DNA from: Prochlorococcus sp. MIT 1223
GTDB lineage: Bacteria > Cyanobacteriota > Cyanobacteriia > PCC-6307 > Cyanobiaceae
Direction: 5' to 3'
Assembly: GCF_034092465.1 (NCBI RefSeq)
Contig: NZ_CP139303.1
Span: 558,001 to 622,000, forward strand
DNA length: 64,000 bases
Part shown: piece by piece, positions 1 through 64,000 of the stretch
How positions within the stretch are numbered: position 1 is the stretch's first letter
How the letters are laid out: each line of letters begins with the position of its first letter
Made by a program: the position numbers and the translations under genes
The notes under the pieces: generated by a model
The model's input: only the letters and a program-made list of their open reading frames with translations
The model's database searches: none
Told to the model about the DNA's origin: nothing

Positions 1-96
1 TACGGCAGGTCAAAGATGAATGGAGAAATGCTTTATGTTGGTCCCAAAGGAGGAGTATATAAATACAATTCAGATGGCAAGAAAAAATATTTGTAA
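1..96 (+). CDS. C-terminal end of a PBCV basic adaptor-like protein (partial)
   Basis: The window opens inside a plus-strand reading frame that stops at 94-96. The visible 31 residues contain GPKGGVYKYNSDGKKKYL, a close match in style to the short basic G-G-x-Y-x-x-N-x-x-G-K-K-x-Y motif called the PBCV-specific basic adaptor domain, which occurs in algal viruses, phages and some bacteria. The rest of the gene lies upstream, so the full architecture and function cannot be judged. The domain assignment rests on the motif alone. Confidence 0.6.
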   Translation, partial: YGRSKMNGEMLYVGPKGGVYKYNSDGKKKYL

Positions 97-129
97 TTAA
101 AGATTTATATAAATCAGCGCACTTAAAAT

Positions 130-363
130 CTATTTAATATTTTGCGCTATCTCCTTATATTCTATAAAATCACGATTTGCCCAATGATTAAAATCAGCAA
201 AACTTAGTTTTTGTTTTTTACCTTCTTTAAGTAATCCATCTCGGTCAGAACTAGAGTTTATCTCAAAGAAAGAGCCTTTTGATATCTTTTGTCTATAGCG
301 CTTAGCAAGCTTTTCTATAGAGAAACCTTTTGGAGAAGGTCGAGGAGGCCAGAAATTATCCAA
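130..363 (-). CDS. small conserved-looking hypothetical protein, 77 aa
   Basis: A 77-residue soluble protein with no signal peptide or membrane segment. It is basic in the first half (KLAKRYRQK) and ends in an acidic and aromatic stretch. It is convergent with the partial gene at 1-96. I do not recognise a family. The codon use is like the neighbours and no competing frame is open, so it is probably a real gene of unknown function. Confidence 0.5.
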   Translation of the reverse strand: MDNFWPPRPSPKGFSIEKLAKRYRQKISKGSFFEINSSSDRDGLLKEGKKQKLSFADFNHWANRDFIEYKEIAQNIK

Positions 364-480
364 ATAATTTCGATAAATTACTTATTTATAGGAATAGCAA
401 TTAAATAAAACAAATGCAATAGCTTTTTGTAAGTAATCGCTAAAAAAGATGACTATTAAAAAGATATTTATTATTTAAGA

Positions 481-1050
481 TTAGGCTCCGGGCATAGCAG
501 GTTTGTAACCCCCACTGGAATCTGCCGCACACTCTAGGCTTTCTCTAGTGCCAACTCCTGTTATGGGGTTTATGCCCTCAGCTATTTTGCATAGATTTTT
601 CTGGTCATCACTATCAAGGATTGCAAAAGTAAAGTCTGCACCCTCAATTCTTGCACCAGCAAAACTGCTCCCTGAGGCAATCATATTTACAAGAATCGCA
701 TCTCTTAGATCTGTTTTTTGAAAGTTGACCCTATCAGAAAGTGTATCTGTAAGATTTATTCCTTTTAAATTTGCTCCTTTCAGATCAGAAAGGGTTAAAA
801 CTGTTCCATGCAAATCTACGTCACTAAAATTTGCATCACGCGCAACTGCTCCAGCAATAGAAGATTTAGATAAATCTTGGCCGTGCAAATCAAAGCCTGT
901 TATATCAGCACGGACATAATTAGGAACTTCATCTCCTGCTCCAGTTTTCTCAAAGGATGCAAGGGCATAAGAGGTCAATGGAATACTGAATAAAATCAGT
1001 AAAGCCATGACTAATGAAAGAAAGCTTTTTATTTTTAGTTCAAAAAACAT
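481..1050 (-). CDS. secreted or lumenal pentapeptide-repeat protein
   Basis: A 189-residue protein. Residues 1-31 form a signal peptide with a long hydrophobic core and a cleavage site after SYALA, so the mature protein should be exported to the thylakoid lumen or periplasm. From about residue 50 to 145 it follows the A(N/D)(L/F)xx pentapeptide pattern (for example FDLHGQDL, ANFSDVDLHG, ANLKGINL, ADFTFAIL), which folds as a right-handed beta helix. The C-terminal tail holds two cysteines (LCKIAEG, LECAADS) that could pair in an oxidising compartment. Lumenal pentapeptide proteins are common in cyanobacteria, but their roles are mostly unknown. The plus-strand frame inside it (725-919) is a shadow. 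Confidence 0.85.
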   Translation of the reverse strand: MFFELKIKSFLSLVMALLILFSIPLTSYALASFEKTGAGDEVPNYVRADITGFDLHGQDLSKSSIAGAVARDANFSDVDLHGTVLTLSDLKGANLKGINLTDTLSDRVNFQKTDLRDAILVNMIASGSSFAGARIEGADFTFAILDSDDQKNLCKIAEGINPITGVGTRESLECAADSSGGYKPAMPGA

Positions 1051-1174
1051 TTTAATTAAGCCTTTAATTAACTCTGCCTAAAACAGATCATAAGAAGACA
1101 AATAAAAAATATAAAGGTAAATGGAGTTACTTTTGCAAAAGGTAAAACAATTATTTCTTAAACCCAGTCTCTTA

Positions 1175-1372
1175 CTAGAGGGGCCTTCCTGAAAGATATT
1201 GATGTATTGAAGGGTTCGTCCAATAAAGGCTTACGCATACCATCAGCAAAAGATTCAAACCAATCAATATTGAACCCATCATCACTACTTGCTGGTTACT
1301 TGGTTCAAGCTCATCAAGCTGTTCTGCTACTAAGGTATTTATCTTGTCTTTCATTAAATGATATTGTTTCAT
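1175..1372 (-). CDS. small single-pass membrane protein, 65 aa
   Basis: A 65-residue protein with a polar N-terminus rich in E and Q and one clear membrane helix at about residues 29-51 (VVMMGSILIGLNLLLMVCVS). A second start at Met7 (MKDKINTL) is equally plausible. An overlapping plus-strand frame (1207-1413) has no recognisable features and is treated as its shadow. Function unknown. Prochlorococcus genomes contain many such mini membrane proteins. Confidence 0.5.
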   Translation of the reverse strand: MKQYHLMKDKINTLVAEQLDELEPSNQQVVMMGSILIGLNLLLMVCVSLYWTNPSIHQYLSGRPL

Positions 1373-1526
1373 TGAATACTAATCTAACGAACATATATTT
1401 TTTTTGTGGCTAAGGCTGGGAAATCTACTGCAATTCACCCCGCTATCAGTTTATAGGCGCAATTTTCATAGATATTGATTGATATACCAAGTATATTTCT
1501 AAGAGAAGTCCTGCAATAGACAAGAA

Positions 1527-1865
1527 ATGCCATTAATTAAAATTCAGACCTCGCTAAAGTCAATAGATGATTCTGATAAATTTTTAACGGCTCTCTCATC
1601 CGAACTAGCAAAATCAACTGGAAAGCCAGAGAGTTATGTGATGACAATTCTGCAAACAAATATTCCCATGACATTTGGAGGATCTAATGATCCTTCTTGT
1701 TTTATTGAAATAAAATCAATTGGATCATTAAAGCCTGCAGAAATGTCTAAATCCTTTTGCAGTTTAGTTTCTAGAGCCACAAATATTCCTTCAAATAGAA
1801 TATACATTGCCTTTGAAGACGTAAGTCCAAGTAAATGGGGATTTAATGGAAATACCTTTGGATAA
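1527..1865 (+). CDS. macrophage migration inhibitory factor (MIF)-like tautomerase
   Basis: At 112 residues this has the standard MIF/D-dopachrome tautomerase length and begins Met-Pro, so removal of Met exposes the catalytic N-terminal proline (Pro1) of the tautomerase superfamily. Other family features are visible: Lys near position 33 (KSTGKPESYVM), the MTFGGSNDP loop, and a conserved C-terminal half with RIYIAFEDV and the final WGFNGNTFG. MIF homologues are known in marine picocyanobacteria and show phenylpyruvate tautomerase activity in vitro, but the cellular role is unclear. The gene stands alone, flanked by unrelated genes. Confidence 0.9.
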   Translation: MPLIKIQTSLKSIDDSDKFLTALSSELAKSTGKPESYVMTILQTNIPMTFGGSNDPSCFIEIKSIGSLKPAEMSKSFCSLVSRATNIPSNRIYIAFEDVSPSKWGFNGNTFG

Positions 1866-2014
1866 TTAATAGAGAATTATTTTTCGATTTAATAAGGCAA
1901 CTCATCAAATAAAAAAAAATTCTTGATCTTAAAGAAAAGATAGAAGAATGTTGCTAACTACTTGATTAAAGCTAATTAGGTGTGATCTTTGGAAAAGATT
2001 AAAACTTCAAATTA

Positions 2015-2644
2015 ATGGGCTATCTATTTCTCCTTATCCTTATCTCCTTAGGAGTGAGTTTCGCTCTTTTAAAACTTAACAAAGGTGAAACCGCCTCAGA
2101 GATAAAAAGCCTCCTCATTGAAATATATAAGCGTGCAAAAGAACTTTTCATTAGTATAAAAAATCTTTTTACCTATATAAAAAAATTAATTGATAAAGAG
2201 TCCAATTCCTCAGAAAAAATTTCTATTCCTGAAGATAGTTTAAACAGAAAAGAGAAGAGTGTTGCCACTCCAGTACAAGTCGAACTAGATAAGGAAACTG
2301 ATGCCACTCCAGTACAAGTCGAACTAGATAAGGAAACTGATGCCACTCCAGTACAAGTCGAACTAGATAAGGAAACTGATGCCACTCCAGTACAAGTCGA
2401 GCTAGATAAGGAAACTGATGCCACTCCAGTGCAAGTCGAACTAGATAAGGAAACTGATGCCACTCCAGTACAAGTCGAACTAGATAAGGAAACTGATGCC
2501 ACTCCAGTACAAGTCGAACTAGATAAGGAAAATATCAATAATTCAATTGAATCAACCGAAAAATCAGAAAGTAATGATGACAGTCTTTCAAGTTCTAATA
2601 ATGCAAAAGAAGGGATTAGTGAAACTGAAAGATATAATGATTAA
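2015..2644 (+). CDS. membrane-anchored protein with seven tandem 13-residue repeats
   Basis: A 209-residue protein. Residues 1-20 form a hydrophobic N-terminal anchor, followed by a basic, probably helical segment (about 25-70) and then seven copies of A-T-P-V-Q-V-E-L-D-K-E-T-D (codons 84-172; nucleotides 2264-2530). The tail is acidic and rich in Ser and Asn. The repeat is acidic and would be exposed. The N-terminal 60 residues resemble those of the 127-residue protein at 12243, suggesting paralogy. Function unknown. The repeat number is likely to vary between strains, because the DNA copies are almost identical. The long minus-strand frame across the repeats (2173-2538) is a shadow made by the periodicity. 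Confidence 0.8.
   Translation: MGYLFLLILISLGVSFALLKLNKGETASEIKSLLIEIYKRAKELFISIKNLFTYIKKLIDKESNSSEKISIPEDSLNRKEKSVATPVQVELDKETDATPVQVELDKETDATPVQVELDKETDATPVQVELDKETDATPVQVELDKETDATPVQVELDKETDATPVQVELDKENINNSIESTEKSESNDDSLSSSNNAKEGISETERYND
2264..2530 (+). repeat. 39-bp tandem repeat array, seven copies (last one shortened)
   Basis: Unit GCCACTCCAGTACAAGTCGA plus 19 further bases, repeated at 2264, 2303, 2342, 2381, 2420, 2459 and 2498. Only two silent differences are visible: GAG for GAA in copy 4 and GTG for GTA in copy 5. The seventh copy matches for 33 bases. It is an in-frame coding minisatellite. Confidence 0.95.
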
Positions 2645-2669
2645 AAGTTAAAACCAGGAATTAAAGTAG

Positions 2670-2891
2670 ATGGTTGAACTAACATTAATCGCCTTACTGA
2701 ATACAATAGGTGATAATTTTTGCAAATATCGCTCCGAAGGAAACGATAACTACAAATCATTACTACTATCATACAGTGATGCAAGTGAAAAGCATGGCCT
2801 CAAAGAGGTTAGAAAAGTAATAAAAGAATCTAGCAATATCTCAATAGCTGCAGTAGCAGTAGCAGTTAGCAAATGCCCACAACATTTATAA
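2670..2891 (+). CDS. small hypothetical protein, 73 aa
   Basis: A 73-residue protein starting 25 bases after the repeat-protein gene on the same strand, possibly co-transcribed with it. It has a helical, Lys/Glu-rich middle (HGLKEVRKVIKESS) and an alanine/valine-rich end (SIAAVAVAVSKCPQHL). I recognise no domain. Confidence 0.5.
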   Translation: MVELTLIALLNTIGDNFCKYRSEGNDNYKSLLLSYSDASEKHGLKEVRKVIKESSNISIAAVAVAVSKCPQHL

Positions 2892-3275
2892 TAAATGCAT
2901 TATATATCTCTAAATAATTTTCATTCTTTTTTTTAAATACTCTCGATAAGTCTACTCTATAATATATCTTCTTCTAAGCAGGATTTCAAAGAGGTCTGAA
3001 AGAAGTTTATTTATTTTTTCTAGTTAAAAAAATCTTGGCTAAACAATCTTTATGCTTATAAATTTTCTTTCTGATTAATATATTTTCACTTTCCTCCTCT
3101 AAGTTTGGACTTAATTCTGATTAAATTTCGGAGTCAATATTTTACTGTTTTGATTCATCTATTTTTCTGGCTTACAAAAGCCTAATTAATATTACAAACA
3201 TAAAAAATTAGTTTTAGCATTAGTAGGTTTCCAATTTTGATTTTTATAGCTATAAATAGAAGTAGTGAAAAGACT
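2892..3275. other. AT-rich stretch with no gene recognised
   Basis: Strongly AT-rich DNA with stops in all frames and no tRNA-like or terminator-like structure that I could see. Confidence 0.5.
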
Positions 3276-3383
3276 ATGGATTGGACATATCTTCTGGTTC
3301 CCTTCTTAGGAGTTTTGTTTTGCCCCTTTGCATTACTTTATTTTTGGGAGATTCTTAAAAGCAAAAGAAGAAAACTTATTTAA
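3276..3383 (+). CDS. tiny single-pass membrane protein, 35 aa
   Basis: ATG at 3276 opens a 35-codon frame: a hydrophobic segment from residue 4 to 24 (LLVPFLGVLFCPFALLYFW) followed by a positively charged end (KSKRRKL). This fits an N-out, C-in single-pass micro-protein. No family recognised. A hydrophobic core with a basic tail is unlikely by chance in such AT-rich DNA, but it is short. Confidence 0.45.
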   Translation: MDWTYLLVPFLGVLFCPFALLYFWEILKSKRRKLI

Positions 3384-3491
3384 AATTTTACCAACCAAAA
3401 CTATAAAGATATTTCCATAATTGACAAGGTAAAAATTAAATAAATAGTCTCTAACTATCGTCATAAAATTCATATAAGACCTTTCTCATGT

Positions 3492-3605
3492 CTAGTTCTT
3501 CTTAGCTGAATTCCATTCTCTAAGCATCTTGCTCAATTTCATTTCTATATTCAACTGCTTCATTTGATTTATTATTGTTGGAGGCAGGTACACCATATAA
3601 GACAT
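3492..3605 (-). CDS. possible small protein, 37 aa
   Basis: A minus-strand ATG at 3605 gives MSYMVYLPPTIINQMKQLNI followed by a Lys-rich helix-like end. It is amphipathic with no membrane segment. No family recognised and no clear ribosome binding site, so this is a low-confidence call. Confidence 0.25.
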   Translation of the reverse strand: MSYMVYLPPTIINQMKQLNIEMKLSKMLREWNSAKKN

Positions 3606-3728
3606 TAAAGATAGTCTTCCTTAGTCAGCTCCATTAATGATAAAAAGTCCCATCTTAGGAAAAAATCAACTTAATTACATTCTTGCTATTTCTATAAAAG
3701 ATAACAAAAATGTATTGATTAAAATATC

Positions 3729-3788
3729 TTTTACTAAATAAAAAAAGCCTCGTCTTCTCTACCAAAGACGAGGCTTTTTTATTTAGTA
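3729..3788 (-). terminator. terminator of the first pcb gene (long inverted repeat)
   Basis: An almost perfect inverted repeat with arms of about 26 bp (core AAAAAAGCCTCGTCTT and AAGACGAGGCTTTTTT, loop near 3757-3763) lies about 35 bases after the minus-strand pcb stop at 3821. It has a T run on both strands, so it could act in both directions. The same GCCTCGTC core recurs after the other two pcb genes. Confidence 0.9.
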
Positions 3789-3820
3789 AATTAAATATCT
3801 ATCGATATTTAAAACTAGGT

Positions 3821-4879
3821 CTATGCAGTTTTAGTGCCTGTCACATTACCAACCGCATTGGCTATCCGCCTAAAGTCGAAGCCCATTGCTCTTAAAGCAT
3901 GCCAAATATGACCTTGGATAAAGAAGAATCCAAAATAATAATGGACATTGGATAGAGCAGCTCTAGTTGAGTGTCCAAAGAAAGCATTCCCATCAGAAAG
4001 GTCTCCTGTATCAATCCAATAAGGAGATATTCCAAATTTGAAAGCTAATGGCTCTCCATAAAAAGCTTCTGGATAAACTGTTGTATTTGTTGCACACCAG
4101 AATGCTGCAACAATTGCCATCCAACCAATTCCTGCTAATGACCAAGACAATACAGCTTCAGCTCCTAAGAGACCTGCTCCTTTGAATTTGTCATAATTAC
4201 CTAATTGACGAGTAGCTATGTGCCAAGCACCACCACTTATTTCTAGAAAAGCCAAGAAAGCATGCCCTTCCATTACTTCTTCTAGACTGTCAATCTTAAG
4301 GAAGTCGTATTGGTGGCTCCAAATTCGACCAAAATCCCCATAACCAGGAAAAACCTGTCTTACTTCACCAATAGCTGGATCATAAATCCCATGCCATCTA
4401 GCCCATTCAACAAACCAGATGCAAGCAACACCTAAGAAAATCAAATGATGTCCAAGAATAAAAGTCAATTTATCTGGATTGTCCCACTTAATTTGAAATT
4501 TCTTAGTAGTAGGAATTGGTCCACTCTCTAGATCTGCATCAAAAAAGAGTGAATGAGATAAAGCTCCTCCCGCATAAACCAAAGAAGCGATCAGATGGAC
4601 AATTGCGATAGAAGCAACGTTTTCTCCAGTCCATATGCCTGACTCATCGAAACCAACACCAATTGAAGCCAAGTGAGCAAGAAAAATCGAGCTCTGATGG
4701 CCCATTGCAACAGAGGGGTCAAAACGAGCAAGCTCCCAAAGGGTGCTAGCTCCAGCAGCAAAGGAAATCAAGCCAGTGTGCGCAGCATGGGCTGAAATGA
4801 ATTTTCCTGAGCGGTTGGTGACCCGAGAATTACCAGCCCACCATCCATAGGTGACGTCTGGATTTCCGTAGGTCTGCAT
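3821..4879 (-). CDS. pcb: Pcb divinyl-chlorophyll a/b-binding antenna protein (copy 1)
   Basis: A 352-residue member of the Pcb/IsiA/CP43 family: six-helix membrane antenna proteins that bind divinyl chlorophyll a and b and deliver energy to photosystems in Prochlorococcus, in place of phycobilisomes. The N-terminus MQTYGNPDVTYGWWAGN and the histidine-bearing helices (HAAHTGL, FLAHLASIG, FILGHHL, EGHAFLAF) are diagnostic. It lacks the large lumenal loop of PsbC, as expected for a Pcb. It is closely related to the two genes upstream on the same strand. It is the most divergent of the three and lacks the promoter box shared by the other two. Which lettered paralogue (pcbA-H) it is cannot be told from this sequence alone. 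Confidence 0.95.
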   Translation of the reverse strand: MQTYGNPDVTYGWWAGNSRVTNRSGKFISAHAAHTGLISFAAGASTLWELARFDPSVAMGHQSSIFLAHLASIGVGFDESGIWTGENVASIAIVHLIASLVYAGGALSHSLFFDADLESGPIPTTKKFQIKWDNPDKLTFILGHHLIFLGVACIWFVEWARWHGIYDPAIGEVRQVFPGYGDFGRIWSHQYDFLKIDSLEEVMEGHAFLAFLEISGGAWHIATRQLGNYDKFKGAGLLGAEAVLSWSLAGIGWMAIVAAFWCATNTTVYPEAFYGEPLAFKFGISPYWIDTGDLSDGNAFFGHSTRAALSNVHYYFGFFFIQGHIWHALRAMGFDFRRIANAVGNVTGTKTA

Positions 4880-5109
4880 AGTTTAAGAGTTCAAGACTAC
4901 AAATACGTAGAGCAGACTACACGCAATTTGCCTTAGAAAGGCAAAGCTGTGAATAACCGTAATTGACTGCGGCATAAGGGTTTTGCCATGTGCCCCTTAT
5001 TAGGCTTTCAAAGCAAGGCAAATAAGGCCAATTAAGATAGTCTTTTCAACTGTTTTCAACTAATTTGCAAGATGTTTTTTTTTTTTTGGAAGCTTCGAAT
5101 TACAACAAA
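4880..5109 (-). promoter_or_regulatory. upstream region of pcb copy 1
   Basis: About 230 bases between pcb copies 1 and 2. It includes a small hairpin (TTTGCCTTAGAAAGGCAAA, near 4929-4947). It does not contain the 22-bp element found upstream of copies 2 and 3. A promoter is expected here, but I cannot place it firmly. Confidence 0.35.
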
Positions 5110-5136
5110 AAAGCCCCGTCAATATGACGAGGCTTT
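5110..5136 (-). terminator. terminator of pcb copy 2
   Basis: AAAGCCCCGTC, loop AATAT, GACGAGGCTTT: an 11-bp stem with one mismatch, 42 bases after the stop of the pcb gene at 5178. It has the same core sequence as the terminators of the other two pcb copies. Confidence 0.75.
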
Positions 5137-5177
5137 GAAATATTAGGAGTTTTTTTTAGAGATAAATTCTCTAAGAA

Positions 5178-6248
5178 TTATCCGTTAAGAGTCACAGTTG
5201 AACTTCCTGCATTAGAAATCGCTGAGCTAACTCTCTTGAAGTCAAAACCCATTGAGCGAATTGCGTGCCAAAGATGTCCTTGGATAAAGAAGAATCCAAA
5301 GTAATAATGGACATTTACTAAGGCGGCTCTAGTTGTGTGTCCCCAGAACGCTGCTCCTCCTTCAACGGTATCAACCCAATAAGGAGCTACTCCAAATTTA
5401 AAACTCAATACCTCTCCATAAAAAGCTTCTGGATAGACGGTTGTATTTGTAGCCGCCCAAAAAGCCGCAACAATTGCCATCCAACCAATTCCAGCACAAG
5501 AGAAGGAAAGAACTGACTCTGCCGATAAAACGTTCTTACCTTTGAACTCAGTGTATTGACCTAGCAATCCAGAGCCCATTTTGGTAGCGATATGGTGAGC
5601 ACCTCCAGCAATTTGGGCAAATGCAAGGAAGGCATGGCCACCCATTACGTCTTCAAGACTATTAATGCTAATGAAATCAAATTGATGATTCCAAATAGAG
5701 GCTAAGTTCAAGTTGTATTCAACCTGGCGAACTGCTCCCAAAACTGGATCGTAGATTCCATGAATTCTGGCCCATTCAACAAACCAGATATTCGCTATTC
5801 CAAAAAGAATTAAGTGATGACCAAGAATAAAAGTCAAATTGTCTGGGTTATCCCATTCCAACTTGAATTTTCTTGCTTGCTTAAATGAGCTGTCCTGCAT
5901 ATCCCCCTCAAATTTGACGGAGTGCAATAGACCACCTGCTCCATAAACCATGGAGCCAATTAAATGAACTACCGCAATTGAGACAACACCAGCTCCTGTC
6001 CAAGCTCCTGCTTCGTCGAAGCCAATTCCTATAGAAGCTAAATGAGCAAGGAATAAAGAGCTCTGATGCCCCATTGGCATAGAAGGATCAAAACGTGCCA
6101 GCTCCCACAGAGTGGCTGCACCAGCAGCGAAAGCAATCAGGCCAGTATGTGCAGCATGTGCAGCAATAAATTTGCCTGAGCGATAAGTGACCCCAGCATT
6201 TCCAGCCCACCACCCATAGGTGACGTCTGGATTTCCATAGGTCTGCAT
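5178..6248 (-). CDS. pcb: Pcb divinyl-chlorophyll a/b-binding antenna protein (copy 2)
   Basis: A 356-residue Pcb antenna protein with the same N-terminal signature and six-helix layout as its neighbours. It has chlorophyll-ligand histidines in AAHAAHTGLIAF, LFLAHLASIG, ILGHHLILFG, MGGHAFLAF and RAALVNVHYYFGFFFIQGH. The lumenal loop insert contains GGAHHIATKMGSG. It is in tandem with copies 1 and 3, separated by 300-430 bases with individual promoters and terminators, so each copy is probably transcribed alone. The shared upstream box groups it with copy 3. Confidence 0.95.
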   Translation of the reverse strand: MQTYGNPDVTYGWWAGNAGVTYRSGKFIAAHAAHTGLIAFAAGAATLWELARFDPSMPMGHQSSLFLAHLASIGIGFDEAGAWTGAGVVSIAVVHLIGSMVYGAGGLLHSVKFEGDMQDSSFKQARKFKLEWDNPDNLTFILGHHLILFGIANIWFVEWARIHGIYDPVLGAVRQVEYNLNLASIWNHQFDFISINSLEDVMGGHAFLAFAQIAGGAHHIATKMGSGLLGQYTEFKGKNVLSAESVLSFSCAGIGWMAIVAAFWAATNTTVYPEAFYGEVLSFKFGVAPYWVDTVEGGAAFWGHTTRAALVNVHYYFGFFFIQGHLWHAIRSMGFDFKRVSSAISNAGSSTVTLNG

Positions 6249-6602
6249 AATTTAAGAGAACGAGCAACGAAACCTCCTGCAGATTACAAGCGTCTCAATT
6301 CATATGCTTGGAATAGTTAAAGGTCTTTATTTAGTTCTTATTAAATATTTCTAAGCCTTCGAGAAGATCGATCTAAAAACAAGCTTAAGTTGAAGTTGAC
6401 GAATTAAAAGAATAATTCTTACAAACAGCCGAGAAAGCTTACTGTATAAGGGTTTAGCAAAATCATCGTCTCAGATAGTGATAAAAAAACTGCCCCTCTA
6501 AAAATAAAATTAAGGATTATTTGCCTTGAGAAATTTTTAAAGGAGTCGTCTAAAAAAAAAAAAAAAATCTGAAATTGAAACAAAATCAATCTTTTTTCCA
6601 AT
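6249..6602. other. intergenic region between pcb copies 2 and 3
   Basis: No convincing gene. It holds the promoter region of pcb copy 2 at its left end (see 6289-6332), a run of about 15 A at 6552-6566, and AT-rich DNA. The minus-strand frame at 6419-6601 is a hydrophobic chance frame generated by the poly-A. Confidence 0.5.
6289..6332 (-). promoter_or_regulatory. conserved pcb upstream element (copy 2)
   Basis: GAATAGTTAAAGGTCTTTATTT at 6311-6332 is identical to 7838-7859 upstream of pcb copy 3, at nearly the same distance from the start codon (63 and 65 bases). A further conserved GCG(T/C)CTCAATTCA block lies between the element and the gene (6289-6301). Conservation in otherwise diverged spacer suggests a shared promoter or regulator site. 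Confidence 0.6.
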
Positions 6603-6633
6603 AAAAAAGCCTCGTCTAAGACGAGGCTTTTTT
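6603..6633 (-). terminator. terminator of pcb copy 3
   Basis: AAAAAAGCCTCGTCT followed directly by AGACGAGGCTTTTTT, 49 bases after the stop at 6682. It is a strong GC stem with T runs on both strands. Confidence 0.9.
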
Positions 6634-6681
6634 TATTTCTAAAAGGATTTTCTTAAAAAACTTATCGTTTATAAGAAAAGA

Positions 6682-7773
6682 CTAAGAACTTAGGCGGAAC
6701 TCTTCAGAACTAGAATCGTTGACTATAGCTCCACGTACCTTACTGAAATCAAAACCTAATGCACGAAGAGAATGCCAAAGATGACCTTGAATAAAGAAGA
6801 ATCCAAGATAATAATGGACATTTGTCAAAGCAGCTCGGGTTGTATGGCCCCAAAAAGCAGCATTTGTTCCAGAAAGGTCAACAGTGTCTACCCAATAAGG
6901 GGATATAGAGAACTTGAGTTGAAGTGGTTCTCCATAAAAAGCCTCTGGATAAACTGTTGTATTTGTTGCACACCAGAAGGCCGCAACAATTGCCATCCAG
7001 CCTATTCCTGCTAGGGAAAAAGAAAGAATTGCTTCGGCAGATAGCAATTCAGCACCCTTGAATTTACTCCAAGAACCGAGTCTCTTTTTCTCCCAAGGAG
7101 TTGATCCTGCAACTACATGCAAGGCTCCTCCTGTGATCTCAACAAAGGCTAAAAACGCATGGCCGCCCATGACATCTTCAAGACTATCTATTGCAAGGAA
7201 GTCAAATTGACGCTGCCAGATCATAGACAAGTCCAAGTTGTAATTGACCTGACGGACCGCACCCAATGCTGGATCATAGATTCCATGGACTCTGGCCCAT
7301 TCAACAAACCATGCACAAGCAACACCAAAAAGAATTAAATGGTGGCCAAGAATAAAGGTTTGATTGTCAGGATTATCCCATTCCAACTTGAACTTTCTTG
7401 CTTGAGCAACGCTTGATTCCTGCATGTCGCCTGGGAATAAAAGCGAGTGCAAGAGGCCACCTCCTCCATAAACCATGGAAGCCACCAAGTGAACAATGGC
7501 AATAGAGGCAACTCCAACACCTGTCCAAGTTCCAGCATCATCGAACCCAATACCAATTGAGGCCAAATGTGCAAGGAATATTGAACTTTGATGTCCCATA
7601 GGCACAGTGGGATCAAACCGTGCGAGCTCCCAAAGGGTTGCTCCACCAGCCGCAAATGAAATCAGGCCTGTATGAGCTGCATGTGCTGCAATGAATTTGC
7701 CTGAGCGGTTGGTGACCCCAGAATTACCAGCCCACCATCCATAGGTGACGTCTGGATTTCCATAGGTCTGCAT
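6682..7773 (-). CDS. pcb: Pcb divinyl-chlorophyll a/b-binding antenna protein (copy 3)
   Basis: A 363-residue Pcb protein, the first and longest of the three tandem copies. It has the family signatures MQTYGNPDVTYGWWAGN, SGKFIAAHAAHTGL, FLAHLASIGIGFD, FILGHHLILFG and GGHAFLAFVEITGGAL. Extra length comes from a small insert (AGSTPWEKKRLG) in the region before the fifth helix and a longer polar C-terminus (NDSSSEEFRLSS). It is divergent from the small membrane-protein gene at 7967, with which it shares a 190-base promoter region. Frames at 6772-7014 and 7335-7655 are shadows. Confidence 0.95.
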   Translation of the reverse strand: MQTYGNPDVTYGWWAGNSGVTNRSGKFIAAHAAHTGLISFAAGGATLWELARFDPTVPMGHQSSIFLAHLASIGIGFDDAGTWTGVGVASIAIVHLVASMVYGGGGLLHSLLFPGDMQESSVAQARKFKLEWDNPDNQTFILGHHLILFGVACAWFVEWARVHGIYDPALGAVRQVNYNLDLSMIWQRQFDFLAIDSLEDVMGGHAFLAFVEITGGALHVVAGSTPWEKKRLGSWSKFKGAELLSAEAILSFSLAGIGWMAIVAAFWCATNTTVYPEAFYGEPLQLKFSISPYWVDTVDLSGTNAAFWGHTTRAALTNVHYYLGFFFIQGHLWHSLRALGFDFSKVRGAIVNDSSSEEFRLSS

Positions 7774-7816
7774 ATTGTTTAGGTGAGAAAGTGCAAATAC
7801 CTCTCTGACTCTACTA

Positions 7817-7859
7817 GCGCCTCAATTCAATTGGTCAGAATAGTTAAAGGTCTTTATTT
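7817..7859 (-). promoter_or_regulatory. conserved pcb upstream element (copy 3)
   Basis: This second copy of the 22-base element (7838-7859) and of the GCGCCTCAATTCA block (7817-7829) lies 65 bases upstream of the pcb start at 7773. Confidence 0.6.
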
Positions 7860-7917
7860 GTTTTCAATTTAAATAACAAACTCCTTTACTTTTGAAGCTG
7901 ATGTAAAATCTGTTTGC

Positions 7918-7936
7918 GCGGGTTTGGCATAGTGGT
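7918..7936 (+). other. possible tRNA-Gly 5' fragment
   Basis: GCGGGTTTGGCATAGTGGT looks like the acceptor strand and D-arm start of a bacterial tRNA-Gly and is preceded by TAAAAT, a possible -10 box. After 7936 the resemblance ends and no anticodon or T-arm follows. It may be a tRNA relic or chance. The downstream gene starts at 7967. The resemblance was judged from memory. Confidence 0.3.
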
Positions 7937-7966
7937 CACCTGGGTTATCTATTGCAATCCAACTAA

Positions 7967-8164
7967 ATGATTGATTTATCACACATACTTGATTTCGCAA
8001 CACAACTTCCTCATCCTTCAGACATTGGCTTAATAAAGCCATCAGGAGGCTTCAATATAGGAGCTGCATTATGCGGATTAGGAGCTGTTTTTGGAATGAT
8101 TCAATTTTTTTACTATTCCGATGACTCAAAGCGGATAGACCCTTGGGCGAAACAAGATAAATAA
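7967..8164 (+). CDS. small membrane protein, 65 aa, paralogous to the gene at 8289
   Basis: A 65-residue protein with a polar N-terminus, a membrane helix at about 30-50 (IGAALCGLGAVFGMIQFFYY) and a charged end. The segment beginning GGFN and ending FFYYSDD..DP aligns with the 47-residue protein convergent to it (GGFN..QFVYYGLDANDP), so the two appear to be related. It is divergent from pcb copy 3. No named family recognised. Given the location, a photosynthetic-membrane role is possible but is only inference. Confidence 0.75.
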   Translation: MIDLSHILDFATQLPHPSDIGLIKPSGGFNIGAALCGLGAVFGMIQFFYYSDDSKRIDPWAKQDK

Positions 8165-8199
8165 AAAAAAGCGGGGTTTTAAACCCCGCTTTTTTTTAT
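8163..8199. terminator. bidirectional terminator between two small membrane-protein genes
   Basis: AAAAAAAAGCGGGGTTT, then AAACCCCGCTTTTTTTT: a perfect GC stem flanked by A and T runs. It lies 0-1 base after the stop of the 7967 gene and about 90 bases beyond the stop of the convergent gene at 8289. Confidence 0.9.
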
Positions 8200-8288
8200 T
8201 TAATACCAAATTGAAATATCAGAATTGTTTCTTGCTTTTCAGCAAAGGTACCAAATCTAAAATTCAGTCAGTTATATAGGACTAATGA

Positions 8289-8432
8289 TTAGTCTTTTGT
8301 TGGATCGTTTGCATCCAAGCCGTAATAAACGAATTGGGACACCTGAACAAGGGCCAGCACACCAAAGGCTGCTGCAACTCCGTTAAAGCCTCCAATTGTG
8401 ATTGTTCCCAATAAGGTTGTTGCGTGAATCAT
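8289..8432 (-). CDS. small membrane protein, 47 aa, paralogous to the gene at 7967
   Basis: Translated by hand from the ATG at 8432: a 47-residue protein with one membrane helix (GVAAAFGVLALVQVSQFVYY) and a short acidic tail ending NDPTKD. The block GGFN..AAFGVLALVQVSQFVYYG mirrors the 65-residue convergent protein. It lacks the ExxNGR motif of Hli proteins. No family name recognised. Length and hydrophobicity resemble minor photosystem subunits, but there is no specific match. Confidence 0.7.
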   Translation of the reverse strand: MIHATTLLGTITIGGFNGVAAAFGVLALVQVSQFVYYGLDANDPTKD

Positions 8433-8628
8433 TGGCACATGAGAATACGACTATAAATAAAACCTAAAAGAAACCAAAAAAGTTAAAAAAAGGAAATCTC
8501 GTAGCACGTTGAAAAAATTAGATAACAATATCCTCAAAAAAACTGTTTTAAATTGTTAGGAATTCTTCTATGTGATTATCTTCTTAAATTTAAAAACCAG
8601 ACAAAAAGGCTTCTAACTCAATAAAATT

Positions 8629-9033
8629 TCAATCAAGGCCTTGAAACAGTTCCTTATGTACAACCAAGGTGTCATAAGGAGAAGTTCCCGCCTCTGGAGT
8701 CAAAGGATCTCCATCTACATTCCATGCGGAACTGCACAAAAGATCTCCATCCCAGCGAACACCAAAAGGATTAATGGATTTTGACCATATCCGAACCGCT
8801 TCAAAATGAGAGGGCATATATCCTCCGATTTTCCTACAGCATTCACAAATAATTGATAAAACAGGAGGTTTAGGCTTAAGTCTTAAATCTTTGACCAAAC
8901 TTGGTTGATTAAATACTCCAATATAACGAATATATTCAATCAATTCAAGATCAGATTCTGACAGGTTTGCCTTAAATAAGGCTCTTTCAAACTCCTCCAA
9001 AGGAGTGATAGGTCTAGGCAAGATTTCTCGCAT
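8629..9033 (-). CDS. hypothetical protein, 134 aa
   Basis: A soluble 134-residue protein. The N-terminal half is helical with a proline-rich start (REILPRPITPLEEFERALF). The middle has a ICECCRK cysteine cluster that could bind metal, and the end is rich in Trp, Asp and Gly (WDGDLLCSSAWNVDGDP). It looks like a conserved cyanobacterial protein of unknown function. It stands alone on the minus strand, upstream of further small minus-strand genes. Confidence 0.65.
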   Translation of the reverse strand: MREILPRPITPLEEFERALFKANLSESDLELIEYIRYIGVFNQPSLVKDLRLKPKPPVLSIICECCRKIGGYMPSHFEAVRIWSKSINPFGVRWDGDLLCSSAWNVDGDPLTPEAGTSPYDTLVVHKELFQGLD

Positions 9034-9120
9034 AATTAATTACATGTAAAATTGACAAATCATTTTGACAACAAGGATTTTCAAAGATTGATAGTTTTAA
9101 TTAAAGAAACATTATTAATA

Positions 9121-9333
9121 TTATTCCTTACCTTTAGTTTCAGTACCTTTAGATTCATTCATAATAACTTCCTTTTTAATCGGCCATCTTGCCTTAAGGT
9201 TCATGGGATTCCTGAGGTTTAGCTCAAATTTCTTTCCCTGCATAAGTGAAATACATGCTTTAAATATTGTTCCTCCAATTAAAAGTATCAGAAAAAGCCT
9301 TAAAAAGGCTAATAAATTAGAGATGTTATCCAT
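9121..9333 (-). CDS. small membrane protein, 70 aa
   Basis: A 70-residue protein with a hydrophobic segment at about 8-30 (LAFLRLFLILLIGGTIFKAC) and a basic then charged tail (KARWPIKKEVIMNESKGTETKGKE). The RWPIKK segment resembles the RWVRPE of the next gene upstream (9367-9531), so the two may belong to one group. It is probably part of a minus-strand run 9762-9121. Confidence 0.55.
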   Translation of the reverse strand: MDNISNLLAFLRLFLILLIGGTIFKACISLMQGKKFELNLRNPMNLKARWPIKKEVIMNESKGTETKGKE

Positions 9334-9366
9334 TACAGTAATTCAATAAGGTTTGCAATGTTAGTA

Positions 9367-9531
9367 TTATTTTTCATTTTCATCAATAGTTGATTTAGTC
9401 TTAATATTTGATTCTGGCCTTACCCATCTTTTCTCTGTTGGTACTTTTTTCGTAAATCTTCTTAAACCAACAATAATCAGAGAAGCAAAGACGACTGTCC
9501 AGAAAAGAGGGATTAAGAGTTCATTTTCCAT
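9367..9531 (-). CDS. small membrane protein, 54 aa
   Basis: Hand-translated from the ATG at 9531: one N-terminal membrane helix (LLIPLFWTVVFASLIIVGL) followed by a basic region (RRFTKKVPTEKRWVRPES) and an acidic end. Its ATG abuts the stop codon of the upstream gene (TAAATG at 9534-9529), a strong sign of translational coupling. Function unknown. Confidence 0.6.
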   Translation of the reverse strand: MENELLIPLFWTVVFASLIIVGLRRFTKKVPTEKRWVRPESNIKTKSTIDENEK

Positions 9532-9762
9532 TTATGAGCCTTTTATTGATTTAGCAACATTTGTAGTTTTACCCTCTAACTCTGATGGTATTTCTAGACC
9601 GAACCCCTCAAGCAATTGCTTCAGAAGCACTTTGTCTGACTTATCCTTGCTTTGCAATATTGACTTACTTTTAACACTAAATGCAGAAATCATTAATAAA
9701 GATACAACCAAAGCAAGCACAAAAGAAAATAAAATGAGTTTGTCGTAAAACAATTGTTCCAA
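9532..9762 (-). CDS. small membrane protein, 76 aa
   Basis: A 76-residue protein with a membrane helix at about 9-30 (LILFSFVLALVVSLLMISAF) and a polar C-terminal half with LLKQLLEGFGLEIPSELEG. It is the first of at least two directly abutting genes on the minus strand. No family recognised. Confidence 0.6.
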   Translation of the reverse strand: MEQLFYDKLILFSFVLALVVSLLMISAFSVKSKSILQSKDKSDKVLLKQLLEGFGLEIPSELEGKTTNVAKSIKGS

Positions 9763-9951
9763 AGACGCTTATTATCAAAACCATACATCAATCTTTCCAT
9801 TAATTGCAAAAAAAAACAATAGAGTTTAATAAATTTAGGAAAACCAAAAACTAAGTTTAATTACCTATAAATAAATAATAAATTTAATGATTTTTATTCA
9901 TCAAGTTTAGTCCTCTGTAATTAGACTAAGCAAGATTAATTAGTTTTTTCA

Positions 9952-10134
9952 CTAAGAATATTTTCTTCTATAGAAAGTTGAAAACAAGAGAAGGGAAGCA
10001 AAGCCTAAGGATATAATCATAAAAAGTACTCCTATGAGTGCTCCAAGCGAATAACCGACATTAAAGTATTCTGAACCCTTGATAAGTGATTCAGTGATAG
10101 GAGTTTCCATATTAGGATCTTTATAATTATTCAA
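9952..10134 (-). CDS. small membrane protein, 60 aa
   Basis: A 60-residue protein: a polar N-terminus, one membrane helix at about 30-54 (LGALIGVLFMIISLGFASLL) and a basic tail (YRRKYS). Met9 is an alternative start. Unknown function. Confidence 0.55.
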   Translation of the reverse strand: MNNYKDPNMETPITESLIKGSEYFNVGYSLGALIGVLFMIISLGFASLLLFSTFYRRKYS

Positions 10135-10529
10135 TTTTAAAGCCTTTTTTTATTTCTAATAAGATATTTTTATCTTGGCAGAATATAGAATAAATCATAA
10201 AGGTATCTCATTTATCACGAAGATATGTGCCCTAACAAAGCTTTACTAAGTACATTTTAGTAGTAATATCTTCAATTAGATTTCTAAAAAATATCACTAA
10301 TCTTATATCTTTTCTAAGAATGGATTAACTGGATCAATAATAAGTTATTAAATTATTATTTACTCTATTAATATCATAAGGCTTCCTAAAGGCAAATTAA
10401 CTACAGCAAAAGAATTAAAGCTATTTTTACGTCTAATTAATAATTTTACTTTTATTTCTAAATTTTCATACATTTTCTTCACTAAAAAGACATAAAAAGC
10501 ATAAGCTTAATAAAGCTATTAAAAGCAAA
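10135..10529. other. AT-rich intergenic stretch
   Basis: Between divergent small genes. I see only AT-rich sequence with stops in every frame and no clear RNA gene or terminator. It must hold promoters for both neighbours. Confidence 0.4.
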
Positions 10530-10844
10530 GTGAGAAATCCTTCTCAAAATAAAATTCTTGCAGAATCTTCTGCTTGGGTAGCTGTCTTGCTTAATTTTAT
10601 TCCAGGACTAGGCACAGGGTACATATACCAAAGAAGATGGAAAGCATATTGGATAACTAATTTTGTTTTCGCGGCATGGATTGGACTAAACCTTTTCAGA
10701 GATGTTGGTATAGATCCAAATGACCCAATAATTATGAATAGTGGAGGAGGTAATTTGTATGGGATAATTATTTTCGCGACTATTACATCTGCAGAAGCTT
10801 GGATGGCTGTAAAGAAGGCAAAAGATAACTTAAGTAATGTTTAG
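10530..10844 (+). CDS. small multi-spanning membrane protein, 104 aa (TM2-like N-terminus)
   Basis: A 104-residue protein with a GTG start at 10530. The block LLNFIPGLGTGYIYQRRWKA is reminiscent of the TM2 domain, which has a membrane helix, a GxG turn and a basic loop before a second helix. Two or three hydrophobic segments follow (about 17-32, 42-55, 77-90), and the tail is basic. No enzyme motif is visible. GTG is used because no in-frame ATG occurs upstream of the conserved block. Confidence 0.65.
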   Translation: MRNPSQNKILAESSAWVAVLLNFIPGLGTGYIYQRRWKAYWITNFVFAAWIGLNLFRDVGIDPNDPIIMNSGGGNLYGIIIFATITSAEAWMAVKKAKDNLSNV

Positions 10845-10869
10845 AATATATATAACTAGAGATTCACTA

Positions 10870-11538
10870 TTAAGGTAAATACTCAAGATCAAAGAACGAG
10901 AAAATTTGTTTGTCTGAAATAGGCTTGTCTTCTACTATTGATTCAATTGTCCTACTAGTTAAAACCCAGGGACCATTATGATCTAATGCTTTAAACTCAT
11001 CTAAAAATATATTTTTCTCTTTATAGGGCTTAGCAGTTAAAGGGTCGAGGTATTGACTTGTATATTTCTTGCTTAAATAACCATTAGTTGTATTTGTTAC
11101 TTCCTTGGTGAAAATATTAATTAATTTAGAATGAATATGTCGATAAACCATAGTGACAATATTATTTTTTATTCTATAAATATCCCCTTCATTTTTCCCA
11201 CCAACAATAACTTCCATTCCTACTTCATCAAAATCACCTACAGTAAAAGTATTTTCTCCATGTATTAATTCAAAAGGTCGATAAACTCTATGTATAGAGA
11301 CTTCCCAAAGTTGTGAGCGAATAGACTTTTCAACTAAATCTTCTTTTATTCCATTAACCCTGATTTTAAGATCTCTGTCTAAAGAAAAATCACCCTCTAT
11401 AAATAAATCTCCTTTACGCAATGAACAAAACCCTTTATAGCCTCTAAATTTATTACCCCAAGTGTATCTATTTTCATATGCTTTCTGGAATTCATCACGG
11501 CAATTGCTTCCTTTGATAGGTCGTATAGTTAAGGTCAT
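10870..11538 (-). CDS. DUF3386 family protein
   Basis: A 222-residue soluble protein recognised as the cyanobacterial DUF3386 family: an N-terminal RYTWGNKFRGYKGFCSLRKG block, followed by beta-rich segments with FIEGDFSLDRDLKIRV, GMEVIVGG and a C-terminal LTSRTIES region. The family is confined to cyanobacteria and plastid lineages and has no assigned function. It is convergent with the small membrane-protein gene ending at 10844. Confidence 0.75.
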   Translation of the reverse strand: MTLTIRPIKGSNCRDEFQKAYENRYTWGNKFRGYKGFCSLRKGDLFIEGDFSLDRDLKIRVNGIKEDLVEKSIRSQLWEVSIHRVYRPFELIHGENTFTVGDFDEVGMEVIVGGKNEGDIYRIKNNIVTMVYRHIHSKLINIFTKEVTNTTNGYLSKKYTSQYLDPLTAKPYKEKNIFLDEFKALDHNGPWVLTSRTIESIVEDKPISDKQIFSFFDLEYLP

Positions 11539-12242
11539 TTTTATCTAGAAGATTTATCTGGTTTATTTATCAATATTGATTATATCAAGAAATTATATTA
11601 TGGGCTAAATGCTATCAATCATAAGCTCAGATTAATATTTCTTTATTTATATTTGAATTTAGCTTGCTTAAAAATTAACTTTCTATGATGATATAAAAAA
11701 ATAAGTAGAGGTCTTCAATGAGAAAACTTAAAATTTATTTAATTTTTAATTGTTCATCAGAAATATTGGCTATAAGTAGTAGATTGATTTCTATAACAAG
11801 TAAAAAGACTTAAATTAACTAAAATTAGTGGAAATATTATTTTTGAACACGTAAGTAGATTAATGGACTAGGTAGAAGACAAAGCAAGAATTTAGATTAA
11901 ACTAATAATCATATAATTGCTAGAGAATTTTCTATAGATATCTAAGACTAGACTAGTCTAGAATGATAAAAAGGATTAACTCTGGAAATTAATAAAAAAA
12001 ATTCATCAGTTGAAATCACTTAAAGAAGTTATGTTATTAAACATACAGAAGAGTTGATGCTCTTATTTACCGGAGAAGTTCCTTAGAGAAAAAGTAAAAT
12101 ATATTAATTCTACTTGAGCAGAAACTTAAAAGTTTTCATTCTAAAACTTTCTTTAAAAAATATGAAGTTAGATGTATTTATTCCCAATACGCTCTTGTCG
12201 AATCCAAGTACAGACGAGATGCTTGATTTGCAATATTAATCA
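11539..12242. other. 700-base gene-poor stretch
   Basis: Very AT-rich. The best frame, a plus-strand 31-codon ORF at 11718-11813, has no recognisable feature. I see no tRNA or strong terminator. It may be decayed accessory DNA. Confidence 0.45.
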
Positions 12243-12626
12243 ATGATGTTTTTAATTTTTCTCTTGTTTTCAATCTCGATAGGAGCCTTAACTCTATTTT
12301 CATTAAAGAATGATGGTCCTAATAAGCAAGAATTAAAGTTAGCTCTAAGTTCCATGTACTCAAACTTTAAATCATTAATGAGATCTACTAAAGAGTTTCT
12401 TCTCCTTTTAGTCAAAGATATCATTCAGTCGAAATCCACTGATAATTCCCCGATAGAGAGTAGCCATAGACAAGATGAGGTTTTGATATCTCCTTCTACA
12501 ACTATCCAACTATCAGATAATGTAGATGATAATTTAAATCCATCTTCTGAAGAAGATTTAGCCCTTAATGAATTTTCTCCTGATGTATTGCAATTAATAG
12601 AAGAAGAAGAAGAAAAAGTAGCCTAG
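12243..12626 (+). CDS. membrane-anchored acidic protein, paralogue-like to the repeat protein at 2015
   Basis: A 127-residue protein: an N-terminal hydrophobic anchor (FLIFLLFSISIGALTLFSL), an amphipathic region (KQELKLALSSMYSNFKSLM, LLLLVKDI), then a long acidic Ser/Asp/Asn tail ending in a poly-Glu stretch. The anchor, the helical segment and the switch to an acidic tail match the layout of the 2015 gene, which carries the 13-residue repeats instead. Its stop overlaps the stop of a convergent small gene by four bases (CTAG). Confidence 0.65.
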   Translation: MMFLIFLLFSISIGALTLFSLKNDGPNKQELKLALSSMYSNFKSLMRSTKEFLLLLVKDIIQSKSTDNSPIESSHRQDEVLISPSTTIQLSDNVDDNLNPSSEEDLALNEFSPDVLQLIEEEEEKVA

Positions 12627-12778
12627 GAGTATTTTATATAATCATGAACACTTGGTATGTATTTATATCCTAGGTAAGCAAGAAGAAATAAAGAGTTCAG
12701 GGCTAAGAAAACAAAGAATTGGATTTTTAAGAAAGTTTTACTGACTTGAGGATTGTCGCTTTTTATGTCAACTCTCAT
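12623..12778 (-). CDS. small membrane protein, 51 aa
   Basis: Hand-translated from the ATG at 12778: a polar N-terminus (MRVDIKSDNPQVSKTF), one membrane helix (IQFFVFLALNSLFLLAYLGY) and a short polar end. The stop codon lies inside the palindrome CTAG, shared tail to tail with the plus-strand gene ending at 12626. Unknown function. Confidence 0.55.
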   Translation of the reverse strand: MRVDIKSDNPQVSKTFLKIQFFVFLALNSLFLLAYLGYKYIPSVHDYIKYS

Positions 12779-12877
12779 GGATTCATTTTCTGTTTACCTT
12801 TATCTTGAATGCAAGACCCGTTAATCATTTTTATCTTAATTTCTTGTAAAAATATAGGAAATGGAATTTTTTAGAAT

Positions 12878-13132
12878 TTGACTTCAATTTCTGTTCAATC
12901 TTTATTGGAAGACTCTCTAAGTCAGCCAGCTATTGGAGATACCTCAAAATTTTTGTGGCATGCTACCCCTTTAGGGATAGCTGCTCTTTATAAGGAGAAA
13001 GAAGCTACTCCATCTAAGAGCACTTATGAAGAAGCTCTAACTGAAGGACTAGAAGTAGGTCTTGATTTAAGTAGAGAGGAGAGGGAATCTCATTATTCAG
13101 AGAAAGGATTGGTAATTTTGTTTTATTCTTAG
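12878..13132 (+). CDS. hypothetical protein, 84 aa
   Basis: An 84-residue protein with a TTG start at 12878 (no in-frame ATG follows until well inside). It is acidic and Glu/Ser-rich (TYEEALTEGLEVGLDLSREE) with no signal or membrane segment. No family recognised. The unusual start lowers confidence. Confidence 0.45.
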   Translation: MTSISVQSLLEDSLSQPAIGDTSKFLWHATPLGIAALYKEKEATPSKSTYEEALTEGLEVGLDLSREERESHYSEKGLVILFYS

Positions 13133-13331
13133 CAGTTACCGAAGCTTAAAAAATTCCTATGAACCATCATTTAAGAGTCTCTTAAAAGCTTCTATCTAAA
13201 CCCAAAATAAAAATCAAAGGAATAAGTTGGTTTTCCATTAACCAAGTTAATTCTTAATCATCACTAAAGAAATAATTCCAAATCAGCACATAGTTCTGAT
13301 GTTAACTTCCAATAGCTTTTTTAAATAAAAA

Positions 13332-13637
13332 ATGCTTGCTTCTCTAAACTTATGCTCAGTATTAGAAAATTATTGTTATTCCAAAAAATTATCCGATAAA
13401 GAGTTGGATTTCCTAGAAAGGTGCTGGCTAGATTCATTGAACACCTTTCACTACAATAGATATCCAAATATCGCGCCTGCAATAGTTTGCGATCAAGCTG
13501 GTATACAACGTGGAAGTTATTGGATCACTTGTAATGCAGCAATACTTGATCGTTTAAGACCAGTAGGAACGGGTAAAACAAGAAGAGCTAGGGTATTTGA
13601 CGCTTTATGCGAATCTGGCCTAGCAGTTAATAGCTAA
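13332..13637 (+). CDS. hypothetical protein, 101 aa
   Basis: A 101-residue soluble protein with several Cys and Trp residues. Notable segments are LSDKELDFLERCWLDSLNTF and a basic GTGKTRRARVFDALCESG near the end. The latter is not a Walker motif, because no preceding beta strand or matching spacing is present. It looks like a conserved picocyanobacterial protein. Function unknown. Confidence 0.6.
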   Translation: MLASLNLCSVLENYCYSKKLSDKELDFLERCWLDSLNTFHYNRYPNIAPAIVCDQAGIQRGSYWITCNAAILDRLRPVGTGKTRRARVFDALCESGLAVNS

Positions 13638-13695
13638 ATAATTCTGAAATATTCAATCTACTAAAAGGAAGCTATAAATAATTCTAATAAAGTTT

Positions 13696-13887
13696 TTAAT
13701 TTTTAGATTTAGACATAGCATTACCCTCTATCCAAAGGCTTTTTGTTTGAATCCTGCTTCTTAGCAAAAGCCAGGGAAGTGATAGCAGAATAAAAAGAGA
13801 CGATAATGCAAACAAGTCAGTAGTAAATCTACTGATGCCCCATTCTGAGGAGGCTAGAGCGAAAAGATTAAATTCCATTTGAATCAA
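13696..13887 (-). CDS. small membrane protein, 63 aa
   Basis: A 63-residue protein; Met4 (MEFNLFALASSEWG) may be the true start. There is one membrane helix at about 25-42 (LFALSSLFILLSLPWLLL), then a basic tail. It is convergent with the 13332 gene. Unknown function. Confidence 0.5.
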   Translation of the reverse strand: MIQMEFNLFALASSEWGISRFTTDLFALSSLFILLSLPWLLLRSRIQTKSLWIEGNAMSKSKN

Positions 13888-14084
13888 AACTTTTCACAAG
13901 CCTAAGCTGAAGTAGCAAATGATTATGGTTTTTGTAAAAAATATACAAGACAACTCCTATAGCATGAGTCTCTTGGCTCTTCGTAAATATATTTAAATTG
14001 ATTTCACTGCTGATTAGTTAAGCATATAAATGAATTTGTTGTTTGATTGCAAAATCACTTAATTTCACAAGGAACAGAAAGAAT

Positions 14085-14150
14085 TTAAACCTTATGTTTT
14101 GAAGACCTTTTGAATATTTGAATAAATGGCTTAAAAGGATTTAGCTCCAT
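14085..14150 (-). CDS. micro-protein MELNPFKP family, copy 1 (21 aa)
   Basis: ATG at 14150 gives MELNPFKPFIQIFKRSSKHK and one further residue. The first eight residues are identical to those of the 26-residue frame at 26306-26386, and the next several are similar (hydrophobic and Lys/Arg alternating, a short amphipathic helix). Two independent occurrences in one window make translation plausible. No known family. Confidence 0.4.
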   Translation of the reverse strand: MELNPFKPFIQIFKRSSKHKV

Positions 14151-14215
14151 TACTTAATAACTCCTAAATTAAGTTGATTAGTTGTTTTAAAAGAGACTGC
14201 TTTGATTTGAGAAAT

Positions 14216-14299
14216 TCACTTGTATAAGAAATTAATAATGGCTATTAAGCCTGGCACAAAAAAGTAACCAAACATACGCTGACTCAAATCATCAGTCAT
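14216..14299 (-). CDS. possible micro-protein, 27 aa
   Basis: ATG at 14299 gives a 27-residue peptide with a short polar head (MTDDLSQRM) and a hydrophobic helix (FGYFFVPGLIAIINFLY) ending in Lys. It lies 65 bases upstream of the MELNPFKP micro-protein on the same strand. Low confidence because of size. Confidence 0.3.
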   Translation of the reverse strand: MTDDLSQRMFGYFFVPGLIAIINFLYK

Positions 14300-14514
14300 T
14301 AAGAACTGTAACATATCGTATGTATTTTTGTAAACCAAATTCCGGTAAAATTTCTGGGATTATCGAATGGGCTAAATTTGCTTTTGCAGACTTTTCTTTT
14401 GAAATTATTTGTTGATACTTATTTAGCCTGATTAATGATTATCTTAATTTTTTGGAGGATATTTATAATATAAAGGCATTCTAGTCTTAGCAGATTAAGG
14501 GAATAGGCTTATAA

Positions 14515-14766
14515 TTAATTCCCAAAATGATATATTAATTTTAAAACTAAAATGAAAAAATTAAGAATAAATGTTATAATATTTGCAGTAACTATAGGAA
14601 TTGAATTAATATTTAGACCATATATAATCCAACATGAAATACCTGAGAGGAAGCAAATAAGCATAACATAAGAGAAGTCCTCAGCAGACTTTGTTTTCCA
14701 AGTTTTTATAACCTGGGGCAAGAAAGCGAAAGTTGTTAGAATTGCCGCTGCGAATCCAAAGTTCAC
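14515..14766 (-). CDS. SemiSWEET sugar transporter (PQ-loop/MtN3 family)
   Basis: An 83-residue protein with three membrane helices (about 4-20, 32-50, 57-78). It has the SemiSWEET signature: a PQ motif in FAFLPQVIKTWKTKSAEDFS at the end of helix 1, and a conserved Trp and Asn-containing stretch in helices 2 and 3. SemiSWEETs form homodimers that facilitate sugar flux across the inner membrane. The length is normal for the family. It is isolated, between AT-rich gaps, suggesting an accessory gene. Confidence 0.85.
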   Translation of the reverse strand: MNFGFAAAILTTFAFLPQVIKTWKTKSAEDFSYVMLICFLSGISCWIIYGLNINSIPIVTANIITFILNFFILVLKLIYHFGN

Positions 14767-14907
14767 TGTATTTAGTATTATTTATGTAAAAGATAGTATA
14801 ATATATTCAATTATTTAGTATTGAGTTTTTATTAATTAATATTAAATAGTATATATTTAGAAATGAATATTATTCAATATAAAACTAGCTCTTAATCAAA
14901 GTATTTT

Positions 14908-15447
14908 TTAGCCTATGTTATCTATTTCAGTTAAATAGTTTTTAAATTCTTCAACACCTTTTTCACCTATTAAGCCGATAGGATTACCACAAGTATCAAT
15001 GATATTGCTGGCAATACTATCCTTTAACTGATTCTTATTAATTTGTTTAGTTAATTTATTTTTATATACCTCCTTTTTATTCTCTGCTATCGAAAATTTA
15101 ATAGCACTTTCTTTAGAAAGTCCAAATCCAATAGAGTTACAGAATTTATTAGTAATATTTTTTGATACTTTATTTTGAAATTTAAGTATGCTTTCAGGTT
15201 TATTGTCTGCCGCAAAAATAGGTTTATTAAACTGAAAAAAAGTAAGTGTTAATGTAATTATAATAATTATATTATATCCTTTCTTAAGGTTCACTAATTT
15301 AGTGATTTTAACAAAATTTAGCTTCAGGTAATCCCAAAGGTAAATGCCATACATTGTTTTTTTTCTTATGCTGATTTTATGTTTATCAGAATTTTTAAGG
15401 AATGAAATACAATTCATGGCATAAAAGCATTTAAAATTAAACTTCAT
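14908..15447 (-). CDS. secreted hypothetical protein (cyanobacterial)
   Basis: The open frame is 179 residues, but the real start is probably downstream of the first Met. A signal-like hydrophobic stretch (YNIIIIITLTLTFFQF) with a predicted cut near PIFAADN lies at about residues 58-81, which would be too deep for a signal peptide from the first Met; Met32 (MYGIYLW) is still rather long. The mature part is basic and Lys/Asn-rich, with two Cys (KFCNSIGFGLSKES, IDTCGNPIGL). I recognise the style of a conserved picocyanobacterial exported protein, but no function. Confidence 0.6.
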   Translation of the reverse strand: MKFNFKCFYAMNCISFLKNSDKHKISIRKKTMYGIYLWDYLKLNFVKITKLVNLKKGYNIIIIITLTLTFFQFNKPIFAADNKPESILKFQNKVSKNITNKFCNSIGFGLSKESAIKFSIAENKKEVYKNKLTKQINKNQLKDSIASNIIDTCGNPIGLIGEKGVEEFKNYLTEIDNIG

Positions 15448-15612
15448 TTTAAATAAGCTTATAAGGCTTATATCTGCATAAATTCTCGCATTGCATCTTA
15501 TTGCTATTGGGCAAAATTAAAAAAATACAAGAGTTTGCTTTTGAAAAGGAGTTTAAAAGATGTCAAGCCTATAAAAGTTTGTTATCTTTTTTTATGTGAG
15601 TATATTTACGAA

Positions 15613-15861
15613 ATGGCGACTAGGAGAGAAAAGTACCCTGAGAAATGTCCTTGGGATGGGGGCCCTGATCAGAATTTAGCAAAAAAAGATCAATGGGTTA
15701 TGCAAAATGGGATAGAAACTGTTGTTTTTAGCAAAAACAAACTAGATGAGCATTATTTCATTATAAAAACTCCTCAAAATGAGGAAACAATTCTGGCTTT
15801 TAGAGCCAGACTTCTTTTTCAAAAATTGCTCGACAAGGGCTTTAAGCTTCAAGAATTCTAA
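15613..15861 (+). CDS. conserved hypothetical protein, 82 aa
   Basis: The frame is open from 15535, but the N-terminal 26 codons look non-coding. MATRREKYPEKCPWDGGPDQ at 15613 is a far better start. It is a soluble, charged protein with a possible metal-binding C-P-W segment and the end FRARLLFQKLLDKGFKLQEF. It appears to be a conserved picocyanobacterial protein of unknown role. Confidence 0.65.
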   Translation: MATRREKYPEKCPWDGGPDQNLAKKDQWVMQNGIETVVFSKNKLDEHYFIIKTPQNEETILAFRARLLFQKLLDKGFKLQEF

Positions 15862-15963
15862 TAAATCGTATTAGAGCTAGATGCTATGAGCTTTTAATTA
15901 GGCAAGTGTTGAATTGAAATCATTAAACTATTTATAGAGCGAAATGGCTAGGAAATTAAATTC

Positions 15964-16380
15964 CTAAATTTCTTGATGAAAGAAGTTTAAAGGAAAGGGT
16001 CCAAGAGTATTTGAGTCTTTATTAATGTCATCATGCTGGCAACTTATAAGTATTCCCTCTCCAAGGCCATATTCAATTCGAACATATATCTCCCCTGTCT
16101 TTTGATTTGCTTTCAAATAAACAGGGCCAGTAATATCAGTATTAGAAGAAATCTTCATTTGATTCCATTTAAATCTTTTTTCTATTTCTCTTAAAACATT
16201 GACTGCACTACTTGCAGAAGAGGCCATAATTCCAACAGTGAACCAATCTGCTTGATTCATATAAGGAAGAAGCTCATTAAACAAGAATTTATACTGATCT
16301 TTTTCGAGATCAGGTGCAGTTCTTAGAACTGATAATTGATTTAATGAGATTTTAGAATGAATAGAATTTGTTTTATCCAT
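15964..16380 (-). CDS. DUF1824 family protein
   Basis: A 138-residue soluble protein matching the cyanobacterial DUF1824 pattern: DWFTVGIMASSASSAVNVLR in the centre, then GPVYLKANQKTGEIYVRIEY and GEGILISCQHDD, ending with a GPFPLNFF block. Function unknown. Such proteins are widespread in cyanobacteria. It is convergent with the 15613 gene. Confidence 0.75.
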   Translation of the reverse strand: MDKTNSIHSKISLNQLSVLRTAPDLEKDQYKFLFNELLPYMNQADWFTVGIMASSASSAVNVLREIEKRFKWNQMKISSNTDITGPVYLKANQKTGEIYVRIEYGLGEGILISCQHDDINKDSNTLGPFPLNFFHQEI

Positions 16381-16476
16381 GCCAAATACTCCAAAAACTT
16401 ATAAGGAATAATACCTACAAAAAAGAAAATTCACTAACTATAGTTTTCCACTTTTCCACAGGCAAGTAAAGTTTTT

Positions 16477-16596
16477 ATGGCTAAAGAGGATTTGGAATTT
16501 TATAGATCTAATTTTCATTGGATCGTAAGAACCATTGATATGAATGAAGAATTATCTCAATATTTTAGGAATCAGAGATCAGAGACTTTTGTTTAA
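16477..16596 (+). CDS. small hypothetical protein, 39 aa
   Basis: ATG at 16477 opens a 39-codon frame, MAKEDLEFYRSNFHWIVRTI and onwards: a charged, helical-looking peptide without a membrane segment. It is divergent from the DUF1824 gene. No family recognised. Confidence 0.35.
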   Translation: MAKEDLEFYRSNFHWIVRTIDMNEELSQYFRNQRSETFV

Positions 16597-16831
16597 GTAC
16601 AAGGTTATCGCTAGTTCTCGAATGATGACAATTCATTTCTGTGGAAAAGTATCCTATGAAACAGTATTCCCTATAAAGGCTTTAATTACTGCATAAGCTT
16701 GAAAAAAACAGATTAAGAATTTTTTCCGTAGGCCAGTATCATTTTCTACATTGTCAGGTTTGTCAGCACTTTCCCAATTGCTAAAAAATATTATTCCATT
16801 AGATTTCACTACTATTTAAATTTTTAATTCA

Positions 16832-16972
16832 GTGGATAATCAGGCATGTCATAAAATGATTGATTCCATTAACTGGGAAATGAAGGAGATGTTTTCAGAA
16901 AAATCACTGGAGAGTTTCTTCTATGAAGTGCTTAATCAGTATTCCAACTGCTATGAGGCTAATTCCAAGTAA
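16832..16972 (+). CDS. possible small protein, 46 aa
   Basis: A GTG at 16832 opens a 46-codon frame, acidic and aromatic (MIDSINWEMKEMFSEKSLES) with Cys near both ends. An internal ATG at 16856 is an alternative start. It is convergent with the Nif11-like gene. No family recognised. Confidence 0.3.
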   Translation: MDNQACHKMIDSINWEMKEMFSEKSLESFFYEVLNQYSNCYEANSK

Positions 16973-17011
16973 CTCAATAACTGAAAAAAGTAGAATTTAT
17001 CAAACCAAATT

Positions 17012-17227
17012 TCAAGTATATTCGCCGGGTACATCATTCTTGCGTACTGTAACCTTACCTACTTTCTTCCCAGAGAATCTTAATAGCTCATCGCCTGAAA
17101 ACTCATATCCAAGCTTAGAAGCTATTTGTGCTACGTCATCAGCTGTAGAGGTGCTTAAAACCCTATCCTTTAAATCATGGTCAGACTGCATTTTTTGTAG
17201 GAATTTCCTTAGTTGATCTAAAGACAT
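17012..17227 (-). CDS. Nif11-domain small protein
   Basis: A 71-residue protein starting MSLDQLRKFLQKMQSDHDLK, with the pattern of the Nif11-like domain used as the leader of prochlorosins and related RiPP precursors: an L-x-x-F-L helix, a D-V-A-x-I-A-x-x-L-G-Y core and E-L at the end of the domain. It lacks the double-glycine cleavage site and a Cys/Ser/Thr-rich core peptide, and the tail (GKKVGKVTVRKNDVPGEYT) has no Cys. It is therefore more likely a stand-alone Nif11 protein than a lanthipeptide precursor. No LanM-type enzyme is in the window. Confidence 0.8.
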   Translation of the reverse strand: MSLDQLRKFLQKMQSDHDLKDRVLSTSTADDVAQIASKLGYEFSGDELLRFSGKKVGKVTVRKNDVPGEYT

Positions 17228-17345
17228 GAATATTCTCTTATATACGAATGAAGCAATTCAATTCAATAAAAAGACCCTAGTTAAAATACCAGGGCCGGGT
17301 GATGGGGAACTTATTTCTAAACCATATGTCCAATTAAATCAACCC

Positions 17346-17393
17346 CCCTATATATAGTGCCGTTTCTTTTAATTAAAAGCGCTATATATAGGG
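17346..17393. repeat. 48-base inverted repeat
   Basis: CCCTATATATAG at 17346-17357 pairs perfectly with CTATATATAGGG at 17382-17393, with a further CTTTTAATTAAAAG palindrome in the loop. No T run follows, so it is not a classic terminator. It lies in the 387-base gap 17228-17614, which otherwise appears empty. Confidence 0.7.
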
Positions 17394-17614
17394 TCTACTT
17401 TATCTCGATCAATATCTTATGAAATTATATCTATATAAATTCCTTCAATAGAAAGGAGTTATTTTATGCGTTTCTGAAGAATTCATTGTACTATAATTTA
17501 TATATGCTTAAATATTATTTTAATTTTCTAATATATAAAAATATTAATTGCCATCCCATTTATTACAAAGTTTTTCCTCAACTAATATTTATTGATCTTT
17601 ATTTTACTAATATT

Positions 17615-17791
17615 TCAATTAGATTTATCCTGAGATTTATAAAATTCAATTAGATTATTTAACATATCTATAACGACTTTATTTGAACATTTAGTTCTCT
17701 CTTGCAATCTCATGCAGGCTTCCTTGATATTGACAAAGGCATCTTCACAAATCTCAGCTAATTGCTCCTGTGATAATTGATTATCAGTCAT
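17615..17791 (-). CDS. small hypothetical protein, 58 aa
   Basis: Hand-translated from the ATG at 17791: MTDNQLSQEQLAEICEDAFV, then a helical Cys-containing segment (EACMRLQERTKCSNKVV) and a polar end. It is soluble and probably all-helical. It resembles short picocyanobacterial regulatory-looking proteins, but no domain is recognised. Confidence 0.5.
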   Translation of the reverse strand: MTDNQLSQEQLAEICEDAFVNIKEACMRLQERTKCSNKVVIDMLNNLIEFYKSQDKSN

Positions 17792-17900
17792 TTTAATTTT
17801 AAGAAACTGTTCTCATAGTAACAAGAGAATCCTTAGATTGAAAAGAAATTTGCTTTAAAGTCTAGAAATTGACGTAATGAAAAATTATATTTAAATTCTT

Positions 17901-18059
17901 CTAATTGTTTTCATGATAATCAGTAATTTTCTTTGCGTCTTGTAATGACAATGAACTAATGCTTGAGGAGGCTGGCAATTTTAAGATTGCACAAATAGAA
18001 ATAATGTCTGCAATCTCAACTCCTAAGGCCTCTGATAATTCCTTTACTCTGATTTTCAT
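17901..18059 (-). CDS. stand-alone IF2_N-like domain, 52 aa
   Basis: Hand-translated from the ATG at 18059: MKIRVKELSEALGVEIADII, then a short helix, LKLPASSSISSLSLQDAKKI and a polar end. This is the pattern of the IF2 N-terminal domain: R-V-x-E-L-x-x-x-L-G, then I-x-x-x, L-x-x-P/G, S-x-x-S-x-L and a final alpha helix. That domain is normally fused to translation initiation factor IF-2 and binds RNA or the ribosome. Here it is on its own. The role is unknown. Confidence 0.6.
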   Translation of the reverse strand: MKIRVKELSEALGVEIADIISICAILKLPASSSISSLSLQDAKKITDYHENN

Positions 18060-18086
18060 TTCTTAAAAGGTAAGGTTGAATTATTA

Positions 18087-18135
18087 TAATTTATTATAAG
18101 AAAAAAACATCAAAGTTTCTTCTTATAATAAATTA
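18087..18135. repeat. 16-bp perfect AT hairpin
   Basis: TAATTTATTATAAGAA at 18087-18102 pairs with TTCTTATAATAAATTA at 18120-18135 around a 17-base loop. It lies between divergent genes (17901 minus, 18278 plus), so it is not a terminator for either. A regulatory or protein-binding role is possible. Confidence 0.6.
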
Positions 18136-18277
18136 CATATTAATCATACTGATTAAATATCATATACTATTTTTTAGTCTTGGTCTTGATATAAGTAAAA
18201 ATAATTGATTATCTAATTAGACATAATACACTTGGGGATGTTGAATAGAGTTAAAGCTGATAAAGAGAAAACTAGGT

Positions 18278-20230
18278 ATGTCTTTGATTAGTCTTATAAA
18301 TGCATCTAAAGATTTTGGAATAAAGAATATTTTCCAGGAGCTTGATCTACACATTAATAAAAACGAAAAGCTGGGATTAATTGGTGCCAATGGTTCAGGT
18401 AAATCAACTCTACTTAAGGTTATAGCTGGCATAGAACCACTTCTAGAGGGAGAAAGGAAGTGCGCTCCTTCATTAAAGATAAAAATAGTTCACCAAGATA
18501 GCTTGATCAAAGGGAATCATTCAATCCTAGAAGAAGTTTTAGAAGGGTGTGGTGAGAATAAAGAGCTCTTAATTCAATTTAAAGACGTCAGTGAATTGGT
18601 CGCAAAAGATCCAGAGAACAATGAGGCTCTTAAACAATTGGGGGTTATAAGTGAAAAAATGGATCACGCCAATACCTGGAATCTTGAGCAAAGATGCAAG
18701 GAGATCCTTAGGCGACTTGGGATAGAGAACCTAGATATGCCAATAAATAAACTATCTGGTGGCTATCAGAAACGTGTAGGTCTAGCTTCTGCATTGGTTG
18801 GGAATCCAGATGTCTTACTCCTTGATGAACCCACGAACCATTTAGATGCAACTGCGGTTGAATGGTTGCAAAATTGGTTGGAAAATTTTGAAGGCAGCCT
18901 TGTACTCGTTACTCATGACAGATATGTCCTAGATAGGGTTACAAAAAATATGATTGAGGTTGATAGTGGAAAGGTTAAAAAATATTCAGGGAATTATGCT
19001 TCATTTCTCCAGCAAAAAGTTGAACAGGAGCAAGCCGAAAAATCCTCAAACCAAAAATTCAAAGGAATACTAAAAAAAGAGCTGGCTTGGTTAAGACAAG
19101 GTCCAAAAGCCAGAAGCACAAAACAAAAAGCTAGAATTCAAAGAATTGAACAAATGAAACTAAAGAAAACTTCTATTAATAAAGGTTCATTAGAGATTAT
19201 TTCTTCTTCTAGGCGCTTAGGAAATATAGCAATAGAAACTGAGAAACTTCTTGTAACTACTGATGGAGGAATGGACAGTCCTGTCTTGTTTAAAGATTTT
19301 ACTTACAGCTTTACTCCAAATGACAGAGTTGGAATAATTGGGGCAAATGGAACGGGCAAGTCATCATTATTAGATGTTATTGCCGGCATTAAAAAACCAG
19401 CTTCCGGAAAAATAATAGTTGGAGAGACTGCACATATTGGATATTTAGACCAAAATACTCAAGATTTAGTTAAAGAAAGAGAGTTAAATAAAAAGGTTAT
19501 AGATTTTATTGAAGAAGCTGCCATAAGGATAGAACTTGGCAAAAAAGAGTTTACAGCATCAAAACTTCTTGAAAAATTCTTATTCACTCCCAATCAACAA
19601 CATTCTCCAATTGCAAAATTATCTGGAGGAGAAAAAAGAAGACTAAAGTTATGTAAAATGTTAATAAAAGTACCCAATATTTTACTTCTAGATGAACCTA
19701 CAAATGACCTAGATATTCAAACTCTTAGCATATTAGAGGACTTTATAGAAACATTTAAAGGCTGCGTTATTGTTGTCTCACATGATCGATATTTTCTTGA
19801 CCGAGTAGTTAATAGGATTTTCAATCTTCGGGAAAAGGAATTAAAGCGTTATGAAGGTAATTATAGTGACTTCCTTGCAAAAAATGAAGAGTCTAATAAA
19901 TCAGGGAAAGATTTAATGGTAAATAAACATAGAGAGATGGATGTGTTAGCAGAAAAAGTAAATAATCAAAAATCTACTATCTCTATAAATTTAAGGAATC
20001 AATCAATTAATCCGAAACCTAGAAAAAGAAGTTTCAAAGAAAATCTAGAGCTTAAAAATATAAATAAAGAATTACCTTTACTTGAAGAAAGTAAGAATAG
20101 ATTAGAGATTAAAATATCAACAGGAGATGGAAATATTATAGAACAAAGTAAAGAATTAGCTAATTTAATCGAGAGTATAAATAAATATGAGGAAAGATGG
20201 CTTGAATTAAGTGATATCTCTTACGATTAG
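18278..20230 (+). CDS. ABC-F family ATPase (Uup/EttA-like)
   Basis: A 650-residue soluble protein with two ABC ATPase domains and no membrane segment. Domain 1 has Walker A GANGSGKST (about 36-44), signature LSGGYQKR and Walker B VLLLDEPTNHLD. Domain 2 has GANGTGKSS, LSGGEKRR and ILLLDEPTNDLD. A Lys/Arg-rich linker with KARSTKQKARIQRIEQ joins the two, as in ABC-F factors that act at the ribosomal E site. The C-terminal 100 residues are a charged coiled coil like that of Uup. Both catalytic Glu residues are present. It is probably a ribosome-associated translation factor. Which ABC-F subtype it belongs to is uncertain. Frame 18217-18432 on the other strand is a shadow. Confidence 0.9.
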   Translation: MSLISLINASKDFGIKNIFQELDLHINKNEKLGLIGANGSGKSTLLKVIAGIEPLLEGERKCAPSLKIKIVHQDSLIKGNHSILEEVLEGCGENKELLIQFKDVSELVAKDPENNEALKQLGVISEKMDHANTWNLEQRCKEILRRLGIENLDMPINKLSGGYQKRVGLASALVGNPDVLLLDEPTNHLDATAVEWLQNWLENFEGSLVLVTHDRYVLDRVTKNMIEVDSGKVKKYSGNYASFLQQKVEQEQAEKSSNQKFKGILKKELAWLRQGPKARSTKQKARIQRIEQMKLKKTSINKGSLEIISSSRRLGNIAIETEKLLVTTDGGMDSPVLFKDFTYSFTPNDRVGIIGANGTGKSSLLDVIAGIKKPASGKIIVGETAHIGYLDQNTQDLVKERELNKKVIDFIEEAAIRIELGKKEFTASKLLEKFLFTPNQQHSPIAKLSGGEKRRLKLCKMLIKVPNILLLDEPTNDLDIQTLSILEDFIETFKGCVIVVSHDRYFLDRVVNRIFNLREKELKRYEGNYSDFLAKNEESNKSGKDLMVNKHREMDVLAEKVNNQKSTISINLRNQSINPKPRKRSFKENLELKNINKELPLLEESKNRLEIKISTGDGNIIEQSKELANLIESINKYEERWLELSDISYD

Positions 20231-20283
20231 AATAGAATAAGTATATTCAAAAGAGAAGGTCTAGGTAATATTAAAGATATACT

Positions 20284-20949
20284 TTACCAAGGTAATATTT
20301 GACCATTAGCATGCCAAAAGGTACCCGTATTAATTAAAGATAAAGAATCAATTCGATCAATTAGACCGGTTGCTGATTGCTTAGTAGTTATACCATTAGA
20401 GATAAATCCGGTCATACGAGTACTAACTAATCCAGGATGTAAAATAGCGACAGATATGCCCTTAGGATGTAAATCAATAGACAAAGATTTACCAGCCATA
20501 CAAAGAGCTGCTTTTGACATTCTATATCCATACGAACCACCTGAAGTATTATCCTCAATAGACCCCATTCTACTTGTAATTAATATTATTTTTGATCCTT
20601 GCTTTAAATTGTCAATCATTGCTCTTGTAAAACATAATGGGCTCAAAGCATTAACTTCAAATTGCCTCTTTATACTTTCTGGATTAATATCTGATAATGT
20701 ATTGGATTCATGAATACCTGCATTGTGAATTAAAACATCTATTTTTTGACCCTTAAGTTTATCTCTAAATTTAATAACTGAATTACCCGAGCTAATATCA
20801 ACTCCTATCTCGACTCTTAAATTCAAATCATCTAGTTCATTGGATGATTTCCTACATGTAGCAATAACTTCTTCACCTCTAGCTTTTAACTGGCGGCAAA
20901 GTTCAAGGCCTATTCCCCTATTGGAACCAGTTACAAGATAAGTAGACAA
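20284..20949 (-). CDS. short-chain dehydrogenase/reductase
   Basis: A 221-residue classical SDR. The cofactor loop is TGSNRGIG (7-14), followed by the NNAG-type motif HNAG (about 75-78), the catalytic Ser in ITSRMGS, and YGYRMSK giving Tyr142 and Lys146. Arg-rich residues after the first strand (CRKSS) suggest NADP(H). The substrate is unknown. It is convergent with the ABC-F gene. Confidence 0.9.
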   Translation of the reverse strand: MSTYLVTGSNRGIGLELCRQLKARGEEVIATCRKSSNELDDLNLRVEIGVDISSGNSVIKFRDKLKGQKIDVLIHNAGIHESNTLSDINPESIKRQFEVNALSPLCFTRAMIDNLKQGSKIILITSRMGSIEDNTSGGSYGYRMSKAALCMAGKSLSIDLHPKGISVAILHPGLVSTRMTGFISNGITTKQSATGLIDRIDSLSLINTGTFWHANGQILPW

Positions 20950-21131
20950 ATTATTTAAGCATCTTCAATTAGCTTAAGCAAGTGTCGATCCTTTAAGGGA
21001 ATAGCTTGGATAAAAGATAAAATATTTCATATTTAGAAGAAATAAAGAGAATATTGTAAATAGTTATTTAAAATATTAGGAGAAAATATAAATAACTAAA
21101 TTAGTTTTTCAGGTTGATTAAATGAGTTCAA

Positions 21132-21878
21132 TTAAACATTACGACTTTTTAATCTGTATTTCTCGCCTGTTTTTGGTTGTACAAAAATAATTTGATTTTC
21201 ATACTCACTAATTAATTTCTCTGAAGTTGCGTTAACTCTAGTTAAACTATTAATAAGACCAGAGAATTTTGCATCTCCACCTGTTGTACTAGCAAGTACA
21301 GTTAACGGTTTAAAAATACTTATTAGTTTAGGTAATACCCTTGCTCCTTGTATAAAATCTCCAACCATAGGTAATTTAAGATCGACCATCGGTGTTATAA
21401 CTGCATCAAGCTCACGAGGAGAAATTTTACTATCAAAAAAACCATGAGGCTCCAAGTAAATTGAACCTATTTCATTAGAAATAATATATCCGTTTTCTTG
21501 ATTAGGGACTGAAGCTCCAGCAGTTGCTTCTATTTCTAGTTGACATATTTGTTTTATATCTCCTGGGCTCAAGGTGGTTACAGATTCAAAACCTAGTCTT
21601 TTTACAACTTTAGAGGCTGACTTTGATCCAATAACAGGAATACTACGTGGCAAAAGTTCTAGAGAGGGTATATGAGAATGATCAGCCAAGCCTTGAGTCA
21701 GCACGAGCAAATCCAATTGATCAGGAGGTTCCAATTCTTTTTGCAATCGACCTTCTATCAACCAAGGGCCTGGGGGGAAAGAAAGAACTCCTTTAAGCCA
21801 AGGATCAATTAAGACTCTAACTTCGCCAAACTCAACTAACCATCCGCTCGATCCCAAATAGGTAGCAGAAAAACTCAT
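21132..21878 (-). CDS. metallo-beta-lactamase-fold protein with degenerate metal site
   Basis: A 248-residue protein of the MBL fold, UlaG-like group: beta-strand start ATYLGSSGWLVEF, then VLIDPWL, and a region equivalent to the HxHxDH motif that reads LTQGLADHSH (60-69). The first two ligand histidines are replaced by Gln and Leu, while Asp66 and His67 remain. Later ligand sites (LEPHGFF, VITPMVDLKLP) retain a His. A normal dinuclear Zn hydrolase is doubtful; a single-metal or non-catalytic role is possible. Divergent from the aldo/keto reductase gene. Confidence 0.8.
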   Translation of the reverse strand: MSFSATYLGSSGWLVEFGEVRVLIDPWLKGVLSFPPGPWLIEGRLQKELEPPDQLDLLVLTQGLADHSHIPSLELLPRSIPVIGSKSASKVVKRLGFESVTTLSPGDIKQICQLEIEATAGASVPNQENGYIISNEIGSIYLEPHGFFDSKISPRELDAVITPMVDLKLPMVGDFIQGARVLPKLISIFKPLTVLASTTGGDAKFSGLINSLTRVNATSEKLISEYENQIIFVQPKTGEKYRLKSRNV

Positions 21879-21928
21879 AACTAAAAATCAATGTTTTTAA
21901 GTAGGTTAAATAAAAACCAACTTCTCAT

Positions 21929-22888
21929 ATGACTTCAATCGGTTTTGGGACATGGTCTTGGGGGAACAAACTCCTTTGGGGTTACAAGTCAGAAAAGCAT
22001 GATGATCTTTTAGAAGAGACATTTCAAACAGCTATAGAAGAAGGCTTAACTCTTATTGATACAGCAGATTCTTATGGAACTGGTAGGCAGAAAGGTAAGA
22101 GTGAAGAATTACTTGGAAGATTTATCAATAATCTTCCTTCCTCTAAAAAAAAACACATCACCTTAGCAACAAAATTAGCTCCTTTCCCATGGCGTATTGG
22201 AAGGAAAGGTTTGCATCAAGCATTCTTTGAAAGCAAAGCAAGACTTAAAGGAAAGTTAAACAGAGTTCAGCTCCATTGGAGTACATATAAATATGCGCCA
22301 TGGCAAGAGATTCAATTAATTGATGGTCTTGGAGACTTGCTAGAAAAAGGACATATTTTCGAAATTGGTTTATCAAATATCGGACCAAATAGACTTATGT
22401 ATATATATAAAAGACTGATAAAACGAAAAATTAGAATTAAAAGTATACAGGTTCAACTTTCACTATTATCACCTCAAATTGATAAATACTTTATTCTTAA
22501 AGAAATATGTAATGAGCTTGGAATTGAGATCTTAGCTTATAGTCCTTTAGCCTTTGGTTTACTTACTCTACCTCCAAATATAGACGGCATATCATCAACT
22601 TTATTAAGAGAAAGTATTTATAAGAGGCTTTTACCATCTAGCAAAGAAATTAGAAGTAAGATTGAACAGATTTCTAATTCTAGAGATGTTTCAAGATCAC
22701 AAGTTGCTCTAAATTGGTGCAGGTCACATGGAGCCATTCCCATACCTGGAATAAGAACTCCGATACAAGCTAAAGAAGCTGCTTCAGCAAAAAAGTGGGA
22801 GCTTTCTGAAACAGAAGTTTATGAGCTAGATAAATTGAGTAAAGCGTGTAAGATAAAAATGCCTAACAATCCATTTCAAAGTGATTAA
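21929..22888 (+). CDS. aldo/keto reductase
   Basis: A 319-residue AKR-family oxidoreductase. The catalytic tetrad is visible: Asp and Tyr in LIDTADSYGTG (about 44-50), Lys in LATKLAP (about 82) and His in QLHWSTY (about 113). The C-terminal NADPH-binding segment IPGIRTPIQAKEAA is conserved. The substrate is unknown; probably an NADPH-dependent carbonyl reductase. Length is typical. Confidence 0.9.
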   Translation: MTSIGFGTWSWGNKLLWGYKSEKHDDLLEETFQTAIEEGLTLIDTADSYGTGRQKGKSEELLGRFINNLPSSKKKHITLATKLAPFPWRIGRKGLHQAFFESKARLKGKLNRVQLHWSTYKYAPWQEIQLIDGLGDLLEKGHIFEIGLSNIGPNRLMYIYKRLIKRKIRIKSIQVQLSLLSPQIDKYFILKEICNELGIEILAYSPLAFGLLTLPPNIDGISSTLLRESIYKRLLPSSKEIRSKIEQISNSRDVSRSQVALNWCRSHGAIPIPGIRTPIQAKEAASAKKWELSETEVYELDKLSKACKIKMPNNPFQSD

Positions 22889-22991
22889 GAATACTATTTA
22901 AATTAGTGGAATTAAATTTTCATATTATGATAATATTTTTAATTATATAAAATAATTAAATTAGGTAATACCTATCTTAAATAAATCTCCT

Positions 22992-23183
22992 ATGGATTAT
23001 TTAGAAAATGATGATTCAATGCCTGCATTTATTAGAGATGTAAAAGCATACTCAGAAAGACAATTTGAATATCATTCTCAACACAGCGCAGCTATACGTG
23101 AGCTAAAGGATTTAAATAAAAAACTATGTATAAGAGTAAATAATCTAGAAAAAGAGATTATATTAATAAAAAAGAATCTATAA
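22992..23183 (+). CDS. small coiled-coil hypothetical protein, 63 aa
   Basis: A 63-residue protein with a polar N-terminus and a Leu/Asn/Lys-rich C-terminal half (IRELKDLNKKLCIRVNNLEK) that has heptad spacing compatible with a coiled coil. No family recognised. Confidence 0.5.
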   Translation: MDYLENDDSMPAFIRDVKAYSERQFEYHSQHSAAIRELKDLNKKLCIRVNNLEKEIILIKKNL

Positions 23184-23218
23184 GAGAACTTCTAATATTC
23201 TAAAAACATAGACTTTTA

Positions 23219-23719
23219 TTAAGATTCAAGAGCTACTTCAATTGCGGCTATTAGTTTCTCGTTAGAAGGATCTATTTTTGGTTGAAAACGTGCAATAACA
23301 TTACCATCTTTTCCTACTAAAAATTTTTCAAAATTCCAACTTACATCACCAGCAGGTTCTGTCTTATTTAAGGTTGTATAAGGTTCTGTTGTCTCACCTT
23401 TTGCATGAACTTTATTAAAGATCTCAAAATTAACTGAATACTTTACAGAGCAAAACTCCTGAATTTCTTCCAAAGTACCAGGCTCTTGGCCTCCAAAGTC
23501 ATTGCAAGGAAATCCTAAAACCACAAAACCTTTACTTTGATACTTGTCCTGGAGGGACTGCAATCCAGAATACTGCGGAGTATTTCCACACTGACTGGCC
23601 ACATTTACGATCAAAATGACTTTCCCTAAATAATCGCTAAGTTTCTTTAGGCTGCCTGTTGAAGTTTCGACAACAGTATCAATTACGCTTACTAACATGT
23701 CGATAAATAAAGATTTCAC
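23219..23719 (-). CDS. glutathione peroxidase (thiol peroxidase type)
   Basis: A 166-residue protein of the glutathione peroxidase family. The peroxidatic Cys44 is in NVASQCGNTPQY, with the conserved FPCNDFGGQEPG motif and the catalytic Trp in DVSWNFEKFLVG. Cys is used instead of selenocysteine. Such enzymes usually take electrons from thioredoxin rather than glutathione, consistent with the NTRC and PrxQ genes elsewhere in the window. Met8 (MLVSVIDTV) is the more likely start, since family members begin just before that strand. Confidence 0.9.
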   Translation of the reverse strand: MKSLFIDMLVSVIDTVVETSTGSLKKLSDYLGKVILIVNVASQCGNTPQYSGLQSLQDKYQSKGFVVLGFPCNDFGGQEPGTLEEIQEFCSVKYSVNFEIFNKVHAKGETTEPYTTLNKTEPAGDVSWNFEKFLVGKDGNVIARFQPKIDPSNEKLIAAIEVALES

Positions 23720-24281
23720 TATTACAACTCTAGTAAATTATCTAACAAATTGACTTTCTAAATTACATAATTCTGCCTTTTTAGGTCTATTAGTAATAAA
23801 AAGACGGTTTCAAGGCCAAAATCTATAAAAAGCATTAACGATTTTTCAATAATTGGCAGACGAGTAAAGGAATAGACCCATTATCATCCAACTAATGTAT
23901 AAGCAGAATGAAAAGATACTGGTCAGATATCTCTCATAAGTTATTTCTGAATAGAGATTTAGTTTGTTATCAGTTGGGCAATATTAATAAATTAAATTTT
24001 CTTCAATGTATCCTTTTTAGCAAGGATTTTAACTTCTCTTATACATAGGGTAAGCCCCATTAAACAATACTATTAATGCAGTCGTTGATTAATTTATCAA
24101 ATGACTCTAGTAATATAAGAAGAGCTTTTAGATTACTTCAGTATAATTATAAGGGAAAAGAATAGAAAAGGATTGGCATTTTTACTGAGGCAAAGTTATT
24201 TTTAACTTTAGAGAAGATACAGTTTTGCTTTCACACTAATGTAATAGTAGTTCTTATAATAAATAGAGATAAGTTCATTTA
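23720..24281. other. 560-base stretch without a supported gene
   Basis: It separates divergently transcribed genes. A plus-strand 46-codon frame (23908-24048) exists but has no features that support coding. No RNA structure or terminator was recognised. Confidence 0.4.
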
Positions 24282-25184
24282 ATGAATTGGGAATTAGCTA
24301 AAGTGCCTGATCAATCAGGAAAGATAGTTCTAATAACAGGGGCCAATAGTGGGCTTGGGTATGCAAGTACAAAAGCCCTGCTTATGAAAGGTGCAACTGT
24401 AATAATGGCTTGTAAATCAATGAGAAAGGCAACACTCTCCAAGAAAGAACTACTGGAAATAAAAGCACCTGGCGTTATTGATTTATTACAACTAGATCTA
24501 TGTGACATAAAAAAGGTAAAAGAAGCCGCTGCAGAGATTTCAAGTAAATATTCTAAGCTTGACATAATAATAAATAATGCAGGGATTATGGCTCCTGACC
24601 ATTATCTCAGCAAGCAAGGTTTAGAAAGCCAATTTGCAGTTAATCACTTGGGGCATATGGCTTTAACAACTTTTCTTCTTCCATTAATATCAAAAGAAAA
24701 GGACTCTAGGATTATAACGGTAACATCTGGAGCTCAACACTTCGGGAGAATTGAATGGAATAATCTAGATGGAAAAAATAATTATCAAAGGTGGAAGTTC
24801 TATGCCCAAAGCAAAGTAGCAAATGTAATGTTCGGATTAGAATTAGAGGATAAGTTAAGAGAAAAATTCGCGGAAACTAAATCTATACTTGCGCATCCAG
24901 GAATTGCTAAAACTAATCTTCAAAGAAATGTCTCTAAGAATTGGCATAATGTATATAAATCAATATCTCAAACATTTATTGAACCAATAATTCAAGAGGC
25001 AAGCAGCGGAGCCCTATCTCAACTTTGCGCAGCGACATATACAAATGCAAAAGGGGGTGAACAATATGGACCTAAATTTAATTTCTGTGGAAAGCCAAGA
25101 GTTGTCAAAAGTGCTAATTATGGAGTTAATAAAGAGAATCGAAGAAGATTGTGGGATTTAAGTTTAAATTTAATAAATGAATAA
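24282..25184 (+). CDS. short-chain dehydrogenase (retinol/POR-like)
   Basis: A 300-residue SDR of the extended group that includes light-dependent protochlorophyllide reductase and plant WW-domain oxidoreductases. Cofactor loop TGANSGLG (19-26), NNAG in IIINNAGIMAP, catalytic Tyr and Lys in YAQSKVANVM (about 174). Arg/Lys residues after the first strand suggest NADPH. It lacks POR-specific Cys residues and length, so it is better called an SDR of unknown substrate. Confidence 0.85.
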   Translation: MNWELAKVPDQSGKIVLITGANSGLGYASTKALLMKGATVIMACKSMRKATLSKKELLEIKAPGVIDLLQLDLCDIKKVKEAAAEISSKYSKLDIIINNAGIMAPDHYLSKQGLESQFAVNHLGHMALTTFLLPLISKEKDSRIITVTSGAQHFGRIEWNNLDGKNNYQRWKFYAQSKVANVMFGLELEDKLREKFAETKSILAHPGIAKTNLQRNVSKNWHNVYKSISQTFIEPIIQEASSGALSQLCAATYTNAKGGEQYGPKFNFCGKPRVVKSANYGVNKENRRRLWDLSLNLINE

Positions 25185-25232
25185 ATCCTATATCTGTTCA
25201 GAGAAATCTAAAGTGATTCTGAATTAAAATAT

Positions 25233-25805
25233 ATGAAAGTATATCAATCAAACAGAAGAAAGGTACTAAAAAGCAAATGCGGCCTATATCGTCTTAGATT
25301 AGATGAACTATTACCTATATCTGGAAGAAGTTTAGTCTTTATAGGTCTAAATCCCTCAAAAGGGGATAGTTATACAAATGACAAAACCTTAATCCGCTTA
25401 AAGACTTTCTCTAAAGAATGGGGCTACGAGAAACTTACAGTTGTAAACCTATTTTCTAGAATTTCCAAAGATCCAAATATGATAAAAAAAGCAAGAAATC
25501 CTATAGGTAATTTCAACAATGAAATATTAGATGATGTTATTAAAGAATGGTCAATGAATTCAAAAGTAGATATGTGGTTAGCATGGGGAAATAAAGGAGC
25601 TTTGCTAAACAGAGATAAAGCAATTATAAAAAAAATAAAATCATATACTAATAATATTGAAAAGGAAAACAATAAGCGATTGTATGTTCTAAAATTAACT
25701 AAAGAGGGGCAACCAATGCATCCTCTATATGCTAAAAAGAAATCTGAATTAGAAAGGATTACAATCCTAGCGAATCTTCAGTTAAGCATTCTCGCAGAAC
25801 AATAA
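25233..25805 (+). CDS. DUF1643 protein
   Basis: A 190-residue protein matching DUF1643: FIGLNPSKGDSYTNDKTLIR near the start, RLKTFSKEWGYEKLTVVNLF in the middle, then MWLAWGNKGAL and GQPMHPLYAKK. The family is common in bacteria and phages, is often mobile, and lacks a defined activity; a nucleic-acid link has been suspected. It follows the SDR gene by 48 bases. Confidence 0.8.
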   Translation: MKVYQSNRRKVLKSKCGLYRLRLDELLPISGRSLVFIGLNPSKGDSYTNDKTLIRLKTFSKEWGYEKLTVVNLFSRISKDPNMIKKARNPIGNFNNEILDDVIKEWSMNSKVDMWLAWGNKGALLNRDKAIIKKIKSYTNNIEKENNKRLYVLKLTKEGQPMHPLYAKKKSELERITILANLQLSILAEQ

Positions 25806-25965
25806 GATTATTCTTATTGTTCAGAGCACAATCCATTCGAGTCTCAACGCAATTATTTTGGCTGACAGATAAACATTGACTAGAGTAAATGCCAATTAAA
25901 TTAAATACGATGTTTCCAACAACCACAGCAAAGACTGACTGAAGGAATGAAAAAGTGAATTTCAT
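25759..25965 (-). CDS. possible small exported Cys-rich protein, 68 aa
   Basis: A minus-strand frame that overlaps the 3' end of the DUF1643 gene by 47 bases. From Met10 of the open frame (MKFTFSFLQSVFAVVVGNIV) it has a signal-like or membrane segment, then Cys residues in SSQCLSVSQNNCVETRMDCA. The Cys pattern suggests an exported protein, but the antisense overlap reduces confidence. Confidence 0.45.
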   Translation of the reverse strand: MKFTFSFLQSVFAVVVGNIVFNLIGIYSSQCLSVSQNNCVETRMDCALNNKNNLIVLRECLTEDSLGL

Positions 25966-26134
25966 AGAATAATATTTTAGAAATAATCTCAATAGACTTA
26001 TATAACAATAATATTATATTAATTTCACAAAGATCTATTCAATATTATTAGAAAGGTTTAAAGACAATAAAAAATTAATCCCTTCATAAATGAATATAAA
26101 GAGATTAATCAATAAGTAAGTCTTAAGAAAATAA

Positions 26135-26299
26135 TTAGTATGTCTGCAGAATTCCTTTATCTATCATCCTGCCTAACTTGATTGCTGCTGCAAGTTCACA
26201 TCTTGAAAATTCAAATTGATGTAATGTTATCCAATCTAGTTTTTTACTGGCAATCATGCCAGTAGTTACAGATTCGAGATAAATAGAACCTATAGACAT
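26135..26299 (-). CDS. small conserved-looking protein, 54 aa
   Basis: Hand-translated from the ATG at 26299: MSIGSIYLESVTTGMIASKK, then TLHQFEFSRCELAAAIKLGR and a short end. It is soluble with a helical C-terminal half. It lies 6 bases after the MELNPFKP micro-protein and downstream of two hli genes, all on the minus strand. Unknown function. Confidence 0.55.
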   Translation of the reverse strand: MSIGSIYLESVTTGMIASKKLDWITLHQFEFSRCELAAAIKLGRMIDKGILQTY

Positions 26300-26305
26300 A
26301 GGTTT

Positions 26306-26386
26306 TTAACTAGAAGTATGTGACAGAGATTTTAAAAAGTATTTTTGAAATCTCTGAAGAATAGGCTTGAATGGGTTTAGTTCCAT
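26306..26386 (-). CDS. micro-protein MELNPFKP family, copy 2 (26 aa)
   Basis: ATG at 26386 gives MELNPFKPILQRFQKYFLKS and six further residues. It shares its first eight residues with the 21-residue frame at 14085-14150. Amphipathic and basic. It sits between hli and a 54-residue gene on the same strand. Confidence 0.45.
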   Translation of the reverse strand: MELNPFKPILQRFQKYFLKSLSHTSS

Positions 26387-26430
26387 TGTACTTGTTTATA
26401 AATTTGAAAAGTTTAATGTAAGCTTATAGA

Positions 26431-26538
26431 CTAGAAGACACCAGGTATAATCTGGCCTGTAAAAGCATAAGTGCCCAGTGCAGCAAAGACACCTATCATT
26501 GCAAATCTTCCATTTAATAATTCAGCATTGTTGTTCAT
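26431..26538 (-). CDS. hli: high-light-inducible protein (Hli), short form, 35 aa
   Basis: Hand-translated from the ATG at 26538. It has the chlorophyll-binding Hli helix AELLNGRFAMIGVFAALGTY followed by FTGQIIPG. The E-x-x-N-G-R motif, with Glu and Asn as pigment ligands, is intact. Hli proteins are single-helix relatives of plant LHC proteins. They bind chlorophyll and carotenoid and protect photosystem II or chlorophyll-synthesis complexes in light stress. It lacks any N-terminal extension. Confidence 0.9.
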   Translation of the reverse strand: MNNNAELLNGRFAMIGVFAALGTYAFTGQIIPGVF

Positions 26539-26633
26539 TGATTTAAAAGGTGAAGGTTAATTGTGTAATTTAATTTGCCTCATCGGCAGATGCTATTAAC
26601 AAATTCAACGAAGCTGTATCTCCTGGCTATTTA

Positions 26634-26777
26634 TCAAACAAGTCCAGGAATCAATTGTCCGGTCGTTAAATAGGCGCCAACAGCAGCCCAGAAACCTAAC
26701 ATCGCTGCCCATCCATTAATTCTTTCTGCTACAAGCTTTTCAGGCTCTACAGAATTGTTCATAGCATTTTTGTCCAT
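26634..26777 (-). CDS. hli: high-light-inducible protein (Hli), 47 aa
   Basis: The open frame reaches 26846, but MDKNAMNNSVEPEKLVAERI at 26777 is the likely start; upstream codons encode an unlikely hydrophobic run. The pigment-binding helix is AERINGWAAMLGFWAAVGAY with TGQLIPG at the end. Trp replaces Arg in the NGR motif, a substitution seen in some Hli proteins. About 95 bases upstream of the short hli, same strand. Confidence 0.9.
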   Translation of the reverse strand: MDKNAMNNSVEPEKLVAERINGWAAMLGFWAAVGAYLTTGQLIPGLV

Positions 26778-27130
26778 TTGAATAATAAAGAGATAGATAA
26801 GATAAAGGAGCCAGAAAAGGCTTCCGCTTGTAAAGAAATATAACACAATATGTTACTAAGTGTGAAGACAAAGGCGCTGTTCTTGCCTTAAAAGTAGTTA
26901 GATGACAACAATATACACTGGTAGCAAAGGGTTTATAAGGTATTAAATCCAGTTATTATAGGGGCATAAATTATTCTCATACATCAAATTTATAAGTCTA
27001 AATATAAATTTATTTAAAATCTTCGAGTCTCAATGCTTGAACAAGCTAAATCATTAAAGTCAAAGGCGAGATTTTGAATACTAATCCACACTAGAATAAA
27101 AAAAACACTAGGATAATTTTTTAATTTCCA

Positions 27131-27310
27131 ATGAAAATGGGAGAATTAGAAGCTTCTATAGATATTTTCCCTATATGGAAGGCAGTTATTTGGTGTTTCT
27201 ACCCGATGGCAGTTTTAGTACTTATAGAATTGCTCTCAAACAATATGAATGATGATGATGATGATGATGGAGGCAAAATGATACCTGCTTTTCAAGGTAT
27301 GGGCGGTTAG
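27131..27310 (+). CDS. small membrane protein with Asp-rich loop, 59 aa
   Basis: Hand-translated from the ATG at 27131. One membrane helix (AVIWCFYPMAVLVLIELL) is followed by a run of six aspartates after NMN and a Gly/Met-rich end. The Asp run is encoded by GAT repeats (27252-27269). It lies 16 bases upstream of the PrxQ gene, probably in one transcript. Unknown role. Confidence 0.6.
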   Translation: MKMGELEASIDIFPIWKAVIWCFYPMAVLVLIELLSNNMNDDDDDDGGKMIPAFQGMGG

Positions 27311-27326
27311 GAAAATAAATAAAGCA

Positions 27327-27785
27327 ATGCCTATTAAACTTGGAGATAAAGTACCAATTTTTTCCTTAAAAGATCAATTCGGAAAGATCAAAAGCAACGA
27401 AAAGTTAAAAGGGAAGCCATACGTACTATTCTTCTACCCTAAAGACGATACCCCTGGTTGCACAATAGAAGTATGCGGCTTTAGAGATAAATATGACCTA
27501 TTCAAAATTCTAGGAGCAGAAGTATGGGGAGTTAGCAATGGAGATAGTGACAGCCACCTCGAATTCGCAAATAAAAATAATTTACCCTATCCACTCTTAT
27601 GTGACACTAATAACTCTCTAAGAAAAGAATTTGGCGTACCCAAGTTTCTTGGATTGCTAGAAGGTCGAGTCACATATATTGTGGATTCAAAAGGTACTGT
27701 TTGTCATATATTTGAAGATTTACTAAATGGCCCAGCTCATATAAAAGAAGCTTTAAGAGTGCTAAAGGAAATACAAATCAAATAG
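27327..27785 (+). CDS. peroxiredoxin Q (BCP family)
   Basis: A 152-residue thioredoxin-dependent peroxiredoxin. YPKDDTPGCTIEVCGFRD carries the peroxidatic Cys45 and, five residues on, the resolving Cys50, the atypical 2-Cys PrxQ arrangement of E. coli BCP. LEGRVTYIVDSKGTV near the end is also typical. It reduces H2O2 and alkyl hydroperoxides in the cytoplasm using thioredoxin. The length is standard. Confidence 0.95.
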   Translation: MPIKLGDKVPIFSLKDQFGKIKSNEKLKGKPYVLFFYPKDDTPGCTIEVCGFRDKYDLFKILGAEVWGVSNGDSDSHLEFANKNNLPYPLLCDTNNSLRKEFGVPKFLGLLEGRVTYIVDSKGTVCHIFEDLLNGPAHIKEALRVLKEIQIK

Positions 27786-27804
27786 ATTTAAATATCTAAA
27801 TATT

Positions 27805-27948
27805 CTACTTTTTAAATAGATTATTTAGTCTGTCTACATTCTTATATCCACTACTGTTAACCATAAAAGCTACAGTCGCAAACATCATTACACCTATAAA
27901 TGAAACTCCGAAGAAAAGTTGTTGAACTGGTGAAAGTGCTATAAACAT
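27805..27948 (-). CDS. small membrane protein, 47 aa
   Basis: Hand-translated from the ATG at 27948: MFIALSPVQQLFFGVSFIGV, then a membrane helix running through MMFATVAFMV and a polar, basic end. It is convergent with PrxQ, with 19 bases between stops. It overlaps the end of the 27939 frame by 10 bases. Unknown function. Confidence 0.55.
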   Translation of the reverse strand: MFIALSPVQQLFFGVSFIGVMMFATVAFMVNSSGYKNVDRLNNLFKK

Positions 27949-28139
27949 TTAGATAGAGAAGAAAAGCCATTTATAACTAAAATAATCAAATTCCGCGAGG
28001 ATATTCTTGACATTAATACAATTAACAAACTATCTCGATTATTTATACTTTCCCAGAGCAAAGAATATATCGCCTCTTTAGCCGAAGTTTTTTTTGGTAA
28101 TTTATATCTTAAATATTCTCGATAGGTTGAAGAGGCCAT
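27939..28139 (-). CDS. possible small protein, about 66 aa
   Basis: The frame is open to 28151; Met5 (MASSTYREYLRYKLPKKTSA) is the better start. The N-terminal half is soluble and charged, and the C-terminus has a short hydrophobic patch (LIILVINGF). It would overlap the next gene's start by 10 bases, consistent with coupling. No family recognised. Confidence 0.4.
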   Translation of the reverse strand: MASSTYREYLRYKLPKKTSAKEAIYSLLWESINNRDSLLIVLMSRISSRNLIILVINGFSSLSKCL

Positions 28140-28348
28140 TAGCATATACATATTAAATTACCAAATAGAAACAACTTATTAACTTTCAGTGAATTAAATA
28201 AAATCACTACACTCAATATCTGAAGAAATAACATTTCATTACATTAGTCAAATCAATTGAATATTAAAAACTCGTTAATTAATTTCTGCATATCAATATC
28301 ATATTTATTTCTTTTCAAGTTAAGTCTATTGAAATATTAATAATAATT

Positions 28349-28456
28349 CTACGTGTATATTCTTTTTATTTTAGTTTTATACAAATAAATAAAATATATT
28401 CCTGACGTAGCAATCATTGGAGCTGATAGCAGGAATAAAACCTGTAACATATTCAT
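28349..28456 (-). CDS. possible membrane micro-protein, 35 aa
   Basis: ATG at 28456 gives MNMLQVLFLLSAPMIATSGI, then IYFIYLYKT and a basic end (KIKRIYT). It has the same layout (single helix, Lys/Arg tail, 35 residues) as the 3276 micro-protein, but no clear sequence identity. Low confidence. Confidence 0.3.
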   Translation of the reverse strand: MNMLQVLFLLSAPMIATSGIYFIYLYKTKIKRIYT

Positions 28457-28534
28457 GTTATTTTATTTACATATTTATTATGTTGTCATGTTTTTTTCTA
28501 TCTTGCAGAAGATCTTTACCTTTATTAACCAGCT

Positions 28535-29272
28535 TTGAATCATAGGCAATTAATCGTAATTCAGCACATACCTAGAGAAGGACCTGGTCTATTTGAAGTA
28601 ATAGCAAAGGAATTAGGATTCGAGGTTAATGTTTTTAGAATGGACTTAAATCATCCCTTACCTAAACCAAAAAAAACAGATTTACTTTTGATAATGGGTG
28701 GACATATGGGAGTAAAAGACATTAATAATCCCTTATACAATTGGATGCAGAAAGAAGTGTTTTTAATACAAGAAGCAATTAAGAGTGGAGTTGGCGTTAT
28801 TGGAATTTGTTTAGGAGCTCAATTATTAGCACATGCCTCGGGTGGAGGAATAGAAAAACTTCTAGAAGAGAGAAGTGGAAAACCATTGCCCGAGATAGGT
28901 TGGAGCAAGATTATTCCTGTATCAGAGAATAAAAACGAAGAAATTTCACAATATTTTAAGGCTCCATTAGATGTGTTGCACTGGCATGGAGATAGGATTC
29001 TTCTGCCTAAAAATTCACATCTGCTTGGAAGCAGCAATAGATGTAAAGAACAATTTTTTAAGATTGGGAATAGAGCTTATGGACTGCAATGTCATATAGA
29101 AACTAATGAAATGATGGTACAAGAGTGGATTAATAAAGACAAAGAATTCATTTACTCTGGACTAGGAGAGAATGGATTAGAAATACTTAGACGTGAGGAA
29201 CTGATCTATGAAGGAATGAGTGAGAGTAGCAGAAAAGATTTAATAAGAGGATTACTAACAATACTTACATAA
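28535..29272 (+). CDS. class I glutamine amidotransferase
   Basis: A 245-residue stand-alone GATase1 domain with a TTG start. The nucleophile Cys92 is in GVIGICLGAQLLA, and the catalytic His and Glu are in YGLQCHIETN. The MGGHMGVKD motif forms the oxyanion region. Similar proteins are annotated as GMP synthase-like glutaminases. Without a partner synthetase next to it, the acceptor substrate cannot be named. Confidence 0.85.
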   Translation: MNHRQLIVIQHIPREGPGLFEVIAKELGFEVNVFRMDLNHPLPKPKKTDLLLIMGGHMGVKDINNPLYNWMQKEVFLIQEAIKSGVGVIGICLGAQLLAHASGGGIEKLLEERSGKPLPEIGWSKIIPVSENKNEEISQYFKAPLDVLHWHGDRILLPKNSHLLGSSNRCKEQFFKIGNRAYGLQCHIETNEMMVQEWINKDKEFIYSGLGENGLEILRREELIYEGMSESSRKDLIRGLLTILT

Positions 29273-29322
29273 ATTTAGATCAGAAAGTTATTAACAATTT
29301 AAATAGGTAAGAAAAGGGAATA

Positions 29323-29448
29323 TTATTCAAAGAAACCATTTTTAAATAAAAAGAATCCCATTAGCAGAATTGGTCCTAATCCAAAAAATAACAAAACTAT
29401 TTTCTGAACTAATGGACCAGGTTGATTTTCCTTCTTCAATTTAGGCAT
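29323..29448 (-). CDS. small membrane protein, 41 aa
   Basis: Hand-translated from the ATG at 29448: a basic N-terminus (MPKLKKENQPGPLVQK), one helix (IVLLFFGLGPILLMGFFLF) and a short end. It is convergent with the amidotransferase gene. Unknown function. Confidence 0.5.
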   Translation of the reverse strand: MPKLKKENQPGPLVQKIVLLFFGLGPILLMGFFLFKNGFFE

Positions 29449-29527
29449 AATCTATTTAGGTTCTCTGAATATTATAAAATCTAATCACATAACTTTAAAT
29501 CTAGAATTAAAATTAATCAAAAATTTA

Positions 29528-30706
29528 TTATGTTTTCTGCCAAAAGTATCTTGATCTTCCTTCCTCAGGCCTTACAGCAATACAATTTCTAGCAATATTC
29601 CAAAGAGATTTATGTATTGGCATGGGATTAAAAAGATACACCTTTGGGAAAGCTCTTTTTATTGATTTGGTAGCAAGATTTGCGTAATAATGAGGAATAG
29701 TAGGTGAAATGTGATGTATTACATGTGTAGATCCAATTCGATGATGTAGAAAATCTATTATTCTTCCATATGGTCTATCAATTGAAAGAAAAGCACCCCT
29801 AATAAATGAAAATTCATCCCCAGCAAGGTGAGGGACGTCTGTATCTGTATGGTGAAGCCACGTATAAACTACAAGCCAACAATTAACTACCAAAAGAGGT
29901 CCAATATACATTGCTATTAAAGGAACAATTCCAAAGGAATTTCCAAAAGCAATAATAACTAGAAAAACTATTCCTACACCAAAATCAGAAATCCAAACTT
30001 TCTTTTTCCAAATAGATGGCCAAAGTTCCTGAGAGAAAGGCTCTATAGGCCAAAAATGATTTGACATTCCATACCTAGGTCCTCCAGTTGCACCTGTTAG
30101 CAAATAAGCAGGCCATCCAAACGAAAGATGTAAGACCAGTTGAACAATTCCATATTTATTTTTCCCTAAAGCGCGAGAAAATTCTATTTCTTTTTCGCCT
30201 CCTGGCTTTTCTCCGATGGAATTATTCCCAATAACTAATGGGACGTGAGTCTCTCCATCTGTAATGTGATTAGTAAAGCGGTGATGAACTGCATGTGAGC
30301 GTTGCCATGAAAAGTAAGGGACTAGTAGAAAAGAGTGCAGAATGTACCCCACAAAAGTTTCAAGTTTTTTATTATCCGAAAAAGCTCCATGGCCACACTC
30401 ATGAGCTAAAACCCAAAAGCCCATTGCTGTAGTACCAGAAATCAATGAGTAAAGAATCCAAATAGGAATCATTGAATAGGTATATGGGATAGAAAGTCCA
30501 ATGGCTATCACGAAGGACTGTATAACTAGAGATTGCAAAAGATAGCCCAGTGATCTGAGAGTACTGCGGGTAAAGCAAATATCTGGAACAACCTGTGTTA
30601 TTTGTTTCATACTAGGAATATCTTCAAGGCTAATTTCCAAGGCCTTTCCTTTTAGACCAGATAGACGAACTTCTTTAAAGATCTTTAAACGTGAATTACT
30701 TGTCAC
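29528..30706 (-). CDS. acyl-lipid desaturase (delta-12 type, DesA-like)
   Basis: A 392-residue integral membrane desaturase. Three histidine boxes bind the di-iron centre: HECGH at about 102-106, HAVHH (about 138-142) and HVIHH near residue 335. Several membrane helices fall between the boxes. The pattern is of the plant-type omega-6/delta-12 desaturase group, which adds double bonds to glycerolipid acyl chains in thylakoid membranes using ferredoxin. Regiospecificity cannot be fixed from sequence by eye. Confidence 0.85.
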   Translation of the reverse strand: MTSNSRLKIFKEVRLSGLKGKALEISLEDIPSMKQITQVVPDICFTRSTLRSLGYLLQSLVIQSFVIAIGLSIPYTYSMIPIWILYSLISGTTAMGFWVLAHECGHGAFSDNKKLETFVGYILHSFLLVPYFSWQRSHAVHHRFTNHITDGETHVPLVIGNNSIGEKPGGEKEIEFSRALGKNKYGIVQLVLHLSFGWPAYLLTGATGGPRYGMSNHFWPIEPFSQELWPSIWKKKVWISDFGVGIVFLVIIAFGNSFGIVPLIAMYIGPLLVVNCWLVVYTWLHHTDTDVPHLAGDEFSFIRGAFLSIDRPYGRIIDFLHHRIGSTHVIHHISPTIPHYYANLATKSIKRAFPKVYLFNPMPIHKSLWNIARNCIAVRPEEGRSRYFWQKT

Positions 30707-31099
30707 AACTTAAGCTTTTAGTTATAGTATTTTTTTGCAAAATTGATTGCAATCAGGTTGATCTGCTTATTTATAAAGAAATAGTAACCTGAGTTATTTC
30801 ATATTAATAGATCTTCAAGAGAAAAAACGACTAGGTCTCTTGACCAATATTTTTGGATATAAATATTAAAATGAAAATCATTAAATCTCAAAGAGTCAGA
30901 TTTCATCAAAAAACCTAATTTCAGGAGCTTTGGCCTTGAGAAGCAATATTAAGGTTGTGCTTTTGGAGACGTTCTCATTTAGTCGATTATCGAGTCTATC
31001 CTCCCTTGCCTTTTATAGAGGTATTCCCTCTTACGAATTATTAGCCAACTAAATACGAAGATTTGAAATCTATTTATGATCATTGATCATTAAGTTTGT
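30707..31099. other. 393-base intergenic region with one weak short frame
   Basis: Between the desaturase gene and the small gene at 31100. A TTG-started 40-codon frame (30930-31052, ending YRGIPSYELLAN) lies in a patch of slightly higher G+C. It could be a small protein or a non-coding RNA, but I cannot support either firmly. Confidence 0.3.
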
Positions 31100-31279
31100 A
31101 TGCTCATCCTGTTATCGATTCAAGTCTTAACCGTTTTTATGCCTTCACTATCATTCTCAACATTCGCCGTAGGAGAACTTAGTACCTCTGCAATCTTTGC
31201 TGGAGTGGCTTCTCTCGTTCTTTTCGCAGTCGTAGGATTAATTGCAGGACCAAATCTAGAAAAATTTGAAGAAGAGTAA
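31100..31279 (+). CDS. small membrane protein, paralogue of the gene at 33450
   Basis: A hand-translated frame of 59 codons from ATG 31100, or 46 from ATG 31139 (MPSLSFSTFAVGELSTSAIF). The helix block SAIFAGVASLVLFAVVGLIA, then GP, closely matches TAILVGIASIVLFAIVGVMV then GP in the 48-residue protein at 33450. One membrane helix, acidic tail (EKFEEE). A perfect 21-bp terminator follows. The minus-strand frame 31120-31305 is a shadow. No named family recognised. Confidence 0.75.
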   Translation: MLILLSIQVLTVFMPSLSFSTFAVGELSTSAIFAGVASLVLFAVVGLIAGPNLEKFEEE

Positions 31280-31339
31280 AGGATGAAATAGCCACTAGGT
31301 ACCATTCGACAAAAATGGTCCCACTATTTAGTGAATTTT

Positions 31340-31393
31340 AAAATTTGCCTATATAGCTAGTAAATCCATCTAGCTATATAGGCAAATTTTTTT
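31340..31393 (+). terminator. 21-bp perfect hairpin terminator
   Basis: AAAATTTGCCTATATAGCTAG (31340-31360), 9-base loop, and its exact complement (31370-31390) ending in a T run. It lies 60 bases after the small membrane-protein gene. A-rich on the other side, so it could also act on the minus strand. Confidence 0.85.
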
Positions 31394-31575
31394 AGGGATT
31401 AGTAATTATTGTAGATTGATTTACTGGCAAAAACTAACTATAGATTCTCTTTTCTGTATCAGGTCATTTTATAAATCAATATTCATTTAGCAAAAGTAAG
31501 TTCATATCAGTAAAAATTTATCTATATTAAATCAGAAAATATAATTAAAGAAAATAGAAATTCATCTTTTTAAAG

Positions 31576-31830
31576 CTAATTACTTCTATGGTTACAAATT
31601 TGATAAGCAAGAACAAAAGACTTTTCCCTAGAAATTTTATCCTTAGAAGGTGCTTCCGCTAGAAATCTTTCCTGCGCAATCGAGACACATTTATTCTTAT
31701 GATCAACTAATTTAATTATTGGATTTATATAGATAGCAAATAAAATAAGAAAGCTTCCATAAGTAATAGAATTGCGATGTTTTTTCCACCATTCGTATCT
31801 ATTTAAATGCAAATGCTTGATCAATTTCAT
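31576..31830 (-). CDS. small membrane protein, 84 aa
   Basis: An 84-residue protein with a basic, aromatic N-terminus (RYEWWKKHRN), a membrane helix at about 24-40 (YGSFLILFAIYINPIIKL) and a polar end with two Cys. No family recognised. It follows the flavoprotein gene on the same strand by about 60 bases. Confidence 0.5.
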   Translation of the reverse strand: MKLIKHLHLNRYEWWKKHRNSITYGSFLILFAIYINPIIKLVDHKNKCVSIAQERFLAEAPSKDKISREKSFVLAYQICNHRSN

Positions 31831-31890
31831 GGTAGATTTTTTTTTATATTAGCAATTTATGCACTTTTTGCTATTTTTATTCTTATGTAA

Positions 31891-33150
31891 TTAATCAATA
31901 AGATGTTTTTCTTCTAACTTGTTAGCTATTGCTTTGCCAGCAAGCCAACCACTAGTCCAACAATGTTGAAAATTGAAACCTCCTGTAACTCCATCAATAT
32001 CAAGAATTTCTCCTGCAAAATATAATCCGCTACAACGATTACTCTCCATTGTTTTAAAATTAACTTCATCCAACTGAACCCCTCCAGCGGTAACGAACTC
32101 TTCTCCAAAAGGACCTTTGCCGATTATTTCTAAAGCATCACTTCTAAGAATTTCTACCAGTTTCCTTTCTTTAAAAGATGAGAAATTTGCCCATCTTAAT
32201 TTATTAGAGATATCGGATTTATATAGCAAGTGAAGCCATAGTCTCTTTGGAATAAATTTAAAAGGGTGTACCCTAGATAAAGTTTGACATGGGTAATCAT
32301 TTCTATACTGTTTGAGCAAGTCACTTATATATTCATTAGTATTGTTTACCCAGGCTATCCTCAATAAAGCTTTATATTTTATATTAAAAAGACTACGGGC
32401 GGCAAATGCAGATAATCTAAGTAAAGCTGGTCCGCTAATGCCCTTATGAGTAATTAATATGCGGCCTTCTTCCTCAAAAAGTTGATCTTCAAAATTGAGT
32501 GTTAATTTAACACTATCGACAGATATCCCTGCACAATTGAGAAGTGATTGATCACTTAATTTAAAACTAAATATAGAAGGCACCGAGGGGACTAATTCAT
32601 GTCCTAAAGAAGATGCAATGCTCTTTCCTATTGGGTTGTCACCTGTTGCAAGTAAGACTTTATTGGAATAAAAGCAGCTCCCGTCTTTACATCTCAAAAT
32701 AAACCGTCCTTTATCAATGGCTTCAACATCTATAACTGCTTTTTTCTTTAAACAAATTACACCTGCTCTGGAGGCTGATTGATGTAAGCAGCTAATCACT
32801 TCTCCAGATGAATTTGATTTAGGAAAGATTCGTCCATCTTTCTCAATAACAAGTTCCAACCCTCGTTCTTCAAACCAAGCAACAGCATCTCCAGTAGCGA
32901 AACGACTAAAAGCTGCTTTAAGTGGCAATTTTCCTCTTGGATAATTAGGGATCAGATCTGAAGGGACCCAGCTAGCATGAGTTACATTGCAACGTCCTCC
33001 TCCACTAATTCTGACCTTCTCAAGAGTTTTTCCTGCCGCTTCTAAAAGAATTACCGAAGTAACGCCTTCTTCCGCAGCTTTAATAGCCCCCATAAAGCCT
33101 GATGCCCCACCACCTACTACAGCTAATTGAAAATCTTTATTTAAATGCAC
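31891..33150 (-). CDS. HI0933-family FAD-dependent oxidoreductase (YhiN-like)
   Basis: A 419-residue flavoprotein. The N-terminal dinucleotide fold AVVGGGASGFMGAIKAAEEG binds FAD, followed by RISGGGRCNVTH, the signature of the HI0933/YhiN family, and a C-terminal GLYFAGEILDIDGVTGGFNF that closes the FAD site. The reaction is unknown. Most bacteria keep one copy. The 31926-32108 frame is a shadow. Confidence 0.9.
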   Translation of the reverse strand: MHLNKDFQLAVVGGGASGFMGAIKAAEEGVTSVILLEAAGKTLEKVRISGGGRCNVTHASWVPSDLIPNYPRGKLPLKAAFSRFATGDAVAWFEERGLELVIEKDGRIFPKSNSSGEVISCLHQSASRAGVICLKKKAVIDVEAIDKGRFILRCKDGSCFYSNKVLLATGDNPIGKSIASSLGHELVPSVPSIFSFKLSDQSLLNCAGISVDSVKLTLNFEDQLFEEEGRILITHKGISGPALLRLSAFAARSLFNIKYKALLRIAWVNNTNEYISDLLKQYRNDYPCQTLSRVHPFKFIPKRLWLHLLYKSDISNKLRWANFSSFKERKLVEILRSDALEIIGKGPFGEEFVTAGGVQLDEVNFKTMESNRCSGLYFAGEILDIDGVTGGFNFQHCWTSGWLAGKAIANKLEEKHLID

Positions 33151-33370
33151 TCTCAGGATTCAAATAATGAAGTAATTACTGCTAGGCAGATTAGATTAAT
33201 TTTATGTCCTCACAGCATCTAATTACTATGAGAGATAATTAGATGTTTTTTGATTACTATTAACTAAATCTCACGACAAGATAATTAAAAAAAAATTAAT
33301 GCATATAATTTTCATTGCTGTGGACTGTGTTTTAGGTGATTCTCATAGCTTTTTAAGGAGTCTTGCAGAA

Positions 33371-33419
33371 TTTAACAATTAAAAGCCCCTTCAAGAAGAA
33401 GGGGCTTTTAATTGTTAAA
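33371..33419 (-). terminator. 22-bp perfect hairpin terminator
   Basis: TTTAACAATTAAAAGCCCCTTC (33371-33392), loop AAGAA, and its exact complement (33398-33419). It lies about 30 bases after the stop of the small gene at 33450. T runs on both sides. Confidence 0.9.
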
Positions 33420-33449
33420 AGAAAGCAGCTGCTTAATCAGCTTTTAAAA

Positions 33450-33596
33450 CTATTTTTTTACTTCTGGAGCATTCATACCATCATAATCAGGTCCAACCAT
33501 TACTCCGACAATTGCAAATAATACAATTGAGGCAATCCCAACCAAAATAGCTGTAGGAGCAGGTGTGCTTGTCAATCCAGCAAAAGTAGTGAGCAT
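33450..33596 (-). CDS. small membrane protein, 48 aa, paralogue of the gene at 31100
   Basis: Hand-translated from the ATG at 33596: a short N-terminus rich in Thr and Pro (TSTPAPTAI), one membrane helix (LVGIASIVLFAIVGVMVG) and a polar tail with PDYDGMNAPEVKK. The helix and flanking GP match the 31100 protein. A strong terminator follows directly. The size suggests a minor membrane-complex subunit, but I do not recognise one. Confidence 0.75.
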   Translation of the reverse strand: MLTTFAGLTSTPAPTAILVGIASIVLFAIVGVMVGPDYDGMNAPEVKK

Positions 33597-34243
33597 AATA
33601 ATCACAAAATTTATCTAGCAAAAATACATTCCTAGGGGATAAAAAATGAAGAAGAGATTTATTTTGTAATTGATTTGTATCTAATGATCTAATCGTTACG
33701 ATGCTTTGCAAACATTCTAAAAAAGACAAGTTACCAAAATCATAAGAATTTTTTATACGTAAAGGCTCAGAGAGGCCTCTTGCTATCTCAAAAGCTTGTT
33801 ATCGATCCAACTAAAGCAATCAGAAGAGCAAGGCCTTCAGCAACATCAAAAGTCACTAACCAACAATTCTCAAAGGGCTCATAAGGCTAAGGGGCACCCT
33901 CAATAGAAGGTAATTCATTCTTGAGTTTCATATCTTTTTTTGATAGCTCACGAGTTTTGCTTGCTTCTATACAGTTATTCTTAAGTCTAAGAGTGTTAGG
34001 TATACTAGGTTTGATGACTACTTCACTGAGGAAAGCAAGACAACCTATGACGATAGACATTCTAAAAGCTCCAAATAGGTTATTCCCTAAATAGCTTCAG
34101 GCGTTGAAAAAGGGACATTAGAATACCCCATTTGAGCCCATACAATTGTTACGCCTTTAAAACAATTTCTGTTTTTCATCCCAAAGGTACATGGTTTAAA
34201 TAAGAACTAGATCTGCATGTTTAACTACTTAAATTGAGCCGAT
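33597..34243. other. 647-base stretch without a recognised gene
   Basis: It holds the promoter for the 33450 gene. The minus-strand frame 33487-33729 is a shadow. Elsewhere stops occur in all frames. A short run AGGCTCAGAGAGGCCT at about 33764-33779 forms a weak hairpin. No RNA gene was recognised. Confidence 0.4.
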
Positions 34244-34414
34244 ATGGTCAATAATATCGTGAGCTATTACCTGGTTAATTGGCTGATAGTAATATTGTTA
34301 TGTATAGCTGTAAGCTCTCTGATAGTCTCAATCAATATCAAATCAACTCCTCCAAAGATTATGGAAAAGAAACTTAAATTATTAGCTGAGAAAGCTATAA
34401 AGAGAAATGATTGA
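34244..34414 (+). CDS. small membrane protein, 56 aa
   Basis: Hand-translated from the ATG at 34244: one membrane helix (VNWLIVILLCIAVSSLIVSI) and a Lys-rich tail (IMEKKLKLLAEKAIKRND). Its stop lies beyond the start codon of the next gene (8-base overlap), showing that the two are coupled. Confidence 0.6.
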   Translation: MVNNIVSYYLVNWLIVILLCIAVSSLIVSINIKSTPPKIMEKKLKLLAEKAIKRND

Positions 34415-34616
34415 TGCTTTTACACTAAAAGAATGCAAGAAAAACAAAGATATTCTTGAACTAAAAATCAAAAACCTTGAGTTCGCTATAGATAAATCAG
34501 AAAAGATGATTACAGAGTCTCAAATGGACCAGGAGACATTAAAATTCTTAAGACGCAAGCTTGCTCAATCAAAGCAAGACTTGGAAATTCTTTACTTGAT
34601 CAAATATGAGCAATAA
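34407..34616 (+). CDS. coiled-coil small protein, 69 aa
   Basis: A 69-residue, highly charged protein that looks helical throughout (KKNKDILELKIKNLEFAIDK), with heptad-like Leu/Ile spacing. It overlaps the upstream gene by 8 bases and the downstream gene by 11. Second member of a three-gene overlapping operon. Unknown function. Confidence 0.65.
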   Translation: MIDAFTLKECKKNKDILELKIKNLEFAIDKSEKMITESQMDQETLKFLRRKLAQSKQDLEILYLIKYEQ

Positions 34617-34818
34617 CTTTCAATTCAATAATGCACACAAAGAATATCTCGCTGAGTTTTTTGACTGTGTTGATGCTGCCTGTTATGCATTACAAGAAGG
34701 TACCGGTTGTCCTGATGAAGCTATAGACCAATTACTTATGGAAGCAATTGGATCATGGCAAATACCTAACCTCGCGGAATTAGATCAAGCCCTTAAAGCT
34801 CAAGAACTAAAGACGTAA
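34606..34818 (+). CDS. small acidic protein, 70 aa
   Basis: A 70-residue acidic helical protein (EYLAEFFDCVDAACYALQEG, then DEAIDQLLMEAIGSW). Two Cys in DCVDAAC. The third gene of the overlapping operon at 34244-34818. It is convergent with the S51 peptidase gene. Unknown function. Confidence 0.65.
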   Translation: MSNNFQFNNAHKEYLAEFFDCVDAACYALQEGTGCPDEAIDQLLMEAIGSWQIPNLAELDQALKAQELKT

Positions 34819-34836
34819 CTTATACATATTTACCTT

Positions 34837-35544
34837 TCAAATACTAATACCAGTGTACGGCTTGGATATTATATTTTTTTTATTTAAAGAAACAAAGTAA
34901 CTATTTTTCTTATCCCCAAAGCTTATAGATCTAAAGGGCTCACCATTTTTAAGATGCAATGCACAATTATCCTCAATTGCTATGCAACTATTTATATGCT
35001 TATCCAATAGAAGACTAGTTACATAAGGAATCCTACTTTCTTCTTCGTCATAATGAGGACAACATGTTCCTCTTACAAAATCCAAGCATTCAAGAATTGA
35101 AAGCTCTTTTTCCCAAGAATCAGTGATACCCTTCGTAAACCAACAAATTGCACCTGCGCTTACACCACTCATAATCACTCCTGCATCATAAGCATTTTTT
35201 AAAATTAGATCTAAGCCCCATTCTTTCCAAACAGCTAACATGCTCTTCGTATTTCCACCTCCTACATAAATAATATCTTGCTTATTGATATGGTCCTCCA
35301 AATCTATTGTCCTTTTAAATAAATCTATGTGTGTCGGTTTACACTCAAGCTTTGTAAATACATTATAAAAGCTAACCTTGTATGTATCACTATCTCCAGT
35401 AGCCGTTGGAATAAAGCAAATATTAGGATTCTTAACTTTGGAAAGATTAGTAATATATCTCTCAATTTTTAAATCCCTTAAAGATCTTCCAAAACCTCCT
35501 CCTCCTATAGCAATAATGTTTTTATCCTTATTCATCAAACTCAT
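34837..35544 (-). CDS. S51-family peptidase (dipeptidase E/cyanophycinase-like)
   Basis: A 235-residue protein of the peptidase S51 fold: YVGGGNTKSML (about 93-103) and the nucleophile Ser129 in IMSGVSAGAICWF, then HYDEEESR, which is typical of the group. Members include PepE, which cuts Asp-X dipeptides, and cyanophycinase. The length suits a cytosolic PepE-like enzyme; Prochlorococcus does not make cyanophycin. The substrate is inference. Confidence 0.85.
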   Translation of the reverse strand: MSLMNKDKNIIAIGGGGFGRSLRDLKIERYITNLSKVKNPNICFIPTATGDSDTYKVSFYNVFTKLECKPTHIDLFKRTIDLEDHINKQDIIYVGGGNTKSMLAVWKEWGLDLILKNAYDAGVIMSGVSAGAICWFTKGITDSWEKELSILECLDFVRGTCCPHYDEEESRIPYVTSLLLDKHINSCIAIEDNCALHLKNGEPFRSISFGDKKNSYFVSLNKKNIISKPYTGISI

Positions 35545-35644
35545 ACTTTATAATTAATAGTATTATATCAATATTAGAAGAAGGACTAATCTCTTCTTCG
35601 TAAATTAAGCAGTAATAATTTGAAGTTAACTTATTAAGTAAAAA

Positions 35645-36388
35645 CTATTTTCCAATTTGATTCAAAAATCTCCGACTTCTTTCATGTCTTGCATTAGTAA
35701 AGAAAATTTCAGGAGTAGACATCTCTATAACTTTACCTGAATCCATAAACAAAACCCTATCGGCAACTTCCTTTGCAAAACTAATCTCATGAGTAACGAC
35801 AACCATTGTCATCCCTTTCATAGCAAGAGTACGTATAGCATCTAAAACTTCATTTACACGTTCAGGATCCAAAGCACTCGTTGGCTCATCAAACAAAAGC
35901 AGTTCAGGTTTTAATGCCAAAGATCTTGCTATAGCGACCCTTTGTTGTTCCCCTCCACTAAGTTGTCCCGGGAACTTATTGGCTTGCTGTAATATTCCCA
36001 TTTGAGAGAGCAGAGACATCGCATGTTCCTCTACTTCCTTCCTATTAAGTTTCTGAACTTTGATCGGAGCAAGAGTTATATTGTCTAAAATTGAAAGATG
36101 TGGAAATAAATTAAACTGCTGAAACACCATACCTACTCTTTTTCTAATCTCCCGAACTTTCCGTTCATCCTGAGTTGAATAAAGTTGAATGCCTACAACA
36201 TCAAGCATTCCAGAGTCAAAACTTTCCAATCCATTAAATGTTCTAATTAAAGTGCTCTTTCCTGAACCTGATGGTCCCATAACTACAAGAACCTCTCTTC
36301 TATTAACAGTCAAAGAAACATTATCAAGAGCAAGTAACCCTTTTGCATATGATTTCACAAGGTTTTTAGCTATGACTACTGGTTTCAT
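35645..36388 (-). CDS. bgtA: amino-acid ABC transporter ATP-binding protein
   Basis: A 247-residue ABC ATPase of the polar amino-acid group (GlnQ/AapP/BgtA). Walker A GPSGSGKST (about 38-46), Q-loop VFQQFNLFPHL, signature LSGGEQQR and Walker B LLLFDEPTSALD, then the switch His in VVTHE. Last of four genes, 2 bases after the permease. The gene name is by analogy with the N-II system of freshwater cyanobacteria. Confidence 0.9.
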   Translation of the reverse strand: MKPVVIAKNLVKSYAKGLLALDNVSLTVNRREVLVVMGPSGSGKSTLIRTFNGLESFDSGMLDVVGIQLYSTQDERKVREIRKRVGMVFQQFNLFPHLSILDNITLAPIKVQKLNRKEVEEHAMSLLSQMGILQQANKFPGQLSGGEQQRVAIARSLALKPELLLFDEPTSALDPERVNEVLDAIRTLAMKGMTMVVVTHEISFAKEVADRVLFMDSGKVIEMSTPEIFFTNARHERSRRFLNQIGK

Positions 36389-36390
36389 GA

Positions 36391-37410
36391 TTAATCAAGC
36401 ATTGGTTTGCTAAAAGACATTGTTTTTTCAAGGTGCCTGGAAAGAAGAGCCATAAATGTGCATACAAACCAATAAACAAATGCAAGCCATAAATAAACTT
36501 CAATATAGCTTCCAATAAAGGCAGGGTTAGCTAATAAGCTTTGACTAATGCCAAGCAACTCTACTAATCCCAAGATTGCCATCAATGTTGTATTTTGAAG
36601 AAGTCCTATTGCTTGATTCCCAAGAGCAGGCAACGCAATTATTAGTGCTTGTGGAACAAGAATCAACCAAGTAATTTGCAACTTGCTAAGCCCCAAAGAC
36701 TTAGCTGCCTCCTCCTGACTTATGGGTATTGACTGCAATCCACCACGTATATCTTCTGCTACATAAGCTGCAACAAATAATGAGAATGCAAATATAGCTC
36801 TTGAAACACGGTTAATTTCTAACCCCAAAGGAAGAAATAAAGGTATTAAGAGCTGACCAAAGAAAAGAACCGCTATAAGCGGAATAGCTCTTATGACCTC
36901 TATATAAATTGCACTTAGATATTTAACTATTGGTAATTCACTCTGCCGAGCTATCGCTAAAATAACTCCCAAGGGGAAGGCAATTAAAGAACTACACATC
37001 ATCAAAAATATTGTAAGAGTTAACCCTCCCCAAGATCTACTCGCCACAGGTAATATGCCTAACCCACCAGATAAAAGAAAAATCCCAAGAGGAACAACAC
37101 CTATCCAAGTTAAAGGTAATATTTTGCGAAGCCACCACCAGCGGGGGCCCCAAATAGTCACAATTGAAAGACATATTAAAATAACTAACCAGGTAGCAGG
37201 TCTCCACCTTTGATCATCAGGAAAAATACCAAATAAATATAAAGGTAGATTTGCAGAGACTACTTCCCAATTAGCTTCTAAGAAAAACCATTTAAATGTA
37301 AAGCCAAAAAGAATAGCAATCGTGGTAAAGACAGCTAATGAGATATAGACTTCAAAAGGACGTGAAACAAATATTCGCCTATAGAAATCACGTAATTTAT
37401 CTCTTTTCAT
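36391..37410 (-). CDS. natH: amino-acid ABC transporter permease 2
   Basis: A 339-residue inner-membrane permease. There is a long N-terminal region with membrane segments, then the binding-protein-dependent permease domain with the EAA loop YVAEDIRGGLQSIPISQEEA and SLGLSKLQ. This matches the AapM/NatH type. It forms the membrane channel with the 298-residue permease encoded just upstream. Confidence 0.9.
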   Translation of the reverse strand: MKRDKLRDFYRRIFVSRPFEVYISLAVFTTIAILFGFTFKWFFLEANWEVVSANLPLYLFGIFPDDQRWRPATWLVILICLSIVTIWGPRWWWLRKILPLTWIGVVPLGIFLLSGGLGILPVASRSWGGLTLTIFLMMCSSLIAFPLGVILAIARQSELPIVKYLSAIYIEVIRAIPLIAVLFFGQLLIPLFLPLGLEINRVSRAIFAFSLFVAAYVAEDIRGGLQSIPISQEEAAKSLGLSKLQITWLILVPQALIIALPALGNQAIGLLQNTTLMAILGLVELLGISQSLLANPAFIGSYIEVYLWLAFVYWFVCTFMALLSRHLEKTMSFSKPMLD

Positions 37411-37422
37411 AGGAATAATCGT

Positions 37423-38319
37423 TTAACGTCTTTGATAGTTGAGAATAAATTTATTTACCACTTCCATTGCATTACTTATTATAAGATTAAGTAATAGAAA
37501 GCTAAGTAATAATAGAATAAACCCTTCGATAGCTCTCCCCGTTTGATTGATTACAGTATCACTAATTGCGTAGATATCTGAATACCCAACAGCAATTGCA
37601 AGAGTGCTATTTTTCGCAAGATTTAAATACTGACTAGTTAAACCAGGAAGGATTGCTGGAAGCGCTTGAGGAATTATAATTTTATATAGTCCATCGCTTT
37701 CTGACAGACCTAGACTCCTAAAAGCCTCCCATTGTCCTTTTTCAACTGAATTTATACCACCACGTACTACTTCGGAGATATATGCCCCAGTAAAGACACT
37801 AAGTCCAAGTAGTAATGCAGAGAATTCTGCCGATAAGGTAACACCCAAAAAATCCAAGCCCTGATTGGACATCGCTAAAATACCTCTAGCAGGAAAAAAT
37901 AATGTGCCCTTAATTCCTAAGAATCCCACAAAATACCAACACATCAATTGCAAAAGGAGGGGCGTTTGCCTAATTAACATTACATAAGCTGCTGAAGTAA
38001 CTCGAAGTAATGCATTAGTACCTGTACGCGCAAGTCCAACAAAAAAACCTATTAAAGTAGCTATTAATAAAGAGAGAAAAATAACTTTTAAACTATTCAG
38101 CCAACCAATAAATATAGCCCAGGCATAGCTGTCAGAGGGAGAGTAAGGTAAAGCATATTCAGCCAAAGCAAAGCTAGCTGGACGAGTTAACCAGGAAAAG
38201 CTAAACCCAAGACCTGTACGAATGAGATTTATAGATATGTTGTTAATCAATATCGACAACAACACAATCACTCCAGATACAATCCCAACTTGTAGCCAAA
38301 ATCCCTTAAAGATTTTCAT
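37423..38319 (-). CDS. natG: amino-acid ABC transporter permease 1
   Basis: A 298-residue permease of the AapQ/NatG type: N-terminal helix, then the HisM-type domain with AYISEVVRGGINSVEKGQWE as the ATPase-contacting EAA loop and several membrane helices. It lies between the binding protein and permease 2 with gaps of 31 and 12 bases. Confidence 0.9.
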   Translation of the reverse strand: MKIFKGFWLQVGIVSGVIVLLSILINNISINLIRTGLGFSFSWLTRPASFALAEYALPYSPSDSYAWAIFIGWLNSLKVIFLSLLIATLIGFFVGLARTGTNALLRVTSAAYVMLIRQTPLLLQLMCWYFVGFLGIKGTLFFPARGILAMSNQGLDFLGVTLSAEFSALLLGLSVFTGAYISEVVRGGINSVEKGQWEAFRSLGLSESDGLYKIIIPQALPAILPGLTSQYLNLAKNSTLAIAVGYSDIYAISDTVINQTGRAIEGFILLLLSFLLLNLIISNAMEVVNKFILNYQRR

Positions 38320-38350
38320 CTAATAAGTTAATAATTGCCTTTTATAAAGT

Positions 38351-39397
38351 TCAATTAAATGGTGGTGAAATTAGAATCCCACCACTATTGTAAAGTTGAT
38401 TTAAGCCTCTAGGGATTGGTACATCGCTATTAGGTCCTAGGTGTCTATTATAAATCTCTCCATAATTACCAATAGAAGAAATTACATTGACTACAAAGTC
38501 ATTGCTAAGGCCTAATTTTTCGCCAAGATCTCCTTCAACACCTAAAAAACGGCGTAATGATTTTAATTCAGGGTTTTCCCTTGCTAATTCTAGCTTGGCT
38601 CTAATATTTTCTTTTGTTATCCCCTTTTCTTCAGCCGCGATAAGTGAAAAGATAACCCAACGCATTGCATCTCCGAGTTTTTGATCGCCACCAATCGAGG
38701 CAGGAGAGAGAGGCTCCTTACTCAAAATATCCTCAAGAATAATATGATCTTTTGAATTTCTAAAACCTGATCGTGCTGCTGCTAGTTGAGATCGATCAGA
38801 TGTCATAGCCGCACAGCGACCTTGTAAATATCCAGCAACTACCTGATTTAAGTCTTGATATTTAATAGGTGTATAAGGAAGAGATAAAGCTTCAAAAACA
38901 TCATTTATATTTTGTTCAGTTGTTGTTCCCGAGCCCACACATATTGATTTATTCGCTAGATCGGAAATGTTTTTAATTCCACTATTTTTCTTCACCATAA
39001 GCCCCTGTCCATCATGAAATATAACCGGAGCAAATGTAAGACCATTCCCGGCTGATGAATCTCTGCTCAAGTTAAAAGTCGTATTTCGTGAAAGCAGGTC
39101 AACCTCTCCTGTCCTTACTGCAGTGAATCTTTCAGCCGCCGTGAGAGGTCTGTATTGAATATTTCCAGAGCTGCCTATAAAAGCAAAAGCAAAGGCCCTA
39201 CAAATATCGACATCAATTCCTTGATAGTTTCCATCGCTTTTAAGAAAACTAAAGCCTGGTATTTTTCCACTAACACCACAAATAAGCTCATTACGTTTTT
39301 TTATCAACTCAAGCCTAGATTGATTCTTCTCGCTAGTTGAGGCACAGCCACTTATAAGCATTGAAATGGTTAGCATTCCAGCAAATAAACGTCTCAT
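38351..39397 (-). CDS. natF: amino-acid ABC transporter substrate-binding lipoprotein
   Basis: A 348-residue periplasmic binding protein of the AapJ/NatF type. The lipobox LISGCAS puts the lipid-modified Cys at residue 18. The family 3 fold shows GVSGKIPGFSFL, YQGIDVDICRAFAFAF and DLLSRNTTFNLSRDSS. It should deliver neutral and acidic amino acids to the two permeases. First gene of the operon, with its promoter in the gap up to 39897. The plus-strand frames within it are shadows. Confidence 0.9.
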   Translation of the reverse strand: MRRLFAGMLTISMLISGCASTSEKNQSRLELIKKRNELICGVSGKIPGFSFLKSDGNYQGIDVDICRAFAFAFIGSSGNIQYRPLTAAERFTAVRTGEVDLLSRNTTFNLSRDSSAGNGLTFAPVIFHDGQGLMVKKNSGIKNISDLANKSICVGSGTTTEQNINDVFEALSLPYTPIKYQDLNQVVAGYLQGRCAAMTSDRSQLAAARSGFRNSKDHIILEDILSKEPLSPASIGGDQKLGDAMRWVIFSLIAAEEKGITKENIRAKLELARENPELKSLRRFLGVEGDLGEKLGLSNDFVVNVISSIGNYGEIYNRHLGPNSDVPIPRGLNQLYNSGGILISPPFN

Positions 39398-39897
39398 ATT
39401 TTATGGTCCATGATTTTACAAGATATACCTAAACTAGTCCAAATAATCAAATGATTATTTTTTTTTTTCTAAATTAACTATTGGGAAATTAGAGGGAAAC
39501 AAAAGGTATGGAGAAAAGAGTTTGGATGATCGGATATTTTGGAAGATCTAACATATCAGATCTGAACTAAAAACATAGAGTTAAAGAAGTAGAATGGTGA
39601 AATTTCATTCATCAAGAAATCATAGGGAAGAGTATTCTTCATAGGAAGCCGTGAAGAAATCACCTCTAAAAAAAATACTTCCATGAAGTTATAATTCACA
39701 AGCGATTATTTCAGTCTCTCTAGAGACTTGCATTAATCAAAATATGTATTTAAATATAATAAGTAATTATGTTTCAACTAAAATAACTAGCTCTTCAATG
39801 AAAATCGTGAAAATAATCCCCGGTTTTCAAAAAGCTTTTAAAGGTATTTTTTTCTCTAATTAATATCAATAAAATCTCTCTTTAGGAATAGAAAGGT
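39398..39897. other. 500-base divergent promoter region (natF / murA)
   Basis: No credible gene. It must hold promoters for the transport operon and for murA. I saw no riboswitch-like structure. Confidence 0.4.
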
Positions 39898-41265
39898 TTG
39901 TCTTCAATAGAAAAAAAAATAAACGAGGTTTTGAGTAGTAAATCTTCTACTGGTTTTATAGATCCAATAAGATATAGAACAAATGAAGATATGCAAGTTT
40001 TAAAAGTTTCTGAAAGCAAAAGACTTTCTGGAGATATTAAAATTAGTGGGGCTAAAAACTCTGCTTTAGTACTAATAGCAGCATCCCTTCTCACCAAAGA
40101 ATCTGTTCAAATAAGCAATGTTCCTAAACTAACTGATGTTTATTCAATGATAAAGCTACTTTTAGGCATAGGTGCAACGATCAGTGAAACATCAAATAAA
40201 TTACTTTTGCAAACTAACCGAATAGATTTTCTAACAGAGAAATTAGATGTCGAAATAGTCCAGTCACTTAGAGCAAGCTTCTTTTGTATAGGACCTCTTC
40301 TTGCCAGATTCGGGGAACTTAGAATGCCATTACCGGGGGGGTGTCGGATAGGAGTAAGACCTATTGACGAGCATCTTAAAGGATTAAAAAGATTAGGGGC
40401 CAGTGTAAAGGTTGAGAAAGATCACATACTTGTAAAGGCCCTCAGTCCTGAAAAAAGATTGGTTGGAGCAAAAGTTAAATTCAATTGCAAAAGTGTTGGC
40501 GCTACAGAAACAATTCTAATGGCGGCAACACTTGCGCAAGGAAAAACGATTATTGAAAATTCTGCTCAAGAACCTGAGATTCAAGATTTAGCAAATATGC
40601 TGAGAAGAATGGGTGCGAAAATTAAAGGTGATGGAACTGATCGGATAGAAGTAGAAGGAGTCGATCAACTCAAAGGTTGTAGTCATACTGTAATGCCAGA
40701 TCGAATTGAAGCAGGGACATTTCTGATTGCATCAGCTATTACACGTTGTCCTTTAACTATATCTCCTGTTATATATGAACATATTGAAGCTGTTATTTTC
40801 AAGCTAGAAGAGTCAGGTTGCTTAGTCAAAAAGAGCGATAACAGCATAAGTATATTCCCTATTAGAGATATAAAGTCGGTAGACATAACGACTCGACCTT
40901 ACCCAGGATTTCCTACCGACTTACAAGCTCCTTTCATGGCACTTATGACTACAGCAAAAGGTACATCCAAAATAGAAGAAACGATTTTCGAGAAAAGGAT
41001 GCATCATATTAATGAGCTCAATAAAATGGGGGCAAACATTGAGCTTCAAGGAAATACTGCTTTTGTAGTTGGAGTTAAAGAATTAAGGCCTTCTATTCTA
41101 CAAGGGAAAGACTTAAGAGCATGCGCCGCCATAGTACTTGCTAGCCTTGTCGCTAGAGGTGAGAGCATAATTCAAGGATTAGAGCACCTCGATAGAGGAT
41201 ATGAGAATTTTGACATGAAGTTAAATAAAGCTGGGGCGTTTATTTCAAGATCTCGGACTTTCTAA
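39898..41265 (+). CDS. murA: UDP-N-acetylglucosamine 1-carboxyvinyltransferase
   Basis: MurA transfers enolpyruvate from phosphoenolpyruvate to UDP-GlcNAc, the first committed step of peptidoglycan synthesis. The frame begins with TTG and gives 455 residues. The usual family start ([20 protein letters not shown]) lies about 43 codons in, and the ATG at 39991 ([10 protein letters not shown]) would give 424 residues, close to the family norm. The catalytic Cys near residue 148 is in [13 protein letters not shown], so the enzyme is fosfomycin-sensitive in type. The end is typical ([17 protein letters not shown]). Confidence 0.95.
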
Positions 41266-41551
41266 TCTACTTTTAAGAGTAGTTAGGTAGAGACTTATCT
41301 CTTTCAAGTTGGCATCATTCTGCTACTCCTATTAATAAGGCTAGGATAAAATCTATAGGGTGGAGTCAGAGCATTTCAACTTAAGTTTATCTTATATAAC
41401 TAGTCCAGATAGCGATTAAGGGCTCTACCTATACTACTTAATCTATATTAATTATGGCGACAATAGTTATCCCAAAAAGTCTTAATAGCTGAGGAGAGGT
41501 TGTGGATGATATCGATTACTTAAATGTATGGATGATGAAATCTCCACTGCA

Positions 41552-41668
41552 TCAGTCTTCTCTTGGAATTCCTCTATGCCCATTTTGCTTATCATCTTTC
41601 ATCTCTTCCTTGGTTTTAGTATAGAAAGCAACCTCTTCTGGATCATTTGAACCAAGCTTATATCCCAT
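41552..41668 (-). CDS. possible small hydrophilic protein, 38 aa
   Basis: ATG at 41668 gives MGYKLGSNDPEEVAFYTKTK, then a charged end (KQNGHRGIPRED). It is soluble and rather polar for a chance frame. The remaining DNA in the gap 41266-41856 shows nothing recognisable. Confidence 0.4.
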   Translation of the reverse strand: MGYKLGSNDPEEVAFYTKTKEEMKDDKQNGHRGIPRED

Positions 41669-41856
41669 GGTCACTATCAGATAAATTTTGTGTTTCCTAT
41701 GTGCCGTTAGAGCCATTCATATAAAAAACATTGTTAATAGTCATAAGTTATCAAACTTGGAAAAGTTGTAATTCTATCTGCCCGACTACCTTCTTCCTAT
41801 TATCAGAAGAAGTATGATTAAGGTGTCTCATTGCCTGAGGGTATCAAGAAAATTAC

Positions 41857-42948
41857 CTATACATTAAATAAGAATTCCATCACATCTCCTTCCTTTACTT
41901 CATAGTCTTTCCCTTCACTCCTCAACCAACCTTTATTTTTAGCTTCAACTAATGAACCAGCTTCAATAAATTTTTCATATCCTATTGTTTGAGCCCTTAT
42001 AAAACCTTTTTCGAAATCTGTATGAATAACGCCTGCAGCCTGTGGAGCTTTCATGCCTTTCCTAAATGTCCAGGCCCTAGTTTCTTTTTCACCAGTAGTA
42101 AAATATGTTCTTAGGCCTAATAAATCATAAGTTTCTTTTATTAAGGATTTCAATCCACCCTCAAGGATACCTAATCCCTTTAAGTAATCTAGTCTTTCAT
42201 CCTCGCCTAATTCAATCAATTCAGCCTCTACTTGCGCAGATACTCGTATAGTCCGAGCGTTTTCAAGCATAGCTATTTCATTCACACTATTAGAATTTTG
42301 ATTTCCCAAAGATAATTCGTCTTCCTTTAAATTTGCAGCATAAATAATAGGCTTATCTGTTAACAAACCTAAAGGTCTAATTAATTCTTTTTCCTCTTTA
42401 GTGAGTTTAATACTCCTTACTGAACCTCCTTTTTCTAATTCTTGATAGATAGTCTGCAAAGCAGCATCTTCCAATTTAGCCTCTTCGTTTGTTCTTAAAT
42501 TCTTCTTAAGTCTTTCTCGCCTTTTTTCTACTTGAGCTAAATCTGACAAACTTAATTCTAGATTAATAATTTCTATATCTCTAGCAGGGTTAACTGAACC
42601 GGATACATGTATTACATCATCATCTTCAAAACATCGCACGACATGAACAATTGCATCAACTTCACGAATATTCGCTAGAAATTTATTGCCTAAGCCTTCT
42701 CCTTTGCTTGCACCTTTAACCAACCCCGCAATATCAACAAATTCAATTCTTGCCGGGATTATAATTTTGCTTGCACTAAGTCTTCCAAGAATATCCAATC
42801 GATTATCTGGGACAGAAACTGAACCAACATTTGGTTCAATCGTACAAAAAGGAAAATTTGCTGCCTGTGCTTTTGCATTAGCCACTAAAGCATTAAATAA
42901 AGTTGACTTACCCACATTGGGAAGTCCTACAATTCCAGCCTTAAGCAT
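41857..42948 (-). CDS. ychF: GTP/ATP-binding protein YchF (Obg family)
   Basis: A 363-residue P-loop ATPase of the Obg/YchF family, starting at the second Met of the open frame ([20 protein letters not shown]), which matches the universal start; the open frame extends to 42990. G1 is GLPNVGKST, and the G3-like motif is [15 protein letters not shown] central coiled coil is followed by a C-terminal TGS domain ([20 protein letters not shown]). YchF binds ribosomes and has been linked to oxidative-stress responses. Plus-strand frame 42686-43012 is a shadow. Confidence 0.95.
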
Positions 42949-43095
42949 TTTTGGATTTAATTTTCGTATAATGGACCAGAAATTCATCATATTCTCGATA
43001 AATCGAAAATAGAGTTAGAAAATTCCAGGTCATGTTTCAAGAATAAAACATCCTACATAAATCAAAACTTTTTACAGTCTTGCCTCAAACGAAAA

Positions 43096-44175
43096 ATGTC
43101 TGAAGGAACAAATTCCAAAAAGAAAAAAAAATTAATAATCCTTTCCACAGCTATATTTCTAGCGCTAAGTGGCGTCTTTTGGAAAGTCAAACCTGACAAT
43201 GAAAGCAATAGAGATATAAGGAGCTTCACCACTATTGCAAAGGAAGGGACACTGCCTGGATTAATTACTGCAAGCGGTGAATTGCAATCAGAAAAGAGTG
43301 TAAATATAAGCCCAAAACGTCAAGGAATTTTAGAAGAAGTTTTTGTTGAGGCTGGCGACCAAGTTATAAAAGGTCAGCTTATAGCAAGAATGGACGATGG
43401 AGATTTGACCTATAAGCTAAATGAATTAAAAGCTGACTTCGAAAAACAAAAAACAAATTATATTAGAAGAAAATACTTGCTTCAGGAAGGTGCTATAAGT
43501 CAAGAAAACTATGATGACTATAAAAATCTTTTTTTAAAAAGCGAAGCCAAGCTAAATCAATTAGAAATACAGATAAATGACATAGATATTCGAGCCCCTT
43601 TTGAAGGCATCATTACTAGCAAATATGCAGTAGAAGGAGCTTTTGTCACTCCAACAAAAACTTCCACAAGTACTGGAAACGGAACTTCTCCACAGATTTC
43701 GATTGTGGAATTATCGCAAGGTCTTGAAGTAATTGCAAAAGTACCTGAAAGTGATATTGGACGAATTCAAGTTGGTCAAGACGCAACTGTAAGAGTTGAC
43801 TCATTTCCAGAGAAACGCTTCCAAGCAAAAGTTCGAGACATTTCCCCAAGGGCAATAAAAAGCAATAATGTGACTTCCTTTGAAGTGACATTATTGCTTA
43901 TCACTCCTCCACCAATTTTAAGAATAGGAATGAGTGCCGATATTGAATTCAATACTGGAGAGACATCAATAAGCACCTTGGTTCCGACTGTGGCAATTGT
44001 TACTCAGAAAGGTATGCCAGGATTACTTTTTGTTGGCGATAAAAAACAGCCAACCTTCAGACCAGTTGAACTAGGAGCTAGCAGTGGCAGCAAAACAGCA
44101 ATACTTAATGGAGTAAACCCAGGAGATCAAATATTTATAGACTTACCTCCATGGTCTAAACAATCGAGAAATTAA
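43096..44175 (+). CDS. HlyD/RND-type membrane fusion protein
   Basis: A 359-residue periplasmic adaptor. An N-terminal membrane anchor (LIILSTAIFLALSGVFWKV) is followed by a lipoyl-like beta domain (GILEEVFVEAGDQVIKGQLI), a helical hairpin (KLNELKADFEKQKTNYIRRK), then IRAPFEGIITSKYAVEGAFV, and a beta-barrel. It would link an inner-membrane pump (MacB or RND type) to an outer-membrane channel. The pump gene is not adjacent. Confidence 0.85.
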   Translation: MSEGTNSKKKKKLIILSTAIFLALSGVFWKVKPDNESNRDIRSFTTIAKEGTLPGLITASGELQSEKSVNISPKRQGILEEVFVEAGDQVIKGQLIARMDDGDLTYKLNELKADFEKQKTNYIRRKYLLQEGAISQENYDDYKNLFLKSEAKLNQLEIQINDIDIRAPFEGIITSKYAVEGAFVTPTKTSTSTGNGTSPQISIVELSQGLEVIAKVPESDIGRIQVGQDATVRVDSFPEKRFQAKVRDISPRAIKSNNVTSFEVTLLLITPPPILRIGMSADIEFNTGETSISTLVPTVAIVTQKGMPGLLFVGDKKQPTFRPVELGASSGSKTAILNGVNPGDQIFIDLPPWSKQSRN

Positions 44176-44200
44176 GTAGCTACTTTTAAAAAGATTATTA

Positions 44201-47161
44201 ATGAAAAAAAAAATTAAAAAACCAATATTACTCCTAGTAGATGGACACTCCTTAGCTTTCAGAAGCTTCTACGCCTTCAGCAAGGGAGGAGAAGGAGGAC
44301 TTACAACAAAAGATGGTTTCCCTACAAGTGTTACATATGGATTTTTAAAAAGTCTTCTAGATAACTGCAAACTTCTTGGGCCAGAGGCTATCACTATTGC
44401 TTTTGACACTCCCGAACCAACGTTTAGGCATAAATCTGATCCCAATTACAAGGCAAATAGAGATGTTGCACCTGACATATTTTTTCAAGATTTAGAACAA
44501 CTTCAGAAGATTCTTGAAAAAGCACTGAATATCTCTATGTGTTCAGTAGAAGGCTATGAAGCTGATGATGTACTTGGGACCCTGGCTTATCAAGCAATAA
44601 AAGATGGATGGTCAGTAAGGATTCTTACTGGGGATAGAGATCTCTTCCAATTGGTTAACGATTCACTTGATATAGCAGTGCTGTATATGGGAGGAGGACC
44701 ATATTCTAAAAGTGGACAGCCATCTCTTATTAAAGAATCTGAGGTTATACAAAAGCTTGGTGTGATTCCTACAAAAGTTGTTGAGCTAAAAGCTTTAACA
44801 GGAGATAGTTCTGACAATATTCCTGGAATAAAAGGCGTAGGTCCTAAAACTGCGATTAATCTTTTGAAAGAAAATGGTGACTTAGATGGCATTTATACCT
44901 CACTGGAAAGACTTGAAGCATTAGGAGATAAAGCGACAAAAGGGTGCATTAAAGGAGCACTAAAAGCCAAGCTAAAAGTTGATAAAGATAATGCTTATCA
45001 TTCAAAATATCTAGCAGAAATAATAAAGAAAGTTCCTATTAAAAAGCAACCTAATAGTCTACTTAGCAAAATAAATACAATAGAATTAAGAAATTCTCTT
45101 GAGGAATTAGAGCTTTTTAGCTTAGTACGTCAAATAGAAATTTTCAAAGCAACTTTTTCAGCTGGGGGTTATCTCTCCAATAAAGATCAGATAAAAGTTG
45201 ATAACAATGAAATCAAGAGAAAGCCTCTTAGCATTAGTCAGAATAATTCAGAATCAATTAATAATTCGTCTATAGATATTAATCCTCAGATAATTAATAC
45301 AGCAGATCAATTAACTAAGCTTGTTAGTAATTTAATGACCTATAAAGATATAGATTCACCTATTGCGATTGACACAGAAACAACAGATTTAAATCCTTTT
45401 AAAGCAGAACTTGTTGGAATAGGTTTGTGCTGGGGAGAAGGAAAGAAAGATTTGGCTTATATCCCTATCGGCCACAAATTACAGAATGAAATTTTTTCTC
45501 CTATTTCTAATAATCAACTTGGTCTAGATACCGTAATTAATGAGCTTAGACCTTGGCTTTCCAGTAATGAGCATCCTAAAGTACTGCAAAATGCAAAATA
45601 TGATCGTTTAATACTTCTTAGACATGGAATAAACCTTGATGGAGTAACTATAGATACATTATTAGCCGATTACTTACTTGACGCAAGCAATAAACATAGC
45701 TTAGAAGAAATAGCAAAACGTGAATTTAGTTTTACACCTACCTCTTTCAATGAGATTGTTGATAAAGGTAAAACTTTTGCCGACGTCAGTATAGATTCAG
45801 CAAGTCTTTACTGTGGTATGGATGTTTATTTAACAAGAAAATTATCTAAAAGATTAAAGTCATCTCTTCAAGAAGTTGGCAATGAGTTAATCAAACTACT
45901 CTATGAAGTTGAACAACCTTTAGAGACAGTACTCGCCCATATGGAAAATACTGGGATAAGAATAGATGTACCCTACTTGCAGAAACTATCAAATTCTTTC
46001 CAAGAAAAACTTTCCTGCCTTGAAGGTGAAATCCAACAAGAAGCAGGGATAGATTTTAATTTAAATTCACCTAAGCAATTAGCAGAAGTTTTATTTGAAA
46101 ACCTTAATCTCAACAAAAAAAAATCTAGGAAAACTAAAACAGGTTGGAGCACTGATGCTGCTGTATTAGAAAAACTATCTTCTGAACATACAATAATCCC
46201 TAAATTAATAGAACATCGAACAATCAGCAAACTTTTAAGTACTTACATTGACGCGCTTCCACAACTAGTTGAATCTGAAACACAAAGAGTGCATACAGAT
46301 TTCAATCAAGCAGTAACAACGACAGGAAGATTAAGTAGCAGCAATCCCAATCTCCAAAACATTCCAAGTAGAACTGAATTCAGCAAGCAGATTCGTAAGG
46401 CTTTTTTACCTAAAGAAAACTGGAAATTACTTAGTGCAGATTATTCGCAAATTGAACTCCGTATTCTCGCTCACTTGTCAGAAGAAGAAGTTCTTCAAAA
46501 GGCATACAAAAACAAAGAGGATGTTCATTCTTTGACGGCAAAGTTATTACTAGAGAAGGACTCTATAAATGCAGACGAAAGGCGTCTAGGCAAGACAATA
46601 AATTTCGGTGTAATTTATGGAATGGGTGCACAACGCTTTGCTCGAGCCGCAGGCGTAACACAACAAGAAGCCAAAGATTTCCTGGCACGTTTTAAGGAAA
46701 GATATAAAAATATTTTTAAGTTCCTAGAACTTCAAGAAAAGCTTGCTTTAAGTAGAGGTTATGTAACCACTATTCTTGGTAGACGTAGATACTTTAATTT
46801 TGACAAAAGTGGGTTAGGACGACTACTAGGAAAAGATATAAATGAAATAGACCTTCTCACAGCACGCAGAGCAGGGATAGAAGCTCAGCAACTTAGAGCT
46901 GCAGCAAATGCCCCGATTCAAGGATCAAGTGCTGACATAATAAAAATTGCGATGCTGCAAATCAGTAGTAAATTAAAAGCATCTTCCTTGCCTGCAAATC
47001 TTTTATTACAAGTTCACGATGAGTTAGTACTAGAAGTAGATCCAAAAGCCTTAAATGAAGTCAAGCAAATAGTTGTTAATACAATGGAAAATGCATTAAC
47101 TCTTAGTGTCCCTTTAACTGTAGAAACTGGTATTGGAAATAATTGGATGGAATGCAAGTAA
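44201..47161 (+). CDS. polA: DNA polymerase I
   Basis: A 986-residue family A polymerase for lagging-strand maturation and repair. The N-terminal 5'-3' nuclease has YKANRD, GYEADDVLGTLA and LTGDSSDNIPGIKGVG. The proofreading domain keeps the acidic residues: IAIDTETTDL (about 390), LQNAKYD and LYCGMD. The polymerase has motif A SADYSQIELRIL (about 745), motif B RRLGKTINFGVIYG (about 795) and motif C QVHDELVLEV (about 940). It is longer than the 928-residue E. coli enzyme because of a polar linker between the nuclease and exonuclease domains. Confidence 0.95.
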   Translation: MKKKIKKPILLLVDGHSLAFRSFYAFSKGGEGGLTTKDGFPTSVTYGFLKSLLDNCKLLGPEAITIAFDTPEPTFRHKSDPNYKANRDVAPDIFFQDLEQLQKILEKALNISMCSVEGYEADDVLGTLAYQAIKDGWSVRILTGDRDLFQLVNDSLDIAVLYMGGGPYSKSGQPSLIKESEVIQKLGVIPTKVVELKALTGDSSDNIPGIKGVGPKTAINLLKENGDLDGIYTSLERLEALGDKATKGCIKGALKAKLKVDKDNAYHSKYLAEIIKKVPIKKQPNSLLSKINTIELRNSLEELELFSLVRQIEIFKATFSAGGYLSNKDQIKVDNNEIKRKPLSISQNNSESINNSSIDINPQIINTADQLTKLVSNLMTYKDIDSPIAIDTETTDLNPFKAELVGIGLCWGEGKKDLAYIPIGHKLQNEIFSPISNNQLGLDTVINELRPWLSSNEHPKVLQNAKYDRLILLRHGINLDGVTIDTLLADYLLDASNKHSLEEIAKREFSFTPTSFNEIVDKGKTFADVSIDSASLYCGMDVYLTRKLSKRLKSSLQEVGNELIKLLYEVEQPLETVLAHMENTGIRIDVPYLQKLSNSFQEKLSCLEGEIQQEAGIDFNLNSPKQLAEVLFENLNLNKKKSRKTKTGWSTDAAVLEKLSSEHTIIPKLIEHRTISKLLSTYIDALPQLVESETQRVHTDFNQAVTTTGRLSSSNPNLQNIPSRTEFSKQIRKAFLPKENWKLLSADYSQIELRILAHLSEEEVLQKAYKNKEDVHSLTAKLLLEKDSINADERRLGKTINFGVIYGMGAQRFARAAGVTQQEAKDFLARFKERYKNIFKFLELQEKLALSRGYVTTILGRRRYFNFDKSGLGRLLGKDINEIDLLTARRAGIEAQQLRAAANAPIQGSSADIIKIAMLQISSKLKASSLPANLLLQVHDELVLEVDPKALNEVKQIVVNTMENALTLSVPLTVETGIGNNWMECK

Positions 47162-47225
47162 CAATTGCTCTCTTCATCTGAAATTTAAAGAAATAGAATA
47201 ATTTGCTAATAAAGTTATCAGATTA

Positions 47226-47378
47226 TTAAACGATCCACTCTCTAAGAAGAGCATCTGCATCCTTAATTTTATTTTCAACGCGGAGATTTTGAATTTGCTG
47301 TAATACACAGAAAGCAATTTCAGGATTCCTCTCTATAGAAACCTCATTTAACTCCGAAGATTCTGGTGTAGAGCTCAT
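47226..47378 (-). CDS. small soluble protein, 50 aa
   Basis: Hand-translated from the ATG at 47378: MSSTPESSELNEVSIERNPE, then IAFCVLQQIQNLRVENKIKD and an end LLREWIV. It is helical and acidic at the start. It looks conserved in style, but no family is recognised. It is convergent with polA. Confidence 0.55.
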   Translation of the reverse strand: MSSTPESSELNEVSIERNPEIAFCVLQQIQNLRVENKIKDADALLREWIV

Positions 47379-47566
47379 GTGTATTTAGAGTGAAACAGTT
47401 TTCTTGGGTAAAAAAGAACTATTTCTCGGACATATACAATATAAGACTAATGCATTAGCTCCCATTTTTTATCAAATCGTCTTCAATGAAAATCAATAGA
47501 CTGATTTTCTAAAAGGAACAATATTTTCATCCCTCTAATCAATAGCTTATAATGCAAGGGTTAAAT

Positions 47567-48142
47567 TTATTGAATCAACTCAGGAGGCAAGTCAATACGA
47601 CTTAACTTCCAATGAAAAAGGCCTTCCCTCAACCAATAAGTTTTTATAGGTTGACTTAAATTATTTACTTTAGTACTTAAGATAAAGATATTCAGGCCCT
47701 GATAATAAAGATTTACTTTTATATCTTCCTCCTCCCATTGATCTTGATAGATTCTTGCATCTGTCAATAATTGGCCTTTATTAAGAAGTAATCTTAGACC
47801 ATTATTTGTGACAGTGTAGTCAACTATTGAATCTACCATTTTCTCGAACACGGGATTAATCAGTGTCAATGAGAATGGAGATAATCTATTTCTATATTTG
47901 TTTAAAGCTTTATTTCTCAAGTTATTGGTCAATTGAGATTTAAGATCGCTTCTAAGCGAAGAGAAGTTTATATATTTATTAGCTTTTCTCGACTGCCTAT
48001 TCTCTATCGCAGTTTTAAAAAAGAAGATTGATAAATATGGAGTAGAATAAAAGTATCCAAAGAAAATTAAAAAACTAATTACAAGGAGCCTGGTATTTAA
48101 TTTATTAAATATTTTTATTGAAAATAAACTTTTCATCGGCAT
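47567..48142 (-). CDS. DUF2939-like membrane-anchored protein
   Basis: A 191-residue protein with an N-terminal helix (LLVISFLIFFGYFYSTPYLS). The next segment, FFFKTAIENRQSRKANKYIN, followed by FSSLRSDLKSQL, is the DUF2939 pattern, which begins right after the membrane anchor. The rest is beta-rich and ends WKLSRIDLPPELI. Function unknown; probably exposed to the periplasm. Confidence 0.7.
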   Translation of the reverse strand: MPMKSLFSIKIFNKLNTRLLVISFLIFFGYFYSTPYLSIFFFKTAIENRQSRKANKYINFSSLRSDLKSQLTNNLRNKALNKYRNRLSPFSLTLINPVFEKMVDSIVDYTVTNNGLRLLLNKGQLLTDARIYQDQWEEEDIKVNLYYQGLNIFILSTKVNNLSQPIKTYWLREGLFHWKLSRIDLPPELIQ

Positions 48143-48380
48143 CCTAAATTAGTCTATTCTAAACAATGGTCTACTATTAACACTTTAGAAGTCCAACAAT
48201 AAATACAGAATTATTTCCACAGGTATTTAATCCTATTAAAAATATCTTCTCTCAATTGCTTAGTTCAATATTCGTCTTTGGAGATTCACTTAACTCATAA
48301 TTTCAATAGTTGTTTTTAGCAAAGTACTAATTATCTTACTTTTAAACTGATAATGCAATGGGCATTAAGGCTGATTGCAT
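48143..48380. other. intergenic region upstream of the structured segment
   Basis: AT-rich and without a recognisable gene. It is likely to hold promoters for the minus-strand DUF2939 gene and perhaps for the structured RNA-like segment that follows. Confidence 0.4.
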
Positions 48381-48736
48381 TAAATGTCAGAAAGGAGAAA
48401 AATAAGTTCAGAACTCGGAGGTACCAAATGTCGGTCGACACTCCACCTGAGTATCCCCCAGAAGTAATCTGACTTCTGGTTCCTGCTCCAACAGTCTCAA
48501 TGACAAAGTAAGCTTGCGTCTGATGCGACAAAGACAATTGACATCTATCTAGGACAAGATGGATGTATTTTGCCAAGGATCAATGATTTAGGTGCGGCAA
48601 AACAATTAAGAACGTCAAATCAGTCGTATCTCTTCTGCATCGTATAGGTGCCCTCAAAAGAGATATAGCTTCACACCTAGAAAAATGGCCCCAGGTGCCA
48701 AAGCCAAGGTCTTCGAAAAGCTGGCGTAAATGCCAT
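48381..48736 (+). ncRNA. possible structured RNA or gene remnant of raised G+C
   Basis: About 350 bases with clearly higher G+C than their surroundings, holding a perfect hairpin (CCAGAAGT, loop AATCTG, ACTTCTGG at 48458-48479) and followed by a strong terminator at 48737-48770. On the minus strand, a frame with a TTG start (48331-48576, 81 residues) has no ribosome binding site. On the plus strand three short frames in different phases carry protein-like residues. I favour a non-coding RNA, with a decayed gene as the alternative. I could not match it to 6S RNA, tmRNA, RNase P or SRP RNA. Confidence 0.35.
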
Positions 48737-48770
48737 AAATAAAAAAGGGCCTCTTGGCCCTTTTTTATTT
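48737..48770 (+). terminator. strong Rho-independent terminator
   Basis: AAATAAAAAAGGGCC, loop TCTT, GGCCCTTTTTTATTT. It closes the structured segment on the plus strand and could act on the minus strand as well. No annotated gene ends immediately before it. Confidence 0.9.
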
Positions 48771-48891
48771 ACAAGTTAATCAAGGAAAAAGCGTCTTTAT
48801 TAAGTAAGTTTTCACGAGGTTAAGTATCAATGCATAAAGCTCATTAAGTTTAATTTTTGAGTTATTAGTAATTCGTTTACCTCTTTGATCA

Positions 48892-49008
48892 ATGCACGCC
48901 TTCGCTCAACTCTGTGGAATAGTTGGATTTGCTCTTTATATTGTCTATTTCATTGGAGGAAAAAGCGACAATGACGGACAAGGAGTAAATCTTCCTGCTA
49001 AAAAGTAG
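48892..49008 (+). CDS. small membrane protein, 38 aa
   Basis: Hand-translated from the ATG at 48892: a helix (FAQLCGIVGFALYIVYFIGG) followed by a polar tail (KSDNDGQGVNLPAKK). The size suggests a minor membrane-complex subunit, but I do not recognise one. A hairpin at 49047-49097 may terminate it. Confidence 0.6.
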   Translation: MHAFAQLCGIVGFALYIVYFIGGKSDNDGQGVNLPAKK

Positions 49009-49046
49009 TTTTAGCTTTTTCTCTCCTAAGGCTCAATTGAAAGATT

Positions 49047-49097
49047 AAAGCAAGTCTTCTTACTTCTTTGATTCAGGAGTGACAAGGCTTGCTTTTT
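49047..49097 (+). terminator. possible terminator
   Basis: AAAGCAAG at 49047-49054 pairs with CTTGCTTT at 49088-49095, followed by two more T. The loop is long, so this is only a candidate. Confidence 0.4.
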
Positions 49098-49138
49098 AAC
49101 GAGAACATCTTTCACTTTTTTTGAAGTTACTCAAATGA

Positions 49139-49237
49139 ATGACTAGTCTAAAAAAGCCAACGGAATCTTCCCAACAAGGCAAAATAGAAACGAAGCTATC
49201 CAAGGAATCTCCAAAAGAAATTCCTAAAACCATATAA
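49139..49237 (+). CDS. possible small polar protein, 32 aa
   Basis: ATG at 49139 gives [20 protein letters not shown] and 12 further residues, ending four bases before the cysS GTG. The tight spacing suggests a leader peptide or chance. Low confidence. Confidence 0.25.
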
Positions 49238-49241
49238 GACT

Positions 49242-50741
49242 GTGTCACTGAGGCTAACCAACACACTCACAAAGAAGAAAGAAGATTTCTTTTCTCTTGT
49301 ACCCAATAAAGTAAGTATTTATTGTTGCGGGGTAACTGTTTATGACCTATGTCATATCGGTCATGCTCGCAGTTACATTGTTTGGGACATTTTAAGGAGA
49401 TTTTTGACTTGGGAAGGGTTTGAAGTGACTTTTGTCCAAAATTTCACTGATATCGATGACAAAATCCTAAAGAAAGCCGCTGAAGAAGGTTGCTCCACAA
49501 ATGAAATCACCGAAAGAAATATAAAGGCCTTTCATCGTGATATGGATTCATTAGGTATTTTGCGTCCAGATAGTATGCCTCGAGCCACCAATTGTATTGA
49601 TGGCATATGCAATTTAATAAGAGAGTTAGAAGATAAAGGTGCTGCTTATTCAAAAAATGGAGATGTTTATTTTTCAGTTGAGAAGCACAAAGAATATGGG
49701 AAGTTAAGTCAAAGATCACTTGAAGAGCAGCAAATAGATGCTCATGGAAGGCTTACTAAAGGAGAGAAAGAAAACAAAAAAAATCAATTTGACTTTGCTT
49801 TATGGAAAAGTGCCAAAGAAGGTGAAACCAGCTTCCCCTCTCCATGGGGCGCTGGCAGACCTGGATGGCATATTGAATGTTCTGCAATGGTAAGGAAGGA
49901 ACTCGGCGAAACAATTGACATTCACCTAGGTGGGTCTGATCTTGTCTTTCCCCATCATGAAAACGAAATAGCTCAATCCGAAACAGCTAATGGGAAAGAA
50001 TTAGCTAAATATTGGCTTCACAATGGAATGGTGAATGTAGAAGGGAAAAAAATGAGTAAATCATTAGGTAACTTCAAGACAATTAGATCACTTCTAGAAA
50101 GTGGTTATTCCGCAATGAGTTTAAGATTATTTGTTTTACAAACTCATTACCGCAAACCACTAGACTTCACACAGGATGCACTCGATTCCGCAGCAAAAGG
50201 TTGGGATGGAATAAACTCAGCACTTTGCATTAGCCTTAAGTATTTTAATTATTTAAATTGGCCACATCCACATAAAGCAATTGAAGTGCTTGATAATCAA
50301 TCAAAAGAGGAAGTTCTTACTGAAGAGTATTCCAAGCAATATCAAAGTTTTATTGAGGCAATGAATGATGATCTAAATACTTCAGCGGCACTTTCAGTAA
50401 TCTTTCAAATTGCAAAGCCACTTCGATCACTTTCAAATAATATTGAAAGAGGCTCAATTGATGTAATTACTGAATTAGAAAAAGCAAAACATTATAATCG
50501 ATGGAAATTCCTATTAAAATTAACTAATATTTTAGGACTAAAAGCAGAGATAAATAATATTAATCCTATTAATAAAGAGCTAAGCAATGAAGCAATAGAA
50601 ACATTAATAAAAGAAAGAATTGATGCAAAACTATTAAGAGACTTCTCGAGAGCTGATCAGATAAGGGAAGTTTTAAGAAATAAAGGAATAGATCTTATTG
50701 ATAAAAAAGATGGCACTACATCATGGATTTTCATTAAATAG
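49242..50741 (+). CDS. cysS: cysteinyl-tRNA synthetase
   Basis: A 499-residue class I aminoacyl-tRNA synthetase. Zinc and Cys binding start at YCCGVTVYD (Cys28/29). The ATP-binding motifs are HIGH at 36-39 ([10 protein letters not shown]) and KMSKS near 269 ([12 protein letters not shown]). Further zinc ligands are in HIECSAM and HHENE. The start is a GTG, giving the normal N-terminus [16 protein letters not shown]. It charges tRNA-Cys. Confidence 0.95.
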
Positions 50742-50771
50742 ATTTATCTTAATAAAAACATATTAAACTCA

Positions 50772-52112
50772 TTAGATCCAGCTCTGAAAAAGGTCTGTAA
50801 GACTTATTACTAAACCAATTGCAATGACTGGAGGAGAAACCCAACGAAGCATAAATTTCAAATATTTACGCACCCTATAACTTGAATTAGCTAATGCTAA
50901 ATCTTCATCATATTTTCTAGGTATTACCCAGCCAAGTAGAATTGAGATAAGAAATCCACCTAAGATTAGTAAAACATTGAAGATTGCATCCATATTTCCT
51001 AAAACATCTAAGGAAATCGCTGAAGGAATGCCAATAACAAAAACAATTAACGTTGAAACAATTACTGCCTTTCGCCTTTCCCAGTTAAGCTGATCCATAA
51101 GAGATGAGACTGGAACTTCTAAAAGAGAAATAGACGAAGTAATTGCTGCAATAAAAGCTAATCCAAAGAAAATTCCTGCTATTAATCTTCCAAAAATACC
51201 TAAATTTGCAAATCCCGTGGGCAACGCAATAAATAATGCTCCAACGGTAGATTCACTAATTACATCTGTAAGACCAAAACTTATTACTATCGGGAAAGTG
51301 ATCATCCCAGCCAAAAGACCAACAGCAGTATCAAAAGAGACTATTCCCAAGGCTTCTTTTGGTAATTTATTATTTTTATCTAGATAAGAAGAATATGCAA
51401 CCATAATTCCAATTCCAAGACTTAGAGAAAAGAAAGCCTGGGTAAAAGCATTGCGAATAGTGCCAGGTTCAAGAAGTTGTGAAGCATCCCATCTCAAAAG
51501 AAATGTGGAATAACCTTCCCAAGAACCTTTTAAGAAAGCCGCCCATATCGCAAGTAATAAAAGCAATCCAAATAACAATGGCATACATAACCGAGTTAGC
51601 CGCTCAATACCTCCTCTAACTCCCGCTGAAACAATAAAGGCAGTAAGCAATAAGCTAATGATTTGTCCGATAAAAACACTTTTACCAGTACTAATTCGAT
51701 CAAAGAAGGCTCCTGCTTCAGAAATATCACTGGGCAATCCCACAAATAAAGAGTGAAAAAATGTATCAACTGTCCACCCCATAATGACAGCATAAAAAGA
51801 AAGGATTCCGCAAGAAGCAATTGCAAAAAGCCAGCCTAGTGGCTTCCAACTATCACCTGCGGCTTTGGAAGGTGCAAGAAAAGGACTAGCAGCAGTACTT
51901 CGACCTAGAACCATCTCTCCAACAAGTACAGGAACGCATACAAGTAAAACGATCAAGACATAAAGAAGCAAAAAGGCAAGTCCACCCCCTTGGGATGATC
52001 TATAAGCAAATCCCCAAAGATTACCTAGCCCAACAGCACTTCCAGCAGCTGCCATGACAAAACCAAAGCTAGATCGCCATTTTTCTCTTGATTGCATGTT
52101 TATCAACTCCAA
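50772..52112 (-). CDS. sodium-dependent transporter of the SLC6/NSS family
   Basis: A 446-residue membrane protein with about 12 helices. The first helix has the NSS sodium/substrate site AAGSAVGLGNLWGFAYRSSQ, like LeuT and related bacterial transporters. It probably imports an amino acid with sodium. The substrate cannot be named. It is convergent with cysS. Confidence 0.85.
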   Translation of the reverse strand: MELINMQSREKWRSSFGFVMAAAGSAVGLGNLWGFAYRSSQGGGLAFLLLYVLIVLLVCVPVLVGEMVLGRSTAASPFLAPSKAAGDSWKPLGWLFAIASCGILSFYAVIMGWTVDTFFHSLFVGLPSDISEAGAFFDRISTGKSVFIGQIISLLLTAFIVSAGVRGGIERLTRLCMPLLFGLLLLLAIWAAFLKGSWEGYSTFLLRWDASQLLEPGTIRNAFTQAFFSLSLGIGIMVAYSSYLDKNNKLPKEALGIVSFDTAVGLLAGMITFPIVISFGLTDVISESTVGALFIALPTGFANLGIFGRLIAGIFFGLAFIAAITSSISLLEVPVSSLMDQLNWERRKAVIVSTLIVFVIGIPSAISLDVLGNMDAIFNVLLILGGFLISILLGWVIPRKYDEDLALANSSYRVRKYLKFMLRWVSPPVIAIGLVISLTDLFQSWI

Positions 52113-52179
52113 CTTTTTGAAGATATGTTTCTTGGGTTATACCTCCTAATGGGAGACTGGTCTTAATTGCCTTCACAAT

Positions 52180-53406
52180 GTGAAAGCCATAAGCGTACTT
52201 GGGTCTACTGGCTCCATAGGGACTCAAACACTTGAAATTGCTGAAGAGTTTCCTGAAAAGTTCAATGTTGTAGCTCTTGCTGCAGGGAAAAACTTAGATC
52301 TCCTCACAAGACAAATCAAAACTCATTCTCCAGAAATTGTTGCTGTCGCAGACAGTTCTCTTATACCAGCTCTTAATGAACGAATAAATCACCTTCCAAA
52401 GGAAGGTTTTAAGAATGGCTTACCTAAATTGGTAGGAGGTCCAGATGGTTTAAATACCGCAGCATCATGGGACCATGCAGATATTGTCATTACTGGAATA
52501 GTTGGATGCGCTGGGCTTCTACCTACTCTTGCGGCAATTAAAGCAGGGAAAGATCTTGCCTTAGCCAACAAAGAAACACTCATTGCAGCTGGTCCTGTTG
52601 TTTTACCAGAATTAAAAAAAAGTGGAAGTCGATTACTTCCTGCAGACTCAGAGCATTCCGCAATTTTTCAATGTCTTCAAGGGACACCTTGGGCAGAAAA
52701 TGCTCGTTTATCAACTGGAGTTCCCACTCCAGGACTTAGTAAAATTCTTCTAACTGCTTCAGGTGGTGCCTTTAGAGATTGGCCTCCAGAGAAATTAGAG
52801 CAAGCAACTGTTGAAGATGCCACATCTCATCCGAATTGGAGCATGGGCAGAAAAATTACAGTTGACTCAGCAACCTTAATGAACAAAGGACTTGAAGTAA
52901 TAGAGGCTCATTATTTATTTGGACTTAATTACGAAAATATTGAGATTGTTATTCATCCGCAAAGCATCATTCATTCAATGATCGAATTAGAAGATACTTC
53001 TGTAATTGCACAACTAGGCTGGCCAGATATGAAACTCCCAATTTTATATTGCATGAGTTGGCCCCATAGGTTGTCCACTCCTTGGAAAAGGCTAAATCTA
53101 GCTGAAATAGGAAATTTAACTTTTAGGTCACCAGATACATCTAAATACCCATGTATGCAACTAGCATATGCCGCTGGCAAGGCTGGAGGAACAATGCCAG
53201 CAGTTCTTAATGCAGCAAATGAGGAAGCGGTAGCGCAATTTTTAGAAGAGAAGATTCATTTTCTGGGGATTCCCAAACTAATTGAAATGACGTGTGAGAA
53301 ACATAAAAACGACTTAAGAAGCGATCCTTCACTAAATGATATTCTTTTAATTGATAAATGGGCTAGAAACGAAGTTAGATATCAGTCAAGAAAAGTATTA
53401 ATTTAA
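52180..53406 (+). CDS. dxr: 1-deoxy-D-xylulose 5-phosphate reductoisomerase
   Basis: A 408-residue enzyme of the MEP pathway, converting DXP to MEP with NADPH and a divalent metal. It supplies isoprenoids for carotenoids and the phytyl chain of chlorophyll. The NADPH site is [16 protein letters not shown], and catalytic and metal sites are in [21 protein letters not shown] and [14 protein letters not shown]. The start is GTG at 52180; no in-frame ATG precedes the cofactor motif. Confidence 0.97.
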
Positions 53407-53424
53407 AATAGACTAGTTTAAGAA

Positions 53425-53775
53425 ATGAAAAATCAAATTGTTAGTCATCATCTATTACTATGCGCAACTCCAAGAAAATCTTCTTGTTGTGATAAATCAA
53501 CAGGGGCATCAAGCTGGAAAAGACTAAAGTCAATACTTAAAGAATTGAATTTAGAGAACAGCAAACGTCCAGAAGGAATAGTTTTAAGATCAAAGGTAGA
53601 TTGCCTAAGAGTATGTAAAAACGGTCCTATTCTTTTAATCTGGCCAGATGGAATATGGTATGGAAGAGTAAGTCCTAAAAGAATAGAGGCAATTATTTAC
53701 AAACATATTTTAGAAGGCACTCCTATAAATGATTGGATAATAAACAAAACACCTATAAAGCAATCAAACACTTAA
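53425..53775 (+). CDS. thioredoxin-like [2Fe-2S] ferredoxin
   Basis: A 116-residue thioredoxin-fold iron-sulfur protein. Four Cys ligands match the family: LLCATPRKSSCC (Cys13 and Cys21 or Cys22) and DCLRVCKNGP (Cys60 and Cys64). The loop VSPKRIEAIIYKHILEGTPI near the end is typical. Electron transfer partner unknown. 18 bases after dxr, so probably in one operon. Confidence 0.85.
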   Translation: MKNQIVSHHLLLCATPRKSSCCDKSTGASSWKRLKSILKELNLENSKRPEGIVLRSKVDCLRVCKNGPILLIWPDGIWYGRVSPKRIEAIIYKHILEGTPINDWIINKTPIKQSNT

Positions 53776-54875
53776 ACAGAATTTTTTAAAAGCCATTTGT
53801 TTACCAAATAATCTCCCCAACATCCTTTCAAACCATGGAAACCATTATGACCACCTTTTTTAGTTAAGAGAATATCTATTTTCCTTTGTCCTAATTGTTT
53901 CACTCTCTCCATTAGTATCTGTGCTCCATAAACTGGAACCCATGGATCATCAAATGATTGAATAAAAAGAGATTTCGGAATCATCGTGTGGTTATCAAGT
54001 AAATATTTTAGTGGGGAGGCAAGTTTGTAATATTCTTCGACATTCTTAAAACCCCATCGCGGAGCTGTAATTGCAGAGTCAAAAGCGCGAATTGATGAAA
54101 TTTTTTTTGTTTTATTTATATCAACTCCTAAAAGTAAACTTCTTTCTTCATCAGATATTCCAAAAGGGTCCGCAAGAGTTTGTCGAACAAGTCGCCATAA
54201 AAGCCATCTTTGATATACCGTATTTCTTCTTCTCTCAATTGATTCGCTACAAGCAGATAGATCTAATGGACTACTAATACATACCAGCCCATCAAGGCAT
54301 GGAGAATTTGAATTAGCAGGATCCAAGCAAGTGTTTAGCAAAATGGTTCCTCCTAGTGAAAGGCCTACCCCATATAAAGGAAGAGATTTTCTACTTGGTA
54401 AATCTTCAGCAAGTGAATCACATATTTCCCTTGCGTGTGAAATAACTGGGAACAAATCACTGTTGCATTTAGCAGAGTAAGTTCCTGCCGCAAATTCCCT
54501 TCCAGGATCTGCTCCACGCAAATTCACTCGCAGTACAGCAAAGCCTGAATCAAGAAAAGAAGATGCCATTCGCCTTAATCCCTGCCTTCGACTAGACCCA
54601 CCAAGGCCATGGAGTATTAGAACAAGACCTAGAATCTTCTTAGAAGAAATTGGTTCATCTAATAAACAAAGCAAATTCCCTGCTCCACATTTTCGAGAAT
54701 GGTTTTCAGGAATAGGAACTAATATTTGCTTGCCTTTTTCTTGCTCTAATTCTTCAGATATAAAAGTATCCCGAAGAGTTTGAAGATCTCCCCCAATCCA
54801 AGGAAATCGCTCCTCAAAGTGAGGAACCCCAAGTTGTTCTAGACAAATTCCAGTTTGCTCATTAACCCTTACCAC
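53772..54875 (-). CDS. alpha/beta hydrolase (YheT-like)
   Basis: A 367-residue alpha/beta hydrolase related to the E. coli YheT esterase group. LVLILHGLGGSSRRQGLRRM forms the oxyanion region and YGVGLSLGGTILLN holds the nucleophile Ser. The acid and His appear in SFDDPWVPVYG and KKGGHNGFHG. Substrate unknown. Its start overlaps the end of pntB by 14 bases and its end overlaps the ferredoxin gene by 4. Confidence 0.85.
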   Translation of the reverse strand: MVRVNEQTGICLEQLGVPHFEERFPWIGGDLQTLRDTFISEELEQEKGKQILVPIPENHSRKCGAGNLLCLLDEPISSKKILGLVLILHGLGGSSRRQGLRRMASSFLDSGFAVLRVNLRGADPGREFAAGTYSAKCNSDLFPVISHAREICDSLAEDLPSRKSLPLYGVGLSLGGTILLNTCLDPANSNSPCLDGLVCISSPLDLSACSESIERRRNTVYQRWLLWRLVRQTLADPFGISDEERSLLLGVDINKTKKISSIRAFDSAITAPRWGFKNVEEYYKLASPLKYLLDNHTMIPKSLFIQSFDDPWVPVYGAQILMERVKQLGQRKIDILLTKKGGHNGFHGLKGCWGDYLVNKWLLKNSV

Positions 54876-56286
54876 CTAATCCAAGCTCCTTTAATTCAAC
54901 TAACAAGTCACCCAAGACTTTCTTAGCATCTCCAAAAAGCATAGAAGTATTGGGAAGATCAAATAGATCATTTTTTATACCTGAATACCCCGCACTCATT
55001 CCTCTTTTAACTACAAATACAGTTCTAGCCTCTTGCACATCTAAAACAGGCATCCCGTAAAGAGGGGAGGTTGTATCGGTTTTTGCCTGTGGGTTAACGA
55101 CATCATTAGCTCCAAGTATTAAGACCACATCTGTAGCAGGAAATTCAGGGTTAATTATTTCCATTTCTTTTAATTGATCGTATGGAACATCTGCCTCTGC
55201 AAGCAAAACATTCATATGTCCAGGCATTCTTCCAGCAACTGGATGAATTGCATAAGAAACATTTATTCCACTTGCCTCTAGAGCTCTTGAGACTTCTCTA
55301 AGCGTATGCTGAGCTTGGGCAACTGCAAGACCATAACCTGGAACAATTACTACTCTTTCGGCCGCCTCAAGAGTTAATGCGCATTCTTCAACACTGCAAC
55401 TTGTAATATTTGTATATTCGGCTGGTTCATTGGCTAATGAACCAGCGCTTGCGCCAAGCACTCCTCCAAAAAGAACGGATACTAAAGATCTATTCATGCC
55501 TTTACACATAACTTGGGTAAGAATCAACCCAGCTGCTCCAACCATTGCTCCTGCAACAATCAATAATTGGCTACCAACTACAAAGCCTGCAGCGGCAGCG
55601 GCAATACCTGAGTAACTGTTTAGCAGAGAAATAACTACAGGCATATCTGCTCCCCCTATTGAGAGAGTTACTCCAATACCAAGCAATCCAGAACTAATAA
55701 CAAGTAGCCAAAGTCCACTGAAATTATTTCCATTGGAAAGTATTTCAACAATGGATGTTAGAGAAAGTACTGCGAAAGCAATATTTACTGCATGTCTAAC
55801 TTTGCTTTGTGTCCAATTTGGTGTTGAGAGCCAACCTTGCAGTTTGGCCATTGCAACAATTGAACCAGTAAACGTTATTGCTCCTACAAAAATAGAAATA
55901 ATTATAGATATTGATTCGACCTTGGATTCTGATATTGGGAAAAGTGAAACTCCAACGGCAACAAGCAAGGAAGACATTCCTCCACAACCATTAAAAAGAG
56001 CAACAGTCTCTGGCATAGAAGTCATTGGGACTCTTTGCGCAGTAAAGATGCCCAGCAATCCGCCAACTAAAGATCCAATAATTATCCAATAACCTTCAAT
56101 AATGGATATATCATTTGTACCTATAAAATCAATTAAAACGCCTATTAAAGCAAGAGTAAGGGCAAAAGCGGCAAGACGATTTGCATCTCTCGCAGAACGA
56201 ACCTTGGAAAGACCTTTAATCCCTAAAGCGAGAAGAAGAACAGCTAAAAGCTCTATCGCTGGCTTTAAAATCAATGAGATATTCAT
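54862..56286 (-). CDS. pntB: NAD(P) transhydrogenase beta subunit
   Basis: A 474-residue protein. N-terminal membrane domain with about nine helices, then the NADP(H)-binding domain III with VPGYGLAVAQAQHTLREVSR and ILGANDVVNPQAKTD. It completes the proton-translocating transhydrogenase, which uses the proton gradient to reduce NADP+ with NADH. Third gene of the pnt operon. Plus-strand frames inside it are shadows. Confidence 0.95.
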   Translation of the reverse strand: MNISLILKPAIELLAVLLLALGIKGLSKVRSARDANRLAAFALTLALIGVLIDFIGTNDISIIEGYWIIIGSLVGGLLGIFTAQRVPMTSMPETVALFNGCGGMSSLLVAVGVSLFPISESKVESISIIISIFVGAITFTGSIVAMAKLQGWLSTPNWTQSKVRHAVNIAFAVLSLTSIVEILSNGNNFSGLWLLVISSGLLGIGVTLSIGGADMPVVISLLNSYSGIAAAAAGFVVGSQLLIVAGAMVGAAGLILTQVMCKGMNRSLVSVLFGGVLGASAGSLANEPAEYTNITSCSVEECALTLEAAERVVIVPGYGLAVAQAQHTLREVSRALEASGINVSYAIHPVAGRMPGHMNVLLAEADVPYDQLKEMEIINPEFPATDVVLILGANDVVNPQAKTDTTSPLYGMPVLDVQEARTVFVVKRGMSAGYSGIKNDLFDLPNTSMLFGDAKKVLGDLLVELKELGLGGKG

Positions 56287-56297
56287 AATGATTACCT

Positions 56298-56639
56298 TTA
56301 TTTTCTAGATGTTTTGCGGCTAAACATTGCAAGCATTCTGTCAGTGACAAAAAAGCCCCCTACAACATTGAACAATGCAAAGCCAAGAGCTATTGAACCC
56401 ATTATCAACAAAGGCAAATTGCTACCTGCTCTAATAATCAAAGTTAATGCAGCTAACATAGTTACACCTGAGATTGCATTAGCCCCACTCATTAAAGGGG
56501 TATGCAAAGTAGGTGGGACCTTTCCAATTAACTCCAAACCAAGGAGACTTCCAAGGATTAAGACCCAGAGAGCATCCGAAAAAGATAATTCATTGCCAGT
56601 CATTAATTTAATTCTCCTGTAGAAAGAAGTTCTGGACAT
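56298..56639 (-). CDS. pntA: NAD(P) transhydrogenase alpha subunit, membrane part
   Basis: A 113-residue protein with three to four membrane helices (ALWVLILGSLLGLELIGKVP, MLAALTLIIRAGSNLPLLI, LALFNVVGGFFVTDRML). It corresponds to the C-terminal membrane part of a single-chain PntA, here a separate gene (pntA2), as in many cyanobacteria and alphaproteobacteria. It overlaps the previous gene by 37 bases and precedes pntB by 11 bases. Confidence 0.9.
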   Translation of the reverse strand: MSRTSFYRRIKLMTGNELSFSDALWVLILGSLLGLELIGKVPPTLHTPLMSGANAISGVTMLAALTLIIRAGSNLPLLIMGSIALGFALFNVVGGFFVTDRMLAMFSRKTSRK

Positions 56640-57745
56640 TGAATAACTCCATCTTTACTAATAAGGGCTCCCTTAACTAATTCATCTTCAGTATTAAGGG
56701 TTAACTCACCATTTGTAATCAAAGGATTTAAAAGAGCTAACAAATTCCTTGCATATAAATAACTTGCATGATTGGGAACTGTACAGGGCAAATCTGAAGC
56801 TCCAATAAGCTTTACGCCTTTTCTTGAAATGGTTTCATTGCTTTTTGTCCCTGAACAATTTCCACCTTGATCTACAGCAATATCAACAACAACTGAGCCA
56901 GGACGCATCTGATCAAGTATTTCATCATCTATAAGACAAGGTGCCTTTTTACCTGGCACCTGAGCTGTACAAATAGCAACATCGGCTTCTGATAAATGAT
57001 GAATTAATTGCTGCCTCTGAGCTAATAAAAATTCCTTTGACACTTCTCGCGCATAACCACCAGATTCGGAAGGCTTTTCCGAAATTTCTGGAGGTTCAAT
57101 AAATCTGGCTCCCAATGATTCAACCTGTTCTTTAACCGCAGGACGAATATCACTTACATATACAACTGCACCAAGTCTTTTTGCAGTTGCTATTGCCTGC
57201 AATCCAGCTACTCCTGCTCCAAGTACAACAACTTTTGCAGGCTGAACAGTTCCAGCTGCGGTCATCAACATAGGGAAATATCTATCAAGTGCGCTAGCAG
57301 CAAGAATTACAGACTTGTATCCAGAAATATTTGCTTGAGAAGAAAGTGCATCTGAAGATTGAGCTCTACTAATTCTTGGAAGCAGCTCTAGAGACAATGC
57401 AGAAAGACCTTTTAATTGAAGAACACTTGCAAGAGTTTTGTTCCCATAAGGTTCTAAGAGACCTGTAATTAAAGTCCCAGGAGAAAGTTTCTTTAAAAGC
57501 TCGTCATTTGGTTTTTTAACACAAAGTAAAACGTTGGATTCAGCTAAAGCCTTGTCATCTCCAGGTTCAACCAATTTAGCTCCTGCATCTATGTATGCTT
57601 GATCTAAAAAACCTGCTGATAAACCTGCTCCTTTCTCAAAATAAAGCGAACAACCCATAGCTATAAACTTTTTTACAGTTTCAGGAGTTGCGGCAACACG
57701 AGTTTCTCTTGGACTCGATTCCAGAGGAATAAAAAATCTAGCCAA
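56603..57745 (-). CDS. pntA: NAD(P) transhydrogenase alpha subunit, NAD-binding part
   Basis: A 380-residue soluble NAD(H)-binding domain I. It has the alanine-dehydrogenase-like fold with ETRVAATPETVKKFIAMGC and the dinucleotide loop VVVLGAGVAGLQAIATAKRL, then RPAVKEQVESLGARFIE. It passes hydride to domain III of PntB. First gene of the operon (pntA1). Confidence 0.95.
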   Translation of the reverse strand: MARFFIPLESSPRETRVAATPETVKKFIAMGCSLYFEKGAGLSAGFLDQAYIDAGAKLVEPGDDKALAESNVLLCVKKPNDELLKKLSPGTLITGLLEPYGNKTLASVLQLKGLSALSLELLPRISRAQSSDALSSQANISGYKSVILAASALDRYFPMLMTAAGTVQPAKVVVLGAGVAGLQAIATAKRLGAVVYVSDIRPAVKEQVESLGARFIEPPEISEKPSESGGYAREVSKEFLLAQRQQLIHHLSEADVAICTAQVPGKKAPCLIDDEILDQMRPGSVVVDIAVDQGGNCSGTKSNETISRKGVKLIGASDLPCTVPNHASYLYARNLLALLNPLITNGELTLNTEDELVKGALISKDGVIQCPELLSTGELN

Positions 57746-57882
57746 AACAATTAATTTTATCTATCACAATTTGAGGTTACAGGGTGAAAAGGTTTTAATC
57801 CTTAGATCTTTCGTCAAGAAAGGTTTTCCTAATAAAGATTTTTAGCTATGAATAATATACGTAATTTAAATCGATCAATAAA

Positions 57883-58461
57883 ATGAGCCTCACCGCGATC
57901 GAATGTCCAGATGGCGTATGTCATAGCCATCACGGTGGGCATGCTGTTCCAAGAACAGCCATGCAAAAAAATCTACAGACTCATGGCAAAGAATGGTGTG
58001 AGAGACTCGCCGAAAGAATATATGAGATGTCAGTAGATACTTACTCTCAAACTGTAATGCCAAGCCTTCATGGTTCAGGGTGGCAAAGAAAGCATCTTGA
58101 CTGGGAATTCAAGCTAGCGAATCATGATTCCGAACCAGACGAAGCTCTCGTAGAAGGAATAATTAATGCCACAGAAAGCTTTCTACGGAGTAGTGAAGTT
58201 CATAGATTATTCATTCAAGAATTAGTTCAAGGAACTTTTGCTGAAGCTACTAATGACAAATTGAGATCAGTTGCTGTAAGGAAACTAATAGATAATGAGC
58301 TTATTAAAATAATTGAAGAAAAGAAAGATGAAATACTTGATCGCCTTGCAGAAAATCTTCTAGATGATGCTAATGGTGAGTTTGATTTAGCTCGTAAAGC
58401 AGCCAATGATGGAATAGAAGAGGTTGAAAGACTCCTTGTTAATCACACAGAGGCCATTTGA
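57883..58461 (+). CDS. conserved cyanobacterial hypothetical protein, 192 aa
   Basis: A 192-residue soluble protein. The start has a His/Cys cluster (ECPDGVCHSHHGGHAV) that could bind a metal. The rest is helical (GKEWCERLAERIYEMSVDTY, RKLIDNELIKIIEEKKDEIL) with no membrane segment. The family looks conserved in marine cyanobacteria, but I cannot name it. It is divergent from the pnt operon. Confidence 0.7.
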   Translation: MSLTAIECPDGVCHSHHGGHAVPRTAMQKNLQTHGKEWCERLAERIYEMSVDTYSQTVMPSLHGSGWQRKHLDWEFKLANHDSEPDEALVEGIINATESFLRSSEVHRLFIQELVQGTFAEATNDKLRSVAVRKLIDNELIKIIEEKKDEILDRLAENLLDDANGEFDLARKAANDGIEEVERLLVNHTEAI

Positions 58462-58681
58462 AGTTTTAACTTCAATCAAACAATTTCAAAAACAAAAAAC
58501 CTAGTTTTTTTTGTTGATTAAGCCTCAAATAACAAGCGTAGCAAAAGAAAATTAAATAGTTAAGAAAAAGTAAAACCTTAAGGAAACATTCTTTTTTGTT
58601 CATAAAGCGTATTTGTGCTCACAAACAAAGCTTTATTGGCGCATCAAATGTATAGGGTGGTAGCCCCGTTGGAGAAAAAAA

Positions 58682-58927
58682 ATGGATGCTTTTTCTGAAC
58701 GGCGAATAAGCATTGCCAGCTCATGGGCTTCTAACAGAATATCTGTATTAGATACTTTTGAAAGGTATGAAGATAGTTATGCCATTACTCAAGAATTCAG
58801 GGAATGGATCATTTGCCTACATCAACACCCAGAACAATTAGAAGCTTCTCTTCTAAAATTCCCACATTATTTAAAAACTTCTCAAATTGAAGAGCCAATT
58901 GATTCTGATGAAGTTTTAGAGATGTAA
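58682..58927 (+). CDS. hypothetical protein, 81 aa
   Basis: An 81-residue soluble protein (ERRISIASSWASNRISVLDT, then EFREWIICLHQHPEQLEASL). No family recognised. The 220-base gap before it contains a small palindrome (TTGAAGTTTTAACTTCAA near 58458-58475) and GGGTGGTAGCCCCGTTGGAG just before the ATG. Confidence 0.55.
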   Translation: MDAFSERRISIASSWASNRISVLDTFERYEDSYAITQEFREWIICLHQHPEQLEASLLKFPHYLKTSQIEEPIDSDEVLEM

Positions 58928-59025
58928 ACAAAAACATATTCCAACTTAGAAAATATATATAAGTTCATAAGAAATTCGTAGTTCTAGTTTTTTTTTCTTA
59001 TCGTTATAGTTTTCCGCCTTAATTT

Positions 59026-60417
59026 ATGGGCGTTCCAAATAAATCTGAACCTCAATTTATTGAGAATATTGTAATCGTAGGCTCTGGGCCAGCAGGTTAT
59101 ACATCTGCAATTTATGCCGCCAGGGCAAATCTACAACCATTACTAATAACTGGGTTTCAAAAAGGTGGGATCCCTGGTGGGCAGCTCATGACTACAACAT
59201 TTGTAGAGAATTTTCCAGGTTTCCCAGATGGAATAATGGGCCCTGACTTAATGGATTTATTAAAGGCGCAAGCTCTTAGATGGGGAACAAGGCTTTTAGA
59301 AGCAGATGCAGAAAATGTTGACTTGTGCCAACATCCTTTTAATTTATTAACTTCTGAGCAAATGATCAAAGCAAAGTCTTTGATCATTGCTACTGGAGCA
59401 AGTGCAAACAAGCTTGGACTAATTAAAGAAAAAGATTTTTGGAGCAAAGGAATTAGTGCATGCGCAATATGTGATGGAGCAACACCACAATTTAGAAATG
59501 AAAAACTAGCAGTCGTGGGAGGAGGAGACTCTGCTTGCGAAGAGGCAGTTTATCTAACTAAATATGGAAGTCATGTTCATCTTTTAGTTAGATCTAACAA
59601 GCTAAAAGCTAGTGGGGCAATGGCAGACAGAGTTCTGCTAAATAAAGAAATCTCAGTACATTTCGAAACCGAAATAATTGATATTGAAGGGAATGAATGG
59701 CTAGAGAATATAAAAATAAAAAAAAGAGGTCTCAAAACTCATGAAACAATTAAGGTAAAAGGTTTGTTTTATGCAATTGGACATACTCCCAATACTGAAC
59801 TATTTAAAAAGCAACTCCAAACAGATGGACTAGGATACATACTTACAAAACCTGGAAGACCGGAAACTTCAATTGAAGGAGTTTTTGCAGCAGGAGACGT
59901 TGCAGATTCAGAATGGAGACAAGGCGTCACTGCAGCAGCCAGTGGCTGTAAAGCTGCTTTAGCTGCAGAAAGATGGCTTACCAAAAACAATCTTGCACAA
60001 GTAATTAAAAGAGATTCTCCTGAACCTGCTTCAGCAGAAAAAGATATACCTATCAAAACATCAAACGAACAAAACTTTAAATTCGATGGGCCATGGCAAA
60101 AAGGTAGTTATGCACTTAGAAAGCTATATCACGAAAGTAAAATACCTCTTTTAGTAATTTATTCATCTAAGAGTTGTGGCCCTTGTCACGTATTAAAACC
60201 TCAATTAAAAAGAGTTCTTAAAGAGCTAAAAGGAAAATTCCAAGCAATAGAAATTGATATAGAAGAAGACCAAGAAATAGCCAAGCAAGCTGGTGTCGTA
60301 GGGACTCCAACTATCCAATTATTTCTAAAAAAAGAGCTAAAAGAGCAATGGAAAGGGGTAAAACAAAGAAGTGAATTCAAAAAAGCAATTACTAAGTTAT
60401 TTTCCTCTAAAATATAA
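59026..60417 (+). CDS. ntrC: NADPH-dependent thioredoxin reductase with fused thioredoxin (NTRC)
   Basis: A 463-residue fusion. Residues 1-330 are a low-molecular-weight thioredoxin reductase: FAD site [20 protein letters not shown], redox centre CAIC (about 145-148) in [15 protein letters not shown] site [15 protein letters not shown]. After a 40-residue linker a thioredoxin domain follows with the active site CGPC (about 384-387) in [12 protein letters not shown]. This NTRC form uses NADPH to reduce peroxiredoxins in plastids and cyanobacteria. Its likely partners here are the PrxQ and glutathione peroxidase genes. The name should not be confused with the nitrogen regulator NtrC. Confidence 0.95.
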
Positions 60418-60420
60418 GAC

Positions 60421-60690
60421 TTATCTGCGTCTGCCACCTCCAGGTCTGTTTCCGCCAGGTCTACCTCCACCAGCTCCAGCATTTCGTTCTCTATAAGTTA
60501 TTCGCCCCCTAGTTAAATCGTAAGGGCTAATCTCCACTAGAACTTTGTCGCCAGCCAAAAGCTTAATTCTAAATTTAGTAAGCTTTCCAGCTGCTCTGCA
60601 TAAGCATTGGTGACCTTCAGGCTGCTCAAGTGTTACCAAATAAAATCCATTGCCCTGTTCTTTCTCAATAACACCTGAGGTCTCAATCAT
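60421..60690 (-). CDS. infA: translation initiation factor IF-1 with Gly/Arg-rich tail
   Basis: An 89-residue protein. Residues 1-70 are the S1-type OB fold of IF-1 (GVIEKEQGNGFYLVTLEQPE, KLLAGDKVLVEISPYDLTRG). The end is a Gly/Arg stretch (AGAGGGRPGGNRPGGGRRR), absent in E. coli IF-1, which would bind RNA non-specifically. The stop lies 4 bases from the convergent ntrC stop. Confidence 0.85.
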   Translation of the reverse strand: MIETSGVIEKEQGNGFYLVTLEQPEGHQCLCRAAGKLTKFRIKLLAGDKVLVEISPYDLTRGRITYRERNAGAGGGRPGGNRPGGGRRR

Positions 60691-60764
60691 GTTTTTAAAG
60701 TGTCCTTATTGGTTGAATCTAATTGTATTAATTAAACGTCCTTACTTTAAATCTTAAATAAGCA

Positions 60765-61031
60765 TTATTGAAAAACTGATTGAAGCTCTCTAACGGTCTG
60801 TAATTGCCCGTAATAGTAATTTGCAGTCGCTCTACGGTCAAAATCCTTTAATTCGTCAAATGCTTCAAAGCCAAAGTTTTTCCACAATTCATTTCCACAT
60901 GCCTTATCTAACTCAGACGAAGCCTCCTTAGCAAGGTTCTCTAGTCTTCTATTCAGGTTTTTAATTTGAGAAATTGACAAAACCAAACAAGCGTTGCAAG
61001 TAAATAGTACATCTGAACCATTAAAAAGCAA
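60765..61031 (-). CDS. conserved hypothetical protein, 88 aa
   Basis: An 88-residue protein. After a start with Cys residues (LFTCNACLVLSIS), the rest is helical and charged (NLNRRLENLAKEASSELDKA, ATANYYYGQLQTVRELQSVF). Likely a conserved cyanobacterial protein. It is 11 bases downstream of the ycf39 coding region. Confidence 0.65.
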   Translation of the reverse strand: MLFNGSDVLFTCNACLVLSISQIKNLNRRLENLAKEASSELDKACGNELWKNFGFEAFDELKDFDRRATANYYYGQLQTVRELQSVFQ

Positions 61032-61042
61032 TGCTTATTTGT

Positions 61043-62016
61043 TTAGATAGGAAATTTCTTCTTTTCTTCTGCATCAAGGTCTGCGCCAATCTCCTTAAGT
61101 CTCTTTAAAATTACATCGTAATATTCTTCTATGTAGCTTTCCATTGTTGTGGCTTTAGATTGCTCAAGGCCAAAAGCAGAATAGGTTTCTTCCATTGCTG
61201 CATCTAAAGATATGCCACTGCCGCTAACTTCTGAAAAAGATAATCGTTCGGCTACGTTTAAGGTTGATTCAAAAAATGATATTAATGATTGAGCCGCAGA
61301 AATAATTACAGGAGAGACTCTCCAAACTCTTGCTTTTCTATCACAAGATTTCTCACATAATTCAACAAGCTCTTCTGCTTTCCAAGCCTTTGGCCCAACA
61401 ACAGGAAAGCTTTTTCTAATTGTCTTTGGACGATTTAATGCAGCTACAGCAAATCTTGCCATGTCTTGAGTATTCATATAAGCAATCTCTCCAGGCTTTC
61501 CACTTATCCATACTGGCTGACTATCTAGTATAGGTATTGCAAATTGTCCAAGTACACCTTGCATGAAAGCGGCACCCTGAATAATTGTGTAATCCAAGTC
61601 CGAATTGACTAAAAGTCTCTCAGTGCAATATTTAATATCCATTAAAGGCACATTTCTATATTTCTCAGCAGCTAACAAAGATAAAAAACTACTCTTTTTA
61701 TATTTAATTGATCACAACATCTATACAGATTAAGCTTTCCATCCCAGTCAACATCGTAAACACTTCGAGGATCATCTGGCCTGCTTGTAGCCGAATCGAT
61801 AACGGCATCAACTCCATTAAGAGAATTTTTAATATCTGAACTGCTCAACAGGTCACCTGCCGTCAATTCGCATCCCCATTCCTGAAGAAAAGATGCACTT
61901 CTAGGTCTACGAACCATGCACCTAACTTTATGACCAGAGTCAATAGCAGTTTTAGCTATCTGCCGTCCAAGGGTGCCGGTCCCACCAAGAATGAGAACCT
62001 GCATAGGAGATTTCAT
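61043..62016 (-). pseudogene. ycf39: ycf39 homologue (NmrA-like) interrupted by a frameshift
   Basis: Two adjacent minus-strand frames together encode one NmrA-like SDR. 62016-61672 gives the N-terminus with the NADP-binding loop LILGGTGTLGRQIAKTAIDS and ends VVFYLC. 61678-61043 continues with LAAEKYRNVPLMDIKYCTER to the normal C-terminus. The break falls in a run of six T on the coding strand (61683-61688). One extra T, or a -1 ribosomal slip, would join them as VVFLSLLAAEK, as expected for Ycf39, and give about 324 residues. In Synechocystis, Ycf39 works with Hli proteins in photosystem II assembly. This may be a real lesion, a slippage site or a sequencing error. Confidence 0.85.
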
Positions 62017-62060
62017 TATTAGAAGAAAGCCTAAAGGGAAGAATTAAAAAACGTGAGAAC

Positions 62061-62159
62061 TTAATCTCCTTGAAGTTTTAACAACAGAGCACCCCCTAAA
62101 AGGCCTACTGGAATAAGTACCCAGAATACTGCTGCGATGCCAAAAATCTCTGATGCCAT
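62061..62159 (-). CDS. petM: cytochrome b6f complex subunit PetM
   Basis: Hand-translated from the ATG at 62159: 32 residues, [20 protein letters not shown] and onwards to LKLQGD. It matches PetM, the single-helix minor subunit of the cytochrome b6f complex in the thylakoid membrane. The length is standard. Confidence 0.97.
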
Positions 62160-62301
62160 TTTTTAATTTTAAATCATCAAACCATTAAAGCTCACTTTTA
62201 ATCCTATATGGCTTAAAAGTCTAGGTAAAGCCAACAAAAATCAACCAAATACAACTATATTTGGATAAAGTTCAATTCGAAAAATATTAAATTCAGTCCT
62301 A

Positions 62302-63282
62302 TTGAATAAATCAAATTCCATCAATTATAAATTTGTTATTGCAAACAGTGATACCAATTGGGGTGATCATCATAAATGGGACTGGAATGGTCTTTATTGC
62401 CATTGGAGAGTAATGGGTAATAAAGAAAATAAAGCGATAGTTCTAATTCATGGATTTGGAGCAAGTTCAGATCACTGGAGAAACAATGCAAGTATCTTTG
62501 TTGAGGCTGGCTTTTGTGTATATGCTCTTGATCTAATTGGATTTGGTTCTTCTGAACAACCCAAACCTGAAAAGATCAGGTCACTAGATAACAATATTTG
62601 GGCAAGGCAATTAGCTGCTTTTTTAAAAGAAGTGGTTAAAGCTAGCAATAATAATAAAGCCATTTTGATTGGCAATTCTCTTGGTGGACTTGTCGCTGTT
62701 ACAACATTTGCATTATTTCCAGAGCTTGTATTAAAAGTAATAGCAAGTCCTTTGCCTGACCCAGAATTAGCCTCAAATAATATCTCTCAAATTCAACCAA
62801 TCAAGATGAAGTTACTTAAGAGATTAAAAGAATCACTTGTGAAAATATTTTTCCATCTGTTGCCACTGGAAATAATAGTTCCTTTTATATCAAGAACAAA
62901 AATAATTATTTTTGCTCTTGGATTAGCATATTTTCGAAATATTTCATCCGACAAAGGACTTCAAAGACTTGTTACAACACCAGCAAAGAAAAAAACTGCC
63001 GCACAAGCATTAAGAGCAATGTGTATTGGTATGTCATTAAGACCACCAGAGATCACAGCACCTTATCTTCTACTAAGACTTTCGAAAATAGTCAAAAATC
63101 CAAGCATTTTGCTCATATGGGGAGATTGCGACAGATTAGTGCCCATTTCAATAGGTCAAAATCTGATAAAGAAGCATCCTTGGATTAAATTATTAGTAAT
63201 AAAAGATTCAGGGCATTGCCCACATGATGAATCTCCAAATTATTTCAATCATTACGTATTGAATTGGCTGGAGATTAACTAA
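62302..63282 (+). CDS. alpha/beta hydrolase
   Basis: A 326-residue alpha/beta hydrolase with a TTG start at 62302. Oxyanion motif [17 protein letters not shown], nucleophile Ser near residue 125 in [12 protein letters not shown], catalytic His in [12 protein letters not shown]. The family includes haloperoxidase-like and chlorophyll-related hydrolases in cyanobacteria; the substrate is unknown. Confidence 0.85.
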
Positions 63283-63295
63283 AAAGATACAAAGC

Positions 63296-63826
63296 ATGAA
63301 ACATACACTTTCTGTACTTTTAGAAGATGAATCGGGGGCACTAAGCAGAATTGCCGGTCTTTTTGCTAGAAGAGGTTTCAATATTGAAAGTCTTGCTGTT
63401 GGTCCAGCCGAGGCACCTGGAATTTCTCGGCTTACAATGGTTTTAGAGGGAGATAATGAGACTCTTCAGCAAATGTCCAAGCAATTGGATAAACTCGTAA
63501 ATGTGCTCAATGTTCTTGATCTCTCTAGTTTGCCAGCTGTTGAAAGAGAGTTAATGCTATTAAAGGTTTCTGCCTCAGAAGAAAATAGAAGTAAAATCCT
63601 AGACCTAGTTCAAGTATTCAGAGCAAAAGTTGTAGATGTTTCCGATGAAGCTTTGGTACTTGAAGTAGTAGGAGACCCTGGAAAACTAGTGACAATTGAA
63701 AAAATAATGGCACCTTATGGGATTATAGAAATTGCTAGGACAGGGAGAGTCGCACTTAAAAGAGCTTCTGGAATAAATACCGAAATGTTAAAAACCAAAC
63801 CATCAGATAATTTACTTCCTACTTAA
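63296..63826 (+). CDS. ilvH: acetolactate synthase small subunit
   Basis: A 176-residue regulatory subunit of acetohydroxyacid synthase. The ACT domain is at the start ([37 protein letters not shown]). It enables valine feedback inhibition of the catalytic subunit in branched-chain amino-acid synthesis. 13 bases after the hydrolase gene, possibly in the same transcript. Confidence 0.97.
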
Positions 63827-63848
63827 AGACAAATAAGCTGCACAATAA

Positions 63849-64000
63849 TTAATTATTTAGGTGGACTACTTTATATATTTGATCTCCTTCTTCTAATACA
63901 TCAAGAACTTTCATACCTTTAATTATTTGCCCAAAAACAGCATATCTGCCATCAAGGACTTCCAATAATTTCAATGAGATAAAAAACTGTGAGCTTGCCG
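63849..64000 (-). CDS. cyclophilin-type peptidyl-prolyl isomerase (C-terminal part)
   Basis: The last 49 codons of a minus-strand gene that continues beyond the window. The visible part has SQFFIS, LDGRYAVFGQIIKGMKVLD and EEGDQIYKVV, the cyclophilin core and C-terminus. It catalyses cis-trans isomerisation of proline peptide bonds. It ends close to ilvH in a convergent arrangement. Confidence 0.9.
   Translation of the reverse strand, partial: ASSQFFISLKLLEVLDGRYAVFGQIIKGMKVLDVLEEGDQIYKVVHLNN

Follow-up and report, generated by a model that had tools for sequence, protein, structure and literature searches.

Positions 48381 to 48770 of the window (the whole analyzed stretch, 64,000 nucleotides of Prochlorococcus sp. 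MIT 1223) probably hold an RNA gene of the Yfr103 family, in which a dyad operator stands before a transcript of ~360 nt that combines a translated micro-ORF at its 5' end with a branched RNA core and would thus be a dual-function RNA. An earlier note had described the segment as G+C raised amid AT-rich surroundings, with a perfect 8-bp hairpin and a strong terminator, and these features were all found. G+C content was 42.6%, compared with an average of 34.4% for the window (sd, 4.9%) and ~25 to 28% just upstream, and 4.2% of 390-base pieces were as G+C rich; the hairpin is formed by CCAGAAGT and ACTTCTGG, and the terminator is AAAAAAGGGCCTCTTGGCCCTTTTTT. The predicted fold was more stable than that of shuffled sequences (z = -4.4), and the ORF list held no plus-strand ORF of at least 40 amino acids covering the segment. 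The further claim that there was no clear gene did not stand, since the match to covariance model R1 (E = 3e-49) identifies a real RNA gene and not a broken protein. The limits given in the earlier note need extension on the 5' side, where the palindrome (48356 to 48377) and the probable transcript start (~48408) lie. This start was placed at ~48408 because the starts of Yfr8, Yfr11, and Yfr16 mapped by rapid amplification of cDNA ends (RACE) lie 8 to 9 nt before the same GGAGG. The gene appears to be autonomous, with its own promoter and terminator, transcription of the window copy being predicted from the published family.

Table 1. Coordinates of the predicted Yfr103-family RNA gene, its parts, and its neighbors in the window
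Feature	Position	Strand	Basis or remark
Flanking gene for 191-aa protein, upstream neighbor, outside the RNA	47567..48142	-	ORF list
Imperfect palindrome CAATGGGCATTAAGGCTGATTG (probable RNA gene operator)	48356..48377	+	Conserved upstream of the RNA
Structured RNA core, covariance model R1 positions 1-241 of 241	48406..48719	+	175.3 bits, E = 3e-49
Predicted Yfr103-family transcript, ~359 nt	48408..48766	+	5' end inferred from Yfr8/Yfr11/Yfr16 RACE starts; 3' end from terminator
Shine-Dalgarno GGAGG	48417..48421	+	In 161 distinct relatives, nearly always GGAGG or close variant before start
Micro-ORF MSVDTPPEYPPEVI*, 14 codons and stop	48428..48472	+	Conserved start, frame, and codon changes
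Perfect 8-bp hairpin CCAGAAGT/ACTTCTGG	48458..48479	+	Sequence and single-sequence fold
Nearly invariant core CCTGCTCCAACA, 5' strand of central helix	48482..48493	+	Invariant in alignments A1 and A2
Lineage-specific hairpin TTTTGCC-AAGGATCAATGATTTAGGTGC-GGCAAAA with 21-nt conserved Prochlorococcus loop	48568..48602	+	
Intrinsic terminator AAAAAAGGGCCTCTTGGCCCTTTTTT	48741..48766	+	Perfect inverted repeat with T run
Flanking cysteinyl-tRNA synthetase-like gene, outside the RNA	49242..50741	+	ORF list

The fold of the RNA was assessed with R1, which was built from 22 relatives with the window left out and which matches the window at one place only (175 bits). Among these 22 sequences, 91.6% of pair cells were paired, and double-sided changes were seen in 23 of 54 pairs, compared with 10.6 in shuffles (none of 500 shuffles reached 23), although the structure was itself derived from related sequences, so that the finding of the window by R1 is the independent test. 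Structures slid by 1 to 3 columns failed the covariation control. When its input was restricted to 70 sequences, RNAalifold gave a consensus fold whose covariation term was large, with the mutual-information pairs ranked first and third on its helices; an earlier set of 57 sequences that included Cyanobium types folded poorly, probably through misalignment. The covariation supports a branched fold with long-range closing helices. In the consensus fold, GAAGC pairs with a 3' GCTTC in place of the 8-bp hairpin, which overlaps both the end of the micro-ORF and AGAAG, the 5' strand of the long-range closing helix; this hairpin could be an alternative to the consensus fold.

No frame with a good start had been recognized in the segment before. 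The GGAGG at 48417 to 48421 is, however, followed by an ATG at 48428 that opens an ORF of 14 codons, and this start is conserved. In relatives, GGAGG or a close variant is followed after ~4 to 10 nt by a start codon that shares its frame with the codons of D-T-P-P-E. The start was in this frame in all 118 distinct relatives first tested, against 1 and 4 for the other two frames; the distance from start to DTPPE was a multiple of three, whereas that from Shine-Dalgarno to start was not. A start one codon further upstream takes the place of the usual ATG where this has turned into ACG, ACA, or TCG. When mapped on a tree of the downstream RNA, the 60 changes in the five core codons fell on codon positions 1, 2, and 3 in the proportion 11:6:43, and 38 of 57 codon changes were synonymous (24% expected at random), statistics that are somewhat biased by the choice of sequences through a loose codon pattern and by base pairs in the same stretch. 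Part of the conservation of the micro-ORF may be structural, because the ORF runs through paired bases.

Such an ORF was kept at 160 of 161 distinct loci, 156 by an automatic rule and 4 by eye (including L239, where GGAGG is replaced by GGGGG). The remaining one is a variant common to two of the seven CC9605-type copies (L206, L254, and L257), in which a 1-nt deletion breaks the DTPPE frame. The ORF has 7 to 25 codons in relatives, mostly 8 to 14, with the consensus M(x)xD[T/S]PPE... and a C terminus of varying length. Homologues from high-light strains, in which the RNA is much diverged, encode MIDSLPEISE or close variants, and PP is not kept (SLPE). The segment accordingly holds a conserved ORF and ribosome-binding site inside an RNA whose separate transcription is predicted from the published family, as expected of a dual-function small RNA. 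SgrS/SgrT and RNAIII (named in PMC2518516) likewise carry a short ORF in a structured, separately transcribed RNA; unlike in these, the ORF here mostly has just 8 to 14 codons and lies at the extreme 5' end.

R1 has seven full-length matches and one partial match in a genome of 2,510,659 bp, which we take to be Synechococcus CC9605. The RNA is also present in RCC307 and in R1-matching genomes that we take to be SS120, NATL2A, MIT9313, and CC9902; further genomes referred to here are presumably MED4, AS9601, and MIT9301. Published Yfr103 has seven paralogues of 290 to 328 nt in CC9605, which together make up 55.2% of the mdRNA-Seq reads of that strain; among the ncRNAs of MIT9313 it ranks first in abundance, its function is called 'enigmatic', its homologues in the listed marine Synechococcus and low-light Prochlorococcus have a strongly conserved secondary structure, and an imperfect palindrome lies at -58 to -29 of its start (PMC5069720). 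The RNA described here has the same multi-copy habit, conserved structure, upstream palindrome, strain distribution, and number of CC9605 copies. Because the seven copies in the CC9605-type genome, the strain distribution, and the palindrome distance match, the window element was filed as Yfr103, a putative assignment based on distribution, copy number, upstream palindrome, and presumed genome identities. At ~359 nt the window transcript is longer than the CC9605 copies, which is explained by an insertion of ~75 nt, and the published range sets no defining limit elsewhere. The published list is without the high-light Prochlorococcus (diverged) and Cyanobium-type homologues found here (PMC5069720).

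The earlier note had alternatively proposed an uncharacterized RNA. That it is an RNA was borne out; the family had, however, already been described as Yfr103 (PMC5069720), and the conserved 5' micro-ORF gives it a probable coding part. This micro-ORF is not mentioned in the main-text section on Yfr103 of PMC5069720, nor was it found elsewhere in the limited literature covered, beyond which an earlier report may exist. These comparisons suggest that the RNA family is known and that what may be new is the conserved 5' micro-ORF and its link to Yfr8, Yfr11, and Yfr16.

Across picocyanobacteria, R1 matched 209 of 222 genomes with 1 to 9 copies each, and a DNA search of 60 relatives gave matches in 32 genomes, nearly all from the window's own family and often several per genome. 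Diverged homologues were found in high-light Prochlorococcus, including the genome taken as MED4 (979894 to 980096), and homologues were found in Cyanobium-type genomes too. Outside the family, R1 found nothing convincing in a sample of the class (one weak match), and no match to the RNA was found in phage records; two IMG/VR contigs (L267 and L268) match the exact core pattern. Scattered pattern matches in unrelated bacteria did not agree with the profile and were dropped. The search of Rfam suggested in the earlier note gave no family for the segment: with gathering and permissive thresholds, only chance matches were obtained, mostly on the terminator, and the RNA is absent from Rfam. Two RNAs that are likewise abundant, structured, and of similar size were rejected as candidates, 6S RNA (no RF00013 match at the segment; the 6S RNA of the genome, Yfr7, lies at 142426 to 142605) and cyanobacterial tmRNA (no RF01851 or ARAGORN match at the segment; the tmRNA of the genome lies at 1106729 to 1107018). 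In the genome taken as CC9902, four copies (L182, L196, L205, and L208) have equal model scores and near-identical readings through the RNA, which suggests recent duplication or gene conversion. The genome taken as CC9605 holds a mini version (L260, 127 to 230, minus strand) with the micro-ORF MRDDSPTEQDLEAA and the closing helix and without the RNA core.

We take the downstream neighbor of the RNA to be cysS and the 191-aa minus-strand gene to stand downstream of polA (names read from the sequences). The order of a 191- to 194-aa protein, the RNA, and cysS recurred in two genomes from the same genus; a conserved genomic context was not found outside close relatives, and no functional partner was suggested by it. 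The RNA lies near the same small zinc-ribbon-like gene in the genomes taken as MED4, AS9601, and MIT9313. Between the RNA and cysS, a small ORF (MHAFAQLCGIVGFALYIVYFIGGKSDNDGQGVNLPAKK; 48892 to 49008, plus strand) resembles a small membrane protein.

The window copy owes its extra ~75 nt to a lineage-specific insertion common to the close relatives L002 to L004, and this insertion takes in the hairpin at 48568 to 48602. The 21-nt loop AAGGATCAATGATTTAGGTGC is nearly invariant across Prochlorococcus, whereas the stem varies, being TTTTGCC/GGCAAAA in the window, GAGTTAAC/GTTAACTC in L004, and AACAAC/GTTGTT in L311. In the searched genomes, the mismatch-free loop was seen only in this RNA. The loop hairpin caps a core hairpin in most low-light copies, lies downstream in high-light copies, and in one strain is found inside a Yfr16-like transcript, and it looks like a transferable module (L311, 97 to 210; window, 48568 to 48602).

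The other Prochlorococcus genomes searched have the palindrome at the equivalent position upstream of the RNA, high-light homologues have it at the same distance, and in most of seven genomes searched it was confined to the RNA gene. Its position relative to the start at ~48408 agrees with that published for Yfr103. From the end of the palindrome to GGAGG there are 40 nt in the window and 42 to 43 nt in Yfr8-like and two other types of transcript; in Yfr11 and Yfr16 the palindrome is visible but less perfect, and MED4 Yfr8 has a symmetric variant (AATCGG..CCGATT). A regulon search with a loose palindrome gave mostly chance-level matches. The MIT9301-type genome has further palindrome sites, one of them within a coding region and another ahead of an open frame of 58 aa. 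At the latter (L297, ~1327392, minus strand, in the genome taken as MIT9301), an exact palindrome precedes the frame without the Shine-Dalgarno-micro-ORF arrangement, and the frame is a possible further target of the same regulator.

The pattern of a Shine-Dalgarno followed by M[IV]DS[PL]P was found 1 to 5 times per genome, mostly three times, in 22 high-light genomes, in which the reversed control pattern had no match. The genome taken as MED4 has four sites with the pattern, one in the Yfr103 homologue and one each at the 5' end of Yfr8, Yfr11, and Yfr16. The RACE-mapped starts of these three RNAs (PMC2518516) lie 8 to 9 nt before GGAGG (L304 [339800 to 340350], L306, and L307), and the encoded peptides are MIDSPPEI, MIDSPPENLMRLV, and MIDSPPEKFIRLV, respectively. 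They resemble the window RNA in this start, in the MIDSPPE... micro-ORF, and in a similar palindrome at a comparable distance; farther downstream, R1 detects no relationship to the Yfr103 core. Yfr8, Yfr11, and Yfr16 were treated as noncoding in 2008, when peptide ORFs were named only for Yfr6 and Yfr9 (PMC2518516); Yfr11 and Yfr16 are responsive to light and DCMU (PMC2518516), and Yfr8 and Yfr16 are long-lived (PMC2897979). The micro-ORF was not found in the Yfr6/Yfr14 and Yfr17 regions of the genome taken as MED4. A further transcript-like unit of high-light strains combines the same palindrome with the ORF MIDSPPEEFNYKI (or a variant of it), after which little more than a spacer precedes the terminator; no name was found for this unit (L300, 109 to 330; L272, L273, L275, and L312). 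Judged by their 5' ends, Yfr103, Yfr8, Yfr11, and Yfr16 look like one family of micro-ORF transcripts.

We propose that the dyad operator, ~30 to 55 nt upstream of the start, would control the promoter of the Yfr103-family gene. The transcript would start 8 to 9 nt before the strong Shine-Dalgarno and would carry first the micro-ORF and then the branched core with its Prochlorococcus-specific loop module. Upon translation of the micro-ORF, a ribosome would cover GAAGC, the 5' strand of the closing helix, and would open the hairpin that holds GGAGG. Since GGAGG lies in a hairpin and the end of the ORF overlaps the GAAGC strand, ribosomes and the folded core may be mutually exclusive, and translation of the ORF would be coupled to folding of the core. 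The core would then work as a stable RNA, probably a regulatory one, on a presumed target. As to the main product, the evidence leans toward the peptide and away from translation as such or the RNA core, because its amino acids are conserved and the ORF is kept in transcripts without the core.

Several other explanations were weighed. The chance that the segment is a frameshifted remnant of a protein gene or a sequencing error, which the earlier note had entertained from protein-like residues in several frames, is close to nil. The protein-like stretches do sit in different frames, as this explanation has it; they are, however, chance readings of a conserved RNA, ILPRINDLGAAK (read as ILPRINDLG) being the translation of the hairpin at 48568 to 48602 and RIGALKRDIASHLEKW that of the conserved 3' half of the core. 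The corresponding frames are interrupted by stops in the relatives examined, no intact long reading frame was found through the segment in orthologues, and the covariation, the compensatory base changes, and the match to R1 all argue against a remnant. A purely noncoding structured RNA, in which GGAGG...ATG...DTPPE is a hairpin or binding site and the frame a by-product, is improbable. In the consensus fold, the 5' stretch does form helices 1 and 2, and Yfr103 (PMC5069720) and Yfr8, Yfr11, and Yfr16 (PMC2518516) were all published as noncoding, but the invariable frame of the start among the 118 relatives, the excess of synonymous codon changes, the replacement of lost starts one codon upstream, and the conservation of the ORF in transcripts lacking the core speak against it.

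Translation itself, and not its product, might be what matters. As with leader peptides, ribosomes that paused on the PPE codons or the stop would control how the RNA folds, how long it lives, or how its 3' end is processed, and the position of the ORF at the extreme 5' end, with its 3' part overlapping the closing helix, is consistent with this. XPPX motifs, the kind associated with EF-P, are slow for ribosomes, and PPE is of this slow type. The loss of PP in the high-light homologue nevertheless weakens the idea of stalling, and the ORF also occurs in short transcripts where a spacer and terminator alone follow it, so that we consider a regulatory leader rather unlikely, if worth keeping in mind. 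The very high published abundance of the paralogues (PMC5069720), the strong Shine-Dalgarno and start near the 5' end, and the shortness of the ORF would also suit a translation sponge that binds ribosomes or initiation factors through GGAGG-ATG and yields the peptide as a side product; this is very unlikely, as conservation reaches amino acids beyond the initiation site. A dual-function RNA with a translated micro-ORF is the most likely reading.

Covariance model R1 describes a family missing from Rfam, and ORFs as short as about ten codons, which fall under annotation limits, are recognizable by the turnover of their start codons. The conserved micro-ORF in Yfr103, common to three other orphan RNAs, offers a testable handle on an enigmatic abundant RNA. 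It is possible, and we suggest it with some reserve, that Yfr103 and the high-light Yfr8, Yfr11, and Yfr16 form one regulon of M(x)xD[T/S]PPE micro-peptide genes, governed by one regulator through the shared dyad and with the peptide as the conserved product, which would then account for a large part of the 'noncoding' transcription of picocyanobacteria.
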